Translations under genes and position numbers: made by a program
NCBI GenBank assembly: GCA_012729535.1
Contig: JAAYCY010000005.1
Coordinates: forward strand, 1 to 64,000
Length of the DNA stretch: 64,000 nucleotides
Reading direction: 5' to 3'
Source: Methanomicrobiales archaeon
GTDB lineage: Archaea > Halobacteriota > Methanomicrobia > Methanomicrobiales > Methanospirillaceae
Shown here: one piece after another, positions 1 to 64,000 of the stretch
Numbering within the stretch: the first letter of the stretch is position 1
Layout: each line of letters opens with the position of its first letter
Notes under the pieces: model-generated
Told to the model about the DNA's origin: nothing
The model's input: the letters and a program-made list of their open reading frames with translations, nothing else
Databases searched by the model: none

Positions 1-237
1 ATATATTATTTATAAATTACGGTTAACTGAAATCAAAACAAAACCACTGTTCCAATTTAATATGAAACAAAATAATTTGAGACGATATTTTTAATTCTGT
101 ATGCGCTTACAATTCGGTAGTTGAGGTATAAAATATAAAGATCTCGTGATTATTTATTCAGTATTTTTTTATCGAATTAAAAATGATAGGCGATTGGGAT
201 GAATTTTCTGATTTTTTTTAATAGATCAAAACCTACA
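1..237. other. AT-rich stretch, no gene seen
   Basis: The stretch is strongly AT-rich and has stop codons in all frames. I see no RNA gene or repeat. It lies downstream of the truncated MCP gene. Confidence 0.5.
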
Positions 238-1449
238 TTATGTCACAGTAAAGTGTTCCATCTCAGATGTTATTCGTTGAACTGCAGAGGTTGCCTCTGA
301 AATTGCCTGAGATATTTGATCTATTGAGGCAGTTAATTCCTCTGTCGCTGCTGCTGAATCAACGGCTTCTTTTGCTGTCTGTTGGACAAGGTTTTCTATC
401 TCATTCACACTTGCCGTTATCTCTTCTACCGATGCAGCCTGTTCCTCTGATGCACTTGCTCCTTCAGCCAGGTGTTCATAAATCACATTAATAGCGGTTA
501 CGATATCGTTGAATACCCGTAACGTTTCTCCCACTGCTTCATTTCCTGTTTTTACTTCTTTAAACGATTCAGTCATGGAGTCAGAAACCACCTGTGATTT
601 TTTCTGCAAATTTCCAATGATGGTTGCAATATTTTCTGCAGATTTTTGTGATTCCAATGCAAGTGATTTTACTTCATCAGCAACAACGGCAAATCCCATG
701 CCTGCTTCTCCAGCTCGTGCCGCTTCAATTGCCGCATTCAGTGCAAGAAGACCTGTCTGTTCTGATATTCCGGTGATAATTCCAACTATTTTTCCTATCT
801 CCTCCATCTGGTTATTGATATCAATGATGTTATTCCCGGTATCTTCAAAAGAAACCATAATTCCATTCATCCCGTTCTCTGCTTGACCTGCAAGTTTCAG
901 ACCTTTTTCAGTTAACTCTACGGTCTTCATAGCCTTTGCTGATGCTTCTTCTGCGTTGGTGGCAACAGCTCCAACTGTTTTTGAGAGATCGTCCATCGCA
1001 GATAGAACCTGGGTTATGCTGTTACTGCTTCGTTCTGCAAGCCTGCTTACCGATGAAGAATTCTGAGCTAACATGCTGGTGGTTCTGGAAACTTCCATTG
1101 AACTGGCATTGGTTTCTTCCATTACCGCCTGAACTGTTTCAACCTCGACCTTTATCCCATTGATTGCATCCGAAACACAAATCCCACTATTATCAAGGGC
1201 ATTTTTGAATTTTTCAAAGTCTCCTCTGACCTGTGAATTTTTTTCATACCTGATAGCGAAATTACCTGTGGCAAACTGGTTTACTATGTTCATTGCTTCT
1301 TTGAGTGGATGGACAAATGCACTGACAAGTTCATTCACACTTTGGACAGTGACAAGAAACTCGCCATCGTAACCTGAAGTGTTTATCTTTGCTTCAATAT
1401 TTCCAGATTTAATTTCATTCGCAATACTCGTAATGGTTACATTCGTTTA
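238..1449 (-). pseudogene. Methyl-accepting chemotaxis protein lacking its sensor end
   Basis: This reads as the cytoplasmic half of a methyl-accepting chemotaxis transducer, the family that signals to CheA/CheW. The hairpin tip is well kept ([21 protein letters not shown], then [14 protein letters not shown]) and is flanked by long coiled coil with Glu/Gln/Ala-rich methylation-type regions. The first possible start is a GTG at 1338, giving 366 residues. The frame stays open upstream to a TAA at about 1450, and the extra codons ([24 protein letters not shown]...) continue a HAMP-like linker, so coding similarity runs past the only plausible start. No transmembrane or extracellular domain precedes it, and there is no Shine-Dalgarno in front of the GTG. 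I infer a 5'-truncated gene. A soluble transducer starting at 1338 is the alternative. Confidence 0.6.
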
Positions 1450-1671
1450 ACTGAATCATAATTATCTGTGAAATATTCAGGTTTATGATAGTATAAATTA
1501 GTTTTCATGATCTTAAAGCCAAAAAAAATCTTTTTTATGCCCTTTCTCTTAATAAATTCTTTGTTTTTGATGAAATTTAAAAGAAACCAGACGTTATTCT
1601 AAATAAGAAGGATAATTTTACTAAAAAAAATTATTCAATATAAAAAGATCGATGTGACTTAATTATTTTAT
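1450..1671. other. Intergenic, possible site of MCP truncation
   Basis: This AT-rich spacer lies between the truncated MCP and the kinase gene, both on the minus strand. I find no residue of an MCP sensor domain or transmembrane segment here, so the missing 5' part was deleted rather than frameshifted. Confidence 0.4.
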
Positions 1672-4296
1672 TCAGCATTTTTCTACATTCAATATCTGGT
1701 AAGACCATTTGGGAACCATCATTTCAAATCGTACTCCTTTCCCGTAAGTTCCAGTCTCATTTATTGAGATATTTGTAAGTAATAGAATTTCCTTAATAAG
1801 AAACATCCCGAGGCCCGTGTTTTTCCCATATCCCTTTTCAAATATCTTATCTTTTTCATCGGGGTGAATACCAATACCATTATCTTCCCATACTATTGTT
1901 AGTCCTGTATCTGATTCAATAGTGGAAACATGAATCAGGGTTACATGTTGCCCATGCCTGATTGAATTGTCCAAAAGATTAAAAAAAACTTTTTCAAGCA
2001 TGGGATCAGCAAATATCTTCACATTTAGGCTATTTTGAGTGAAATGAACAAAATCCGGTAGTGATTCTCTGGGAACAGCTGAATCAAGATCAATCCATCG
2101 AGGTTCATGGGAACCAAGGTTTTGATATATCCTGGTAAATTCAATTTGAGACTGAATGGTGCTTGTTACCAGTTTCATCCTCTGCATACATTCTGATAAA
2201 TCCGGATGATCTGCTTCAATAATCGCCAGGTATCCTTGAATTCCCGATATCTTGTTAAGAATGTCATGTCTTGTAATACTGGACAGCATTTTAATCTGGT
2301 TATTTGCTTTCTTAATGGTCTCCTCATACCTCTTTCGTTCAGTGATGTCTTCAATCGTAGAAAGAATGTAGGGTTTTTCTTTAATCATGATATAATCAGA
2401 AGAAAAAAGACATGTTCTTATCTCTCCGGTAGCAATTCTGCAGGATAATTCCATACCACACAAGGGATGGTGTTTCATGAAAGCTGATATCATCTCACTG
2501 ACCTGTTTCTTGTCTGGAAAGATTCCGATATCTTCTGATTTTTTTCCAATAATAAATTCCCTGGTGTATCCGGTGGATTTTTCAAAAGCTTTATTCACGT
2601 TTACAAAAATTCCGCTTGTTGCAGAAACCAGAGTTATTGCGATGGGGTTATTCACAAAAATCTTTCTTAACATCTGTTCTGATTCTGATAGAGCTATTTC
2701 TGCTTGTTTTCTTTCAGTAATGTCATGAATAGAAAGGAGAATAGAAGCAATGCCATTATAAGAGATCTTTTTTCCAATGCATTCTATCCAGATAATCCGT
2801 TTATCGCAGGTCATTAACTGGTAGTTAACAAGATATCCATCTACACCAGAATTTACCCGGTTAAAATCCTGGATGACATTTTCATGGTATTCAGGAATAA
2901 TAAAAGATAATATATTTGATTTTCCAACGACATCATTCACATTCGGATGGTTAATTATTTCTCCAATACGTGGGTTTACAAAGAGAATATTCCCTGAAAA
3001 ATCACTAATTACTGTTCCATCCAGAGACTGTTCAACGAGCATTTTAAAATTATTTTCACTTTCTGAAAGTGCATTCTCAATGTCTCCTCTGCCTGATACT
3101 ACTCGCAGGGATCCTTGTACTCCATGAAATACTCCGTTTTTTATGACTGGTATTGCATAGAGATTTACCCATTGAAGTAAACCATCTTTTTTACAGATCC
3201 TGATCTCAACATCTTCAATTTTGTCCCCTTTCCTGGATAAATTAACAATTTCTAAAAATTTTTGTGTTGAAGGTGCGAATATGGTATCAGCAGCAATTTC
3301 ATAGGGCAAACCAATCAATTCATCAGGTTCATAACCAATTATTGAACGAACAGATGGAGATACATAAACAGGTTTCATATCCCTACCTAGGATGATGATT
3401 AGATCTGAAGAACGTTCGGTCATACTTCGGTAACGCTCTTCGCTCTCTTTCATGTTCTCTTCTGATTTTTTGATATCAGTAATGTCCCTGATTGATTCAA
3501 TAGCCCCAATAATTTTACCCGTTTCGCTATAAAAACAACAAGCCTTGGAAAAAAAAATGTTCTGTTTGTTATTAGGACTTAAAAATTCTTTTTCGGTTGT
3601 CAATGATTCACCGATACGTAGTCCATCAGGATACCATTGTGCAATCTGTTCATCGGTTTTGTCAATTAGGTCGATGAGAAGAGGACGACGATAACCGTAG
3701 AATGGAAGAGCATATTCATAGTCTCCTTTTCCAAGTATCTCTCCTGATGGGATGCCGGTCAATTCTTCAATTGCTTTGTTCCAGGCAATAACTTCCCCCC
3801 GACAGTTTATTGCAAATGTAGCATCCGGAAGAAAATTAATTACATCATAAAGGCGTTTTTGAGATTCCCAAAGTGATTTCTCTGTCTTTTTTCTTTTTAC
3901 TGCTTGTTTTATCTTAAGAGATAGTTCAATAAAAAGAGTTCTGGGATCTCCCCCTTTTTGCAGATAAAAATCTACTCCATTGTTTATTGCTTCGATAAGA
4001 ACCTCTTCTCTTCCTCTTCCTGAGAAAAGAATAAAGGGGATATCTCCATATTTTTCCCTTATTATTTGTAAAAACTCAATACCATTCATATCCGGCATCT
4101 GGTAGTCAGAAACGATGGCATCATATGACGATATATTGACATAATCCAATGCGGTTAATGCAGAGTTTATAATATCTACCCTGATTTCGCCGGATTGTTC
4201 AAGAAAAAGTCTTCCAATGTCCAGGAGTTCCTCTTCATCGTCTACATATAAGATAGATATTTGATTCTGACCAGTATGGTACTCTTTTTCGTTCAT
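1672..4296 (-). CDS. Hybrid receiver-PAS(4)-histidine kinase
   Basis: This is a soluble 874-residue signal transducer. A response-regulator receiver domain (about 12-128) carries the acidic pair D19/D20, the phospho-acceptor D64 in SDYQMPD and K114. It is followed by four PAS domains (about 145-278, 285-405, 412-530 and 540-655), several ending in the usual DITERK link. The kinase core has H677 in SSITRHDILNK and an ATPase domain with DNSIRHG, EDNGIGI and the KGYGKNTGLGMFLIKEIL lid. The layout fits the methanogen PAS-kinase expansion. There are no membrane segments, so the signal is probably cytosolic or passed by a partner. The receiver being N-terminal suggests input from another kinase. 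The ligand cannot be told from sequence. The C-terminal half closely resembles the broken kinase next to it. Confidence 0.9.
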   Translation of the reverse strand: MNEKEYHTGQNQISILYVDDEEELLDIGRLFLEQSGEIRVDIINSALTALDYVNISSYDAIVSDYQMPDMNGIEFLQIIREKYGDIPFILFSGRGREEVLIEAINNGVDFYLQKGGDPRTLFIELSLKIKQAVKRKKTEKSLWESQKRLYDVINFLPDATFAINCRGEVIAWNKAIEELTGIPSGEILGKGDYEYALPFYGYRRPLLIDLIDKTDEQIAQWYPDGLRIGESLTTEKEFLSPNNKQNIFFSKACCFYSETGKIIGAIESIRDITDIKKSEENMKESEERYRSMTERSSDLIIILGRDMKPVYVSPSVRSIIGYEPDELIGLPYEIAADTIFAPSTQKFLEIVNLSRKGDKIEDVEIRICKKDGLLQWVNLYAIPVIKNGVFHGVQGSLRVVSGRGDIENALSESENNFKMLVEQSLDGTVISDFSGNILFVNPRIGEIINHPNVNDVVGKSNILSFIIPEYHENVIQDFNRVNSGVDGYLVNYQLMTCDKRIIWIECIGKKISYNGIASILLSIHDITERKQAEIALSESEQMLRKIFVNNPIAITLVSATSGIFVNVNKAFEKSTGYTREFIIGKKSEDIGIFPDKKQVSEMISAFMKHHPLCGMELSCRIATGEIRTCLFSSDYIMIKEKPYILSTIEDITERKRYEETIKKANNQIKMLSSITRHDILNKISGIQGYLAIIEADHPDLSECMQRMKLVTSTIQSQIEFTRIYQNLGSHEPRWIDLDSAVPRESLPDFVHFTQNSLNVKIFADPMLEKVFFNLLDNSIRHGQHVTLIHVSTIESDTGLTIVWEDNGIGIHPDEKDKIFEKGYGKNTGLGMFLIKEILLLTNISINETGTYGKGVRFEMMVPKWSYQILNVEKC

Positions 4297-4489
4297 AAGA
4301 GATATAATGAAGTACGTAAGTTATCCGCAGGTTATTATCTGGATATATTATTTAGGCTATAATTATTATTCAAATGATATAATATGCTTTTTGATTAAAT
4401 TTTCTTAATGAAATATAACAGAAATACGAAAAGAAATATTCTAAAATAAAGAGGATATCGTTTTTTTAGGGTATTTTCAATATCAGTGT

Positions 4490-6619
4490 TTACGAATCAT
4501 TCCGCCTGTCACTATTAGTCTTTTTAAACATACCTTCTGGAACATGTATCTCAAAACGGACTCCTGATCCTGATATTCCGTTTTCCCTGATGGAAATTCC
4601 GGTTAGAGAGAGTATCTCACGAACAAGGAACATACCAAAACCAGTATTTTTTCCATATCCTCTCTTGAAAATTAATTCTTTTTCTTCAGGTGGAATACCT
4701 CTCCCATCATCTTCAAAAATAACCAGTAACTCTTTTCCAGTTATGCGGGTATAAAGGCAGATTTTTGTAACATTTCCCCCATGCCTGATGGAATTGTCAA
4801 GAAGGTTAAAGAAAACTTTTTCTATCATTTTATCAGCATATATCATAAAATTATCAAGATTATAATGCATCACAATTCCTTTAGGAGGACACAGATACGA
4901 GATTAATATATCTAGGTTATACCATTCTGGTGCGAATAATCCAAGATTTTCATATATTCGTGTGAATTCAATTTGTGACTGGATTGTTCTAATAACTGAT
5001 TCAATATCATCCAGCTTTGTGGATAATTCCGGATTTATCATTTCCATTTTCAGGTTATCAATATGAAGCAGGCCAATATTTACCTGATTTAATATATCAT
5101 GCCTCGTAATACTTGAAAGTAGGTTGACCTGTCTGTTTGCCTGTTGAAGTGACAGTGAATATCTTTTAAGTTCTTGTGCATTTTGCTCTCTCTCGGTTTC
5201 AAGTTGCTTTCTTTCAGTAATATCTACAAGAAGAAGGATAGTGGCCGGCTGATTGTTATATCTGATGGTTGTCCCTTTAACAATCACCGATTTTTTAATT
5301 CCATTTCTTGTCTGAATTTCTATTTCATATGCAGGAATTTCTTCTCCTATTTCCCTTTTTTTTCATGTACCTGGTTACAAGTTTACGAAAATTTTGACCT
5401 ATCATCAGCATCACTGGTAATCCTATCATGGCATCCGGTTCGTACCCTATTGCCCGTGCAGCAGCCGGATTAATATAAATAATATTCTTATTTTTCCCGT
5501 AAACGACTATATAATCAGGCAAACTCTCAACCAGATCCCTGAACTGATATTCACTTTCCTGCAACTTCTTTTGCGTCTGCTCTATTGTTTCAAGCATACG
5601 GTTTATTTCATCTGCAAGCCCGGATAATTCATCATCACCTGCTAATGTTATTCTTTCTCCGAGGGTTGTCTGATTGCTGATCTTTTTAACCTGACATGCA
5701 ATTGAATCCACTCTTTTAATGATAAGGCTGTTTAAAAAAAATATTAAAACCATTCCAAGGATAAGACTTCCTGTAAGGATTATTAATAATACCTGAATTG
5801 TGGTCTCAAAACCTTTATTGAAGATATCACGTTCTTTCGTAATCTGGAGTACCAATCCATCATTTCCCTGAATGTCTTTTAATAAAATATATCCTTGCAC
5901 GGTTTCAAAATTTAATGCCTGAACATATCCGTAATTTCCTTCACTGTTATCTTTTATATGAGCGATAATATCACGAGATAGGGTATTATTATCGATTCGG
6001 TGGAACCTGATACCTGGCTGGGTAAGTGTTCCAATTCTATTTACTTCATCAATATTCAGGTATTTTCCAATAATGAAGACACCTTTGGCCTGACCTGAAT
6101 AATCAGAATAGATGATCGGTTGTGATGAAACAAGAAGGATATCTTCAGGTAGGATAAGAAATCCTGCAGTTTGGACATGAGGATCAGACATATTCATCAG
6201 GGGATGATTACTATCAAGACGTGTTGAAAAAAAATCTGGTACCTGTCTCATAACTTTATTTTGAATATCATAAGATTCAGAATAGATAATTTTTCCATTT
6301 TCATCGACAAATACCATCAGATTCATGCAAAGGTTTTCAAAACTATCAGCCTGGAGGTTATCTGTTATATATTCGGGTTTATTTCCGGTTATAAATTCAA
6401 CCGTATCATTCCATCCGCCCAGTCAGAAGCAGTATGGGATAAAGTAATCAATTCTTCATTGAGTACATTGACCGCCTGGGTAAGATCCTTTTCCATGTAT
6501 TTCTTCTCAAGATCACCATAACTTGCCAGAAGAAAGGTTGCGAAAAAAGCGCTAATAAAGAATATGAATAATAAAATAAAAAAAATAAAAATCAATAATG
6601 ATATTTTCTTAAGACGCAT
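4490..6619 (-). pseudogene. CHASE4-HAMP-PAS histidine kinase with two frameshifts
   Basis: This membrane sensor kinase is split into three reading frames. The start at 6619 gives a transmembrane helix (residues about 5-30) and the first part of a CHASE4-type sensor (SDWAD). Near 6415 one T is missing on the coding strand, so the frame ends early. Restoring it reads SDWADWNDTVEFITGNKPEY and joins the middle part (second TM about 5700-5770, HAMP, PAS). Near 5356-5363 a run of eight A on the coding strand is one base too long. With seven the PAS reads on as RYMKKREIGEEIPAYEIEIQ into the kinase part (4490-5287), which keeps SSITRHDILNQ and DNSIRHG. As read, no functional kinase is made. Sequencing error in the homopolymer is possible. 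The second shift is not in a long homopolymer. Confidence 0.8.
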
Positions 6620-6719
6620 GTAAAATTATCAAAAACGTTATTTCTTCTTATTATTAATAAAGCATGTGGTTTAATAGGCTGTCTATGACAAAAAGAAAAA
6701 AATAGATTTTTGATAAAAA

Positions 6720-8045
6720 TTATTTCCCGTTAGAAAGTCTCTTCATAACTCTTAACTTTTTTGTAATAGCTGCCTGAGCTGCACGGTCAACTTTCTCTCT
6801 CATTTCATCAAAATCCTGTTCAGTCTTTTCAACTAGTTTTTTTAGAGGAGTATATGCGGCTTCACGAAAACGAGGAGTAAAAGGTTCTTCTTTACCGTTT
6901 CGAATCAGGATAGGTTCTGGTGTTCCTGCTTCTACCCGTCCGATAACTGATGACAAAACTCCGATAGATGAAAGAATTGATGATACCTTTACAATAATTT
7001 CTTCTGGTGCAACAATAAGAAGAGCATCAAGTGACACTCCGAGAGGATCAATTTCAAGTTCCATTAGCATATTGTACACATCAGGATCAACTAGATCTTT
7101 TACGGCCTGTTCTTCAACGATAAAGCGAAGACCTGCAGTTTTTGCCATTTCATGCACATCACCCCGAAGTCCCCCGTTTGTAATATCGGTCATGGCATGA
7201 ATAGAATGGAGAATATCGCTAGCAAGTATTTTATCTGCTGCACGAAGAAACGTCAGATTAATTGTCCGGTCTATCACGTCATGATAACCATAATACAAAG
7301 CAGTTGTTGCTATAGTACCTCCACCTGCCCCTTCTGTCATCAGGAGCAGATCACCAGGAGCTGCCTGTCTGCGAGCCGTAATATGATCTGCTATTCCTAC
7401 CGTTCCTACACAGCCAGTCATCCGGTCACCGATGACCATGTCACCTCCAATACGGAGAGTGGATCCACAGACAAGTGGAACCCCCGTCAGTTCTCCAACT
7501 GTTGTAACTCCGGCAGTATAATCAAATATTTTTGCTACATCACCATCATCTGCAACATGAATATCTGAAAAGAGCATAACCGGGCGTGCACCCATGACAT
7601 AGCAATCCCTGAGTGTTGCACGTGTCACATGAAATCCGGCCAGGTAAGGAAAATCTGATAATCTGGAATGCATACCGTCTACTGTGCAGACAATATATTG
7701 TCCGCCGGCCTGGACCACTCCGGCATCATCCATATCATCAACCCCTACAGTTGCCTTTGATTTTCCAATGATTTCAGCGATTTTCCGGTGTGCATAAAAA
7801 TCGCCTGTACCCCGGGAACCAACCCCAAATGTTCCCATGGATACTCCGGATTTCTCATAAGACAGTATGTCATTTGTTATGCCGGTAGTTGCATTAATCT
7901 CAACAAGAACAGCCCGGGCAAATGAAACAGCATATTCCCTGCTGGTGTGTTTTATTTCAATGATACGATCTGCAAGATCTGAAATAATATCCTGGGGATC
8001 CCTGCCCTTGGAAAGATTGCGACGGGCATAACCCTCTACATCCAT
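6720..8045 (-). CDS. AIR synthase-related protein (PurM/HypE/SelD fold)
   Basis: This 441-residue protein belongs to the PurM/HypE/SelD ATP-binding superfamily. The N-terminal part has GVGSRGTGDF and a DDMDDAGV motif, which in this fold binds Mg-ATP. A glycine-rich loop (GAGGGTIATTA) and DITNGGLRGDVHEMA, typical of the C-terminal AIRS domain, follow. Relatives make thiocarboxamide or phosphate intermediates in hydrogenase maturation (HypE) or selenium metabolism (SelD). The C-terminal Cys of HypE is absent here, so I do not call it HypE. In methanogens such homologues are common and poorly characterised. It stands alone, divergent from the protease gene at 8256. The start ATG is at 8045. Confidence 0.75.
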   Translation of the reverse strand: MDVEGYARRNLSKGRDPQDIISDLADRIIEIKHTSREYAVSFARAVLVEINATTGITNDILSYEKSGVSMGTFGVGSRGTGDFYAHRKIAEIIGKSKATVGVDDMDDAGVVQAGGQYIVCTVDGMHSRLSDFPYLAGFHVTRATLRDCYVMGARPVMLFSDIHVADDGDVAKIFDYTAGVTTVGELTGVPLVCGSTLRIGGDMVIGDRMTGCVGTVGIADHITARRQAAPGDLLLMTEGAGGGTIATTALYYGYHDVIDRTINLTFLRAADKILASDILHSIHAMTDITNGGLRGDVHEMAKTAGLRFIVEEQAVKDLVDPDVYNMLMELEIDPLGVSLDALLIVAPEEIIVKVSSILSSIGVLSSVIGRVEAGTPEPILIRNGKEEPFTPRFREAAYTPLKKLVEKTEQDFDEMREKVDRAAQAAITKKLRVMKRLSNGK

Positions 8046-8255
8046 ACCAAGGGTTAGCAGTTTTAGAATAAAGAATAATGCACTAATATCCTGAATATAT
8101 CAACAATTGGTGATGTGGTACATGATATGGTAACATCCCGGTAATTATTTACATGACAATAATTTTGATTCTGATACAATACACAATATTCACCGGGTAT
8201 ATGGACGAAAGACTTCTTAAGATTCCTACTAAACATATTTCTCACTGGTGTTGCA

Positions 8256-10874
8256 GTGCATAAGAGATTATATCCTGATTATTTTCTTGTTCTGATCCTG
8301 CTTTTTACAGGTTTTATCTGTTGTGACAGCTGTGCAGATCTGTATGATTTTTCTATGAAAATCCAAAATAATACTCCTTTTTCGAGTGATCTTCTCCAGA
8401 TTATTGAAAAAATGTATTGTCCCCCTGGGCAGACCCCTGATGATATTATTGACAGTTTTGAAAAAACCGGACAGATACGCAGGAATGAAACAGGATCATG
8501 GTCTGTCCATGTAACTATAGAATTTGATAAGAATACTGATCCAGACCATATTATAGAATTTCTTAATGATTCTGATTATGATACCACATATCGCCTGGTA
8601 ACCGGCTGGGCTACATCTGAAAATCTAACAAAAATTTCAACCATTAATGGAATTACTGGTATCACCCCGGTTTTTCCATCTCTTCATTCAGGTTCTCTGG
8701 AAAAATTAGAAGATAATGATAGTGTTCTTCAAACACCCGATAATTCATGGAAATCTAAATTATCAACAGATCTTCTCCAACTGGTTGATGATCAGTATCT
8801 CTCCCCCGGTCAGTCACGGGCAGATTCAATGGCACTGATGGAAAAAACCGGTGAAGTTAGAATATCAGGAACTGATATTGAAGTCAGGATATCGGCAAAA
8901 TTCTCTCCTTCCTCATCACCTGATGAATTAGAATCATTTTTTACCCAACCGGTGCGGGATGCGCAATATGGAAAGATTGGAGGATGGATCAAAGTATCAG
9001 AGATTACCCGTCTTGCCATGCAAAAAAGCATTCTCTCTCTTATGGTGCAAATTCCTCCCCGTACATCAAAGGTCAGATCTGAAGGAGATTTTATTCTGAA
9101 AACCTGGGATTACCGGAACCATACTGGTATTTCAGGTGAAGGAATCTGCATCGGGGTAATATCAGACGGAGTTGACGGGCTTTCTGATCTACAGGCAATA
9201 GGGGAACTTTCCGATGTTCTGGTCTTATCTGATTCTGTTGGTGGTGATGAAGGAACAGCCATGCTCCAGATCATTCATGATATTGCTCCCAATGCAACAC
9301 TTATTTTCCATGACCGGGGTGAAAGCCAGATAGAATATGTAAAAGCTCTAGACCAACTCATCATTCACGGTTGCAGGATTATTTGTGACGATATTACGTA
9401 TGTTGAACCTTTTTTTGAGGATGGTTATATCAGTCAGAATATTATAGATCGAATTCTTTCATACCACATTCTTTCAATAACCGCTGCAGGAAATTTTGCA
9501 CAGGAACACTACCAGGTTTCATTTTCAGGCTATGAAGACCAGGGATACAAATGGCATAATTTTAACAGTTCAAAAGGGAAGGACATGCATTTTTCTGTTC
9601 CGTCGGGAATTGCAGGACATGTTATTCTTCAATGGGATGACCGGTTTGGTGCTTCATCCAATAATTATGATCTCTTTCTCTATGATGAATCAGGTCGCGA
9701 AATCGGTCGTTCAGTTAATCTGCAGGACGGAGATGATGACCCTATGGAATGGGTCAGGTTTGCAAATAGTGGAGATAAAGATAAGGAATATCGCGTGAGG
9801 ATTGTGCAGGCAGCAGCGGACGATGCCTTGCTTGAACTATATGTTCTACCTATCTCTGGAAGATCGATAATCACTGATCCCAATACTCCAGAAGACTCAG
9901 TCTTTGGTCAGCAGGCAGTGAGCAATGCTTTAACCGTTGGCGCAATTGCTCCTGATATCAGGCAAATTCACGTTCAGAATTATTCTTCGAAGGGTCCGGT
10001 ATACATCAAATATCCTGTTCCTGAAAAAAGAAAAAAACCTGATATTGTGGCACCTGATCATATTGTGGTTCTGACTGGATCCTTGCAACAAGCATTATTT
10101 ACCGGTACAAGTGCAGCGGCACCACATATCGCAGGACTGGCTGCTCTCATCTGGAGCGCAGAACCCACACTTCATGAATCAGAAGTCCGGAATATTATCC
10201 TGAATATCTCATATAACCCGGCGGGTAGAGAAAAATGGAATTCTGATTCTGGATACGGTCTTCCCTCAGCGGAGCAGATTACAAATATATTTAATTGGTC
10301 TTTCAGTAAAAAAAAGGAGATTATACCCATAACAAATCCTTTCGAACCTAGAAATTATGAAAAGGCAGGAAATATCTCTCTTTACTCTGGCTGGAACATG
10401 ATTTCAATTCCGTATCCATTACAGGAAGGAAAAATTACCTCTGAAATTTTCAGGGATATTGAGACTAAATCCCATAGTATTTGGCGTTATGACGCTGGAA
10501 ACCAAAGATGGTCACCGGTAAAAGCAGATGATACGTTCAGACAAATGGATGTTATTTGGATCTTTAGCGCAGAATCCAACGGTCTATTTCTTCCACTTGA
10601 TGGTTCAGGACTGAACCAGACCTTTTTAGAACTCCATACGGGCTGGAACCCGGCTGGTGTTCCTGGAAAAGAAAGCATTACCGCCCAAGAACTCCTTTCA
10701 CCTCTTTCTGATGCATGGACTACTGTTCTGGTATATGATTCAAAAGCCCAGTCCTTCCGACCATCCATAGTAAATGGAGGAACAGGGACATATTCTCCAA
10801 ACCGTCTTTTATATCCCTCCGAAGGATGGTGGGTATATATGAACCGACCGGGTATTATGTTCCCGGTATGTTAA
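8256..10874 (+). CDS. Secreted subtilisin/sedolisin-fold protease with doubled N-terminal domain
   Basis: This 872-residue exported protein starts with GTG at 8256 and has a signal-like hydrophobic segment (about 9-25). Two copies of an approximately 105-residue domain follow (about 39-145 and 165-270), each with LLQxx(E/D)xxY.(P)PGQ and EKTG(Q/E)(V/I)R, perhaps a doubled propeptide. The protease domain has ISDGVDG (D304) and the Ser motif GTSAAAPHIAG (S619). The usual HGT motif is replaced by DEGTAM (E332), which recalls the Glu-Asp-Ser set of S53-like peptidases; which acidic residue is catalytic I infer only. The C-terminus carries two GWN modules (GWNMISIP, GWNPAGVP) shared with the next gene. 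It is followed 55 bases later by another protease on the same strand, probably co-transcribed. Confidence 0.8.
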   Translation: MHKRLYPDYFLVLILLFTGFICCDSCADLYDFSMKIQNNTPFSSDLLQIIEKMYCPPGQTPDDIIDSFEKTGQIRRNETGSWSVHVTIEFDKNTDPDHIIEFLNDSDYDTTYRLVTGWATSENLTKISTINGITGITPVFPSLHSGSLEKLEDNDSVLQTPDNSWKSKLSTDLLQLVDDQYLSPGQSRADSMALMEKTGEVRISGTDIEVRISAKFSPSSSPDELESFFTQPVRDAQYGKIGGWIKVSEITRLAMQKSILSLMVQIPPRTSKVRSEGDFILKTWDYRNHTGISGEGICIGVISDGVDGLSDLQAIGELSDVLVLSDSVGGDEGTAMLQIIHDIAPNATLIFHDRGESQIEYVKALDQLIIHGCRIICDDITYVEPFFEDGYISQNIIDRILSYHILSITAAGNFAQEHYQVSFSGYEDQGYKWHNFNSSKGKDMHFSVPSGIAGHVILQWDDRFGASSNNYDLFLYDESGREIGRSVNLQDGDDDPMEWVRFANSGDKDKEYRVRIVQAAADDALLELYVLPISGRSIITDPNTPEDSVFGQQAVSNALTVGAIAPDIRQIHVQNYSSKGPVYIKYPVPEKRKKPDIVAPDHIVVLTGSLQQALFTGTSAAAPHIAGLAALIWSAEPTLHESEVRNIILNISYNPAGREKWNSDSGYGLPSAEQITNIFNWSFSKKKEIIPITNPFEPRNYEKAGNISLYSGWNMISIPYPLQEGKITSEIFRDIETKSHSIWRYDAGNQRWSPVKADDTFRQMDVIWIFSAESNGLFLPLDGSGLNQTFLELHTGWNPAGVPGKESITAQELLSPLSDAWTTVLVYDSKAQSFRPSIVNGGTGTYSPNRLLYPSEGWWVYMNRPGIMFPVC

Positions 10875-10929
10875 AACAGGAGGGTTTTTGTCTCCAAGAT
10901 ACAGATGTTGAAGTAGTCGGGCAGTAAAC

Positions 10930-12747
10930 ATGGTGGGGCGAAGTTGTGAATGCCTGAATGTGAGCGATAGCTGTAGTTCTTTAAGGCTCGTAACCGGAAT
11001 AATTCTCTTATTATCCGTACTTACTGGTCTGGTTCTAGCAGATGATGAGCCATCTTCAGTGCGCCTAATAGTATATTCTGCATCAAATGCATCAGGTGGT
11101 TATGATCCTGTTCCTCCTGATGTTAATCTTCCGGAAAACATGAGTTTTTCTCTTCGTTCTCCCGAACTTGGATTTATAGCCCTTGATATTGCATCAAATA
11201 AAACGAAATTTATCACCAATGAATTGTTAAATATTCCCTGGGTGACGGAAGTAGAAGTTGATGCAGAACGATTCTCTGGAAGAATTGAGAAAGATGAACT
11301 GATAAATAACAGTTCTCCTGATCAATGGGCGTTTAGCAGAATTGGAATTAACTCTGAACATGGTAAAAAAAATCTTTCTCCATGTTCTGTTGCAATAATT
11401 GATACTGGGACTGATAGTAATCATCCCAATGTAGGTATGGTAATCAGTGGGTATGACTGGGTAGATCAGGACAGCAAGCCAGAGGATAGTGATGGACATG
11501 GAACAGCATTGTCCAGTATAGTCTCTATGATTGCAGATAATGCATCTTCTTCGAAATATGGTTCATCACTTTCCATTATTCCAGAGCGGATAGGTGTTGA
11601 TGGAACAATGATGTCTGCTTCTTGTTCTGCTTTGGCGATTGCTCATGCATCTGACCTTGGAGCTGACATTATTCTCATGGGATATGGTGGCTCAAAACCT
11701 TCTCTCGCCGAAGAACGAGCAATACAATATGCTACAGAAAAAGGCTGTGTATTAATCGCTTCTGCCGGTAATGAAGATTCAAACACGATGCATTTTCCCT
11801 CAGATAATTTTGAAGTAATTTCTGTGGGCTCTGTGGCAAAATCTGACGGTTTATCGTATTTTTCAAATTATGGTATATATACTGAACTTGTAGCACCAGG
11901 TGAAGAGATTATCTCAGCATGTCCGAATCTTTCATATTGCAAGGGCTCAGGAACAAGTTTTGCTGCTGCTGAAGTTGCAGGAATTACAGCTCTTGTTCAC
12001 GCAGCATACCCTGGTCTTTCTTCAGATGAAATTCGTCAGGTTCTCCAGTCATCCGCTATTGATTTGGGACGGGTTGGAAGAGATATCTATTATGGTTATG
12101 GTTTAGTCACCCTTCCTGGTGCAATACAGGCTGCTGAATCTCTTACTCTGCAAAAAACCCTGAAAGCATTTTCAATGAATAACATGACACCTGAAATCAG
12201 AAGAAATGGAGGGTTTCAAAACACAACGATTCATTCCCTTTCATTGAGTCCAGGTTGGAATTTTGTCTCAATTCCTGCTCCTCTTAAGTCAAAAAAGACA
12301 TGTCGTGATCTCTTTTCGAAAATTAATACTGATAGTCACACCATCTGGTCATATGAAGGTGGAAATTCCGGATGGGTACCTCATGATCCGGATAAAACTT
12401 TACCTCCCCTGCATGGAATTCTTGTTTATTCAGACAAGGTAACATCTGTTCCCTTGGTTCTTGATACAAAAGGTACCATAACGATGAATGTAACAAAAGG
12501 CTGGAACCTGGTGGGATCCCCGGTGCATACTATTATGTCTGCACGTGAACTTCCTTTTGGAGATCGGTTTTCCTGGGTGAGTATTCTTCCCTTCAATGCA
12601 ACAAACCAACAATATGATCCTGCTATCATCCGTGGTGCAAACGGCAGGTATGGTGATGACCGGAATATCCAACCTTTTTCAGCATTTTGGACATACCTTA
12701 ATTCAGATGGATTTCTGGTCTCGTCATCAGGGTCAAAAAGTTTCTAG
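10930..12747 (+). CDS. Secreted S8 family serine protease
   Basis: This 605-residue exported subtilase has a signal peptide (hydrophobic segment about 22-38 ending LVLADDE), a propeptide-like region to about 150, and a classical S8 catalytic domain: D158 in AIIDTGTD, H190 in DGHGTALSS, the oxyanion Asn in ASAGNEDS, and S343 in GTSFAAAEVAG. The C-terminal 180 residues hold two GWN modules (GWNFVSIP, GWNLVGSP) separated by a W-rich segment. They match the end of the preceding protease closely enough to indicate duplication or a shared cell-surface targeting domain. The start at 10930 is ATG. A weaker alternative would be an internal start closer to the hydrophobic segment. It probably degrades extracellular protein or processes the surface layer (inference). 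Confidence 0.87.
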   Translation: MVGRSCECLNVSDSCSSLRLVTGIILLLSVLTGLVLADDEPSSVRLIVYSASNASGGYDPVPPDVNLPENMSFSLRSPELGFIALDIASNKTKFITNELLNIPWVTEVEVDAERFSGRIEKDELINNSSPDQWAFSRIGINSEHGKKNLSPCSVAIIDTGTDSNHPNVGMVISGYDWVDQDSKPEDSDGHGTALSSIVSMIADNASSSKYGSSLSIIPERIGVDGTMMSASCSALAIAHASDLGADIILMGYGGSKPSLAEERAIQYATEKGCVLIASAGNEDSNTMHFPSDNFEVISVGSVAKSDGLSYFSNYGIYTELVAPGEEIISACPNLSYCKGSGTSFAAAEVAGITALVHAAYPGLSSDEIRQVLQSSAIDLGRVGRDIYYGYGLVTLPGAIQAAESLTLQKTLKAFSMNNMTPEIRRNGGFQNTTIHSLSLSPGWNFVSIPAPLKSKKTCRDLFSKINTDSHTIWSYEGGNSGWVPHDPDKTLPPLHGILVYSDKVTSVPLVLDTKGTITMNVTKGWNLVGSPVHTIMSARELPFGDRFSWVSILPFNATNQQYDPAIIRGANGRYGDDRNIQPFSAFWTYLNSDGFLVSSSGSKSF

Positions 12748-12770
12748 GTGTGTAAGGAGAAGTATACATA

Positions 12771-12989
12771 ATGGTTCAGCTTGGTGAACGCTTTTTATAT
12801 GCCTTTGAAGTTGCCGGTGCATGCATTATCGGTCTGATTTTTGTTGCAATGGCTGTCACCAGTGAATCAGCTGATATGGCCTGGAAATTAATAATTGCAG
12901 CCGTGCTTTGTTTTTCAATAGGACTGGTATTTGCAGTAATGTATATTACAAATAACCGTGAACGGGAAAAAAAGCGTTTTAAGATGTAA
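12771..12989 (+). CDS. Small two-helix membrane protein
   Basis: This 72-residue protein has two clear transmembrane helices (about 11-28 and 39-59) and a basic tail (NNREREKKRFKM). The AAGGAG sequence 14 bases before the ATG supports translation. It follows the protease gene by 23 bases and may be in its transcript. It runs convergently into groEL, whose stop is 7 bases away. I do not recognise a family and assign no function. Confidence 0.65.
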   Translation: MVQLGERFLYAFEVAGACIIGLIFVAMAVTSESADMAWKLIIAAVLCFSIGLVFAVMYITNNREREKKRFKM

Positions 12990-12994
12990 AAAAA
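12988..12994 (-). terminator. Oligo-T terminator after groEL
   Basis: Seven consecutive T on the groEL coding strand begin just after its stop codon. Archaeal RNA polymerase terminates at such oligo-T tracts. It overlaps the stop codon of the convergent small membrane gene. Confidence 0.45.
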
Positions 12995-12996
12995 GA

Positions 12997-14888
<1,892 letters not shown>

Positions 14889-14938
14889 ACATGTACTCCT
14901 TTGATTTTGCTATGCACATAATTGTTGATTAATAATTC

Positions 14939-14947
14939 TATATATAT
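14939..14947 (-). promoter_or_regulatory. TATA box of the groES-groEL operon
   Basis: TATATATAG on the minus strand lies about 50 bases before the groES start. Archaeal initiation about 25 bases downstream would give a short leader holding the AAGGAG ribosome site. Confidence 0.5.
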
Positions 14948-14977
14948 CTTATTCTTTAATTACAAATGATCTCAATA

Positions 14978-15004
14978 ATGTTGATATCATTTCAATAACA
15001 ACAT
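14978..15004. promoter_or_regulatory. Inverted repeat between groES and the HTH gene
   Basis: ATGTTG at 14978-14983 and CAACAT at 14999-15004 form 6-base inverted arms 15 bases apart. They lie upstream of the groES TATA box and just before the start of the divergent HTH gene. This is a plausible operator for the HTH protein itself, but six-base arms in AT-rich DNA can arise by chance. Confidence 0.3.
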
Positions 15005-15019
15005 CTAACTAGTTCATCC

Positions 15020-15478
15020 ATGCATCAACGTCTTACCTTACATCAAATACCTCGTCCTTTAAAGAATGAACTGACGAATGAGATATACTGGCTGTGTGAC
15101 ACGCTTGGTCTTTCAGCAGGTCGTGATCTGGACAATCTTGCAACGCAGATAGTACTAACCATACTGAGTCGTTCAGAGGGAAGTGGCATCTCTTCTGATG
15201 AACTCAGTAATCTTCTTGCAATTTCATCCAGCAGAGTAAATCACCATCTGCGAAACCTCACCCGCTCGGGAATTATCTATCGGGAAAGAAGGTTGGTTCA
15301 TCTGAGGAGGAAAAGCCTATCTGATTCCATTAGAGAAATACGTCGGGATGCTGATAGAATATTCGACGAGCTGGAACAGGTTGCTGAAGAGATTGATAAA
15401 CTCGTAGGGGTTACTTCTCAAAATGGGAAAAAGGCCCTAATAATCAGGGATTCAATGGGGATAGTTCCGCGGGCATAG
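15020..15478 (+). CDS. Winged-helix transcription regulator, possible gro regulator
   Basis: This 152-residue protein has a MarR/ArsR-like winged helix-turn-helix (about 55-105: GISSDELSNLLAISSSRVNHHLRNLTRSGIIYRERR) and a C-terminal helix rich in charged residues (SIREIRRDADRIFDELEQVAEEIDKL) that could be a dimer coiled coil. It is transcribed divergently from groES, so control of the chaperonin operon is a reasonable inference from position. I cannot assign it to a named regulator family. It has no signal peptide and probably acts in the cytoplasm on DNA. Confidence 0.7.
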   Translation: MHQRLTLHQIPRPLKNELTNEIYWLCDTLGLSAGRDLDNLATQIVLTILSRSEGSGISSDELSNLLAISSSRVNHHLRNLTRSGIIYRERRLVHLRRKSLSDSIREIRRDADRIFDELEQVAEEIDKLVGVTSQNGKKALIIRDSMGIVPRA

Positions 15479-15493
15479 AACATGGTGTTACTA

Positions 15494-15991
15494 TCAGACC
15501 TGATTTTTAGATTTTAAAATAATACTCTCAAGTTTTTTCCGCATATTCTGAGTATGTGTTCCTTCCCAGTATTGCCGATGGCAAACCGGACAATGAACCA
15601 GTGGCGTATTGTCCGGAGTGTGTGCATTATTTCGTCTATCTGCTCCTGTAGTTCCTTCCATGAGAAGCGTGTTGCAACACGAGCATCTGGTCAGCCTTAT
15701 TTCAGGGATGATCAATTCTTCATCAATCAACTGAACAATCTGATCAGACAGCCCGGAGGATTTTAATCTGATAGCGGTTTCACCCCCCCGTTGTGCAAGT
15801 TCTGCATCCTGTGTTAGAATAATCCGGTTATCTTCTTTCGCGATTGTCAAAATATTTGTGTCTTCACGCGGATCACCTGGGGACAGGTCATTTGCACTCG
15901 TGCAGTCATATCCCATGAATCGAAGATATTTACAAAGTGATCCTGCCATGCGATCACAAAGAAATTTCTTTTCAGGTTCACTCGGTTTCAT
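15494..15991 (-). CDS. Mut7-C RNase domain protein
   Basis: This 165-residue protein carries the Mut7-C domain, a PIN-related nuclease fold with a C-terminal zinc ribbon. The N-terminal part has FLCDRMAGSLCKYLRFMGYD and DTNILTIAKEDNRIILTQDAEL, matching the acidic PIN-like pattern. The zinc ribbon has RCSCCNTLLMEG and HCPVCHRQYWEGTH. The start chosen is the ATG at 15991, because it overlaps the stop of the preceding amrS gene (ATGA), a sign of translational coupling; the frame is open to 16033. Its RNA substrate is unknown. The same neighbour pair suggests a joint transcript but not necessarily a joint function. Confidence 0.85.
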   Translation of the reverse strand: MKPSEPEKKFLCDRMAGSLCKYLRFMGYDCTSANDLSPGDPREDTNILTIAKEDNRIILTQDAELAQRGGETAIRLKSSGLSDQIVQLIDEELIIPEIRLTRCSCCNTLLMEGTTGADRRNNAHTPDNTPLVHCPVCHRQYWEGTHTQNMRKKLESIILKSKNQV

Positions 15992-16995
15992 AACCGTGTA
16001 ATTATTCCTGTTTGTTCTCCACAGTACGAACATCTGCCGTCTTTGACATGTATCGGGTTAGTTGTGTATCCTGACCTACCAATGAGGAGATTATTACAAT
16101 GTGGACACCAGGTTTGTTCATATTCGTGTCCTGGAACATTTCCCAGGTACGGATAGCGAAGACCTTTTTGTTTTGCAATTTGAAATGCCCTTTCAAGAAT
16201 CCTAACCGGGGTTGCTGATATGTCCTTCATCTCAAAATCAGGATGAAAACGGGTAAAATGAACCGGGACATCAGGACCAAGATTGTCAACAACCCAGGAC
16301 ACGAGATTTCCTATCTCTTCAGGGGAATCATTGAGTCCGGGGATTACAAGGTTTACGACTTCAATATGAAGGCCTAACTCTTTTGCCCTGATAGTAGTAT
16401 CAAGAACTGGTTGTAACTTGGCCCGGCAGATCTTATGATAAAAATCCTCAGAAAAAGCCTTAATATCAACCCTCCAGGCATCAAGCTCCGGAGCAAGGTC
16501 TGTCAATGCATCCTCGGTCATATACCCGTTTGTTACATATATTGTTTTAAGTCCTTGTTTATGGGCTAGTCGTGCCATATCCTGAGTATATTCAAACCAG
16601 ATGGTCGGTTCGTTATACGTCCAGGATATCGATGAACAACCCTGAGACATCGCCCGGTTAACCCCTTCTTCCGGTGAAAGAGTTTTTAGTCTGATGCTGT
16701 CAAATGCCGCATGGGATATGTGCCAATTCTGACAATGAGTGCAGGAAAAATTGCATCCGACACTTCCCAGTGAATAGGATGTCGTTCCGGGCAGAAAATG
16801 ATACAATGGCTTTTTTTCAATTGGGTCTACTGCCTCTGCCGATACCCGTCCATAGGTATCAGCTATAAGCTGACCCCTGATGGAACGCCTCACTCCACAT
16901 ATCCCTGTTTTTGAATCAGGTATCCGACAATGAAAATTGCATAGATTGCAATGAATAACACCCGCGTCATCACGGGAATAGTGTCTAGCTTCCAT
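15988..16995 (-). CDS. amrS: AmmeMemoRadiSam radical SAM enzyme AmrS
   Basis: This roughly 335-residue radical SAM protein has the [4Fe-4S] motif in GCNFSCTHCQNW (CxxxCxxC), the SAM-binding region YNEPTIWFEY, and a C-terminal pair of CxxC motifs (WCPHCNNLL and CSYCGEQTG). It belongs to the AmrS family, formerly annotated as pyruvate-formate lyase activating enzyme-like. Members occur with AMMECR1 and MEMO proteins, neither of which is in this window. The ATG at 16995 is preceded closely by AGGTGA; a GTG at 17001 is also possible. The reaction product in this organism cannot be deduced. It overlaps the Mut7-C gene by 4 bases. Confidence 0.88.
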   Translation of the reverse strand: MEARHYSRDDAGVIHCNLCNFHCRIPDSKTGICGVRRSIRGQLIADTYGRVSAEAVDPIEKKPLYHFLPGTTSYSLGSVGCNFSCTHCQNWHISHAAFDSIRLKTLSPEEGVNRAMSQGCSSISWTYNEPTIWFEYTQDMARLAHKQGLKTIYVTNGYMTEDALTDLAPELDAWRVDIKAFSEDFYHKICRAKLQPVLDTTIRAKELGLHIEVVNLVIPGLNDSPEEIGNLVSWVVDNLGPDVPVHFTRFHPDFEMKDISATPVRILERAFQIAKQKGLRYPYLGNVPGHEYEQTWCPHCNNLLIGRSGYTTNPIHVKDGRCSYCGEQTGIITRL

Positions 16996-17095
16996 GGTCA
17001 CCTGTCAGATCACGGACCTTAGTCCATCCCTTTATATATGATTTCATTGTTCTGAATAACCTATATGGTTTCGATCGGGTAACGTATGAGGTTGA

Positions 17096-17806
17096 ATGCC
17101 GACTATTGTAATCTCTCTGGGAGGGTCTATCTTGTTTCCCGGAATAGATCGTCCGAATATCATACCCTACATCTCTGTTTTGACACGCATTTCAGCTAAA
17201 AATCGTCTTTTTGTGGTAGTCGGCGGAGGTGGAACTGCCCGTGATTACATCTCTCTTGCCCGGACATTTGGTGCTGATGAGGCATTTTCTGATGAAATTG
17301 GCATCATGGTTACCAGGCTTAATGCAACCATGCTTGTAGGTGCCCTGGGTTGTGCAGCTTATCCCCAGGTTATCCTAAACCATAACGATGCACTATGTGC
17401 TGCAGAATCTGGCAAAATTGTTGTTATGGGGGGGATAACACCTGGACAGACTACCGATGCAGTTGCTGCGGTTCTCGCAGAGCGGGTTCACGCTTCACTC
17501 TTTATCAACCTAACCGCAGTGGATGGAATTTATTCTGCAGATCCCCGAAAAGATCCTACAGCAAAGCGATATGAAAAAATGACAGCAACCGAGCTGTTAA
17601 AAGTGGTTATTGATCAACATGCAGTTGCGGGTGTAAATACCGTTATGGATATTGTTGCAGTAAAAATGATAGAGCGATGTGGTATCCCATTGCTTGTTAT
17701 GGACGGAAAAGATCCTTCCCTTCTTGAAAAAACCCTTGAAACAGGGAAATATGTGGGTACCCTGGTATCATCAGATGGGGAAAATCCCTTCCCGTTAAAA
17801 AATTGA
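17096..17806 (+). CDS. pyrH: UMP kinase (archaeal type)
   Basis: This 236-residue amino-acid-kinase-fold enzyme phosphorylates UMP to UDP in pyrimidine nucleotide synthesis. Motifs are VISLGGSILFPG (residues 4-16), VVGGGGTARDYI, GGITPGQTTDAVAA and INLTAVDGIYSADPRKDPTA, all typical of the archaeal UMPK group, which is shorter at the N-terminus than bacterial PyrH. It is cytoplasmic and probably hexameric by family. The ATG at 17096 fits the family start. The tRNA-Pro gene follows 46 bases later on the same strand. Confidence 0.93.
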   Translation: MPTIVISLGGSILFPGIDRPNIIPYISVLTRISAKNRLFVVVGGGGTARDYISLARTFGADEAFSDEIGIMVTRLNATMLVGALGCAAYPQVILNHNDALCAAESGKIVVMGGITPGQTTDAVAAVLAERVHASLFINLTAVDGIYSADPRKDPTAKRYEKMTATELLKVVIDQHAVAGVNTVMDIVAVKMIERCGIPLLVMDGKDPSLLEKTLETGKYVGTLVSSDGENPFPLKN

Positions 17807-17817
17807 AAATGCAAGGG

Positions 17818-17824
17818 TATAAAT
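17818..17824 (+). promoter_or_regulatory. TATA box of tRNA-Pro
   Basis: TATAAAT lies 29-35 bases before the first base of tRNA-Pro, the spacing expected for archaeal TBP/TFB promoters. Confidence 0.6.
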
Positions 17825-17852
17825 GGTACTGGCATCAACATATATCCCGCAC

Positions 17853-17927
17853 GGGGTAATAGGGTAGCCTGGTCCATCCTAGAGCGTTTGGGACGCTTTG
17901 ACCGCAGTTCGAATCTGCGTTACCCCA
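17853..17927 (+). tRNA. tRNA-Pro (anticodon TGG)
   Basis: The cloverleaf is complete: acceptor GGGGTAA with TTACCCC, D-arm AGG...CCT, anticodon loop TTTGGGA giving TGG, and T-arm CGCAG TTCGAAT CTGCG. The discriminator is A at 17927. CCA is not encoded. No intron is seen. Confidence 0.95.
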
Positions 17928-17936
17928 TCTTCTTTT

Positions 17937-18584
17937 ATGAAAAATCCGGATCCCAGAATTGTTCTATCACGACTAAAAAACCGGTATGATCTCACTACAT
18001 GTCGTGATGAATTTTTGCATTTTTCAAACCCATATGAAACCCTGATTGCAACCATTCTTTCTGCACAAACTACCGACAGGACGGTAAACCAGGTCACATC
18101 AAAGCTTTTTGCCCAGTATCCGTCTGTATCTGATCTAGCAGGAGCCGAGATATCAGGAGTTGAAAAAATTATTTTATCTACTGGTTTTTATCATGCAAAA
18201 GCCAGGAATATTATCGCCGCTTCACGAATGGTCATGAATGAATTCGATGGAAAGGTTCCTGACCGGATGGAAGACCTGGTTCGTCTTCCAGGTGTTGGAA
18301 GAAAGACTGCTAACATTGTGCTAGCTCATGCCTTTTCAAAAACAGAGGGTATTGCAGTTGATACTCATGTAAAACGGATATCCATCCGTCTTGGATTGAC
18401 CCGGCATTCAAATCCTCTGGATATAGAAACTGACCTTACCAGGATTTTTACTCGTGATAACTGGGCTGAAATAAACGGGCTTTTTATTCTTCATGGAAGG
18501 AGAGTATGCACATCCCGAAAACCTCAATGCATGTCATGTGATCTTTCCGACATATGTTTTTATGCAAATACTCATGCTGAATAG
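17937..18584 (+). CDS. nth: Endonuclease III (DNA glycosylase/AP lyase)
   Basis: This 215-residue base-excision repair enzyme removes oxidised pyrimidines and nicks abasic sites. It has the helix-hairpin-helix LPGVGRKTANIVL with the catalytic Lys, the catalytic Asp in AVDTHVKR, and the C-terminal [4Fe-4S] loop with spacing C-x6-C-x2-C-x5-C (CTSRKPQCMSCDLSDIC). The frame is open into the tRNA-Pro gene. I chose the ATG at 17937, 10 bases after the tRNA, because it begins the conserved region and does not overlap the tRNA. This tight spacing suggests read-through from the tRNA promoter or a leaderless message. Confidence 0.93.
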   Translation: MKNPDPRIVLSRLKNRYDLTTCRDEFLHFSNPYETLIATILSAQTTDRTVNQVTSKLFAQYPSVSDLAGAEISGVEKIILSTGFYHAKARNIIAASRMVMNEFDGKVPDRMEDLVRLPGVGRKTANIVLAHAFSKTEGIAVDTHVKRISIRLGLTRHSNPLDIETDLTRIFTRDNWAEINGLFILHGRRVCTSRKPQCMSCDLSDICFYANTHAE

Positions 18585-18634
18585 AAAAATACGAATAATT
18601 TTAAAAATTATCCTAAAAAATAGAAATTAATTAA

Positions 18635-18706
18635 TGGACCGAGCGGGAATTGAACCCGCGGCCTCTACCATGCCAAGGTAGCGATCTCCCACTGATCTAC
18701 CGGCCC
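18635..18706 (-). tRNA. tRNA-Ala (anticodon GGC)
   Basis: The cloverleaf on the minus strand has acceptor GGGCCGG paired with TCGGTCC, including the G3-U70 pair that marks alanine tRNAs. The anticodon stem CTACC-GGTAG holds loop TTGGCAT (anticodon GGC), and the T-arm is GCGGG TTCAATT CCCGC. CCA is not encoded. Confidence 0.95.
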
Positions 18707-18838
18707 GCCTTATTAGGTTATAATTTCATCCATATATACTCACCTGTCTGGTTTTTTTTCATCATTTTCAGGTAACTTTGGTATTACGTTGAAAATGAAA
18801 GAGTTTTGTCTTAAAACCTCTAATAGTAAAGGATAATT

Positions 18839-19516
18839 ATGTTAGGAATTATTGGTGGAACTTCATTACTCGATTATTCTGGTTCTGATTTCAAAAAAAT
18901 AAAAAAACACACCCCTTACGGGACCAGTGAATTATTCAAAGGTGATGGATTCTATCTGCTTTTGAGACATCAGGACCAGAGGGCACCTCATATTATACCA
19001 TTCCGTTCACATTTAGCTGCGCTTAAACTTGCAGGTGTTGATCGGGTGATTTCAATTGGATCAACCGGTTCACTCCGCGAGAATATCCCCCCAGGGTTGC
19101 ATATTATCCCTGATGATTATATAAGTCAGGCTTCTGTTCCAACTATCTTTAACCATTCTATTCACCATGTAAATCCGGTATTTGACCCGACTCTGCGATC
19201 TCACCTGGAATCTCTCTGTCCAGGTGCTGTTAATGGGGGAACCTACATACAGACCTGTGGGCCCCGACTTGAAAGCAGGTCTGAGATAAAGGCTATGGCA
19301 GTATATGCACATGTTGTAGGCATGACGATTGCCAGTGAATTAACATTGGCATCAGAATTTTCCTTACCATTTGCTGCAATCTGTACCATCGATAATTATG
19401 CAAATGGAATATGCGATGAAGAAATAAGTTATGAATCAATCCTTGCAACCATACAAATAAATCAGGATAAAACATTGAATCTCCTTGATGGAATTATTGG
19501 TCTAAGTATATATTAG
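18839..19516 (+). CDS. MTA/MTI phosphorylase family nucleoside phosphorylase
   Basis: This 225-residue purine nucleoside phosphorylase belongs to the MTAP branch. It has IIGGTSLLDY at the N-terminus (phosphate loop), the phosphate-binding RHQ, SIGSTGSLRE, the substrate-site segment TCGPRLESRSEIK, and VGMTIASELTLASE, then DNYANG. Archaeal relatives in methanogens cleave 5'-methylthioinosine, or 6-oxopurine nucleosides, to base and ribose-1-phosphate in purine and methionine salvage. The residues that separate the MTA from the MTI type cannot be judged surely by eye, and the Asp after the tyrosine loop (DNYANG) would favour 6-oxopurines. It stands alone. Confidence 0.8.
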   Translation: MLGIIGGTSLLDYSGSDFKKIKKHTPYGTSELFKGDGFYLLLRHQDQRAPHIIPFRSHLAALKLAGVDRVISIGSTGSLRENIPPGLHIIPDDYISQASVPTIFNHSIHHVNPVFDPTLRSHLESLCPGAVNGGTYIQTCGPRLESRSEIKAMAVYAHVVGMTIASELTLASEFSLPFAAICTIDNYANGICDEEISYESILATIQINQDKTLNLLDGIIGLSIY

Positions 19517-19665
19517 GAACTGGATGAAAATTTTATTATAAGTATTTAAAAAAACATACTGCCTGAAGTCGCATAATCTGTAGAGTGGTAGCAAATTAAA
19601 AATCACTCTATATTAGACACTTATTCGAAGTAATGAAAAATTATCAGATGGTTTTAACCATATTG

Positions 19666-19682
19666 TAACATATCATATGTTA
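19666..19682. promoter_or_regulatory. 17-base palindrome upstream of the PAS kinase
   Basis: TAACATAT-C-ATATGTTA is a perfect palindrome of 8-base arms about 30 bases before the kinase frame. It may be an operator. Its AT-rich make-up leaves chance as an alternative. Confidence 0.3.
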
Positions 19683-19709
19683 TCGGTTTGTCACCACGGG
19701 TGATTTGAT

Positions 19710-22613
19710 CTGGCGGTCATCACAATACTTAGTATCGGAGATTCTAAGCAGTTCCAAGTAATAACCCGTTTGTTCTCCGAAAATGGGGCTAAGATATCAG
19801 TGAGCGTAGCTGCCGATGTAAAAGATACCATCACAAAACTCCAGCTCAATCATTTTGATGTTGTCATAGGGAATTTTGATTTAGGGAAAGAAAATGCCCT
19901 TGATTTTATTGACCGGGTAAAAAAACAGATACAATATACTCCGGTAACCATATTTATCGGTGACAATCCTCATTCTGTAGTAAAAGAAGCAATCAAGGCA
20001 GGTATTGATTATTTTTATCTTTACACTGATGAAAATGACCTTGAAATCGTCCGCCTCAACACATTTATTCGTCAAACAGTTAAAATTAAACAGGCTGAAG
20101 AAGCATTGCATTATGCTGACACGAATTTCAGGACTATTGTTGAAGCGACAGACGATTCTATTTATATGATTGACAGGCATTATCGGTACCTGTTCATAAA
20201 CAGTCCTCATCAGAAACGTCTGGGGATTTTCGGTGAAGATTATGAATCAAAATTGTACAAAGACCTTCATACTAAAGAAGAAACACAGCAATTCATTCAT
20301 TCAATGAACCAGGTTATCACTCATAATGATTATTATTCAGAAGATTATGAGAAAGAAGGAAGATATTATAACCGTAAGTTCATTCCGGTCAGATATCAGT
20401 CATCTCAACAAACCCTGGCTGTCACGGTAGTTTCTACTGATATCACTGACCGTATCAGGCTTGAAGATGAGATTGCCAGGGGTACATCACTGGTTACAGC
20501 GACATTTGAGTCTACATCTGATGGAATATTTGTTGTGGACAGGGGTGGGAAGATCATAAATTATAACCAGAAATTCCTGGATATGTGGTTTATCCCTGAG
20601 ACCGTTATTGAAGAACGTGATGAAGAAGTACTACTCGCATATCTTGAAGATCAACTCGAAGATAAAGAAAGTTTTATAGATAAGCTCAATTTTCTTAAGA
20701 TTCATCCTGATAAAGAAGCATTTGATGTTCTGGAATTTAGGGATGGACGAATTTTTGAAAGAAATACTCTCCCGCAACGGATAGGGGGTGCAGTAATTGG
20801 CAGGGTATGGAGTTTTCGGGATGTCACAGACCAACGTAAAACTCTCTCAATCCTCCAGGTTACCCAGGCGAATTACCGGAGTGTGGTTGAATCAACCGGT
20901 GATTCTATCTTCATGGTTGACCCCGAGGGCTGCTATTTATTCATGAATTCGTATCACCGGGATAAAGTTGGAGATATTGCTGATAAGTACCTTGAAAAAA
21001 GGATGAGGATAATGCTTCCTCCTGGTGAAGAACAGCGTTTTGACATGGCTCTGAAAAGGGTTATTAAAACCGGAAGACAATATCAGGATGAATTACATTG
21101 GCAAAACAAGGATTATATCCGTCGTTTTACTCCGGTAAAAGATGAAAATGCCCATACTATTAATGCTGTAACGGTGGTCCTGACTGATATATCAGACTGG
21201 AAGGCTGCTGAGCAGGAAGTTCGGAATAGCGAAGAAAAGTTGAAAATACTTTTTGATTATGCTCCTGAAGCATATCTCCTGACAGACATTAAAGGAACTT
21301 TTATTGAATCAAACCGGGCAGCTACAGATCTGACCGGGTATACTCCTGATGATCTGAAAGGGAGGAATATCTTCACAATGGGCCTTATTGGTTCCATGCA
21401 TATCACAAAAACCGCGGTTCTTTTTGCCAAGAATGCCATGGGAAAACCAACCGGGCCTGATGAAGTTCATATCAGCAGGAAAGATGGAAAAATCCTCAAT
21501 GCCGAAGTCATGACATACCCCATTAAAATAAGAAATCAAAGTCTTGTTATGACCATTGCCCGTGATATCACGCAGCGTAGAGCAGCAGAAGAGGCTCTCC
21601 GACAACGTGAGGAACAGTACCGGTTGCTGGTAAATAATGCGGGTGAAGTGGTTTTTGTTATCAGGGAAACCAGAATAATTTTTGCAAATCCTAAAGCAAC
21701 TGTAATTTTTGGTTATTCTGAAAATAAACTAATAAATTCAGAAATAGTTGAGATAATCCACGAGGAAGATCAGGGGGAGTATAAAACTCTCCTACATCGG
21801 GCGGGGCAGGGAGAACAAATTCATGCAGGTGTCTCTATCCGGGGATTTACATCTACAGGAGATCTCTTATGGCTAGAAGTTGGGATGGCTGAGATCATGT
21901 GGCAGAATAAACCCGCTATGTTAATGCTCTGCATGGATGTTACTCAGCAGAAACTGGCACAGGATGCCCTGTTACAGAGTAACCGGAAATTAAACCTCCT
22001 CTCCTCAATAACACGCCATGATGTATTAAACCAGATAACAATACTATTAGCATATTTAGATCTATTGAAGAAAAAGAACAAAGATCCGGATCTTGAACCA
22101 TTCATTGGAAAACAAGTTGAAGCTACCCAGTCGATACGAACACAAATTATTTTTACCAAAGAATACCAGGACGTAGGAGTAAAAGAACCAAAATGGCAGA
22201 ACATTGGTAAGACCATTGAATCTGCAAAAGCATATGGGCGTGCCGAGATGGTAAGCTGGGATAAAAATCTCAATTCTATAGAGTTATATGCCGACCCATT
22301 ACTTGAAAAGGTGTTCTCAAATCTTATCTCTAATTCACTGATGCACGGTGAAACCGTTTCTGAAATTCGCTTTTTTTCGGAAGAAGGATCTTCTGGAATG
22401 ACTCTTTTCTATGAAGATAATGGTACTGGCATTCCTGAAAAGGAAAAGAAAAAGATATTTCATCATGGGTACGGTAAAAACACGGGATTTGGTTTATTCC
22501 TATCACGAGAAATCCTTTCAATAACCGGTCTTACGATTATTGAAACAGGAAAAGAAGGTAAAGGTGCAAGATTTGAGATATCCATTCCTAAAAACCTGTA
22601 CAGATTGATGTAA
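19710..22613 (+). CDS. PAS histidine kinase with degenerate receiver domain
   Basis: This soluble sensor kinase is about 965 residues long. The N-terminal receiver-like domain starts before the first standard start (TTG at 19770): the open frame from 19710 supplies the missing first strand (ITILSIGDS), with no ATG, GTG or TTG upstream in frame. The receiver has lost its phospho-acceptor: the usual Asp in the DYxLP position reads VIGNFDLG. Four or five PAS domains follow, each ending in DITxR or DVT-like links. The kinase core has His750 (counted from the TTG) in SSITRHDVLNQ, NSLMHG, EDNGTGIP and HGYGKNTGFGLFLSREIL. The start is uncertain; CTG at 19710 or lost initiation are options. Confidence 0.82.
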   Translation: MAVITILSIGDSKQFQVITRLFSENGAKISVSVAADVKDTITKLQLNHFDVVIGNFDLGKENALDFIDRVKKQIQYTPVTIFIGDNPHSVVKEAIKAGIDYFYLYTDENDLEIVRLNTFIRQTVKIKQAEEALHYADTNFRTIVEATDDSIYMIDRHYRYLFINSPHQKRLGIFGEDYESKLYKDLHTKEETQQFIHSMNQVITHNDYYSEDYEKEGRYYNRKFIPVRYQSSQQTLAVTVVSTDITDRIRLEDEIARGTSLVTATFESTSDGIFVVDRGGKIINYNQKFLDMWFIPETVIEERDEEVLLAYLEDQLEDKESFIDKLNFLKIHPDKEAFDVLEFRDGRIFERNTLPQRIGGAVIGRVWSFRDVTDQRKTLSILQVTQANYRSVVESTGDSIFMVDPEGCYLFMNSYHRDKVGDIADKYLEKRMRIMLPPGEEQRFDMALKRVIKTGRQYQDELHWQNKDYIRRFTPVKDENAHTINAVTVVLTDISDWKAAEQEVRNSEEKLKILFDYAPEAYLLTDIKGTFIESNRAATDLTGYTPDDLKGRNIFTMGLIGSMHITKTAVLFAKNAMGKPTGPDEVHISRKDGKILNAEVMTYPIKIRNQSLVMTIARDITQRRAAEEALRQREEQYRLLVNNAGEVVFVIRETRIIFANPKATVIFGYSENKLINSEIVEIIHEEDQGEYKTLLHRAGQGEQIHAGVSIRGFTSTGDLLWLEVGMAEIMWQNKPAMLMLCMDVTQQKLAQDALLQSNRKLNLLSSITRHDVLNQITILLAYLDLLKKKNKDPDLEPFIGKQVEATQSIRTQIIFTKEYQDVGVKEPKWQNIGKTIESAKAYGRAEMVSWDKNLNSIELYADPLLEKVFSNLISNSLMHGETVSEIRFFSEEGSSGMTLFYEDNGTGIPEKEKKKIFHHGYGKNTGFGLFLSREILSITGLTIIETGKEGKGARFEISIPKNLYRLM

Positions 22614-22735
22614 CATTGGATATGCCATAATTATTAAAGTTTCATGAGTTTTTTCAGATGTTTTCAGAATTACCATTCTCAATTGAGAAATTTTTGGTGA
22701 TGGCAATAAAAAAAAGGGAAAAAGATAACAAGTAA

Positions 22736-27353
<4,618 letters not shown>

Positions 27354-27360
27354 TTATTAT

Positions 27361-28287
27361 TCAGACTTCAGGGGATCTGAAATCCGGGTCACGCATTGAT
27401 TTCAAAAAGAATGCTCCTACCACGCCAAAGGTAATAACGGGTGAGACAAATTCAGGGATATGAAGACCAAAACTGTCTACGAGCATGATTATTCCGAGGA
27501 ATAAAATTGAATACATTGCGCCATTCTTCAAAAACCGGTATCTCCTTATCCGGTCAATATTCCCCACAGTAATTTGTCTGACCGCTATTGCTCCTAATGC
27601 ATTTCCAACCAGGATAAGTGGAACTGACATAGTAAAGGCAAACGCACCAAGAACTCCATCAATAGAAAATGTAGCATCGATAACTTCAAGGTACATGATT
27701 TTACTGATATCTGATAGGTCACCACCCATGAGTTTTTGTTCTGCAAGTTCTGCGTTCTGCCTGAATCCATGAACAATAAAAAATGCAGTAGATCCCACTA
27801 CTGCTCCAAAAGCCATGAGCGGATTTTTCTCAATTGCAAACCAGACAATCGCCATTAATAGGATAGATACTGCCGCATAAAACCAGACTCCTTTTGAAAA
27901 GAAATATCTCTCTCCACGCAGTCCGAAATTTTTCTCTTCAAGAAAGAGCCAGTGTAAGAAGAGAAAAATAAGGAAAGTTCCTCCTCCAATAAGTAATATT
28001 GGAGATGATGTCTCTATTGCATCTTTTATTCGTGGATCATCACTAAACATGGCTGTAAACGCTTCCCAGGGAGTAAGTCCGGGGGTAGATAACCAGACAA
28101 GAAGAAGAGGGAGCAGACCTCTGACCAGGAAAACAGCAAATAGTATTCCCCAGAGGAGAAACCATCTCCGGTATTTAGGCTGCATGGTTCCAAGAACTTC
28201 TGCATTGATAATGGCATTATCGATACTGCAGATGATTTCAAACATGCAAAGCCCCATTATCGTCAGGATAATTGTAAACAGTTCCAC
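27361..28287 (-). CDS. TerC-like integral membrane protein (DUF475)
   Basis: This 308-residue polytopic protein has about eight hydrophobic helices. The first holds EIICSIDNAIINAEVL and a later one VIDATFSIDGVLGAFA. The paired acidic SIDNA and FSIDGV motifs inside membrane helices are the hallmark of the TerC/DUF475 superfamily, members of which are linked to metal-ion handling. The substrate is unknown; manganese export is known for some TerC proteins, and I do not transfer it here. It is upstream of gyrB on the same strand, with a T-rich region between that probably ends its transcript. Confidence 0.82.
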   Translation of the reverse strand: MELFTIILTIMGLCMFEIICSIDNAIINAEVLGTMQPKYRRWFLLWGILFAVFLVRGLLPLLLVWLSTPGLTPWEAFTAMFSDDPRIKDAIETSSPILLIGGGTFLIFLFLHWLFLEEKNFGLRGERYFFSKGVWFYAAVSILLMAIVWFAIEKNPLMAFGAVVGSTAFFIVHGFRQNAELAEQKLMGGDLSDISKIMYLEVIDATFSIDGVLGAFAFTMSVPLILVGNALGAIAVRQITVGNIDRIRRYRFLKNGAMYSILFLGIIMLVDSFGLHIPEFVSPVITFGVVGAFFLKSMRDPDFRSPEV

Positions 28288-28391
28288 AAATGAAGGTATG
28301 AGACGATATGATATAGAGTATAGTTCTCAGTATCAATGCCTATTTAGGCATTAATGAAAAAATTATATAGTGATCATACCTATTCGATGAT

Positions 28392-28613
28392 ATGACAGGG
28401 AAAGGTTTTCTCATTTTTTTCCTGGTTCTTATTTTTTTTGTTTTTATATCCGGTTGTGTTATTCCTAAAGATCTTGGTTCTTTATCTGATAACCATCCTG
28501 AAAATCCAGTACGACCGACATTTTCTGATGATGCCGGAGTTATCAATAACAACGGACTGGAAACAAATACCGGGACTATCGTAATTGAAAACAAAGAGAA
28601 CAGAACGAAATAA
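28392..28613 (+). CDS. Small putative lipoprotein
   Basis: This 73-residue protein has an N-terminal hydrophobic segment ending in the lipobox-like FISGC, so the mature part would be anchored through a lipid on the Cys. The remaining 50 residues are polar and Asn-rich, without a domain I recognise. It is transcribed divergently from the DUF475 gene. No function is assigned. Confidence 0.6.
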   Translation: MTGKGFLIFFLVLIFFVFISGCVIPKDLGSLSDNHPENPVRPTFSDDAGVINNNGLETNTGTIVIENKENRTK

Positions 28614-28678
28614 GAGCATTATCCATAATATCTGATTTTTAGTGCAAAAAAGGAAAACATAAGAAAACGAGAAAAAAC

Positions 28679-29086
28679 TTACACATCTTTGATTGTAATA
28701 GTTCCCCCGGTTCCGTCCACTTCAGCAATCTGTCCGGCTGGAAGATCTGTTAAGGGTATTCCAATACGGTCAATCATTGGAATTTTACCCATGATGGCAC
28801 CGACTACTATGATTGTCTCAGCTTCACCATTGATGATAGCTGCAGGAGCATGTCCGTTGCGCGAAAGGGCATAGAGAATATAACTCCCGACAGTTGATCC
28901 TTTTCCATACTCAAATGCAAGGACAGATCCAGTGATATCTTTTCCTTCCAGTGGGTGACCTGGCTCTATTACGATTCCTGTTTCCGGATTTACGCCGGAA
29001 AGAAATGAGATTGGATCCGGGGCGATAAGTATAGGCCCTTTTCCAATGCCACGCGATATACCGCGTCCATGGAGAATCATGCACAC
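28679..29086 (-). CDS. DUF126: small subunit of phosphomevalonate dehydratase-like enzyme
   Basis: This protein of 133-135 residues is the swivelling aconitase-X small subunit (DUF126). It has HGRGISRGIGKGP at the N-terminus and EYGKGSTVGSYILYALSRNGHAPAAIIN, the conserved serine-bearing loop of this family. In the archaeal modified mevalonate pathway this subunit pairs with the large DUF521 subunit, a [4Fe-4S] protein, to dehydrate mevalonate-5-phosphate. The large subunit is not adjacent and must lie elsewhere. The start could be M1 at 29086 or M3 at 29080; neither has a clear Shine-Dalgarno, so leaderless translation is likely. It is divergent from the first PAN gene. Confidence 0.85.
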   Translation of the reverse strand: MCMILHGRGISRGIGKGPILIAPDPISFLSGVNPETGIVIEPGHPLEGKDITGSVLAFEYGKGSTVGSYILYALSRNGHAPAAIINGEAETIIVVGAIMGKIPMIDRIGIPLTDLPAGQIAEVDGTGGTITIKDV

Positions 29087-29122
29087 TCACGTATAAGTAG
29101 AACGACTGGGTAATTATGTACT

Positions 29123-30286
29123 ATGGAACAGCCTCTTGCACGTATCTCCTGTGAAAATGAGATTCACTATCAGATCCGGATTCAGGAGTTGGAGGCCCAG
29201 AATCTTGAGTTATCCATTCGATCAGAAGAATTAATCAAGGAAAATTCTGTTCTGAAACGGGAAAACTCTCAGCTTAAACGGATGCCGCTATTTGTTGCGC
29301 TTGTTGTGGATATCTTCGATAACGGAGAATTGTATCTGCGTCAGATGGGTAATAATCAGGAATATGTTACCCAGGTATCAGATGAGCTGCGCCCAAGCCT
29401 TTATCCTGGATGCAAAGTTGCCGTAAACAACGCTCTTTCTGTTGTAAAGATCCTGGAGGATACCTATGATTCCCGGGTCAGAATAATGGAACTTGATGAG
29501 TCTCCGAATGTGACTTTTGAATATGTCGGTGGATTAACAAAAGAGATAGAGGAGATTCGTGAAGCAGTAGAATACCCACTCACCATGCCGGAGGTATTTG
29601 AAAGGATTGGGGTAGAACCACCAAAAGGAATATTGCTGTATGGTCCTCCCGGAACCGGGAAAACCCTTCTTGCAAAAGCAGTTGCACATAATGCCAAGGC
29701 TACCTTCATTCGGATGAGTGGTAGTGAGCTTGTTCATAAATACATCGGTGAAGGAGCGCAAATGGTTCGGGAACTCTTTGCTCTGGCCCGTGATAGGGCA
29801 CCTTCCATTGTATTCATTGACGAGATTGATGCTATCGGAACAACCCGGACCAATGACGGAACAAGTGGAAGTGCTGAAGTTCAGCGAACTCTTATGCAGC
29901 TTCTTGCAGAAATGGATGGTTTCGACAACCGGGGAGATGTCAGGATAATGGCAGCCACAAACCGGGTGGATATGCTTGATGCAGCCCTCCTGCGACCTGG
30001 CAGGTTTGACCGGATAATTGAAATACCGGTACCTGATATCATTGCCCGAGAAGAAATTATCAAAATCCATACCCGGAAAATGACTATTTCACCTGATGTT
30101 AATCATGCTGAAATATCCCTTTTAACCGAAGGTCTGACCGGAGCACAGATTCAGGCCGTCTGTCGGGAGGCGGGTATGTTTGCAGTAAGGAAAAGTGCTT
30201 TTGAAGTAACAAATCAGGACATGCTCGATGCTATCACTAAGGTTTCAGGAGAAGACCTGGATACTGAAGAGCGGATGTTTTCCTGA
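29123..30286 (+). CDS. pan: Proteasome-activating nucleotidase PAN (copy 1)
   Basis: This 387-residue AAA ATPase unfolds proteins and feeds them to the 20S proteasome. It has an N-terminal coiled coil (about 10-50), an OB domain (about 52-115), and the AAA module with Walker A GPPGTGKT from residue 174, Walker B IVFIDEID, sensor-1 ATNR and the arginine finger region LLRPGRFDR. The tail ends ERMFS, a hydrophobic-Phe-X variant of the HbYX motif that opens the proteasome gate. A second PAN gene converges from 32000. The two differ mainly in the coiled coil. Start ATG at 29123. Confidence 0.93.
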   Translation: MEQPLARISCENEIHYQIRIQELEAQNLELSIRSEELIKENSVLKRENSQLKRMPLFVALVVDIFDNGELYLRQMGNNQEYVTQVSDELRPSLYPGCKVAVNNALSVVKILEDTYDSRVRIMELDESPNVTFEYVGGLTKEIEEIREAVEYPLTMPEVFERIGVEPPKGILLYGPPGTGKTLLAKAVAHNAKATFIRMSGSELVHKYIGEGAQMVRELFALARDRAPSIVFIDEIDAIGTTRTNDGTSGSAEVQRTLMQLLAEMDGFDNRGDVRIMAATNRVDMLDAALLRPGRFDRIIEIPVPDIIAREEIIKIHTRKMTISPDVNHAEISLLTEGLTGAQIQAVCREAGMFAVRKSAFEVTNQDMLDAITKVSGEDLDTEERMFS

Positions 30287-30296
30287 TTCTTTTTTT

Positions 30297-30749
30297 ATGA
30301 ACCTGCTGATAATCAGCAGACCTGGCGTCAGGATTTATCATGAATTGAGAAAATCCGAGACTGCCTGGTATGCACTTCGTTTTTATGATCCGCTAGAAAC
30401 TCCTATTGGAATTTACATATCCATAGGTTCATTGTCTGCTGCTCTCTCGCTGGCATCAGATTTGAAATACTTCATCCGTAAATACGGGATTGACCATTTC
30501 TTTGAAGTAAAACCCGGATTATTTTGCACTTCTGCAGTTGCCAAATCAAAGTATCTTACCAGAGATAACGCTTCCGGAAAATGGCCCTGGAAGATATATG
30601 TTCAGATAGACAGCAATGCAACAATTAACCGGTATAGTACTCTTCCGGAAAATGGAATAATCGTTGTAGATGGAAAGACACAGGGGGACTACCTGATTCC
30701 TGTATACTGCACAGAAGAAGAATATGTAGTTTTTCAGTATGTTTTTTAA
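30297..30749 (+). CDS. Hypothetical protein between the PAN genes
   Basis: This 150-residue protein shows no signal peptide, membrane helix or motif I recognise. The chosen start is the ATG at 30297, directly after a run of T and 11 bases after the PAN stop; the frame is open further back into PAN, but the ATG avoids a long overlap. The sequence is mixed alpha/beta with many aromatic residues (YHELRKSETAWYALRFYDP). It may be carried in the PAN transcript. No function is assigned. Confidence 0.6.
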   Translation: MNLLIISRPGVRIYHELRKSETAWYALRFYDPLETPIGIYISIGSLSAALSLASDLKYFIRKYGIDHFFEVKPGLFCTSAVAKSKYLTRDNASGKWPWKIYVQIDSNATINRYSTLPENGIIVVDGKTQGDYLIPVYCTEEEYVVFQYVF

Positions 30750-30761
30750 AAAAAGAAATGT

Positions 30762-32000
30762 TCAGGCAAACATAGCACCAGCAGTTGAAAGCCTCTGGTC
30801 TTTTTCAAAATCATACCTGAACTTGTTTAGGGCCATCATGAAATCTTCATGACATACATGTGGATGTTCTTTTCTGATAGCAAACATTCCTGCTTCCATG
30901 CAGATAGCATTCAGGTCTGCTCCGTTTCTTCCTTCCGTAAGCCTTGCTATCTCCATCATATTGACGTCTTGAGCAAGGTTCATGTTTCTCGTATGAACTT
31001 TAAGTATTGCATGTCTCCCGTCTGTATCCGGGAGAGGAATTTCAATAATCCGGTCAAACCTGCCTGGACGCAGAAGAGCTGCATCAAGGATATCAATCCG
31101 GTTCGTCGCTCCGATGATTTTTATGTCACCTCTCTGTTCAAAACCATCCATTGCTGCAAGAAGCTGCATAAGAGTCCGCTGCACTTCACGATCTCCGGAA
31201 GTCATGGCTTCTGTACGGGATGCACCAATGGCATCAATTTCATCAATAAAAATTATCGAGGGAGCTTTTTCCTTAGCAAGGTCAAACAATTCCCTTACTA
31301 GCCTGGCCCCTTCTCCAATATATTTCTGGACTAATTCAGATCCAACAGTATGCAGAAATATCGCATGTGTTTCATGGGCAACTGCCTTGGCAAGCAGAGT
31401 TTTCCCGGTACCGGGAGGCCCATAGAGGAGAACTCCTTTGGGAGGTTTTATCCCTATTTTTTCAAAGAGTTCCGGTCTTGTCATCGGAAGTTCAACGGCC
31501 TCACGGATTTCCATGATTTGTTTCTCAAGACCACCGATATCCTCGTATGTTTCACCCGGGGCATCCACAAGTTCCATTCCGTAAACCTGGGAATCGTACG
31601 TACTTGGAAGTACTTCGACAATGGCCAGTGATTGCTGATTAAGCGTGCACCTGACACCCGCTTTAAGCAGGTCCGGGTTAACAGACTGGGATACCCTGAC
31701 CAGGAACCGAGGGCCCGCACTAGACCGGACCACAACGCGTCCCTGATCTACAATGTCGGTAATGGTGCCCACTATCAAAGGAGGAGTTTTCAGGTGTTCT
31801 ATCTCACTTTTCAGCTTACGAACTTCCCGTTCATACCGGATTTTCTGGGTTTCGATATACCGCTTATCTGACTCCAGTTGTCGGATTTGCTCCTTTAATT
31901 CCTGGTTTTGCGATTCCATTCCTGCAACCCGGTCTACTAAGTACCTATATAACTCTTCAGGAGTTTTCATATCATCCTGGTGGCGGGTTGCTTCTGCCAT
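30762..32000 (-). CDS. pan: Proteasome-activating nucleotidase PAN (copy 2)
   Basis: This second 412-residue PAN has a longer N-terminal coiled coil (about 15-70) than copy 1, an OB domain, and an AAA module with [22 protein letters not shown] and [16 protein letters not shown]. The tail ends GAMFA, again a hydrophobic-Phe-X variant of HbYX. It is divergent from the aMBF1 gene, 34 bases away, and convergent with copy 1. Haloarchaea and some methanogens carry two PANs, and mixed or alternative complexes are known in haloarchaea. Start ATG at 32000. Confidence 0.93.
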
Positions 32001-32034
32001 CTGATCAATCAGGTATATAGGGGTAAGTGACTAT

Positions 32035-32550
32035 ATGATGTTTGCGAAAATGCAGTGTGAAATGTGCGGCGCAGAAGCCAAAGGCCCTTTGAAAAGGATC
32101 AAGATCGAAGGGACTGAACTTTCTGTGTGTAATGCCTGTGCTAAATATGGAACTGAAGTACAGGGAACAGCTCTCCGGTCTTCAGCACCATCGTCTTCGA
32201 AACCAACCGGTTTTCAAAGTCAGGGAAAAACCCAGACTGCCCATTCCAGGGACCTATTTGACAGGTTAGGAGAGATTGTTGAAGATTATTCTGACCGGAT
32301 ACGGGATGCAAGGATGAAGCTGGGTATGACACAGAAAGATCTTGCCCTTGCGATGATGGAGAAAGAACTTCTGGTAAAGAAACTTGAAAAAGGTGAATTA
32401 GTCCCTGAAGACGCTGTCAGAAAAAAATTAGAGAAAACACTGAGTATTCGTCTGATTGAAGAAGAATCATCTGAACCAGCAGACCTTCATCATGCACGGA
32501 TGACAACCACCATGGGCGACGTTATCCGTATCAAGAAGGCTAAGAAGTAA
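32035..32550 (+). CDS. Archaeal multiprotein bridging factor aMBF1
   Basis: This 171-residue protein has an N-terminal zinc ribbon (CEMCGAEAKGP and CNACAKYG) and a C-terminal Cro-type HTH (about 80-135: IRDARMKLGMTQKDLALAMMEKELLVKKLEKGEL). This order matches aMBF1, the archaeal relative of the eukaryotic MBF1 bridging factor. Archaeal members associate with ribosomes or transcription factors. The start may be either of the first two ATG codons (32035 or 32038). It is divergent from PAN copy 2. The T7 run at 32557-32563 probably ends its transcript. Confidence 0.92.
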   Translation: MMFAKMQCEMCGAEAKGPLKRIKIEGTELSVCNACAKYGTEVQGTALRSSAPSSSKPTGFQSQGKTQTAHSRDLFDRLGEIVEDYSDRIRDARMKLGMTQKDLALAMMEKELLVKKLEKGELVPEDAVRKKLEKTLSIRLIEEESSEPADLHHARMTTTMGDVIRIKKAKK

Positions 32551-32556
32551 AACTCA

Positions 32557-32563
32557 TTTTTTT
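32557..32563 (+). terminator. Oligo-T terminator after aMBF1
   Basis: Seven T begin 7 bases after the aMBF1 stop, fitting archaeal oligo-T termination and separating it from the aro operon promoter. Confidence 0.45.
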
Positions 32564-32600
32564 CATGCGTGTATCTCATAATTTGTGTTGAACTGATATC

Positions 32601-32624
32601 CATGTCATGCTATGGCATGGCATG
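32601..32624. promoter_or_regulatory. Inverted repeat in front of the aro operon promoter
   Basis: CATGTCATGC and GCATGGCATG are 10-base arms with one mismatch, separated by 4 bases, ending 10 bases before the TATA box of the aro leader. This is a good candidate operator for a repressor or activator of the operon (inference). It is not a terminator, because no T-run follows. Confidence 0.5.
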
Positions 32625-32634
32625 ATAACGAAAC

Positions 32635-32642
32635 CTTTAAGC
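32635..32642 (+). promoter_or_regulatory. BRE/TATA element of the aro operon
   Basis: CTTTAAGC preceded by an A-rich CGAAAC stretch fits an archaeal BRE/TATA. About 26 bases from its centre falls position 32663-32665, the ATG of the leader ORF, predicting a leaderless transcript. Confidence 0.5.
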
Positions 32643-32664
32643 CTCGCGATATTGACTCCTGATC

Positions 32665-32808
32665 ATGACAAACTGCGTGGAGGAGATAGTATCTGCAAAA
32701 ACCTGCAGCCTAGCTTCCGCCAGCCTGTTGAACGAATTGTCTGTCAGATTATTCGGTTATCGTTTTTATCAGTTCTTTTTTAGCTTTTTCCGCTTTTTCT
32801 GGTACTGA
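32665..32808 (+). CDS. Aromatic leader peptide of the aro operon (attenuator ORF)
   Basis: This is an unreported 47-codon ORF, ATG 32665 to TGA 32806-32808, directly in front of the chorismate/Phe/Tyr operon. The first 29 residues are ordinary. The last 18 read FGYRFYQFFFSFFRFFWY: 13 of 18 are aromatic (9 Phe, 3 Tyr, 1 Trp), and the last two sense codons are Trp and Tyr. Bacterial leader peptides such as PheL and TrpL show this pattern, where ribosome stalling at scarce aminoacyl-tRNA controls the operon. The start sits at the predicted transcription start and has no Shine-Dalgarno, so leaderless initiation is expected. The stop lies inside a hairpin (32801-32823) and 33 bases before the first aro gene. 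The Phe codons also create T-rich tracts, so an oligo-T terminator read as Phe codons is the main alternative; the Tyr, Trp and stop positions argue for a peptide. Confidence 0.72.
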   Translation: MTNCVEEIVSAKTCSLASASLLNELSVRLFGYRFYQFFFSFFRFFWY

Positions 32809-32823
32809 GTTGTCACTCGTACC
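32801..32823 (+). promoter_or_regulatory. Attenuator hairpin 1 (spans the end of the leader ORF)
   Basis: GGTAC (32801-32805) pairs with GTACC (32819-32823). After a bulged T, GAGT (32807-32810) pairs with ACTC (32815-32818), loop TGTC. The 9-pair stem contains most of the Trp codon, the Tyr codon and the stop of the leader, so a ribosome at the end of the leader must open it. Confidence 0.55.
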
Positions 32824-32835
32824 AAACCGGAGTGA
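32813..32835 (+). promoter_or_regulatory. Alternative hairpin 2 covering the aro Shine-Dalgarno
   Basis: TCACTC (32813-32818) can pair with GAGTGA (32830-32835), which includes the ribosome site GGAGTGA (32829-32835) of the first aro gene. It shares ACTC with hairpin 1, so only one of the two can form. Confidence 0.5.
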
Positions 32836-32841
32836 TTTGTT

Positions 32842-33642
32842 ATGAGAGGTAAAGATATCAGACTTGAAAGAATCATGAACCGCAACACGAGAAAGACCAT
32901 TATTGTTCCGATGGATCATGGAGTTACTCTTGGTCCCATTCCTGGACTTATTGATCTTACGGAAGCAGTAAACTCTGTTGCTGAAGGTGGAGCAAACGCA
33001 GTCCTTGGTCATGTTGGTCTGGCCCTTCACGGACACCGGCAGCGTGGCCATGATGTGGGACTAATCCTTCATCTGTCAGCATCAACGGCAATAGGACCTG
33101 ATCCAAATGAGAAAGTCCTTGTCAATTCTGTGACGAATGCTCTTAAAATGGGGGCAGATGCAGTCTCAATGCATGTAAATATTGGTGCAGATTCAGAAGC
33201 CCAGATGCTGACAGACCTTGGTCATGTAGCGATTGAATGCATGGAATGGGGTGTCCCGCTTCTTGCGATGATGTACCCCCGGGGAAGAAATATACAAAAT
33301 GAACATGATGTGGAACATGTCAGCCTGGCTGCACGGGTTGCAGCAGAACTTGGTGCTGATCTGGTAAAGACCAACTACACAGGCGATCCGGATACATTCC
33401 GCGAAGTTACCAGGGGATGTCCAGTTCCAGTAGTTGTTGCAGGCGGATCAAAAACAGAAGATCTCACCACCCTTGAACTCATAGAAGGTTCTATGGAAGG
33501 GGGAGCAGCAGGTCTTTCGATTGGCAGGAATGCATTCCAACACGAAAATCCCTGCTCATTCGTTCGTGCCTGTGCAAAAATAGTTCACGAAGGATTCTCT
33601 GCAGTTGAAGTTAATGAGATGCTGAAAGGAGGGATGTTATGA
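32842..33642 (+). CDS. ADTH synthase AroA' paralogue 1
   Basis: This 266-residue protein of the DhnA/class I aldolase family acts at the entry to the archaeal shikimate route. AroA' condenses a 6-deoxy-5-ketofructose phosphate with aspartate semialdehyde to 2-amino-3,7-dideoxyheptulosonate. The expected catalytic positions are present: D25 in PMDHG, Y145 in MMYPRG and the Schiff-base lysine K176 in [14 protein letters not shown] near the C-terminus binds phosphate. The ATG at 32842 follows GGAGTGA by 6 bases. The gene overlaps the next by 4 bases (ATGA). Because a closely related paralogue follows, either may instead make the deoxyketofructose phosphate from sugar phosphates, as the MJ1585 homologue does. 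Confidence 0.88.
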
Positions 33643-34412
33643 TTGGAAAAGAGATACGTATTGAACGTATAATGGACCGGAATACCGGTAAAGCCGTTAT
33701 AATTCCCATGGATCATGGTATGACTCTCGGCCAGATAGATGGTCTTTTGAATATGACTGAAACAGTAGCAGAGGTATCTAATGGTGGTGCTAATGCAATC
33801 ATCCTTCATAAAGGCCTGGTAAAAAGGGGACATAGAAGAAAAGGACGGGACATTGGCCTCATTATTCATTTATCTGCAGGGACCAGCATGAATCCTGATC
33901 CTAACGATAAAGTTCTCATCTGCAGTGTTGAAGAAGCTGTTTCTCTTGGTGCTGATGCTGTTTCCATTCACATCAATCTTGGAGCTCCTCAGGAATCCAG
34001 AATGATTGAATCAGCAGGACAGGTTGTCCGTGACTGCAACCGATGGGGAATTCCACTTCTTGCCATGGTTTATCCCCGTGGTCAGGGGATTAATCCGACT
34101 GATCCACGACATGTTGGTCATGCTGTCAGGGTTGCAGAAGAGCTAGGTGCAGACCTGGTAAAGACCAATTACACCGGAGATCCCGAATCTTTTGCAAAAA
34201 TTGTAAAAGCATCATCGATTCCTGTTTTTATTGCCGGGGGAGAGAAAGGAGAGGATATTGACTCGTACAATTCAATATACGATGCAGTTCACTTTGCCAG
34301 ATGTGCAGGAGTATGCATGGGGAGAAATGCGTTCCAGCGTGATAATGTCGCAAAATTTGTATCAAATGTCTGTAAGGTTGTTCACGAAGGAGTCCGCCCT
34401 GACAATATTTGA
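33639..34412 (+). CDS. ADTH synthase AroA' paralogue 2
   Basis: This 257-residue protein is about as long as paralogue 1 and aligns along its whole length: [10 protein letters not shown] (D25), MVYPRGQG (Y145), LVKTNYTGD (K175) and the phosphate loop AGGEKGED. Both copies therefore keep the catalytic set. The start overlaps the stop of paralogue 1 (ATGA) and the gene ends 6 bases before aroB'. In methanogens two members of this family share the first two steps, with the fructose-bisphosphate-aldolase-like one supplying 6-deoxy-5-ketofructose-1-phosphate. Sequence reading alone does not show which copy does which. Confidence 0.88.
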
Positions 34413-34418
34413 GGAATT

Positions 34419-35405
34419 ATGAAACAGGTATTTGTTGACCTCAGGCCCTGGAACAAGGAACTTGCAATAGTAGCCCTTGAATCAGGTGCCGATGGTGTTA
34501 TAACAGAATCTGCAGTGCCAGTTCGAGAACTTGGTCGTATTCTGGTTATTGCTCCTGATGGTGATCTCGTTCTGGACAAAGATATCAGGGAAATGACCAT
34601 TGAAAGCACTGATGATCAGGCTCTTGCGATGGCAGCTGCCAGGTCAGGGCGGATAATTGTCCATACTCCGGACTGGACAATAATCCCTCTTGAAAACCTT
34701 GTTGCCTGTGGTGAAAATGTCATAGCTGCTGTAACGAATATGAAAGAAGCAAAGCAGGCTTTGACAGTTCTGGAAAAAGGAGTCGCCGGTGTTCTTGTAA
34801 AGACAACAGATCCTGATCTTATCCGAAATATTGCGAAACTTGCCCAGGCAGGATCAACCGGCCAGCAATTGCATAACATTTGTATCACCGCGGTGAAACC
34901 TGCCGGTATGGGAGAACGTGTCTGTGTTGATACTTGTTCACTCATGGTAGATGGAGAAGGAATGCTGGTTGGAAATACATCTTCAGGCTTTTTTCTCGTT
35001 CATGCTGAAACTCTTACAAACCCGTATGTTGCACCCCGGCCATTCAGAGTAAACGCTGGCGGAGTGCATGCCTACCTGCAGATAACCGGAGGAAAGACTG
35101 CATACCTTGCAGATCTGAAAGCAGGAGACCGAGTAAACATTGTTCATGGAAATGGATCCTCCCGGGAAGCTACTGTAGGGCGGGTAAAAATCGAGAGAAG
35201 ACCTCTATTTCTTGTTGAGGCTGAATTTGAAGGTCAGAAATTATCAGTAATACTCCAGAATGCAGAGACCATCCGGCTGGTAAGACCAGATTATTCTGCA
35301 GTATCCGTCACTTCCCTTAAACCTGGTGACATTGTTCTTGGTAGTGTCGAAAGTGGAGGCCGTCACTTTGGCATGGCAATTGATGAAACCATCATTGAGA
35401 AGTAA
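34419..35405 (+). CDS. 3-dehydroquinate synthase II (AroB')
   Basis: This 328-residue enzyme deaminates and cyclises the AroA' product to 3-dehydroquinate in the archaeal pathway, using NAD. Signature segments are VFVDLRPWNKELAIVALESGADG at the start, GMGERVCVDTCSLMVDGEGMLVGNTSSGFFLVHAET in the middle, and PRPFRVNAGGVHAYLQITGGKTAYLADLKAGD. This family is unrelated to bacterial AroB. It starts at 34419, 6 bases after the paralogue 2 stop, and is followed by tyrA one base later, as part of the same operon. Confidence 0.94.
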   Translation: MKQVFVDLRPWNKELAIVALESGADGVITESAVPVRELGRILVIAPDGDLVLDKDIREMTIESTDDQALAMAAARSGRIIVHTPDWTIIPLENLVACGENVIAAVTNMKEAKQALTVLEKGVAGVLVKTTDPDLIRNIAKLAQAGSTGQQLHNICITAVKPAGMGERVCVDTCSLMVDGEGMLVGNTSSGFFLVHAETLTNPYVAPRPFRVNAGGVHAYLQITGGKTAYLADLKAGDRVNIVHGNGSSREATVGRVKIERRPLFLVEAEFEGQKLSVILQNAETIRLVRPDYSAVSVTSLKPGDIVLGSVESGGRHFGMAIDETIIEK

Positions 35406-35406
35406 C

Positions 35407-36231
35407 ATGAAGATTGGTATCATTGGCGGAACGGGAGGAATGGGAAACCTTTTTTCAGAGGTGTTCAAAAAATCTGGCCATGATGTGTTTGTTTCAGGAA
35501 GAAAAACAGAAATTACCAATGAAGACATAGCCCGTCTTACAGACATCGTAATCATTTCGGTTCCCATAAGTGAAACGGTACCGGTTATTTTAAAAATTGC
35601 CCCTCTCCTGAAAGAACATCAGATTCTATCCGATTTTACGTCTCTTAAAGTAGAACCAATTCATGCTATGCTAACATCCAGGGCACGGGTTATTGGATTT
35701 CATCCCATGTTTGGCCCAACTGTAGGCTCTATTCATGGTCAGACAATAATAGCCACCCCTGTCAGATGCAAAGAAGATGATATTTTGTTTTTTACCTCAC
35801 TCTTCGAAGGTCAGGGTGCACGAGTTACCCTGACCTCTCCTGATGATCATGATAAAATGATGGCAGTCATCCAGGGCCTTACTCATTTCAAAGCGATACT
35901 CTTAGCTGGAACGATGAGAAGACTCGGAATTTCACCTGCCGATACCGAGGTATATATGAGTCCGGTATACCGGATTGAAACGGGAATTGCCGGGAGACTC
36001 CTTTCTCAAAACCCAGAACTGTATGCAGATATTCTCTGTATGAATCCGTATTTCCCAGAAGTCCTCTTAACCTGTCAAAATGCAGGACGGGAGATGGCAG
36101 ATATTATTTTTAAGGGTGACCGGGATGCATTTCAAAAAGAATTTTTAGCGTCAAAAGAATGGTTTGGATCATTTTGTGACCAGGCACAGGAAGAGACAGA
36201 TCATTTAATCCAGGCTATGGTGGAAAAATGA
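35407..36231 (+). CDS. tyrA: Prephenate dehydrogenase
   Basis: This 274-residue enzyme oxidises prephenate to 4-hydroxyphenylpyruvate for tyrosine. The N-terminal Rossmann fold shows GIIGGTGGMGNLF (residues 3-15), then VSGRKTE for NADP/NAD choice. The catalytic region has SDFTSLKVEPI and IGFHPMFGPTV with the conserved His. There is no fused chorismate mutase. The ATG at 35407 immediately follows the aroB' stop; the frame is open to 35326 but earlier starts lie inside aroB'. It overlaps pheA by 4 bases (ATGA). Confidence 0.9.
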   Translation: MKIGIIGGTGGMGNLFSEVFKKSGHDVFVSGRKTEITNEDIARLTDIVIISVPISETVPVILKIAPLLKEHQILSDFTSLKVEPIHAMLTSRARVIGFHPMFGPTVGSIHGQTIIATPVRCKEDDILFFTSLFEGQGARVTLTSPDDHDKMMAVIQGLTHFKAILLAGTMRRLGISPADTEVYMSPVYRIETGIAGRLLSQNPELYADILCMNPYFPEVLLTCQNAGREMADIIFKGDRDAFQKEFLASKEWFGSFCDQAQEETDHLIQAMVEK

Positions 36232-37022
36232 CACTGATTACACTCGGGCCACAAGGCACTTTTTCTCATTATCTTGCACAGTCACTGGATACTGATATTA
36301 TCCTTGTTCCCTCAATTGGGAGAATCTTTGCTCATATTGTAGAGTCAGGAATATCAGGACTGGTTCCACTTGAGAACAGTGAGGCTGGAGGAGTTGCAGC
36401 TACTATGGATGGGTTGATGCAGTACCCGGTATTCATCACTGCAGAAACATATCTCCCCGTTCACCATTGTTTCGCTTCAGATTACCCTATGGATAAAATA
36501 TCGGTAATATTTGCCCATACACAAAGTCATGAACAATGTAGCAGATTTGTTGACAAACTTGGTCTTCCGGTAATTCATACTGAAAGTAATGCTGCAAGTG
36601 CAAGATCGCAGACAGAAAAACCTGGTTCAGCGGCAATTATTTCTAGAACTCTAGCTGAAACGCATAAAATACCGGTACTGGCAGAGAATATTGAAAATAA
36701 TCAGGATAACATTACCCGGTTTATCATGGTAAGTAAAAACCGTGGATCTGAAAAAAATCCAGAAAAATGTAGTATAGTTGTGGATCCTGGTGAAAACAGG
36801 GCTGGGCTTTTATATGATCTGTTAAGTCCATTTAAGGATAACGGGGTGAACCTGACCCGGATAGAATCACGCCCATCAAAACGTTGTATGGGCAATTATG
36901 TTTTTTTCATTGACATTCAGTGTGAAGGTGGGTGGAAAGAAGCAGTTGACCAGATAATCAGGATTACCCGGGTAAAACATCTGGGTTGTTACCGGGTACT
37001 CGGAGATGCCTCATGCAGGTGA
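36228..37022 (+). CDS. pheA: Prephenate dehydratase
   Basis: This 264-residue enzyme converts prephenate to phenylpyruvate for phenylalanine. The PDT domain opens with LGPQGTFSHYLAQ, has PLENSEAGGVAATMDGL, and ends with the catalytic NITRFIMVS (Thr-Arg-Phe). A C-terminal ACT domain (about 185-260) keeps the phenylalanine-binding LTRIESRPSK, so feedback inhibition by Phe is expected. No chorismate mutase domain is fused. The start overlaps tyrA by 4 bases and its end overlaps aroA by 10. Confidence 0.93.
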   Translation: MTLITLGPQGTFSHYLAQSLDTDIILVPSIGRIFAHIVESGISGLVPLENSEAGGVAATMDGLMQYPVFITAETYLPVHHCFASDYPMDKISVIFAHTQSHEQCSRFVDKLGLPVIHTESNAASARSQTEKPGSAAIISRTLAETHKIPVLAENIENNQDNITRFIMVSKNRGSEKNPEKCSIVVDPGENRAGLLYDLLSPFKDNGVNLTRIESRPSKRCMGNYVFFIDIQCEGGWKEAVDQIIRITRVKHLGCYRVLGDASCR

Positions 37023-38305
37023 CTATTGGAAAATGTGGTCCGGTAGATGTGACACTCTCTGCACCAGCATCAAAAAGTTATACCCACCGTGCATTGATAC
37101 TTGCAGCCCTTGCAGATGGAGAGTCAAAAATTATTGGTCAACTAGATGCTGATGATACCCGGATGACTGCACGTGCTCTCATGCAGCTTGGAGTCCGAAT
37201 TGAATGGAGCAAAGAATGTATCAGGGTTTATGGCAGGGGAGGCTCTCTCTCAATTCCAGGTGCTGCTATTGACATCCAGGATTCGGGAACCTCCATGCGT
37301 CTATTAACCACCGTCTCCCTATTAGCTAAAGGTCCGGTAATTCTTACGGGAAGTCCCAGAATGCAGGAGCGGCCTGTGGGAGTCCTTGTGGATACCCTGA
37401 ATTCTGCCGGAGCAAAAATATCATATCTGAAAAATAATGGATTTCCTCCCATTAAGATTGAAGGTTCTGTTCCATCAGGAGAAATCACGATTGATGGAAG
37501 TATTTCCAGTCAGTTCATTTCGTCAATACTACTTTCTGTCCCTTATGCAAAAGAAGAAGTCAGACTGCATCTTACAGGTGAACCAGTCTCTCTTCCATAT
37601 ATCATGATGACAATAGACAGCATGCAGGCATTTGGAGCCAGTGTCTCATTAGATAAGAAAGATAATGAACCAGTTTTTATTGTTTCGCCAAAGCATCAAT
37701 ATCAGCCACGCAGGTTTAGTATAGAAGGAGACTTTTCTTCTTGTTCGTACTGGTTTGCCCTTGCTGCAATTCTGGGTGGTTCTGCGACCATACAGGGTCT
37801 GAATCCTTGTTCTGCACAGGGAGATAGAAGATTTCTGGATGTCCTGGAAAAAATGGGGTGCACCAGAACAATTACCGGAGATGCTATTACCATCAGCCGA
37901 GACATTAAAGTTCCATTGAAGGGAATTGATGTAGATATGGCAGACTGTCCTGATGTTGTGCAGACAGTCTGTATGGTTGCCGCGGTTTCACAAAGCCCTA
38001 CCCGGATTTTCGGAGTTCATCACCTCCGCATGAAAGAGAGTGACAGAATTGCTGCAATCGCAAAAGGTCTTACCGGGCTTGGTGGAAACGTTGTGACAAA
38101 AGAAGATGAAGTGATTATTTACCCAAAGCCGCTTCATGGCGGAGTAATTCATCCTGAAAATGATCATCGTACTGCAATGAGTTTTGCAATACTTGGTTGT
38201 GCAATAGGAGATGTCACAATCCTTGATGCAGGATGCGTTACAAAATCTTATCCAAAATTCTGGGAGGAGTTACGACGGATATGGCAAAACGCCGTATCGT
38301 GCTGA
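37013..38305 (+). CDS. aroA: 3-phosphoshikimate 1-carboxyvinyltransferase (EPSP synthase)
   Basis: This 430-residue enzyme joins shikimate-3-phosphate and phosphoenolpyruvate. It has the family hallmarks APASKSYTHRALILAALADG (substrate Lys and Arg), DSGTSMRLLTTVSLLAKGPVILTGSPRMQERPVG, SSQFISSILLSVPY and HLRMKESDRIAAIAKGL near the C-terminus. The start ATG at 37013 overlaps pheA by 10 bases, and the gene overlaps the kinase-dehydrogenase fusion by 25 bases, indicating tight coupling. Confidence 0.95.
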   Translation: MQVTIGKCGPVDVTLSAPASKSYTHRALILAALADGESKIIGQLDADDTRMTARALMQLGVRIEWSKECIRVYGRGGSLSIPGAAIDIQDSGTSMRLLTTVSLLAKGPVILTGSPRMQERPVGVLVDTLNSAGAKISYLKNNGFPPIKIEGSVPSGEITIDGSISSQFISSILLSVPYAKEEVRLHLTGEPVSLPYIMMTIDSMQAFGASVSLDKKDNEPVFIVSPKHQYQPRRFSIEGDFSSCSYWFALAAILGGSATIQGLNPCSAQGDRRFLDVLEKMGCTRTITGDAITISRDIKVPLKGIDVDMADCPDVVQTVCMVAAVSQSPTRIFGVHHLRMKESDRIAAIAKGLTGLGGNVVTKEDEVIIYPKPLHGGVIHPENDHRTAMSFAILGCAIGDVTILDAGCVTKSYPKFWEELRRIWQNAVSC

Positions 38306-39663
38306 TTGGGTATCGGGGAACAGGAAAGAGCAGTATTGGAAAATCTCTTTCTGCAAAAACCGGACAAAGTCACATTGATACAGACCAGCTTATCGAGGAT
38401 GCAACAGGAAAAAAAATCCCTGAAATATTCAGGGATGAGGGAGAGGAAGGTTTTCGGGAGATTGAGCAGCATGTTATCGCCAGGATACCATCCGGAGCAG
38501 GTATAATTAGTACTGGTGGAGGAGCAATTCTTCGTTCAGAAAATGTCCGGATGCTCCGGATGAATAGTTACATGGTGTTTTTGACTTCAAGGCCTGAAGT
38601 AATAGCCCGGAGAATAACCGGAACAAATCGTCCATCACTCACCGGGATCTCCCCTGAAAAGGAGATTGAAATAGTCCTGAATGAAAGGTTATCTGCTTAC
38701 CGGAGTGCATCAGATTTTGTTATTGATACCAGTTCAACCTCCTCCAAACAGGCAGCATCTCTCATCCTGGATAAGATCAGCAGAGGAATGTCGAACTTAC
38801 AAAAAAGAAAAACTCTTTTTTCCATGGTAACAGATACTCCCATCCCGACACGGGAAATAGCCCACCTGAAGAAAATATCCGGTTACAATGACTTTTTTTT
38901 ATATGGTATTCTCGGGTACCCTGCAATGCAAAGTAAAAGCCCTGTCATCTACAACCATCTTTTTGCAGATTTTGGAATGCCTGCCCATTATACCTGGTTT
39001 GAATTCAAAAATCCTGCAGCGTTTCTTGCATCACTTCCTGGAACAGGAGTCAGGGGACTTTCTGTTACACATCCTCATAAAGAAACAATCATTCCCCATC
39101 TTGATGAAGTAAAACATGATGCGGAAAATATCGGTGCGGTAAACACCGTTCTAATTCTTGACGATCAAAAATTTGGTTTCAATACCGACTGGAAAGGGAT
39201 TTACCGCCCGCTTGAAGGAACTGAAGGTGATATTGCCGTTGTCCTTGGTGCAGGTGGAGCAGCAGCAGCAGCGGTTTATGCCGTTTCTATGCGGGGATAC
39301 AGACCAGTTATCCTCAACCGATCCCCTGACAGAGCAAAAGCACTTTCCCGGAAGAGTGGTGCGGAGATAGGGACACTTGATCAGATCTCAAAATTCTCTC
39401 CAGACCTTGTAATCAATGCAACACCAGTTGGAATGGGTTCAGACCCGCACATTCCAATCCCTGCATCTGCACTAAAGCCTGAGATGAAAGTGTTTGACCT
39501 TGTATACACTCCCCGGGATACTCCACTGCTTCAGGCTGCTCTTCAGGCCGGCTGCTCAGTTATTCCGGGAACTGAGATGTTTATCCATCAGCTAGCAGAG
39601 CAGTTTAAAATCCTGACTGGAATTGATACACCGATTATCAGACTTCGGGAGATGCTTTCATGA
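38281..39663 (+). CDS. Shikimate kinase-shikimate dehydrogenase fusion
   Basis: This 460-residue two-domain enzyme begins with a bacterial AroK-type P-loop kinase (residues about 1-170): GYRGTGKSSIGK (Walker A, from about 10), IDTDQLIE for shikimate, GTGGGAILR and the lid arginines. After a short linker of about 25 residues comes shikimate dehydrogenase AroE: YGILGYPAMQSKSPVIYN, the catalytic K267 in SVTHPHKE, D303 in NTDWKG, and the NADP loop GAGGAAAAAVYA. The two activities are consecutive steps. Archaea usually use a GHMP-type shikimate kinase, so the kinase half points to a bacterial source. There is no room for an AroD domain. Start ATG 38281; the stop overlaps aroC by 4 bases. Confidence 0.93.
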   Translation: MAKRRIVLIGYRGTGKSSIGKSLSAKTGQSHIDTDQLIEDATGKKIPEIFRDEGEEGFREIEQHVIARIPSGAGIISTGGGAILRSENVRMLRMNSYMVFLTSRPEVIARRITGTNRPSLTGISPEKEIEIVLNERLSAYRSASDFVIDTSSTSSKQAASLILDKISRGMSNLQKRKTLFSMVTDTPIPTREIAHLKKISGYNDFFLYGILGYPAMQSKSPVIYNHLFADFGMPAHYTWFEFKNPAAFLASLPGTGVRGLSVTHPHKETIIPHLDEVKHDAENIGAVNTVLILDDQKFGFNTDWKGIYRPLEGTEGDIAVVLGAGGAAAAAVYAVSMRGYRPVILNRSPDRAKALSRKSGAEIGTLDQISKFSPDLVINATPVGMGSDPHIPIPASALKPEMKVFDLVYTPRDTPLLQAALQAGCSVIPGTEMFIHQLAEQFKILTGIDTPIIRLREMLS

Positions 39664-40682
39664 ACACATTTGGACACAATTTCCGGGTTACAACATTCGG
39701 AGAAAGTCACGGAGCTGCAATCGGTGTTGTTATTGACGGTTGTCCTCCCGGTTTTTCATTGTCTGAATCAGATATCCAGCCATTTCTTGACAAGAGAAGA
39801 CCTGGTCAGAATGACCTGGTAACTCCCCGGAAAGAATCTGATGAAATACAGATTTTATCAGGAATTTTTGATGGTAAAACACTTGGAACTCCAATATGCC
39901 TGCTTATTCATAATACCTCGATGAAATCTGCGGATTATGATGAACTTAAAGATCTCTTCAGACCTGGTCATGCTGACCGGGGGTACATGGAAAAATATGG
40001 TATCCGGGACCATCGGGGTGGAGGACGAAGTTCTGGTCGTGAGACCGCAGCACGGGTAGCTGCTGGTGGAGTGGCCGCTCTTTTTCTTGCACAATACAAA
40101 ATACGGATTATTGGAACCCTGTTGCAGGTCAAGGGAGAAACAACACAGGACGGTATTGAAAAGGTTATCCGGACAGCCCGTGATTATGGGGAGTCTGTTG
40201 GAGGGATAATAGGGATTACTGTCTCCGGATGCCCTCCCGGTCTTGGAGATCCGGTCTTTGGGAAACTTGATGCTCTTATTGCCTATGCCATGATGGGTAT
40301 AGGGGGAGTAAAAGCGGTGGAGATAGGCTCTGGAATTACCGCTGCAGTTATGACCGGATCGCAGCATAATGACCAGATGACTCCGGATGGGTACCTCTCC
40401 AATAATGCCGGAGGAATTCTTGGAGGTATCTCTACCGGACAGGAGATTCTTGTTCGTCTGACTGTAAAACCAACTCCTTCAGTGAGGACTGTGCAAAAGA
40501 CCATTGACACCCAGGGTTTTGAAAAGACTATTTCTGTCCAGGGCAGGCATGATCCCTGTATTGCAGTCCGGATTGTTCCCGTTGCTGAAGCAATGATGTC
40601 TCTTGTTCTTATTGATGCTTTTCTGGAGCAAAGGAAAATTAATCCTCATTTTATGCAGGAGCCCAGATTTCAGCATGAATAA
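39660..40682 (+). CDS. aroC: Chorismate synthase
   Basis: This 340-residue FMN-dependent enzyme makes chorismate from EPSP. Typical segments are FRVTTFGESHGAAIGVVIDGCPPG, RRPGQ, the Arg/His-rich RPGHADRGYMEKYGIRDHRGGGRSSGRETAARVAAGG, and the C-terminal RHDPCIAVRIVPVAEAM. It closes the biosynthetic part of the operon. It begins on the ATGA overlap with the fusion gene and overlaps the U32 gene by 8 bases. Whether the FMN is reduced in cis or by a partner cannot be read here. Confidence 0.96.
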   Translation: MNTFGHNFRVTTFGESHGAAIGVVIDGCPPGFSLSESDIQPFLDKRRPGQNDLVTPRKESDEIQILSGIFDGKTLGTPICLLIHNTSMKSADYDELKDLFRPGHADRGYMEKYGIRDHRGGGRSSGRETAARVAAGGVAALFLAQYKIRIIGTLLQVKGETTQDGIEKVIRTARDYGESVGGIIGITVSGCPPGLGDPVFGKLDALIAYAMMGIGGVKAVEIGSGITAAVMTGSQHNDQMTPDGYLSNNAGGILGGISTGQEILVRLTVKPTPSVRTVQKTIDTQGFEKTISVQGRHDPCIAVRIVPVAEAMMSLVLIDAFLEQRKINPHFMQEPRFQHE

Positions 40683-43176
40683 ACGTCTTCCCCTCCTTCT
40701 TGCACCTGCAGGATCTAAAGAGGCCCTTTATGCTGCATGTGCAGCTGGTGCAGATGCCGTTTATCTTGGTGGCAGACAGTTTGGAGCCAGGCAGTTTGCA
40801 GCAAATTTTTCTAACGAGGAACTGGAACATGCGGTCAGGTATGCTCATCTCCGGGGTATAAGGGTCTATATTACTGTTAATACTCTTATCACCGAACATG
40901 AGGTTTCTGATGTTGTCAGGTACCTGGTATATCTTTATAAAATCGGTGTAGATGGGGTTCTTATCCAGGATATCGGGCTATTATCCCTTGCTCATCAGTA
41001 TATCCCTGACCTTACTCTCCATGCATCCACCCAGATGGGAATTCATAATGTTCCGGGAGCCGTGTTTGCTGCAAAACACGGGTGTAGCAGGATAGTTCTA
41101 GCCCGTGAACTTAATCCGGAAGAAATACGGGAAATTGCAAAGGAATTATCCGGTCTTGATGTGGATCTTGAGATCTTTGCTCACGGTGCTCTTTGTTATG
41201 CCTATTCGGGCCGGTGTCTTCTCTCTTCTCTTGTTGGAGGAAGAAGCGGGAACCGGGGGATGTGTGCCCAGCCTTGCAGGAAACTCTACCAGCTTGAATC
41301 TGGAACCAAAGACCTGTGGGGACGGCTGGAGAATGAAAAACCCGATGGACATCCGGAATATCTCCTTTCAACAAAGGATCTCTCGGTATATCCTGTCCTT
41401 CCTGATATTGTGAATCTCCCGGTTTCGGTTTTGAAAATTGAAGGGCGGATGAGGTCACCTGAGTACGTGGCAGCAGTAACATCAATATATCGAAAAGTCC
41501 TTGATGCTATCCGGAATAGAACGTTTCATCCTGATCCCGAAGATATTGCCAATCTAACAATTGCTTTTTCCAGGGATTTTACAACCGGATATGTATCCGG
41601 AGCAGGTTTTTCTGATGTAATGGGCAGAAAATACCCTGGCAATCAGGGATATTGTATCGGAAAAATTATCTCTGCCCGGAAAGGAAAAGTCCAGGTCAGA
41701 CTTTCTTCTTCAATTATTCCGATGCAGGGTGATGGACTTGTTATCAGAGATTCTGACCGGGAAGAAGGTCTTATTCTCCGGAATAATCCAGTCGTGAATG
41801 GAGATATTATTGAATTGCCATCCCCCTTTAATCCAAAACCCGGAGCTCAGGTCAGCATCACGAAAAGAAGACTTCTCGATAAGAAAATATCGGAACTTTT
41901 AGGTTCTCCGGACGAGCGATATGCCGGTTCTCTTAAGATTTCATGTTCGGTGAATTTCTTCCATGATGGTAAAATTTCCGGAACAGGGACAGTAATTGAC
42001 CGGAATTCATGTGTTCATCCATTTGAATATCAGAGTCAGGAAACTGTTGAACCGGCAAAAACCCGGTCACTTTCCCGGGAGCAGATTTTAGAGCAGTTGA
42101 ATAAAACCGGGGGGACACTCTTTTCATTTTTAGAGATAGTAGTAACCGGAGAAGAAGGACTATTTGCCCCGGTCCGGGTGCTCAATACCTTACGGAGAGA
42201 AATTCTCCTTGCTGCAGAAGATGCAATTATCAAATCCAGAATTCCCAGACCCGAATCTATCTCCGGAATTCTGAAACGATGTGATGATATTACAGGAAAA
42301 AAAGAACCTGTTCAGAGTATACCATTATCTGACTTAGAGCTAATTTCTATCGTTTCTTCAACTGCAGAGGCACGTGCAGCACTTGAGAATGGATCTTTCC
42401 GGGTGTACCTGCTCTGGGAGCCATCCGGATTGGATATTTCATCTCTTCTGGAATATTCCGGCCGGATAGGGATAATGGTTCCCGGAGTCATCAGGCAGAA
42501 AGAGCTCGAAATATTTCTTACAGATTTCCAAGACATTATCTCTGCCGGAATTTATCACGTTCTTGTTGATTCACCTGGCATTGGTGAATATCTCATCGAA
42601 AAATTCCCCGGGATTTCAGTATCCGGATACTATGGCCTTCCTGTCACAAACAGCAGAACGGCCGGAGTATTTTCAGATTTTGAGTTCTGCACACTTTCGC
42701 CTGAACTTTCCGGACAGGAGATCCGGTTTTTGTGTTCAGGATATCAAAAGGCAGAAGGTCCTGACCTTGCGGTCTGCTGTCAGGGGCTGATTGAAGCTGC
42801 CGTAACAGAGGATAATCTCTGTTCTCTCTCATCTGTGAGCGGCTCTAATTCTTTTGCAATCCGGGATGAAAAGAGGTATTCTTTTCCGTTTTATTGTGAA
42901 AAGTCCGGCAGAACACATATTCTGAATTCATCAGAACATAGTCTTGTTGATGAATCTTCAGATCTCATGAAACTCGGTATCCGGCGTTTTATCATTGATG
43001 CCCGGAACCGTGGAATGGATTATGCCGCTGGGATGACAAGGCTCTGGAAACAGATTCTAAATGATGAAATTTCCAGCGAGGAAAGAGAATCAATCCGGGA
43101 AAAGATCATCGAAATGAGTTATCATGGAATTACGAGGTCCGGTTACAGAAGAGGACTTTCCGGAATAAAATCATAA
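40675..43176 (+). CDS. U32 family peptidase-like protein
   Basis: This 833-residue protein has the U32 domain over the first half: LLAPAGSKEALYAACAAGADAVYLGG, the characteristic EIFAHGALCYAYSGRCLLSSL, and GMCAQPCRKLY, whose cysteines may bind an Fe-S centre. The remainder resembles the C-terminal extension of long U32 proteins and ends in an additional alpha/beta part (about 560-800). Bacterial U32 members hydroxylate tRNA or rRNA bases and are not proteases in practice; the archaeal substrate is unknown. The start ATG at 40675 overlaps aroC by 8 bases, so it is expressed with the aromatic genes. The use of prephenate by some RNA-hydroxylating U32 proteins makes the location next to aroC interesting. 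Confidence 0.85.
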   Translation: MNKRLPLLLAPAGSKEALYAACAAGADAVYLGGRQFGARQFAANFSNEELEHAVRYAHLRGIRVYITVNTLITEHEVSDVVRYLVYLYKIGVDGVLIQDIGLLSLAHQYIPDLTLHASTQMGIHNVPGAVFAAKHGCSRIVLARELNPEEIREIAKELSGLDVDLEIFAHGALCYAYSGRCLLSSLVGGRSGNRGMCAQPCRKLYQLESGTKDLWGRLENEKPDGHPEYLLSTKDLSVYPVLPDIVNLPVSVLKIEGRMRSPEYVAAVTSIYRKVLDAIRNRTFHPDPEDIANLTIAFSRDFTTGYVSGAGFSDVMGRKYPGNQGYCIGKIISARKGKVQVRLSSSIIPMQGDGLVIRDSDREEGLILRNNPVVNGDIIELPSPFNPKPGAQVSITKRRLLDKKISELLGSPDERYAGSLKISCSVNFFHDGKISGTGTVIDRNSCVHPFEYQSQETVEPAKTRSLSREQILEQLNKTGGTLFSFLEIVVTGEEGLFAPVRVLNTLRREILLAAEDAIIKSRIPRPESISGILKRCDDITGKKEPVQSIPLSDLELISIVSSTAEARAALENGSFRVYLLWEPSGLDISSLLEYSGRIGIMVPGVIRQKELEIFLTDFQDIISAGIYHVLVDSPGIGEYLIEKFPGISVSGYYGLPVTNSRTAGVFSDFEFCTLSPELSGQEIRFLCSGYQKAEGPDLAVCCQGLIEAAVTEDNLCSLSSVSGSNSFAIRDEKRYSFPFYCEKSGRTHILNSSEHSLVDESSDLMKLGIRRFIIDARNRGMDYAAGMTRLWKQILNDEISSEERESIREKIIEMSYHGITRSGYRRGLSGIKS

Positions 43177-43182
43177 ATTCCC

Positions 43183-43188
43183 TTTTTT
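43183..43188 (+). terminator. Oligo-T run at the end of the aro operon
   Basis: Six T lie 7 bases after the U32 stop, followed by AT-rich DNA, fitting archaeal termination. Confidence 0.4.
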
Positions 43189-43371
43189 ATAATTATTTGA
43201 ATCCTAACAGAAATACTTCTTATATCTCATCTCATCACGATAAAGTGCCACCTGAAAAATTTTAGAATATTCGAAATAACCAGAATTTAACAGATAACGC
43301 TATCATATCATACATCAAGAATATCATCATCCGAATGTGAACTGATTAAATTATAGCCGGAAATGGGAAAA

Positions 43372-44202
43372 ATGAAGTCAATCATTTATTATTTTACCGG
43401 CACCGGAAATTCACTTTCCGTTGCAAAAAAAATCGCCGCTACCCTTGAAGAATGTGAACTGGTTCAGATCTCATCCATGAAAGATACTGCATGTGATATT
43501 GTTCCGGAAGCAGACCGTGTAGGTATCATATGTCCAGTATATTTTACTGGACTACCTGCAATGGTTGCTTCATTTGCAGATCGCCTTTACCTGGGCAGGG
43601 TAGAATATGTATTCTCTGTTGTTACCAATGGAGGAGGAGGAGGAATTTCTACCCTGACACAGCTTGATAGTATTATCAGGAGAAAATCAGGTCGCGGACT
43701 TTCTGCCGGATATTCTGTGATGATGCCAGGAAATTATATTCTGATGTACGAACCTCCAACCGGAGAAAAACAAGATAATATCCTGTCGTCTGCAGAAAAT
43801 GAAATCCAGAGGATTATTGATGATGTCAGACAGTGTAGGAAACACCCACTTCACCGATCACTATTATGGTCTCTACTCCATGCTATCCTGTATTCCTGGT
43901 TCATTTCAGGAGTTCATAACAAAGACAGAAAATTTTCCGTAAGTAACAAGTGTACATCCTGTGGGATTTGTACATCAGTCTGTCCTGCAGACAATATTGA
44001 ACTTATTGATAAAAAACCGGTCTGGAAACATCAGTGCGAACTCTGTTGTGCCTGTATCCACCTCTGTCCGGTAGAGGCAATACAGGCAGGTAAAAAGACG
44101 GCAGGAAGGATAAGGTACCGAAATCCGGAAGTAACCGTTTCAGAACTTCGAAATATTCCTCCCTTATCCGGAGAAGGAATAACCGATGAAATCTCACCAT
44201 AA
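43372..44202 (+). CDS. EFR1-type flavodoxin-ferredoxin fusion
   Basis: This 276-residue electron-transfer protein has an N-terminal flavodoxin-like fold with FMN loop YFTGTGNSLSVAKK and PVYFTGLPAMV, then a helical stretch, and two C-terminal [4Fe-4S] motifs (CTSCGICTSVCP and CELCCACIHLCP). This is the EFR1 family layout. Redox partners are unknown. The start may be the ATG at 43363 or the one at 43372; I prefer 43372 because the flavodoxin strand begins there. It is followed by a broken flavodoxin gene, 34 bases on. Confidence 0.85.
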   Translation: MKSIIYYFTGTGNSLSVAKKIAATLEECELVQISSMKDTACDIVPEADRVGIICPVYFTGLPAMVASFADRLYLGRVEYVFSVVTNGGGGGISTLTQLDSIIRRKSGRGLSAGYSVMMPGNYILMYEPPTGEKQDNILSSAENEIQRIIDDVRQCRKHPLHRSLLWSLLHAILYSWFISGVHNKDRKFSVSNKCTSCGICTSVCPADNIELIDKKPVWKHQCELCCACIHLCPVEAIQAGKKTAGRIRYRNPEVTVSELRNIPPLSGEGITDEISP

Positions 44203-44236
44203 ACAGGAAATGAAATAAAATTAAAAGAGGATAACT

Positions 44237-44691
44237 ATGAAATCTCTTTTGATCGTATATTCATACCATCATCATAATACTGAAAAAATCTCACAGGTCT
44301 TAGCAAAAATCCTTGATGCACAAATAAAAAGACCTCATGAGATAAATCCGGAAGAATTATCCGAATACGAACTTGTCGGGTTTGGTTCAGGGATATATGG
44401 AGGAAAATTTCATAATCTCTGCTCTCTTTGGCAGATTCACTTCCACATGTCACAAATGGTAATGCATTCATTTTTTCAACTGCAGCACTCATAGGAGATA
44501 CAAAAACCACTAAAGACCATTCATTGATGAGGGAAAAACTGAATTCTAAAGGATATGTTATTATTGATGAATTCAGTTGTAAAGGGTTTAATACGAATGG
44601 TTTTCTAAAATTTTTTGGTGGAATGAACAAAGGAAGACCCAATACTGAAGATCTCAAACATGCTGAAGAATTTGCATATAACATGATATAG
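44237..44691 (+). pseudogene. Flavodoxin gene with one frameshift
   Basis: This flavodoxin-family gene is split near 44413. The first frame reads LLIVYSYHHHNTEKISQVLA and GFGSGIYGGKFH. One A is then missing (CATAATCTC where CATAAATCTC is expected). Restoring it joins KFHKSLLSLADSLPHVTNG to the second frame, which ends in FFGGMNKGRPNTEDLKHAEEFA, a common flavodoxin C-terminus. The rest is well conserved, so the lesion is recent or a sequencing error. Confidence 0.75.
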
Positions 44692-45291
44692 AAAATTCAG
44701 AGATAATGATTCCAAAATAGTATAATGAAAATTGTTCTGGAACAATCCAGAATGGTTTACATAAACTATTGAGTGAATTTAATTAGTAACATTAAAAATA
44801 GTCTTTGTATCATTCCTATTTTGATTATGTTCAGCAGTTGACAAGAGTATGTATCGCCCTCAGGTATTAGAAGAAAATCTTAAAACCAGGCGGGTAATGA
44901 ACCCAATTTTTTAATTTACCTTCTCAACGGTCAGGAAGAAGCGATAAATTAGTAAATAACTATCCTCAATTACAGGTATCCTCAATTGCTGTAGCAGAAT
45001 TTCCCTATGGTATTAAACACTATAGCAACAGGGTGTATAAACCTACAATTGAATTTATCAATAAATATGAGCATGTTCCATTCAACACAAAACCGCTCAT
45101 ATTTTTGCAGAAGTATATCTAAGGATAATGAATCAGGGATTATAAATCTGAAACCATCTGAAATACCGGCCTTTAATAAGCCGGTTGTAATCTAAACCAA
45201 AAACAGTAACCCTTTTCCCTGTTTATAACGACATGCTTTTACATATTAGTTGATTAACCATGAGGTATTGAGAGTTCATTATGGGGGAGTT
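44692..45291. other. 600-base stretch with gene relics
   Basis: No intact gene is seen. At about 44996-45120 (plus strand) a stop-free stretch reads AEFPYGIKHYSNRVYKPTIEF and INKYEHVPFNTKPLIFLQKYI. This resembles the middle of a HemG/flavodoxin-domain protein. It has no start, and a continuation appears in another frame (to 45195). I take it as a decayed flavodoxin-like gene, with low confidence. Confidence 0.35.
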
Positions 45292-46122
45292 ATGGACAAT
45301 ATAGCATATTATTCAGAAAAAGTAGCGATTGTAACCGGGGCAAACTCAGGGATTGGATTTGCTCTTAGTGAAGAACTCTTAAAGAGAGGTGCGGTCGTCT
45401 ACATGGCTGGCCGCAGCCCGGATAAGTTAAAGGAAGCATCTGATAAACTCAGCTCATACAAAGATCGGATACACCTCCTTGTCATGAATGTGACAGACCA
45501 GCAGCAGGTGCAGAAAGGGATTGAGAATACCGCTGCAGAGGCAGGGAGAATTGATCTCCTCTTTAATAATGCAGGAGTCGGGGCTACACTGCCGTACGAA
45601 CAGGCAACCCTTAAAGACTGGAAGGCGATCATCGACACAAACCTCTGGAGTGTCATATATGGTGTGCATGCTGCTGTTCCCATCATGCTAAAGCAGGGAT
45701 CAGGCCATATCATAAACACCAGTTCAATTGCAGGAATCATTCCGTTTCCCTTCCAGGCACTCTATTCCCTGACAAAATTCGGAGTAACCGGGTATACTGA
45801 AAGCCTAAAGTATGAGCTCATGGACAAAGGACTGTTCTTTTCAACCGTCTGTCCGGCTAATATCGCGACTCCTATCTTTAACAAGAGTATAGATGGGAAA
45901 AGTCATGGAGATTTACGAGTTCCTGATGATGCTTATCCGGTGGACAAGGCTGCAGTTCTCATCCTTGACCGGGTATCTGAAAAGAAAGGGATTATCATCG
46001 TTCCTGAAGAACCATTCACCGGAATGTGGAAAAATTATGTCTCTGGAGAACTGGATGATGTGCTAACCCAGATGACCCGGGACAGAAGAGCGGCATTTGA
46101 AAAAGGCGGCATGTATTTCTGA
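45292..46122 (+). CDS. Short-chain dehydrogenase/reductase
   Basis: This 276-residue classical SDR has the cofactor loop TGANSGIG (residues 15-22), NNAG at 92-95, and the catalytic set N117, S145, Y158 and K162 (YSLTK). AGRSP after strand 2 suggests NADP. The substrate is unknown. The ATG at 45292 is preceded by GGGGGAG; an upstream start at 45250 would add 14 residues lacking family similarity. It is followed 18 bases later by two paralogous membrane protein genes, probably in one transcript. Confidence 0.87.
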   Translation: MDNIAYYSEKVAIVTGANSGIGFALSEELLKRGAVVYMAGRSPDKLKEASDKLSSYKDRIHLLVMNVTDQQQVQKGIENTAAEAGRIDLLFNNAGVGATLPYEQATLKDWKAIIDTNLWSVIYGVHAAVPIMLKQGSGHIINTSSIAGIIPFPFQALYSLTKFGVTGYTESLKYELMDKGLFFSTVCPANIATPIFNKSIDGKSHGDLRVPDDAYPVDKAAVLILDRVSEKKGIIIVPEEPFTGMWKNYVSGELDDVLTQMTRDRRAAFEKGGMYF

Positions 46123-46140
46123 AAACTGAAGCGTTGTCTC

Positions 46141-46761
46141 ATGTCTTTAAAAATCAGTTCAGAATCAGACCTCACGCTTGAAGTTGTTATCCTGCTCATT
46201 CTGGGGATATTCATGCTCATCTTCGGTCTCCTTCTCTTCCCGATTCATACCGGAGACCTGCCGTATAATCCAGATAGTATGTATGGCTTGTTTCTGGTTA
46301 TCGTATCTATCCAGATAATAACTATGGGGAGGACACCCTTTGGTGACCTCCGTCGTTCCTGGGCTGTCATTATTGTGGGAATGAGCACCGCTGTTCTTGG
46401 GATGATGGCATGTTTCATCCCTGGAATTTTGACTGATATCATCAGGATCATGGTCGGGGTTATCCTTCTTCTTGGAGGGATTGCCCTGATGTTTCAACTG
46501 TTCATCTCTGATAATAAAGCAAAAACGTGGATAAAAATTCCTGGAAAGGTGCGGCAGCTGATAGTTGCCTGCGGTCTTGTATACCTTCTTACATTCATTG
46601 CAGGTCTTATAACCCTTATTCCTGGATTAATAACCGATCCGCAGACCGGTTCATTACTGGTTCTCTATGGTATGACTCTCTTTTACCTTGCCTGGTGTAT
46701 CCAGGATGTCCGGAGACAGTATCCGGATAGCATGGCTGAAGACGGGATTGGGGGTGCATAA
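46141..46761 (+). CDS. Polytopic membrane protein, DUF308-like (paralogue 1)
   Basis: This 206-residue protein has about six hydrophobic helices. The pattern of paired helices with short loops (GIFMLIFGLLLFPIHTGDLPY, GMMACFIPGILTDIIRIMVGVILLLGGIALM) resembles DUF308/HdeD membrane proteins. It shares with the next gene the blocks LFP(I/V)...G.LP(Y/F)(N/S)PD, TP(F/L)G..(R/K)RSW and PGILTDIIR, so the two arose by tandem duplication. Its stop overlaps the next gene's start. No function is assigned. Confidence 0.7.
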   Translation: MSLKISSESDLTLEVVILLILGIFMLIFGLLLFPIHTGDLPYNPDSMYGLFLVIVSIQIITMGRTPFGDLRRSWAVIIVGMSTAVLGMMACFIPGILTDIIRIMVGVILLLGGIALMFQLFISDNKAKTWIKIPGKVRQLIVACGLVYLLTFIAGLITLIPGLITDPQTGSLLVLYGMTLFYLAWCIQDVRRQYPDSMAEDGIGGA

Positions 46762-47378
46762 TGGCATCAGATACAATCACTTCAGATTCCCGGTGCAGGT
46801 TATTCCGGGAAGCATCCCTTCAACTCTCCTTTGCCATAATCCTTCTGCTGGGAGTTCTCCTTGTTGTGCTTGGTATCCTTCTCTTTCCGGTAAACCTGGG
46901 TCTCCTTCCCTTCTCCCCGGACGGTCAGTTAGGTCTCCTCCTGGTCCTGACTGCGGTGCAGATGATGGCACTGGGAAGTACCCCGCTCGGCCAGTTCAAG
47001 CGTTCATGGTTCATGGTGCTAATCGGGATAGGATTTGCATCCATGGGCATTATCTCCTGTATAGTTCCGGGTATCTTAACAGATATTATCCGGGAACTGC
47101 TTGGTTTCTTAAACATCATCGGTGGAGGAATCTTCCTTCTTACCGGGTTTCCATCGACCTATAAGGCTATCCAAAACCCACCTCCAGAATTAATCTCCAA
47201 GCTCCCGATTTATAAAAAGATGCTGAGTACCCAGACGATACTGAATATCGTCTCAATATCGTTTGGGGTAAGTATGCTGTTTCCAGGTATTGTTTCAGGG
47301 TTTATTATATCAGGTATTATTATCATCAACGGATTACTGCTCTTCCTGCTGGTAAGGGTACTGCTGAAGATATCATAA
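46761..47378 (+). CDS. Polytopic membrane protein, DUF308-like (paralogue 2)
   Basis: This 205-residue tandem paralogue of the preceding gene has the same blocks (LFPVNLGLLPFSPDG, TPLGQFKRSW, CIVPGILTDIIREL) and about six hydrophobic helices. It starts on the last base of the previous stop codon, so translation is likely coupled. Function unknown; it may form a heteromer with paralogue 1 (inference). Confidence 0.7.
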   Translation: MASDTITSDSRCRLFREASLQLSFAIILLLGVLLVVLGILLFPVNLGLLPFSPDGQLGLLLVLTAVQMMALGSTPLGQFKRSWFMVLIGIGFASMGIISCIVPGILTDIIRELLGFLNIIGGGIFLLTGFPSTYKAIQNPPPELISKLPIYKKMLSTQTILNIVSISFGVSMLFPGIVSGFIISGIIIINGLLLFLLVRVLLKIS

Positions 47379-47472
47379 CTCTCAACTTTTTTTTAAAAGA
47401 CAAAAGGATACACTGATTATAGAAATTCAGGATCCTGGCTCATCTTCCAACAAGGGACGGGAGGAATGAAGC

Positions 47473-47703
47473 ATGTGCCGTTTCTGTAAAGAGTCCTGCC
47501 CGACGGGGGCGATAGATGTGAGGACCGACGAGAGAGATCCATACCGGTGTATCGCCTGTCCCGGATGTATATCCCGGTTTCCGGATGGGGTGCTGAGTGA
47601 GAATGATATGTCAGAGAGCTGGGAGTATAATCTCAATGGGGAGCAGATATCTGTAGAGAAAATGAGGGGGAAGAAGATCTTGATATCTGTAATTTTAAAT
47701 TAA
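47473..47703 (+). CDS. Small ferredoxin-like protein or fragment
   Basis: This 76-residue protein has two Cys clusters: CRFCKESCPTGAI and CIACPGCISRFPDG. The first has C-x2-C-x3-C-P, one Cys short of a full C-x2-C-x2-C-x3-C motif, and the second has C-x2-C-x2-C. The C-terminal half has no known motif. GGGAGG lies 9 bases before the ATG, supporting translation. It may be the surviving tail of a flavodoxin-ferredoxin gene, since no flavodoxin half precedes it. Confidence 0.5.
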   Translation: MCRFCKESCPTGAIDVRTDERDPYRCIACPGCISRFPDGVLSENDMSESWEYNLNGEQISVEKMRGKKILISVILN

Positions 47704-47760
47704 TACGTATCATTTTTCAGATCTAAAAAAAAATGAGTAGGTATCAGGAGGTCGTCATAT

Positions 47761-48639
47761 TCAGGCCGGAGACTCATTAATTTCAAGGAAGTTCAGGGCA
47801 TTTTGTCCGTACAATACGGGTTCCTTGTGGTATCCTGTATGAGGAAGTCCTTTAAACCGGACAAGCCAGGATCCGTTTATTTGTCCTGCAATCTGAAGAG
47901 AAAGAATGTCTGGAGTCAGGATATCTTCAGTCCCTACAACAAGCATTACATCCTTATTGATTCCTGAAAGTCCATCAAACGATCCATTCCACTCAAGGTT
48001 TGCCTTTGCTTCATTTCGAAGACCCAACGGTTCAGAAGAATTGTTTGCAACCGTTTCTATTATCTCGTGTAGAACTTTTGTTTCAGGTATGAGGACTGTA
48101 TAGGTATTAGAATCCAGAATAAGTTTTCGGACTCGTTCAGGATGATCAATAACTAATTGTTGGGAGGTAGATGACCCCATAGAAGCCCCATATACATGCA
48201 TACTATCATATCCAAGAGCGGATATCAGGGTTGCAGCATCATTTGCGTACTGGGCAATCGAAGGTGATGCATTATTATTACTACTATATCCAATCCCTCT
48301 GTGGTCATAAGTATATACATGGAATTTTGAGGCAAGGATGCCGATAAATGTCTCATTCCAGCCATCCATGGTTGCCCCGAATCCTTCTATCATAAGGAGA
48401 GGCTCACCTGATCCAAATTCCCTGTATCCAAGACTTACTCCATTTATGTCTGCAAATTGGACTGGGGTTTTGTCATATGATACCGATGGAACATCTGATC
48501 CTATTCTGTCTGAACTATTTTCAGAGCCAGGAATGACTACTGTTATAAAAAGGGCTAAAAGGCAAATAGCAATTAAAAATATCAGTGCATACTTTAGAGC
48601 GTTGTTCATAGAGATTCTCATCATACTGAATGCGATCAC
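47761..48639 (-). CDS. Membrane-anchored alpha/beta hydrolase
   Basis: This 292-residue protein has an N-terminal hydrophobic anchor (about 15-36) followed by an alpha/beta hydrolase fold. The nucleophile S153 is in GASMGSS, with acid D239 in GTEDILTP and H267 in LPHTGYH, and an oxyanion-side EGFGATMDGW. The anchor suggests a location outside the cytoplasmic membrane. The substrate is unknown; esterase or lipase-like activity is inferred from the family. The start may be the GTG at 48639 or one of the ATG codons within the next 10 residues. Confidence 0.82.
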   Translation of the reverse strand: MIAFSMMRISMNNALKYALIFLIAICLLALFITVVIPGSENSSDRIGSDVPSVSYDKTPVQFADINGVSLGYREFGSGEPLLMIEGFGATMDGWNETFIGILASKFHVYTYDHRGIGYSSNNNASPSIAQYANDAATLISALGYDSMHVYGASMGSSTSQQLVIDHPERVRKLILDSNTYTVLIPETKVLHEIIETVANNSSEPLGLRNEAKANLEWNGSFDGLSGINKDVMLVVGTEDILTPDILSLQIAGQINGSWLVRFKGLPHTGYHKEPVLYGQNALNFLEINESPA

Positions 48640-49130
48640 GATTCGTTATGATGTGTATTTAATTAACCGATAATCATATTTTGAGATAGTCGATCCGGCA
48701 AATCCATAAACTGGAAATTATGTTTCCGAGTGGAAAGGCTATAATATCAATCAGGATGTGAAATCAGTCGGGGAGAATATCAGGGATATTGCTAACTCCT
48801 CTGACCTGATTCCTTTTCAGGCAGATGGCATAATCTCTCCAAATGAATATCAATAAAATAAATTGTAATTCTTTAATTTTATGATTTCACCTTGTACAGC
48901 CAAATTGGAAATACAATGTACAATTTGTCCGCATCTATGAATTGAATATTTTTCCATGAAAATCTATGTGAAATTCTAAACAGACTCTGGATGGGGTTTT
49001 CATGAGTTAAGCATGAGATATAGCCTCATGGGAGTTTTTTAACATAAGTTTTTATTGTTTTCACCAGCATTTCTCCTTGCCCTGGACCAGCATAAAGAAT
49101 AATCTCCTGAGAGACTATCAATACTTTTAT
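48640..49130. other. Spacer with a 48-codon gene relic
   Basis: At 48710-48856 (plus strand) a stop-free segment reads TGNYVSEWKGYNINQDVKS, then VGENIRDIANSSDLIPFQAD and GIISPNEYQ before TAA. It looks like a protein C-terminus but has no start and a stop just before it. I take it as a relic of an exported protein gene. The remainder, to 49130, holds no gene I can support. Confidence 0.35.
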
Positions 49131-50609
49131 ATGTCAGAGGTTCAGGAGGCATACAGTGCGATCCTAAAGAGCCTGAAAACAAGTCCAAGAGGGCTTACCA
49201 TCACGGATATCTCAAAAAAGATAAGAAAGGGTCGCAATTATACCGCTAAGTATCTTGATGTTTTACATGCAGAAGGAAAAGTCGAAGCCAGGCAGGTCGG
49301 GTCAGCAAAAGTATACTGACTCTCGCAGCGGGTCCCTATGTCAGCATTTCTCTGTTTTACAAAGAACATGATTGTAATCCTGGACCTGAATATGAATATC
49401 GTCCAGGTAAATGAACAATATCTCAAATTCACCGGACTATCCAAAGAAGATCTCATAGGGCAAAATATTCACGATAACGGATTTCCGGTCATTTCCATAC
49501 CAGATACTCTTTCAATAATTAACTCGGTCAGCAAAGAACAGGTGATTCATGATGTCAGGTATTCAACAGGCAACGAAGAATATTTTTACAAAATGGAAGT
49601 TATTCCAACTCTTTTCGAGGAAAATGAGAAGGGAGTGACCATAGTACTTGAAGACATCACCGAGAAGAAACGTCATGTAAAGAACATGGAGTTTTTAGCA
49701 AGAACGGCTGAAGAATTGGTTGACCTTCCCCCTGATACCGACATTTTTGCATATATCGCTGACCGATTAAAAAGTCTTGTTCCGGAAAATCCTCGATTCT
49801 TTATACATTCTTACAATGAGACAGAGGACGAATTTATAATTCAAGCTTTTGAAGATAATACCTTCCTAAAAGGAGCTATGAATAATTTTGGTTATAATTT
49901 AATCGGTATAAAATTTCCAATAAAAGACTTCTTTTATTCTGCTCCCTTCAATGAAAATGCCTTTACTTTTAAGGATATGCGGGTTATGCATTTCAAGCCA
50001 TTTTATGAAGAAGAGGAATACTCCTTTTATGATTGTTGTGCAAGATTGTTCTCAAAAGAGGATTGTAACAAATTTGCTCTGAAATTTAACATTGCAAAGA
50101 TATACCTTACCGGACTTGTGTGGCAGGAACAATTATTCGGTATTGTTGGGATTTGTCTTAGTAAAGATAAAAAACTCGAAAATAAACAGGCTATTTTATC
50201 ATTCTTCCGTCAGGGTTCAAAAGCACTGGCCCGGAGGATGACAGAGCAGAAATTATTGCGGTGTGAGCAGAAATTTAACGAATTTGCATCAGGTCTTGAT
50301 ATTCCTGTTATGATTTTGGATAAACAAAACGCTATTGTCAATATGAACGGGAAATTTACCGAAGAATTTGGATATACTCTCAATACTGTTTCTTCATTTG
50401 AAACCTGGGCCGAAAAAGCACTTTTGGATCCAGCCAAAAATGCATTGGAACAGATGCTAAAGAGGAGTGGTAGCGAAAACCAGGAGATTCATCAAGAAAC
50501 CTTTAATCTGACATGCCATGATAAAACAAAAAAACCAGTCATTCTAAAACTCATCTCTTTCTCCGACGGGATGAAAGGACTGGTAATGAGTCCTCATGAG
50601 AACAAATAA
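49131..50609 (+). pseudogene. HTH-PAS-GAF-like sensor regulator with an in-frame TGA
   Basis: This is a single reading frame interrupted by one TGA (49317-49319). The first part is a DNA-binding winged helix (PRGLTITDISKKIRKGRNYTAKYLDVLHAEGKVEARQVGSAKVY). The frame resumes at once with LSQRVPMSAFLCFTKNMIVILDLNMNIVQVNEQYLKFTG, a PAS domain, then a GAF-like region and a second PAS (about residues 360-490). I recognise this architecture as a common methanogen one in which the linker is uninterrupted (for example YFLSQRVP). No codon frame change is involved. Selenocysteine is unlikely: there is no evidence of it in this lineage, and the position is a linker. The start chosen is ATG 49131; the frame is open to 49077. 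Confidence 0.75.
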
Positions 50610-50664
50610 TATGGAATTATGTAATACTGTATCGGTCTTGATTTCAAGGCACATTGAGGTAGAA

Positions 50665-51369
50665 CTACTCAATATGATGCTTGAGCCACCGGGTAAAGGT
50701 GATTAACTCTTCATCAGAATGAAAATAATGTTCTCCGGTCTCCATTACTTCTAATCTGCAATGAAATTTTTCTGTAAAATTTCTGATTGTATCAAATTCA
50801 ACCAGATTATCCTTCGCTCCATATAAGATACATGTATTAATGTCCCAATTTTCAACCGGATGGTCTATTACATAGCAGAAATAATCCCAATACAACTTCT
50901 GACCTACCGGTGTATCAATCGTTCCCTCTTTTTCCAACCGTTCGGGAGTAATTTGAAACCATGTCATCATATTCCGGATAATTCGTTCCATATCAACCAC
51001 CGGAGAGAGGAACAAGGCTTTTTTCAGAACCTTATCCGGGTAGGCTAGCAGGCTGAAATATGCTCCCATGCTGCAGGCAAAGAGATTAATTTCCCTCCAA
51101 CGGGTTTTTGAGTATTTTACTATTTCAATCAGATCATGAACACAATTTTGCACCTTGCATGGAGTAATATCATCTTTTCTCTCGCCATGTTCCGGTAGAT
51201 CAAAACTTAATACCTGGTATCCCTTTGCGGTTGCTTCTTGTGCAAGAAGTTCGATGACAGTATCCTCTTTATGCGACAGATTTCCATGAACTGCAATATA
51301 GAGGTTATTGCTCGTTTCTCCCCATACAATCGCGGGGATATTGTTTATTTTTATATTAACTTTCATCAT
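50665..51369 (-). CDS. Alpha/beta hydrolase (serine aminopeptidase-like)
   Basis: This protein of about 234 residues has a conserved alpha/beta hydrolase core. The oxyanion loop is HGNLSHKEDTV, the nucleophile Ser is in FACSMGAYFS, the acid is in GAKDNLVEF, and the His is in TGEHYFHSDEE. The start at 51369 is preferred because AGGA lies just before it and the similarity starts with MMKVNIKINNIPAIVWGE. An open frame reaches 51558 and would add a hydrophobic segment. The substrate is unknown. Confidence 0.75.
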   Translation of the reverse strand: MMKVNIKINNIPAIVWGETSNNLYIAVHGNLSHKEDTVIELLAQEATAKGYQVLSFDLPEHGERKDDITPCKVQNCVHDLIEIVKYSKTRWREINLFACSMGAYFSLLAYPDKVLKKALFLSPVVDMERIIRNMMTWFQITPERLEKEGTIDTPVGQKLYWDYFCYVIDHPVENWDINTCILYGAKDNLVEFDTIRNFTEKFHCRLEVMETGEHYFHSDEELITFTRWLKHHIE

Positions 51370-51558
51370 GTCCTGCTTTTGGTAACAAGAATCATGCGTA
51401 TAGCTTATCAATTTTGTATGATAAAAAATCGTGCAAAAAACGGGTATCTTAAATATGATTAGGCCTGCCCAAAAAAGGGGTTTCATAGCATAATGTTTGA
51501 GGAAAACCATTGGATTAATATGAGAATCAGCATCGGGTTTACTATTATCAGAATTCAT

Positions 51559-51819
51559 TCATCCCTCAAGTCTCTGGTATCTTCAAACAAGGTTACTATA
51601 GATGTATTTTACCTTGAATTTACCTGAGTCTTATTATGCGTGATTTTTTATAGAGATAATGTCAGAAAGCATGGATGATGAAATCCTATATCAATCAAGC
51701 CGTAAGAAAGCTATCTGTCCCGATAATATTGATATCCGTGCGTTGAGGACATAGTTTGGGATCTAAAAAAAACCAATAGCAAGTATTAATGACTTTCCCT
51801 CTCTGATAAAATATCATAT
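51559..51819. other. Intergenic, no gene seen
   Basis: AT-rich sequence between divergent genes. It presumably carries both promoters. I see no distinct repeats or RNA gene. Confidence 0.4.
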
Positions 51820-52806
51820 ATGAAAATAATGATTCATTTATCTTTGGTTATCCTCCTCATGGTTATGATGGTTTATGGAGTTCAGGCAGAATCAGCCAAA
51901 TTATCACCAATGAATTCGGTTATTGAGTGGCAAAATAAGGGAGATAATTTCTATTCTGTTGGGTTGTATGATTTGGCTTTGCATGAATATGAAAAGGCAT
52001 TAGAGTTAATCCGGAGTGCCGGTCTTCAATTTTCTGGCTCCTTTATTGCTATTATCTGGAATAGTAAAGGAGACGCTCTCAATAAACTTGGCCGTTATAG
52101 GGAAGCATTAGATGCATATGATACTGCATTAGAGATATTTCCTTCTTTTGCCGTATCTGCAAAAAATAAAGAAAAATTGTTGGAATCGTTTCCAGAACTC
52201 GCTCATATAAAATCCGTTAAAGATGCGAAATCAGCCAATTATTCTTTTAGATTAGAGAAATGTAAAGAAATCGTCAGAAATTATTATGATACGCATATCT
52301 ACCAGATTGATAATTATGATTGTGATGATATGACTCTGGATTTATCAAATCAGTTGAAAAAGGAATATATTAACTCAAAAATTGCAATTGGCGATATTGA
52401 TAAAGATATCACGTACCCCTGGGAGTCAATGCATGCCTGGGTAATTGCGGAATATGAACCGGATAAATGGATTGCCTTAGAGGGAACAGGTGGATATATT
52501 GTACTTGCAGAGGATAATCCCCGATATTATCAGGGATGGTTTTTTGATGAACCCCTGGAATTTAAAAAATATCGTGAATTACGATCTCAATTGGATGATG
52601 AAATAAGATATGTAGATCAGTTGCATCGGGAATATAACTCAACAAATATGAGCCAAAACGAAAAATATTCCAAAGCAATCATCATCAAAGATCATACAGA
52701 AAAATACAGGGATTTAGAATTTAAAATTATTGCACTGTCACAAGGGATTAATTGGGAGAATTCGGATATATTCAATATAAGTACGAGGAAATCAACTTTT
52801 TTCTAG
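51820..52806 (+). CDS. Exported TPR-transglutaminase-like protein
   Basis: This 328-residue protein has a signal peptide (about 1-23 ending VQAES), two TPR-like helical repeats (about 30-125: WQNKGDNFYSVGLYDLALHEYEKALE and IIWNSKGDALNKLGRYREALDAYDTALEIFP), then a transglutaminase-like cysteine protease domain with C168 in DNYDCDDMT, H205 in SMHAWVIAEY and E221 in LEGTGGY. The Cys-His-acid order fits the fold. The acidic residue is Glu where Asp is usual. It probably acts outside the cell on surface proteins (inference). The C-terminal 90 residues are helical and unassigned. Confidence 0.8.
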   Translation: MKIMIHLSLVILLMVMMVYGVQAESAKLSPMNSVIEWQNKGDNFYSVGLYDLALHEYEKALELIRSAGLQFSGSFIAIIWNSKGDALNKLGRYREALDAYDTALEIFPSFAVSAKNKEKLLESFPELAHIKSVKDAKSANYSFRLEKCKEIVRNYYDTHIYQIDNYDCDDMTLDLSNQLKKEYINSKIAIGDIDKDITYPWESMHAWVIAEYEPDKWIALEGTGGYIVLAEDNPRYYQGWFFDEPLEFKKYRELRSQLDDEIRYVDQLHREYNSTNMSQNEKYSKAIIIKDHTEKYRDLEFKIIALSQGINWENSDIFNISTRKSTFF

Positions 52807-53549
52807 ATTGGACTCGTGTTCTAATTATCTTTTTTCTCATTTCCATCAAACGCCCTCTACATCCTCTTAAAAAGATTAACGAGTTTTTTCCTAAGATTTT
52901 TATGGGTTTCTCACAATCCCTGAAAGAATATAAAAAACCTGCTCCTCATTTGTACAATTGGTTTCAGCCTTCCATATAGTCATGAAAACACCATGTGGAC
53001 CCAGGAGTCCGGTTGCATACTAGTCAAATAGGAAGTATTCCATTTTTTATCCTACTGAAAAAATGTGTAATTGGGTTTTCTTTCCCATCGGCGGTAGAAT
53101 AGCAGGATATGCAAGTATTAGGAATAGACCTTCGATGGTATCATCCGTCTAACAGATATCGAGCAAAATGGTTTGTAGGACTTCCCATAAAACCAGGCAA
53201 GGGATATCATGTGCCTTTTAACCCTCACTCTTGCTGCCCATGCTCCTGGTATGGATACACTCTGGTTTATCGTGGATGCGTACCCGGATATTACACCCTT
53301 TTGTTGTTTTATAACCCCGGAATCTTCTCTTTTCAACCACAAGAGAAAAATGTTTTCATTTTCTGATTTATGACCGTGTAGCGGTTGTAGCACTTGTAGC
53401 ACTTCCTGAACAGACCCCCCCAAAAAAATAATTAGTGATACCTGGGAGGCTAAAAAAATTAATTTCCTTTCGATGAATTCGCTGAATATCTAAAATGCTT
53501 ATAAATAAGCAGATTGTTATAGGAACAGGCCTCATATTTCAGTATTCAC
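52807..53549. other. 743-base stretch without a supported gene
   Basis: An 85-codon plus frame (53109-53366) and an overlapping minus frame have no recognisable motif or ribosome site, and I do not call them. A doubled TTGTAGCAC occurs near 53385-53400. A TATA box (CTTATAAATA, 53498-53507) fits the next gene. Confidence 0.4.
53498..53507 (+). promoter_or_regulatory. TATA box of the hypothetical gene at 53550
   Basis: CTTATAAATA lies 43-52 bases before the ATG, at a distance that would leave a short leader. Confidence 0.45.
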
Positions 53550-54035
53550 ATGCACATGCAGGAGCCAAACCCGGAGATTGTCAGAACCTGGAAAAATACG
53601 TATGAAAAGTACCGGACCCGGCTGAAACCAAACAACAAACCGATTGAAGAGGTAATCTCGTATCTGAAACGAAAATATCCGGTAACCGAGCTGCATGAAC
53701 ACCACCTTAAGCAGGTTGTTCTGGGTAATGTTACAGAGAACGAATGTTATCGGGACAAAATTCCGAATAACAAAACCCCCATCCCGCTGGTTTTCAAGGT
53801 AGAGAATACTGGAGTTGGAAGATATCTGTATGAGAACCAGGATGACCTGTTTAAGGGTATTCAGATAATTGCAGGCTTTGAATGTATATCCGGGTATTTT
53901 ATGGTCGAGGGAAGTAGTATCCTGTGGGATGATCTATTCGTATTTCGTGGTCTTGATGAAAGAGATCTGACGAATTATTTCCTGGTTGCTGAATACGTTG
54001 CATGTGTAAAGAAATCAGGGGATATAAGTCTTTAA
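53550..54035 (+). CDS. Hypothetical protein with a decayed relative at 60.5 kb
   Basis: This 161-residue protein has no signal peptide or membrane segment. Its N-terminal part is basic and helical (IVRTWKNTYEKYRTRLKP). The C-terminal third has LFVFRGLDERDLTNYF and AEYVACVKKSGD, which recur at 60.51-60.62 kb as LFGYNGLDERDLTNF and TEYVTCLQKSG, in two frames. The similarity at DNA level continues past this gene's stop. The start may be the first ATG or the second two codons later. Function unknown. Confidence 0.6.
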   Translation: MHMQEPNPEIVRTWKNTYEKYRTRLKPNNKPIEEVISYLKRKYPVTELHEHHLKQVVLGNVTENECYRDKIPNNKTPIPLVFKVENTGVGRYLYENQDDLFKGIQIIAGFECISGYFMVEGSSILWDDLFVFRGLDERDLTNYFLVAEYVACVKKSGDISL

Positions 54036-54225
54036 TACCCGACATTCACTTTTTTCCTGTTACAAAGAATGGTATAATCTCATCCGTACCAGATCCATCC
54101 TCCAGCAATCGGTTTTTAATGATTGAACCGAATAAAACCCGGATTCATCCAATTTATAGAAGGAGTCCCGGAATTTAAATCACAATATATATACATCCTT
54201 ACATGGTATCAACCATGATAACCGT

Positions 54226-56070
54226 ATGATGAAAAAGATTTTTACCCCTTGCTCTTTAAACAGATTTTTGTATCTCTGTTTTCTTGGTCTCTGTGTTTTT
54301 GCCTTCCTTGGCATGACAGCATCTGTCGCGGATGACAATCAGACTGTATTTACTCCCAATGTTGTCGGTATGACCGTTGGTGATGCAGTTGGTGCATTTA
54401 AAAACGCAGGATTTACGAATAGTCCTGATATTGAGACAGATGCTCTGGTAACCGGACAAAACCCTCCTGCCGGAATCGAAGTATCAGTTCAGGAGATCTG
54501 TACAATTACGACCAGTTCTGATACAGTATCCGGGAAGAGTCCTGTATCGAACCCCTATCTGGCATCCTCACTCTATGCTATCACTCACTTTGATCCTTCC
54601 CAGAGTGATTCAACACCCTATGGCCCACCAAGCGGTGTATTCACCATAGATCCAACATCAAAGCCTATTGTAAACGCCGGGCCAATAAACATCATCACCC
54701 TTGCTTCTACTCAGAAGGATTTCATGTGGGGAGTCGGCTCTGACCGGGTCAGTTATGTGTATGTTGGAGATGGAGGGCTGACAGAAGTTGCAGGATTTGA
54801 AGCACTGGAGGATGCCACCGGTGGTCTGATAAAGGCAATTCCCAAAGAAAATTTCCAGACATTTGCGAAAGATACTGCGGTAGGGATGAATACTACAACC
54901 ATGGATGACTCCCTCATGGAACTTTTCGGAAAGAAGTACTCAGTTAGGTTTGGGAATGGTATATATTCCGTTGTAGATTCTGAAAATGTTCTCTATACCA
55001 ACTATGGATCAAATCTGTATGCATTTGCACTGACAGATCCTGAAAATCCAGCAGCTGGTATTACTCCCCGGTATGTGATTAAGGATATTGTTACTGCAAT
55101 ACAGGGAGCAGATCATTCGGCAAATGCCCGATTATTTGGCCTTTCAATGACCTATGACGGATACCTTATTGTAACTTTCAGTAACGGGGTTGCTGTCATA
55201 AATCGTGACCTTGATACTGCAACTGCTTCATTCTATCAGTTTGGAGATGATGAATATGTCAGCAATTCCCTTGCGGTAGATGAGAATAACGGCATCTACA
55301 TCGCAAGTGATAAAATCATGCGAAAACTTGTCTGGAATGGCACAGCAATATCAGATGTTGAGTCAGATGGTGCATGGTCATCTCCCTACACACACTCCAC
55401 CCAGCCCCCAATCATCAAGGTAGGTATCGGGACCGGATCCACTCCGACACTGATGGGATTTGGGGATGATGACAGACTTGTGGTCATAACCGATGGAGCT
55501 CAGCAGATGAACCTTATCGCTTTCTGGCGTGATGAGATCCCTGAAGGATCAGAGCGTATTGCCGGTCAGATTCCGGTAACGTGCGGATTTACCACATTGC
55601 CGGATTGGATTCAGTCTGAACAATCAGTGGTTGTGTCAGGATATGGAGCATTTGTCGTAAATAATATGCCAAATTCGGTTCCTGATGATCTTATCGGACA
55701 AAATAAGATCTTACAGGTTTCCCTGATGGGGCCGGCGTATGAAACTTCGTATGGTGCAGAACGGTTTGAATGGAATACGGAAACGAATGAATGGTCCTCG
55801 GTCTGGAGCCGGTCAGATGTATCATCCACCAGTATGGTCCCCATTCACAGCGATTCCGGGAACATGGCCCTGATTAACGGGTACCGTTCACCTGGCGGCT
55901 GGGAGATACTTGGCCTTGACTGGGATACCGGAGAAACCGTACATCAGACCATATTTGGCGATCTGAACGGGGGCAACGGAGCATATGCCATTATTCAGTA
56001 TCTTGAGGATAGTGATGCTCTCTTTAACTCGTTTGCCGGTCCTGTTCGGATCGAATACGATACCCTTTAA
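54226..56070 (+). CDS. Secreted protein with PASTA domain and propeller-like repeats
   Basis: This 614-residue exported protein has a signal peptide (about 1-36 ending ASVADD), one PASTA-type domain (about 40-105: VFTPNVVGMTVGDAVGAFKNAGF...PPAGIEVSV), and a 480-residue beta-rich region with repeated hydrophobic and Gly-Asp turns (VSYVYVGDGGLTEVAGFEAL, YDGYLIVTFSNGVAVINRD, NGIYIASDKIMRK) typical of beta-propellers such as SMP-30-like or quinoprotein-like folds. No catalytic set is evident. It is probably a surface or binding protein. A promoter-like stretch with a TATA element lies upstream near 54190. Confidence 0.75.
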   Translation: MMKKIFTPCSLNRFLYLCFLGLCVFAFLGMTASVADDNQTVFTPNVVGMTVGDAVGAFKNAGFTNSPDIETDALVTGQNPPAGIEVSVQEICTITTSSDTVSGKSPVSNPYLASSLYAITHFDPSQSDSTPYGPPSGVFTIDPTSKPIVNAGPINIITLASTQKDFMWGVGSDRVSYVYVGDGGLTEVAGFEALEDATGGLIKAIPKENFQTFAKDTAVGMNTTTMDDSLMELFGKKYSVRFGNGIYSVVDSENVLYTNYGSNLYAFALTDPENPAAGITPRYVIKDIVTAIQGADHSANARLFGLSMTYDGYLIVTFSNGVAVINRDLDTATASFYQFGDDEYVSNSLAVDENNGIYIASDKIMRKLVWNGTAISDVESDGAWSSPYTHSTQPPIIKVGIGTGSTPTLMGFGDDDRLVVITDGAQQMNLIAFWRDEIPEGSERIAGQIPVTCGFTTLPDWIQSEQSVVVSGYGAFVVNNMPNSVPDDLIGQNKILQVSLMGPAYETSYGAERFEWNTETNEWSSVWSRSDVSSTSMVPIHSDSGNMALINGYRSPGGWEILGLDWDTGETVHQTIFGDLNGGNGAYAIIQYLEDSDALFNSFAGPVRIEYDTL

Positions 56071-56469
56071 CCTTTTTGAACCTTAAGACTTTTTCCGGAT
56101 TGATTTTACAGACCCGGAGTCCAGGTACACAATAAACCCCCACAGATGTCATTGTCCTCCTGAAACAGATGGGTCCGATCACTTCCATAGATCCACTATA
56201 ACTGCTATAATGGGTTTGATTCTGAATCAAACATTTTTGCACCTTTTGGAAAATATTGGATTCCCAGCTGAATGATTTGTGAAAATCCCTCTCCTGACTT
56301 AATCTCATGACGCTCCTGTATCCCCTTTTGTATCTTAATTATATTATGAAAAAGATTCTCCGGATTTTTCATGGAAGTATGGGAACTGATGTCACCTTTA
56401 TTTCTGGTCAGGAATGCTGTCAACTCATACTGGTATTTCTCGTCTGTTCTGCTGTATAATGAGATTCTT
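56071..56469. other. Stretch of uncertain content next to an IS relic
   Basis: Two overlapping minus-strand frames of 70-95 codons occur here without recognisable motifs or start sites. The sequence may be a dead insertion or gene remnant. I see no intact gene. Confidence 0.35.
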
Positions 56470-57225
56470 CTGATTAAACTACTTGTATTACAGCAGTGGC
56501 ACGAGCCTTCGGATTATGAATAGGAAATCCAGGCTCTTGATCGTTCTTCCTTTCAACATTTAGTGGATACCCTGATTCAATTGCTGATAGATCAACTATA
56601 TGGAGATTCCGAGAGAGATTGATCAAACACAAAAAGAAAGATGATTTGTGGGAGGAACTTCAAAGACAAATTATTGACCATGGTTTGACTATAAAACGGG
56701 GAATGAAACAAGATGCGACCTTCATTCTTGCAGATCCTGGTCATGCCAATACAGATAAAACGCGAGGAAATGAGGCTAAAACAAGAAGATCAAATGACGG
56801 AACTTGGGCAAAAAAAGGTCAGAAATCACACGATGGCTTTAAACTCCATACAATATTTGATAAAGAGACTCAAATAATTCGATGATTCGCCACATCGACT
56901 ACAAGTCTTCATGATAGCCAGGTAGACCTTTCCGAAGAGGGTAAAACAGTTTATAGAGATCGAGGATATTTTGGTGCACCAATAAATGGATCGATGGATA
57001 ACGATGAAAAAGGCAACACGTAATCATCCTATCTCAACCAAAGATAAGTGAAGAAATAAGGCAATATCTCGTGTTCGTTCACTAGGTGAAAGGCCATATG
57101 CAGTGATGAAAAGAATCTTCCATGCAGGTCATGTTTTGGTGACAACAATTGAGAGAGTTCATGTAAAAAACCTCTTTACATGCTTTTCTTACAATTTATA
57201 CCGAATGAAAGGAATAAACGAGTGA
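56470..57225 (+). pseudogene. Degenerate IS5-family transposase
   Basis: This is a DDE transposase remnant in at least three frames. Recognisable pieces in order are LLVLQQWHEPSDYE, GYPDSIADRSTIWRFRERLI and KHKKKDDLWEELQRQ, QDATFILADPGHANTDKTRGNEAKTRRSNDGTWAKKGQKSHDGFKLHT (shortened here), LHDSQVDLSEEGKTVYRDRGYFG, and RSLGERPYAVMKRIFHAGHV, then the end NLYRMKGINE. The ADPGH, RRSNDGTW and DRGYFG blocks are IS5-family marks. Stops occur within the N-terminus, after IIR, after GNT and after TKDK, plus frameshifts. No intact terminal repeats were found by eye. Confidence 0.85.
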
Positions 57226-57947
57226 TGAAGGAATAGCGTAAGCTATCGAAAATTAATGCAAAAAAGTTTAAAAAAATCTAAATTTCGAATCTTTTTTTAT
57301 CAATTTTTATTTGAGATGGAATGATGTGATAAAATTTAAAAATGTGGGGATAATCGCTATCCTCTTATGAGAATACTTATGGCGGCATGAATTCTGATAG
57401 TGATTCAAAATTTAGATATGAAGATCCGGGTGAAATTACTTATCCTGGCGTAAAAAAAACCTGTTGCATCTATCGTATATGATGACATGTTTTTTTTGAA
57501 AAAGATGGAATTCAACAAATAAAAAATCACCTTAAGGATTCCTGAAAGTAATGATATAAATACAAGAAATGTTGATGACGTTGAGATTTTCTTTACAATT
57601 GGAGGTGGAGAAAGGATGAAGATTAGTAACATTGAATCTGATAAGGATACAATTGCTACATATTTTCCTACAACATTAATTTTTACATTTCCTCAAAACC
57701 TATCCGAAGATGATCGTTTGTATTTAGAATGGAGTTAAAAACAGATGAAACTACGACATTTAACAATGTTGAATAGGGGATAGAATAGGAAATTGTACCA
57801 ATGGATGTAATTTACGTATGTGCAAAATTTTTTAAGATATTCAGATAAATAATTTCCAAAAAATTTCGAGTTATTTTTTGATTTAAGAAGTAAATGTTTA
57901 TAAGATGAAAAAAAACCTGAAAAAATTAAATTTCGTCAATCATTTTG
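57226..57947. other. 720-base AT-rich stretch of decayed sequence
   Basis: Short plus-strand pieces look protein-like but lie in different frames (GGERMKISNIESDKDTIATY near 57605, ending at a stop near 57735). No intact gene, RNA or repeat is seen. This is probably a decayed gene. Confidence 0.35.
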
Positions 57948-58466
57948 TTAGAAATTTGGATTTTTTTGTATATTTTTATAGAGATGCCAACTTAACCATA
58001 AAAAAACCAATCCAAAAGGTATTGTTATTATGAGAATTATAAAAATTAAACTGAAAATCATTGAAATAATTAAAAAAAACAGAAATAAAGATGCTCCACC
58101 AGAATAATATGTTACCCCAGTGTTCTCATTACACATCGCGTAAGCACTAAATGGAGATGTTTCTTCACCTATAACAGTTACAGTCTCACCTTCTTGAATA
58201 TCTGTAGCGATTGAAAGACCATTTAAGAATCTGTTTAACATGACCGGGCGATTATTCACACGAAAAGTATCCCAATGATGAGTATAGGTACTACCATGTG
58301 TTCCAAGGATTAGTCCGGTATTCACATGGCCGGAAGTACTGGTTCGGCTTTGAGGATTGCTATTATTCCGGTTAATTTTACAATTTTCACCATAATATCT
58401 AAATAGATTCCATTTTATCCTGAATATGCATATCGAAACTCCTTCAGCCCTATCTACTGTGCTCAT
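57948..58466 (-). CDS. Hypothetical membrane protein with soluble N-terminal domain
   Basis: This 172-residue protein has an N-terminal beta-rich part (TSGHVNTGLILGTHGSTYTHHWDTFRVNNRPV, ending in EGETVTVIGEE) followed by a C-terminal hydrophobic hairpin (about 128-168), so it is probably anchored by one or two helices. The TFRVNNRP and GETVTVIG pattern resembles small OB-like domains found in bacterial envelope proteins. No function is assigned. It is surrounded by decayed sequence, but this frame is uninterrupted. Confidence 0.5.
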   Translation of the reverse strand: MSTVDRAEGVSICIFRIKWNLFRYYGENCKINRNNSNPQSRTSTSGHVNTGLILGTHGSTYTHHWDTFRVNNRPVMLNRFLNGLSIATDIQEGETVTVIGEETSPFSAYAMCNENTGVTYYSGGASLFLFFLIISMIFSLIFIILIITIPFGLVFLWLSWHLYKNIQKNPNF

Positions 58467-58548
58467 TTTCTAAAAAATTTATCATCACATTCGAAGTATT
58501 TTATAGTTTATTGCGGAGTAGTGGGGAGATTTGTTTCAGGAAGAATAG

Positions 58549-58902
58549 TTACAGTAGTTTTCCGCGATCAAGGATAGAAATTACGTCAGCGGTTAGTATC
58601 TCAACATTGTTTTCCTGGAGAAAGTCAAAATCAAGTTTCTGTAGATGGTGCCTCATTGATGTTTCACAAGGAACATCAATAAGACATTTAGTTGTTGAGT
58701 GAATCGATCCCTGATTTGAAGCCATTCCAACAACCGTTTCAAATAATTTTCTCTGACTCAGTTTTCCTCGAATTTGGATTTCCAGCGATTCATCAAGCGC
58801 AGAAATAACTCGCTTAAAACATTCCCTTTCAATGATTGAAGGGAGATTTATAGCTGAATTTGACTTTAATTGCGATGCCACCGGGGGGGCAACTCGAATC
58901 AA
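58549..58902 (-). pseudogene. Transposase-like N-terminal fragment
   Basis: This 117-codon frame has KLFETVVGMASNQGSIHSTTKCLIDVP, then CETSMRHHLQKLDFDFLQEN and ISILDRGK, which resembles the N-terminal region of ISH3/IS4-like archaeal transposases. No DDE core follows, because the frame stops at 58549 and the next sequence is unrelated. I infer a truncated element. Recognition is by general resemblance, so confidence is low. Confidence 0.4.
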
Positions 58903-59197
58903 TATAAATGTACCGAATTTGTATTCGTCGCCAAAAAATAGAGGTAGTGAACTACTGGAAGTGAAAAGGGGGCTCTGGCATTCTCTCGATTTTTAGTTAT
59001 ATCTCTACGATGCAAAAAAATGAGGTTTCAATCATTGATGGGGTCATTAAAGCGGCCTATGGGGATCCAAGGATACCAGATTACTCTGAAAATAACCAAT
59101 CTATTCCCGTTTTATCCTTTCAAGAGCCGGCTTGTGCCTGACAAAAAAAAATTTAATGTTTTAAGGGGATGGTTAAATAGTAACTAAAATTTATAAA
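58903..59197. other. Short uncertain spacer
   Basis: A 43-codon plus frame (59010-59141) is present with no ribosome site or recognisable family. I do not call it a gene. The T-rich remainder holds nothing I can name. Confidence 0.3.
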
Positions 59198-59782
59198 TTA
59201 GGGATAATATATCACTTTATTGTTATTAGTTTCTGAATTTTCCTTTACTCCCCAATCATACATACCACTGTCAGGATCAAGGTTGTAATCAACCATTGCA
59301 TCTATTTCATACGTGGTTCCCGGGTCCAGTGCAGCAGTAATTGGTTGTGCAATAAGTATCATAAATCCTTCAAATGTTTTTGAATTTCCTGCACTTAGAC
59401 TTGAAACTAGGGCTCCTCCCCGGCCTTCCATTTCCTCCTGACCACTCACCACATACCAAAATCCATAAGCATTCCCATCTATCGCCTTTGCATCTCCTCC
59501 AACATTGAAATCACTTGCATCACCGGTACCTGTGTTTTTCACGGTGATTTTCAGAGGGATAAGGACTGATTTTGCCCCGGTAATAACAATAGGGGCACCA
59601 GTTACTTCCGCAGATTCCACAATTAGATCAGGAAGACCTTTTGTAGTTATCTTCTCAACTGATGCAGCAATGGGTTTTTTCAAATCAGTTTTCAGGGTCT
59701 CTTTACTAATTTCCACAGCAAGACATGCAGGGACAAGTAAAATGCAAATGCAGAACAGACAGAAGATTATTTTTGTCTTCAT
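59198..59782 (-). CDS. Exported CARDB-domain protein
   Basis: This 194-residue protein has a signal peptide (about 1-23, CLFCICILLVPACLAVE) and a CARDB-type immunoglobulin-like fold (about 50-150): LPDLIVESAEVTG, PLKITVKNTGTGDASDFNV, LSAGNSKTFEGF and DYNLDPDSG. CARDB domains occur in archaeal surface proteins as adhesion-like modules. The ATG at 59782 is preceded by AGGTGG, which decides the start over an earlier codon at 59806. It stands alone. The ligand is unknown. Confidence 0.75.
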   Translation of the reverse strand: MKTKIIFCLFCICILLVPACLAVEISKETLKTDLKKPIAASVEKITTKGLPDLIVESAEVTGAPIVITGAKSVLIPLKITVKNTGTGDASDFNVGGDAKAIDGNAYGFWYVVSGQEEMEGRGGALVSSLSAGNSKTFEGFMILIAQPITAALDPGTTYEIDAMVDYNLDPDSGMYDWGVKENSETNNNKVIYYP

Positions 59783-59806
59783 AATACCACCTATTAATCC
59801 ACCCAT

Positions 59807-60459
59807 CAGCGAAAAAGTTGCTGATGATTGAGGGAAGGTTTTAATTATATATATTACTTATGTGAGAATGAATTAGGATAAAAATTATTTCTCTAAACAA
59901 ATATATCCTGAATAATTCCTTAAATCAGATTAATAAGTATAATCTATGAATTCAGAAGAATTAGGATTATTTTATGTGACAAGAATCAGTAAATCGAATT
60001 CATATGTCATCGGTGTTTTTGCTTCTCCAAAATTGACCAGGACTGCCACTTCAATTTTGACCAGCCCTAATTGCAAGGTCATCATCCAATTATAAATTCA
60101 TTACTTCGAAGAACGATCCAGAAGGGTGGTCAAAAACGAAGTGGCGCGGGTTTATATACCCTTGGTCAAGAAGAATGGCCGTATACAAGGGTATTTAACC
60201 ATTCATTCCGGAACATCCGGAATATTTGAGATCCTCATTTCAGCCTTGGCTGCCAGTACAGGAATGACGTGTGCAATGAATTGGACTCCATCTCACGATA
60301 GTTCGGAGGATAGATGAGGATTGATAGCATAATCGGGAATATCTCATTTCTGGTTGTAGTATTGAACGGGATTGGAACAATATTCCTCAATATCAGCCAT
60401 ATTCGAAGTATTCATAATGTATCCTGCTATCCGGAAAGATGAAACCGGGGAGGTGTTAT
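59807..60459. other. Region of IS relics and unassigned sequence
   Basis: The stretch contains a near-identical inverted repeat (60045-60063 and 60127-60145) that looks like insertion-sequence ends. A 63-codon frame (60126-60317) beginning inside it has no recognised family. No intact gene is seen. Confidence 0.4.
60045..60145. repeat. Inverted repeat resembling IS ends
   Basis: GCCACTTCAATTTTGACCA (60045-60063) is the reverse complement, with 2 mismatches in 19, of TGGTCAAAAACGAAGTGGC (60127-60145). A further AAAATTGACCAG copy lies at 60030-60040. Repeated (T)GGTCAAA(A) blocks of this sort flank IS21-like elements; the name is an inference. Confidence 0.45.
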
Positions 60460-60660
60460 CACTACTGGCTTTGAACTCGAATCAAAATATTTCATGGTCG
60501 AGAAGCAGTCAGCTCTTTGATGAATTATTCGGATACAACGGTCTTGATGAAAGAGATCTTACGAATTTTACCCACTACTGAATACGTCACATGTCTTCAA
60601 AAATCAGGATATCGAGGCCCTGTTAACCGATATTCACTTTTTCCTGCAACAGAAAATCTA
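60460..60660 (+). pseudogene. Decayed copy of the hypothetical gene at 53550
   Basis: Pieces of the 53550 protein occur here in two frames: FDELFGYNGLDERDLTNF, then TEYVTCLQKSG. DNA similarity, including GGCTTTGAA...TTCATGGTCGAG and ATTCACTTTTTCCTG, runs through the region that follows the 53550 stop. No complete frame remains. It abuts the MBL gene, whose upstream open frame is in part this relic. Confidence 0.7.
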
Positions 60661-60666
60661 ATCAGA

Positions 60667-61491
60667 ATGAAAGGAGAAGTAACCCTAACAAGAGTAATAA
60701 AAGACACAATTATCATCTATGGGAAGAGCATAACCCTCATTGATACTGGTGTTGCCGGATGCGAAAAACAGATCTTCGATACCATTCAGTCACGTGGCCG
60801 TGATCCCTCGGAGGTTGACCTCATCATCCTGACCCATGCTCATCCTGATCATATCGGGGCAGCAATGAAGATTCAAAAGAAGACCGGCTCTAAAATCGCT
60901 GTCCATCAGGCAGACAAAGCATGGATAGAAGATATTGACCTCCAAAACCGGGAACGGCCGGTTCCGGGATTTTCAACCCTGGTAGGCGGACCGGTGAGGG
61001 GAGATCTCGAACTTAGTGACGGGGAGATCCTTGTCCTTGATGAAACACGGAATATGACTATACAGGTCCTCCATACTCCTGGTCACTCGCCTGGTTCAGT
61101 CTCACTTTTTATGCCCGATGAAGGACTGCTTTTTTCCGGTGATGCAATACCGGTCCCTGGAGATCTCCCCGTGTATGATGATGCGTTATCTTCGGTAACG
61201 TCTATTCGCAGGATCAGAGAACATGTTGGGATCAGGGTATTGCTCTCCGCCTGGCATAAACCAAGAGAAGGAGACGAAGCATATCAGCAGATGGACAAGG
61301 GTCTTCTCTATCTGCAACAAATCCATGATGCCGTCAGGGCCTGTTCTGATACCGAATCGGCTGACCTGATGGAAATAACCAGGAAAACTGCAGAATTATT
61401 GGGCCTCCCTCCTCAGGCGGTAAATTCTCTCCTTGCCAGGACATTCTCGGCAAACCTCCGGATCAGGGGGACCGAAAAACTGATTGAATAA
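60667..61491 (+). CDS. Metallo-beta-lactamase fold hydrolase
   Basis: This 274-residue MBL-fold enzyme has the metal motif THAHPDHIG (H57, H59, D61, H62), H140 in HTPGHSPGS, D159 in FSGDAIP and a late His in SAWHKP, which would complete a two-metal site. The substrate cannot be inferred; glyoxalase II-like and lactonase members share this layout. The ATG at 60667 is preferred because the open frame upstream (to 60517) is the decayed copy of another gene. The ORF ends 70 bases before the convergent decarboxylase gene. Confidence 0.82.
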   Translation: MKGEVTLTRVIKDTIIIYGKSITLIDTGVAGCEKQIFDTIQSRGRDPSEVDLIILTHAHPDHIGAAMKIQKKTGSKIAVHQADKAWIEDIDLQNRERPVPGFSTLVGGPVRGDLELSDGEILVLDETRNMTIQVLHTPGHSPGSVSLFMPDEGLLFSGDAIPVPGDLPVYDDALSSVTSIRRIREHVGIRVLLSAWHKPREGDEAYQQMDKGLLYLQQIHDAVRACSDTESADLMEITRKTAELLGLPPQAVNSLLARTFSANLRIRGTEKLIE

Positions 61492-61560
61492 TCCACGTTA
61501 TGTCACGATAACAGAATATAGTTTATTCTGAAGATATATCGCCGGATATTCATAGAACTC

Positions 61561-63201
61561 CTACTGTTTCACTCCTTGCGAGAATTTTTGACACAGCCGG
61601 CGAAGCTGTGGAGAGATATCGTCTGGATCAAGGATAACATCAAGAATTGCCAGTTCTTTAGAAGTATATGCCTCTTTCAGAGCATCCACAAACTCCTGTT
61701 CTGTCCGGATAAGATATCCCTTCCCACACCCGGTTATTTCTGGAATTTTATGATATTTCCACCCAGCCACATCATTAAATGAGCCATCGATCATGGGCCG
61801 TTCAGTCCCGTACCCACTATTATTCAGAACAATCACGATGGGATTCATATGATATCTGCAAGCTGTTGAGACTTCCATTCCGGTCATCTGAAATGCTCCG
61901 TCTCCAGATAGAACTAAAGGTCTGAGATCAGGACATGCAGCCTGAACTCCGATACTTGCCGGGACCGAATACCCAAGTGTTGAATAAAAAACCGGGCACA
62001 AGTATCCTCCTGATCTCTGAATGGTGATGTCAAGCGACATCATGACTGCATCCCCTACTTCGGTGATGAGAACCGTCCTGTCGTCGATAAGGGAATTAAT
62101 TGCAGGAACAAGGCTTTTGGTAGTGATTTTTGCATCAGACGGGGTGAAGGATGGGAGTCGCTGTCTGACCGGAACAGGAACCCCGCTCATCGTATGATAA
62201 CGAAGTTCTTTTTCAAGCAGATCGTGCAGGAGCATTAGACCTGGAACGGAAAATTCCCGTTTCCCAATGGAACACTCCTCATCAGACAGCGTAACCATTA
62301 CATCCGGGCTGATAACTGCTGTATTTGCACCCATATCCACATCGGTCAGGAGCATACCAGCAAGAATAACACAATCGCTAGATTCAACATAAGCCCTGAC
62401 TGCATCATCTCCGATAATCCCTGCATATACCCCGAGAAAATGTGTATTCCTCTCATCAAGAACAGATTTTCCAAGAATTGTTGTGACAATTGGGATATTG
62501 GTCTTTTCAGCAAGAGATTCAAGCGCTGACACAAGATTATACCGTAAAACACCGATTCCTGCCATGATGACCGGCTGCTTTGCTGAATTTATGGTATGAA
62601 CAAGGGCATCCACCGCTTCCGTCTGAAGAGATGAATCAGGCTTTTTGACCTGATCTGTATGATCGGAGACAGGTGTCACCAGCATATCCACCATATCACG
62701 GGGAAGTTCGATAAATCCTGGTCGTTTTAATCTGAGGACGGTATGGATGACTCGGTCAATCTCCTGGCATATTTCAGTTGGATTATCAAGACCGGTGGAT
62801 GCCACGGTGATTCGTTCAAACATCCTGAGTGAATCATCATACTTGTTTGGCTTATGATGGAGGAACTGATATTTCTCCCGTTCTTTATAACCGGGAGCAC
62901 CGGCAATAACCAGTATAGGGGATTTTTCAGCAAAGGCACATGCAGTCGCATTGAGCACCTTGAGTCCTCCTACCGTATACGTGACACATACCACCCCGAA
63001 TCCGGTAAACCGGGCATATGCATCAGCGGCAAATGCTGCAGCCTCCTCATCTGACGTATTAATAAGCTTTAGCGGGCTCTTGTTTAGTTTCGCATAAAAA
63101 TTCAGGATATAATCGCCCGGAACACCAAATACATGCCGGGTACCGGTTTTATAGATCGCTTGAATGAGGTATTCGCCAATATTGAGTGAATTTTCATCCA
63201 T
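61561..63201 (-). CDS. Thiamine diphosphate-dependent decarboxylase (pyruvate/indolepyruvate type)
   Basis: This 546-residue ThDP enzyme belongs to the pyruvate/phenylpyruvate/indolepyruvate decarboxylase group. The N-terminal domain has HVFGVPGDYILNFYAKL and the activating Glu in NTSDEEAAAFAADAYARFTGFG. The central domain is typical, and the C-terminal ThDP motif is GDGAFQMTGMEVSTACRYHMNPIVIVLNNSGYGTERP. The adjacent active-site HH pair appears as FLHHKPNKYDD. Which 2-oxoacid is used is not decided by sequence reading. The ATG at 63201 starts the conserved region; the frame is open to 63222. It stands alone, convergent with the MBL gene. Confidence 0.85.
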   Translation of the reverse strand: MDENSLNIGEYLIQAIYKTGTRHVFGVPGDYILNFYAKLNKSPLKLINTSDEEAAAFAADAYARFTGFGVVCVTYTVGGLKVLNATACAFAEKSPILVIAGAPGYKEREKYQFLHHKPNKYDDSLRMFERITVASTGLDNPTEICQEIDRVIHTVLRLKRPGFIELPRDMVDMLVTPVSDHTDQVKKPDSSLQTEAVDALVHTINSAKQPVIMAGIGVLRYNLVSALESLAEKTNIPIVTTILGKSVLDERNTHFLGVYAGIIGDDAVRAYVESSDCVILAGMLLTDVDMGANTAVISPDVMVTLSDEECSIGKREFSVPGLMLLHDLLEKELRYHTMSGVPVPVRQRLPSFTPSDAKITTKSLVPAINSLIDDRTVLITEVGDAVMMSLDITIQRSGGYLCPVFYSTLGYSVPASIGVQAACPDLRPLVLSGDGAFQMTGMEVSTACRYHMNPIVIVLNNSGYGTERPMIDGSFNDVAGWKYHKIPEITGCGKGYLIRTEQEFVDALKEAYTSKELAILDVILDPDDISPQLRRLCQKFSQGVKQ

Positions 63202-63735
63202 GTGAGAGTACATACACGTCAATGATAAAAAAGTTGGGTTTCATAGTGTTCCAGACACCCGAAAAAATAAAAATTAGATATTCTTGTCAATTTCACTCTG
63301 AAAATGATAATGACCTAGTATCCTCAGGTTGTTACTTCGGTGCACTATATCAATACGCGACAGGATTGCGGGCATAATTACTATCGCTCGAGCGATTAGC
63401 CTTTATCCACTTTTCATATTCCAGAAGTCATCAGTTGTTAAAATCAGAATATTCACATCAGAATTCTGATGGTTTATTTGAATGATATTCTCCAAAAAAG
63501 ACATAATTTATGAACAGACTGAAGTATCGCTTTTCTATCAGGAGGGAGAAATAGTCCTGGATCATCAAAAGTGAATGTAGAATTGATTAGATTCATTGTA
63601 CCATCGGATAATTACATAACGCCTGATAGTGTATCAGGCAGCAGATATTTCATAACCCCTTTGATGATGAGACATTATGATCTTGTCAAGATGAAACATT
63701 CGATATCAAGACAGACGAATTTATCAAACCTCTTT
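63202..63735. other. Stretch with decayed coding pieces
   Basis: A 30-codon frame (63482-63574: MIFSKKDIIYEQTEVSLFYQ...) and short blocks such as DETFDIKTDEFIKPLFKGTF in other frames suggest a dead gene. No intact gene is seen, and I do not call the 66-codon frame at 63571-63771. Confidence 0.35.
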
Positions 63736-64000
63736 TCAAAGGGACATTTTCAGAATTACCTGGTCTTTTAATTGTATTCCATCTTCAAATATTGGCTCTG
63801 GATAGTTTTGGATAAAATAATCCGGTATCACCCTGTATGGTTGAAACCCTGCTTTCTGGTAGAGGTATAACTGTTTTTGAGCACAATCAGCGGTCGCGAT
63901 GACAAGTTCGGAGCACCCTTCTTCTTTGGCCTTATCAATAATATCTAATAAGAATCGGTATCCGACACCTTTATTTTGCCAATCCTCTCGTACCGCGATA
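63736..64000 (-). CDS. GNAT family N-acetyltransferase (C-terminal part, cut by the window)
   Basis: This is the last 88 codons of an acetyltransferase whose 5' end lies beyond position 64000. The frame reads IAVREDWQNKGVGYRFLLDI, IDKAKEEGCSELVIATADCA, then QKQLYLYQKAGFQPYRVIPD, and ends KDQVILKMSL. The QNKGVGYRFL block is the acetyl-CoA loop (Q/R-x-x-G-x-G/A) and YLYQKAGF is the usual late motif. The stop TGA is at 63736-63738. The substrate is unknown. Confidence 0.85.
   Translation of the reverse strand, partial: IAVREDWQNKGVGYRFLLDIIDKAKEEGCSELVIATADCAQKQLYLYQKAGFQPYRVIPDYFIQNYPEPIFEDGIQLKDQVILKMSL

Follow-up and report, generated by a model that had tools for sequence, protein, structure and literature searches.

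The window, by which we mean the whole 64-kb stretch of DNA analyzed here, carries on its forward strand an operon for the synthesis of phenylalanine, tyrosine, and chorismate. This had been stated in the sequence-only reading of the locus, and the Pfam and NCBIfam assignments agree. The first gene of the operon is aroA' (positions 32842 to 33642), encoding ADH synthase (TIGR01949), which is present as two tandem copies at the start of the operon. The remaining operon, from 33639 to 40682 on the same strand, encodes the second copy of ADH synthase, DHQ synthase II, prephenate dehydrogenase, prephenate dehydratase, EPSP synthase, a shikimate kinase-dehydrogenase fusion, and chorismate synthase. 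In the fusion (38233 to 39663), a bacterial-type shikimate kinase (PF01202) is joined to shikimate dehydrogenase; most archaea have a GHMP-type shikimate kinase. An open reading frame (ORF) that comes after chorismate synthase (40603 to 43176) is U32-peptidase-like. Its best NCBIfam match, the prephenate-dependent tRNA uridine hydroxylase TrhP, falls below the cutoff, and a link to the prephenate pathway is possible.

Immediately before the operon, at positions 32665 to 32808 of the forward strand, lies an ORF of 47 codons plus a stop that translates as MTNCVEEIVSAKTCSLASASLLNELSVRLFGYRFYQFFFSFFRFFWY and ends 33 nucleotides before the aroA' start codon (ATG at 32842). Thirteen of its final 18 codons (32752 to 32805, forward strand) specify Phe, Tyr, or Trp, with Trp-Tyr directly preceding the stop. 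When every stop-terminated 18-codon end in the 64-kb window was counted, on both strands, this one alone exceeded 8 aromatic residues. Shuffling of the 54 nucleotides of the tail gave a mean of 5.35 aromatic codons, with a probability of 5e-6 for 13 or more. The aromatic-tailed ORF of 47 codons, its Trp-Tyr end, and the 33-base distance to the first gene, all described earlier from the letters alone, were thus borne out. The AUG of this leader is in phase with the tail, and the frame is kept open in 12 genomes of the genus. A weak TATA-like stretch, CCTTTAAG (32634 to 32641, forward strand, position read from the sequence), lies about 27 nucleotides 5' of the leader AUG. It is a poor match to the box, and we infer a leaderless start for the window's leader from the promoter spacing of its relatives, described below. 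Between 32400 and 33000 there was no match up to an E value of 1 to a known riboswitch, T-box, or other Rfam family, and a plasmid collection searched with the leader DNA gave no match.

DNA 5' of aroA' was taken from 143 Methanomicrobiales loci and later from 15 more, two of which were from an already-sampled genome or cut by a contig end. An aromatic-tailed leader stands before aroA' at 154 untruncated Methanomicrobiales loci. Indeed, an aromatic-rich ORF end precedes the gene in essentially all untruncated loci, in sequences that are very diverged, with tails such as FFFSFYQFFWY, FWPFSGFRYFSYFWY, LFYFYFWF, RYFGYFWYFY, AFYRFYQF, and FYYRFYYWY. Over the 143 loci, Phe, Tyr, and Trp make up 54% of the last 14 codons; the other two frames have 10% and 20%, and shuffled sequence has 20%. 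The aromatic content of the tail reached a shuffle P of ≤0.05 in 140 of the 143. This content is at its maximum four to five codons 5' of the stop and fades past about 15 codons. Leu, Ile, and Val together account for only 5% of the last 14 codons at the same loci, which, along with the frame specificity of the aromatic codons, makes it less likely that selection acts simply on U-richness or on a hydrophobic helix. The aromatic-tailed leader was absent at 22 aroA' loci from other Halobacteriota orders. Relatives without the ORF, or with a frame that is not kept, had been named beforehand as the observation that would count against a leader, and we looked for them; both the ORF and its frame are kept across the order. 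The accompanying expectation, that Phe, Tyr, and Trp codons would be kept with synonymous change, was not supported. Changes in the linker and tail are spread evenly over the three codon positions, which gives no support for selection at the level of the peptide. Because the changes fall in this way, what is constrained, as judged from the alignments, is an open frame and aromatic content and not a peptide.

At 123 of the 154 loci, which come from six families, the AUG nearest the promoter begins a short ORF of 14 to 26 codons (15 in most), typically M(C/Q/R)GECFFA(G/R/S)(E/D)(C/R/G)(F/L)Y(L/R/H)x-stop. Relative to this AUG, the aromatic tail is in the +1 frame in 123 of 123 of these motif-bearing loci and never in the same frame. 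From the short stop to the tail stop, the +1 frame contains 0 stops in 4,569 codons, and the other frames contain 198 and 141. The linker lacks ATG, GTG, and TTG in the +1 frame in 70 of the 123. As a rule, a TATA-like box lies 26 to 30 nucleotides 5' of the leader AUG (mostly 25.5 in the window's own genus), by which spacing the mRNA appears to be leaderless or nearly so, and in the motif-bearing loci the leader is found 32 to 124 nucleotides before aroA'. That the tail of most genera is out of frame with its AUG, so that reading it from there requires the ribosome to shift +1 at a Phe/Tyr slip site, is a point that the sequence-only reading did not contain.

The short ORF is built from two 18-nucleotide units, or three in some loci. 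Site 1 has the plan RTG(A/G), NGY (GAT in one locus), and YTT-TTY, and site 2 is alike with YTT-TAY. At both sites, YTT is followed by T in 123 of 123 loci, and the next codon is Phe at site 1 and Tyr at site 2. After a one-base forward step, a tRNA that was paired with YTT meets TTT and can pair again, which is impossible from YTC. A conserved slippery codon able to re-pair in the +1 frame, as is looked for in a programmed +1 shift, is found at all 123 loci; there the slip codon is never TTC or CTC, and in the sampled aroA' genes TTC was counted 38 times and TTT 6 times. Variation falls mostly on the third positions of frame 0 (TTC/TTT, TAT/TAC, and GAA/GAG) or of the +1 frame, and hardly any is seen where the second position of frame 0 coincides with the first of +1, as expected of a stretch that is read in both frames. 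A Shine-Dalgarno (SD)-like RTGR tract occupies a fixed place at nearly all sites, with a weaker GGTGGA at about 10. In the clearest cases, and in AGGAGG register, this tract is 7 or 2 nucleotides from the slip codon, a spacing that is not uniform; the distance from the aroA' SD to its AUG has a mode of 9. The slip-site tract is usually the closer of the two, in a manner reminiscent of prfB, but at some sites it is weak or its spacing varies. Three repeat units are found at L033, L038, L040, L046, L047, and L059, where the first has Ser/Thr in place of Phe-Phe (MQGECSSARECFFAREGLYFR, then a stop) and so is nonslippery.

The motif appears to be confined to this locus. Its 18-nucleotide version occurs at most once per genome in 231 Methanomicrobiales genomes, at this locus wherever coordinates were comparable, and a reversed-pattern control gave a single match over all genomes. 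A 22-base version gave 65 matches in 84,980 bacterial and archaeal genomes, 57 of which have aroA' downstream by an automatic test. On inspection, seven of the other eight show or fit aroA', and one is at a contig end. The records bear titles such as Methanoculleus, Methanolinea, Methanofollis, and Methanoregulaceae, and one is a contig binned as Bacteroidales. That contig (L207), from a metagenome-assembled genome labeled Bacteroidales (Prado085), bears a methanogen leader and aroA' and is probably mis-binned.

The other 31 untruncated loci lack the short-ORF motif, and in these the promoter-proximal AUG is in phase with the tail. They belong to eight genera in four families: Methanospirillum (12, including the window), L013, L141, L025, L121/L130, g22 (5), g31 (3), and g38 (6). 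For a few of them (L264, L265, L268, and L013), the TATA box and AUG were chosen on weak boxes. The rule that loci with the motif have a +1 tail and loci without it have an in-phase tail had 0 exceptions among the 154. The leaders of genus g38 align end to end with those of the motif-bearing L137 (a member of genus g40), L200, and L239, and only one internal gap is not a multiple of three. This gap is a single missing base in the T run of site 1 (GAATG-TTTTTTTGCC against GAACG-CGTATTGCC); it is common to six of six g38 species and puts the AUG in phase with the homologous tail. From this alignment, the g38 genome appears to have hard-wired the shift that is proposed for ribosomes elsewhere. 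Comparison of L121/L130 with motif-bearing members of their family gave a net frame change inside the same short stretch, with a less certain alignment. In g22 and g31 (L156, L157, L264, L265, L267, L268, L275, and L276), the leader stop lies 120 to 230 nucleotides before aroA', with a long inverted repeat in between, for example, CTGCACCAGA...TCTGGTGCAG, an arrangement unlike that of the other genera.

Several further features surround the leader. The upstream neighbor in the window, on the same strand at 32035 to 32550, encodes the archaeal multiprotein bridging factor aMBF1 (TIGR00270), and a rough text search placed the aMBF1 C terminus ahead of the leader at 36 of 143 loci. Eukaryotic MBF1/EDF1 works at collided ribosomes and protects the reading frame, which makes the position of aMBF1 beside a putative frameshift leader suggestive. 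A palindrome, TGCTATGGCATGGCATG, lies 5' of the window's promoter at 32601 to 32624. Similar promoter-near palindromes were matched by one regular expression in 13 of 20 loci without the slip motif and in 0 of 123 with it, a distribution that raises the idea that in motif-less loci some of the control may have passed to a repressor operator. A second exact copy of the window's palindrome is at G000:C45:44070, where the adjoining genes have no obvious aromatic function. The trp operon (Chorismate_bind) was inspected in 17 relatives, and no aromatic leader was seen before it in those where its start was found. Near the trp promoter, upstream of trpE, there is instead a conserved TGTAYATATRTACA-like palindrome (L247, L249 to L255, L258, and L262), resembling a TrpY-type operator.

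Immediately after the tail stop is a hairpin whose 3' arm abuts or includes the aroA' SD and which shows compensatory changes in several genera. Folding of five motif groups with ViennaRNA gave the SD an unpaired probability of 0.17 to 0.35 in free RNA and of 0.50 to 0.65 with a ribosome at the stop covering the 5' arm; in some genera, such as Methanolinea, the changes in accessibility by this energy-based folding were modest. Pairing of the SD and its release by the position of the leader ribosome are thus seen in silico only. RNAalifold returned no structure for the Methanoculleus alignment, in which MAFFT had misplaced the arms; the CTCCCGGA/TCCGGGGAGG stem is visible by eye. A G+C hairpin with a U-run terminator was not found between the leader and aroA' in sequences or folds, and the post-stop hairpins run into the SD. 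Since archaeal termination rules differ from those of bacterial intrinsic terminators, the missing terminator lowers the case for membership in the PheL/TrpL type and not the case for function.

In Methanospirillum, folding gave a switch of three segments, all on the forward strand. Segment 1 (TGGTAC.GAGT, 32800 to 32810) overlaps the Trp and Tyr codons and the stop and pairs with ACTCGTACCA (32815 to 32824), the 3' hairpin arm within segment 2 (32812 to 32824). Segment 2 also contains an anti-SD, GTCACTC (32812 to 32818). When the 5' arm is covered, the anti-SD pairs with GAGTGAT of the aroA' SD (segment 3, GGAGTGAT, 32829 to 32836), and the accessibility of the SD falls from the range 0.34–0.54 to the range 0.00–0.18 (ViennaRNA). 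Changes on both sides of the segment 1 pairing distinguish the clades, and all three segments change coordinately between two Methanospirillum clades. Because covering the Trp-Tyr-stop arm lets the anti-SD close the SD, the SD is predicted to be more accessible with a ribosome stalled upstream in the Phe run than with one at the last codons.

On the basis of these sequence patterns, we consider it likely that the leader is a ribosome-sensing device, mostly leaderless, in which the ribosome opens a hairpin over the aroA' SD after a programmed +1 frameshift at Phe/Tyr codons, and that the window's genus has a simplified, in-phase form of it. Transcription would start at or just before the leader AUG, so that ribosomes load on a leaderless or nearly leaderless AUG. 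The putative ancestral form, kept in most Methanomicrobiales genera, would consist of the ORF of 14 to 26 codons (mostly 15) bearing the two slip sites in tandem. Under a shortage of Phe-tRNA or Tyr-tRNA, the ribosome would be slow to decode the aromatic codon in its A site, and the tRNA on YTT would slip +1 to TTT. The shifted ribosome would then enter the long +1 frame and get to the aromatic tail, and by lingering near the tail stop it would melt the hairpin that pairs the aroA' SD, allowing aroA' to be translated. With ample Phe and Tyr, the ribosome would keep to frame 0 and meet the early stop, and the hairpin would stay closed. In the window's genus, which lacks the slip motif and has its AUG in phase with the tail, competition among the Trp-Tyr-stop arm, the anti-SD, and the SD would take the place of the gate.

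Conservation, the frame relation, the invariance of the slip sites, the promoter spacing, the one-base deletion, and hairpin covariation are all observed. We infer from them that slippage occurs, that starvation would drive it, and that control would be exerted at translation. Ribosomes very probably get to the tail by +1 slippage from the AUG frame. There is a good chance that shortage of Phe-tRNA or Tyr-tRNA raises this slippage, since the A-site codon is always Phe at site 1 and always Tyr at site 2 and the operon makes exactly these amino acids. With more reserve, we lean toward an order-wide archaeal device in which Phe or Tyr shortage would cause a +1 shift at two dedicated tandem codons and so open the aromatic operon. 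Several findings count against the mechanism. The SD-like tract is unevenly spaced and at about 10 sites has the weaker GGTGGA, and the predicted changes in SD accessibility are modest in some genera. Codon-position analysis gave no peptide-level constraint, and a Methanospirillum ribosome stalled on the last two codons is predicted by folding to close the SD. In addition, the slip pair at site 1 usually has Phe as its first codon too, and starvation could therefore halt the ribosome one codon too soon at that site.

The best-surviving alternative concerns the output and is compatible with a frameshift gate. Archaeal RNA polymerase terminates at U-tracts, and the tail is 46% T with many runs of T4 to T6; an untranslated U-rich tail might therefore be an archaeal terminator, with ribosomes that trail RNA polymerase into the tail blocking termination. 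We regard such a transcriptional output as possible but doubtful. The T content follows from the Phe and Tyr codons, and a conserved hairpin that comes after the tail and touches the SD suits translational control. It is unlikely that two separate initiations, with no frameshift, account for the two frames. The tail frame would then start at a +1-frame RTG just before site 1, and an ATG or GTG is indeed present in that frame and place in 123 of 123 motif-bearing loci. However, the GTG of the common class is only 7 nucleotides from the leader AUG, where it is neither leaderless nor has room for an SD. A dual start also leaves unexplained the kept AUG, its TATA spacing, the frame 0 Phe and Tyr codons, the in-phase AUG of motif-less lineages, and the one-base deletion at the slip run.

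Slippage of RNA polymerase at the T run, in place of ribosome slippage, could also yield the +1 frame, and site 1 often has six or seven T's. At several loci, however, site 1 is no more than CTTTTC and site 2 no more than CTTTA, which are too short for efficient slippage, and what is conserved is an in-frame YTT followed by an aromatic codon, not the length of the run, making this route very improbable. Much the same low probability attaches to the reading of the promoter repeats as a DNA operator or an RNA protein-binding site with incidental ORFs: the tandem 18-bp repeats do begin at the transcription start, but the motif occurs once per genome, and the frame lock over the whole leader, the lack of stops, and the frame-specific aromatic content would go unexplained. 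A functional small aromatic or membrane peptide, suggested by a hydrophobic C terminus kept across the order, is scarcely credible given no sequence conservation beyond Phe, Tyr, and Trp content, a flat codon-position pattern, the near absence of Leu, Ile, and Val, no Pfam family, and a fixed place 32 to 124 nucleotides before aroA' in the motif-bearing loci.

If frameshifting at the leader operates as proposed, it would be the first archaeal amino-acid-sensing leader peptide, as far as the open-access literature shows, and, as far as we found, the first case in which starvation ("hungry codon") frameshifting has a conserved role in regulation. Sensing of charged tRNA through the ribosome would carry attenuation into the third domain, and archaea would gain a clear cellular case of programmed +1 frameshifting. 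A synonymous change of YTT to YTC at two codons would be expected to abolish regulation. The genera also form a natural series (motif, one-base deletion, and simplified in-phase leader) in which the cost and benefit of a frameshift gate can be compared. To our knowledge, the regulation of archaeal amino acid genes has been described almost only through DNA-binding proteins. The sequence-only reading knew of no established archaeal precedent for such a leader, and nothing relevant to archaeal leader-peptide attenuation was found in open-access full-text literature.

A 2021 review gives one case of demonstrated archaeal frameshifting, a −1 shift in an enzyme gene, the Saccharolobus alpha-fucosidase (PMC8211752), and for the haloarchaeal virus HSTV-2 a +1 shift is considered very likely (PMC5009743). 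The alpha-fucosidase is like the present leader in its recoding by archaeal ribosomes, but neither it nor the HSTV-2 case is a leader or a sensor. For hungry-codon frameshifting, a 2016 review knew of no examples that serve trans-frame products with a starvation-specific function (PMC5009743).

Like the bacterial attenuators PheL and TrpL, the locus has a short leader ORF rich in end-product codons before a biosynthetic operon, with regulatory codons for the products of the pathway. Unlike them, the leader is archaeal, lacks a terminator hairpin with a U-run, has its structure on the SD, and in most genera would be +1 gated. Of the proposed likeness to PheL and TrpL, the conserved, apparently translated aromatic leader before the operon stands; the structure that touches the SD and the lack of a terminator of their type do not fit, and since no such terminator was found, we do not class the leader as a PheL/TrpL attenuator. 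In bacterial prfB, a programmed +1 frameshift takes place at CUU-UGA with an internal SD. The slip sites described here are similar in having YTT and then T in the shift codon, a slow A-site codon, and, at nearly all sites, an SD-like tract just 5', although its spacing is not uniform. They differ in that the slow codon is a sense codon (Phe or Tyr), whereas that of prfB is a stop, in that there are two sites, and in that the product is no functional protein. Frameshifting in Escherichia coli pheL is regarded as an incidental by-product, and in the ermC leader with telithromycin, ribosomes that have shifted frame continue into the spacer, where they unfold the mRNA and make the downstream start accessible (PMC5009743). 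The opening of a downstream start by frameshifted ribosomes is what ermC shares with the mechanism proposed here. In ermC, however, an antibiotic induces the shift, whereas in the Methanomicrobiales the trigger would be a shortage of Phe or Tyr, sensed at dedicated and conserved codons.
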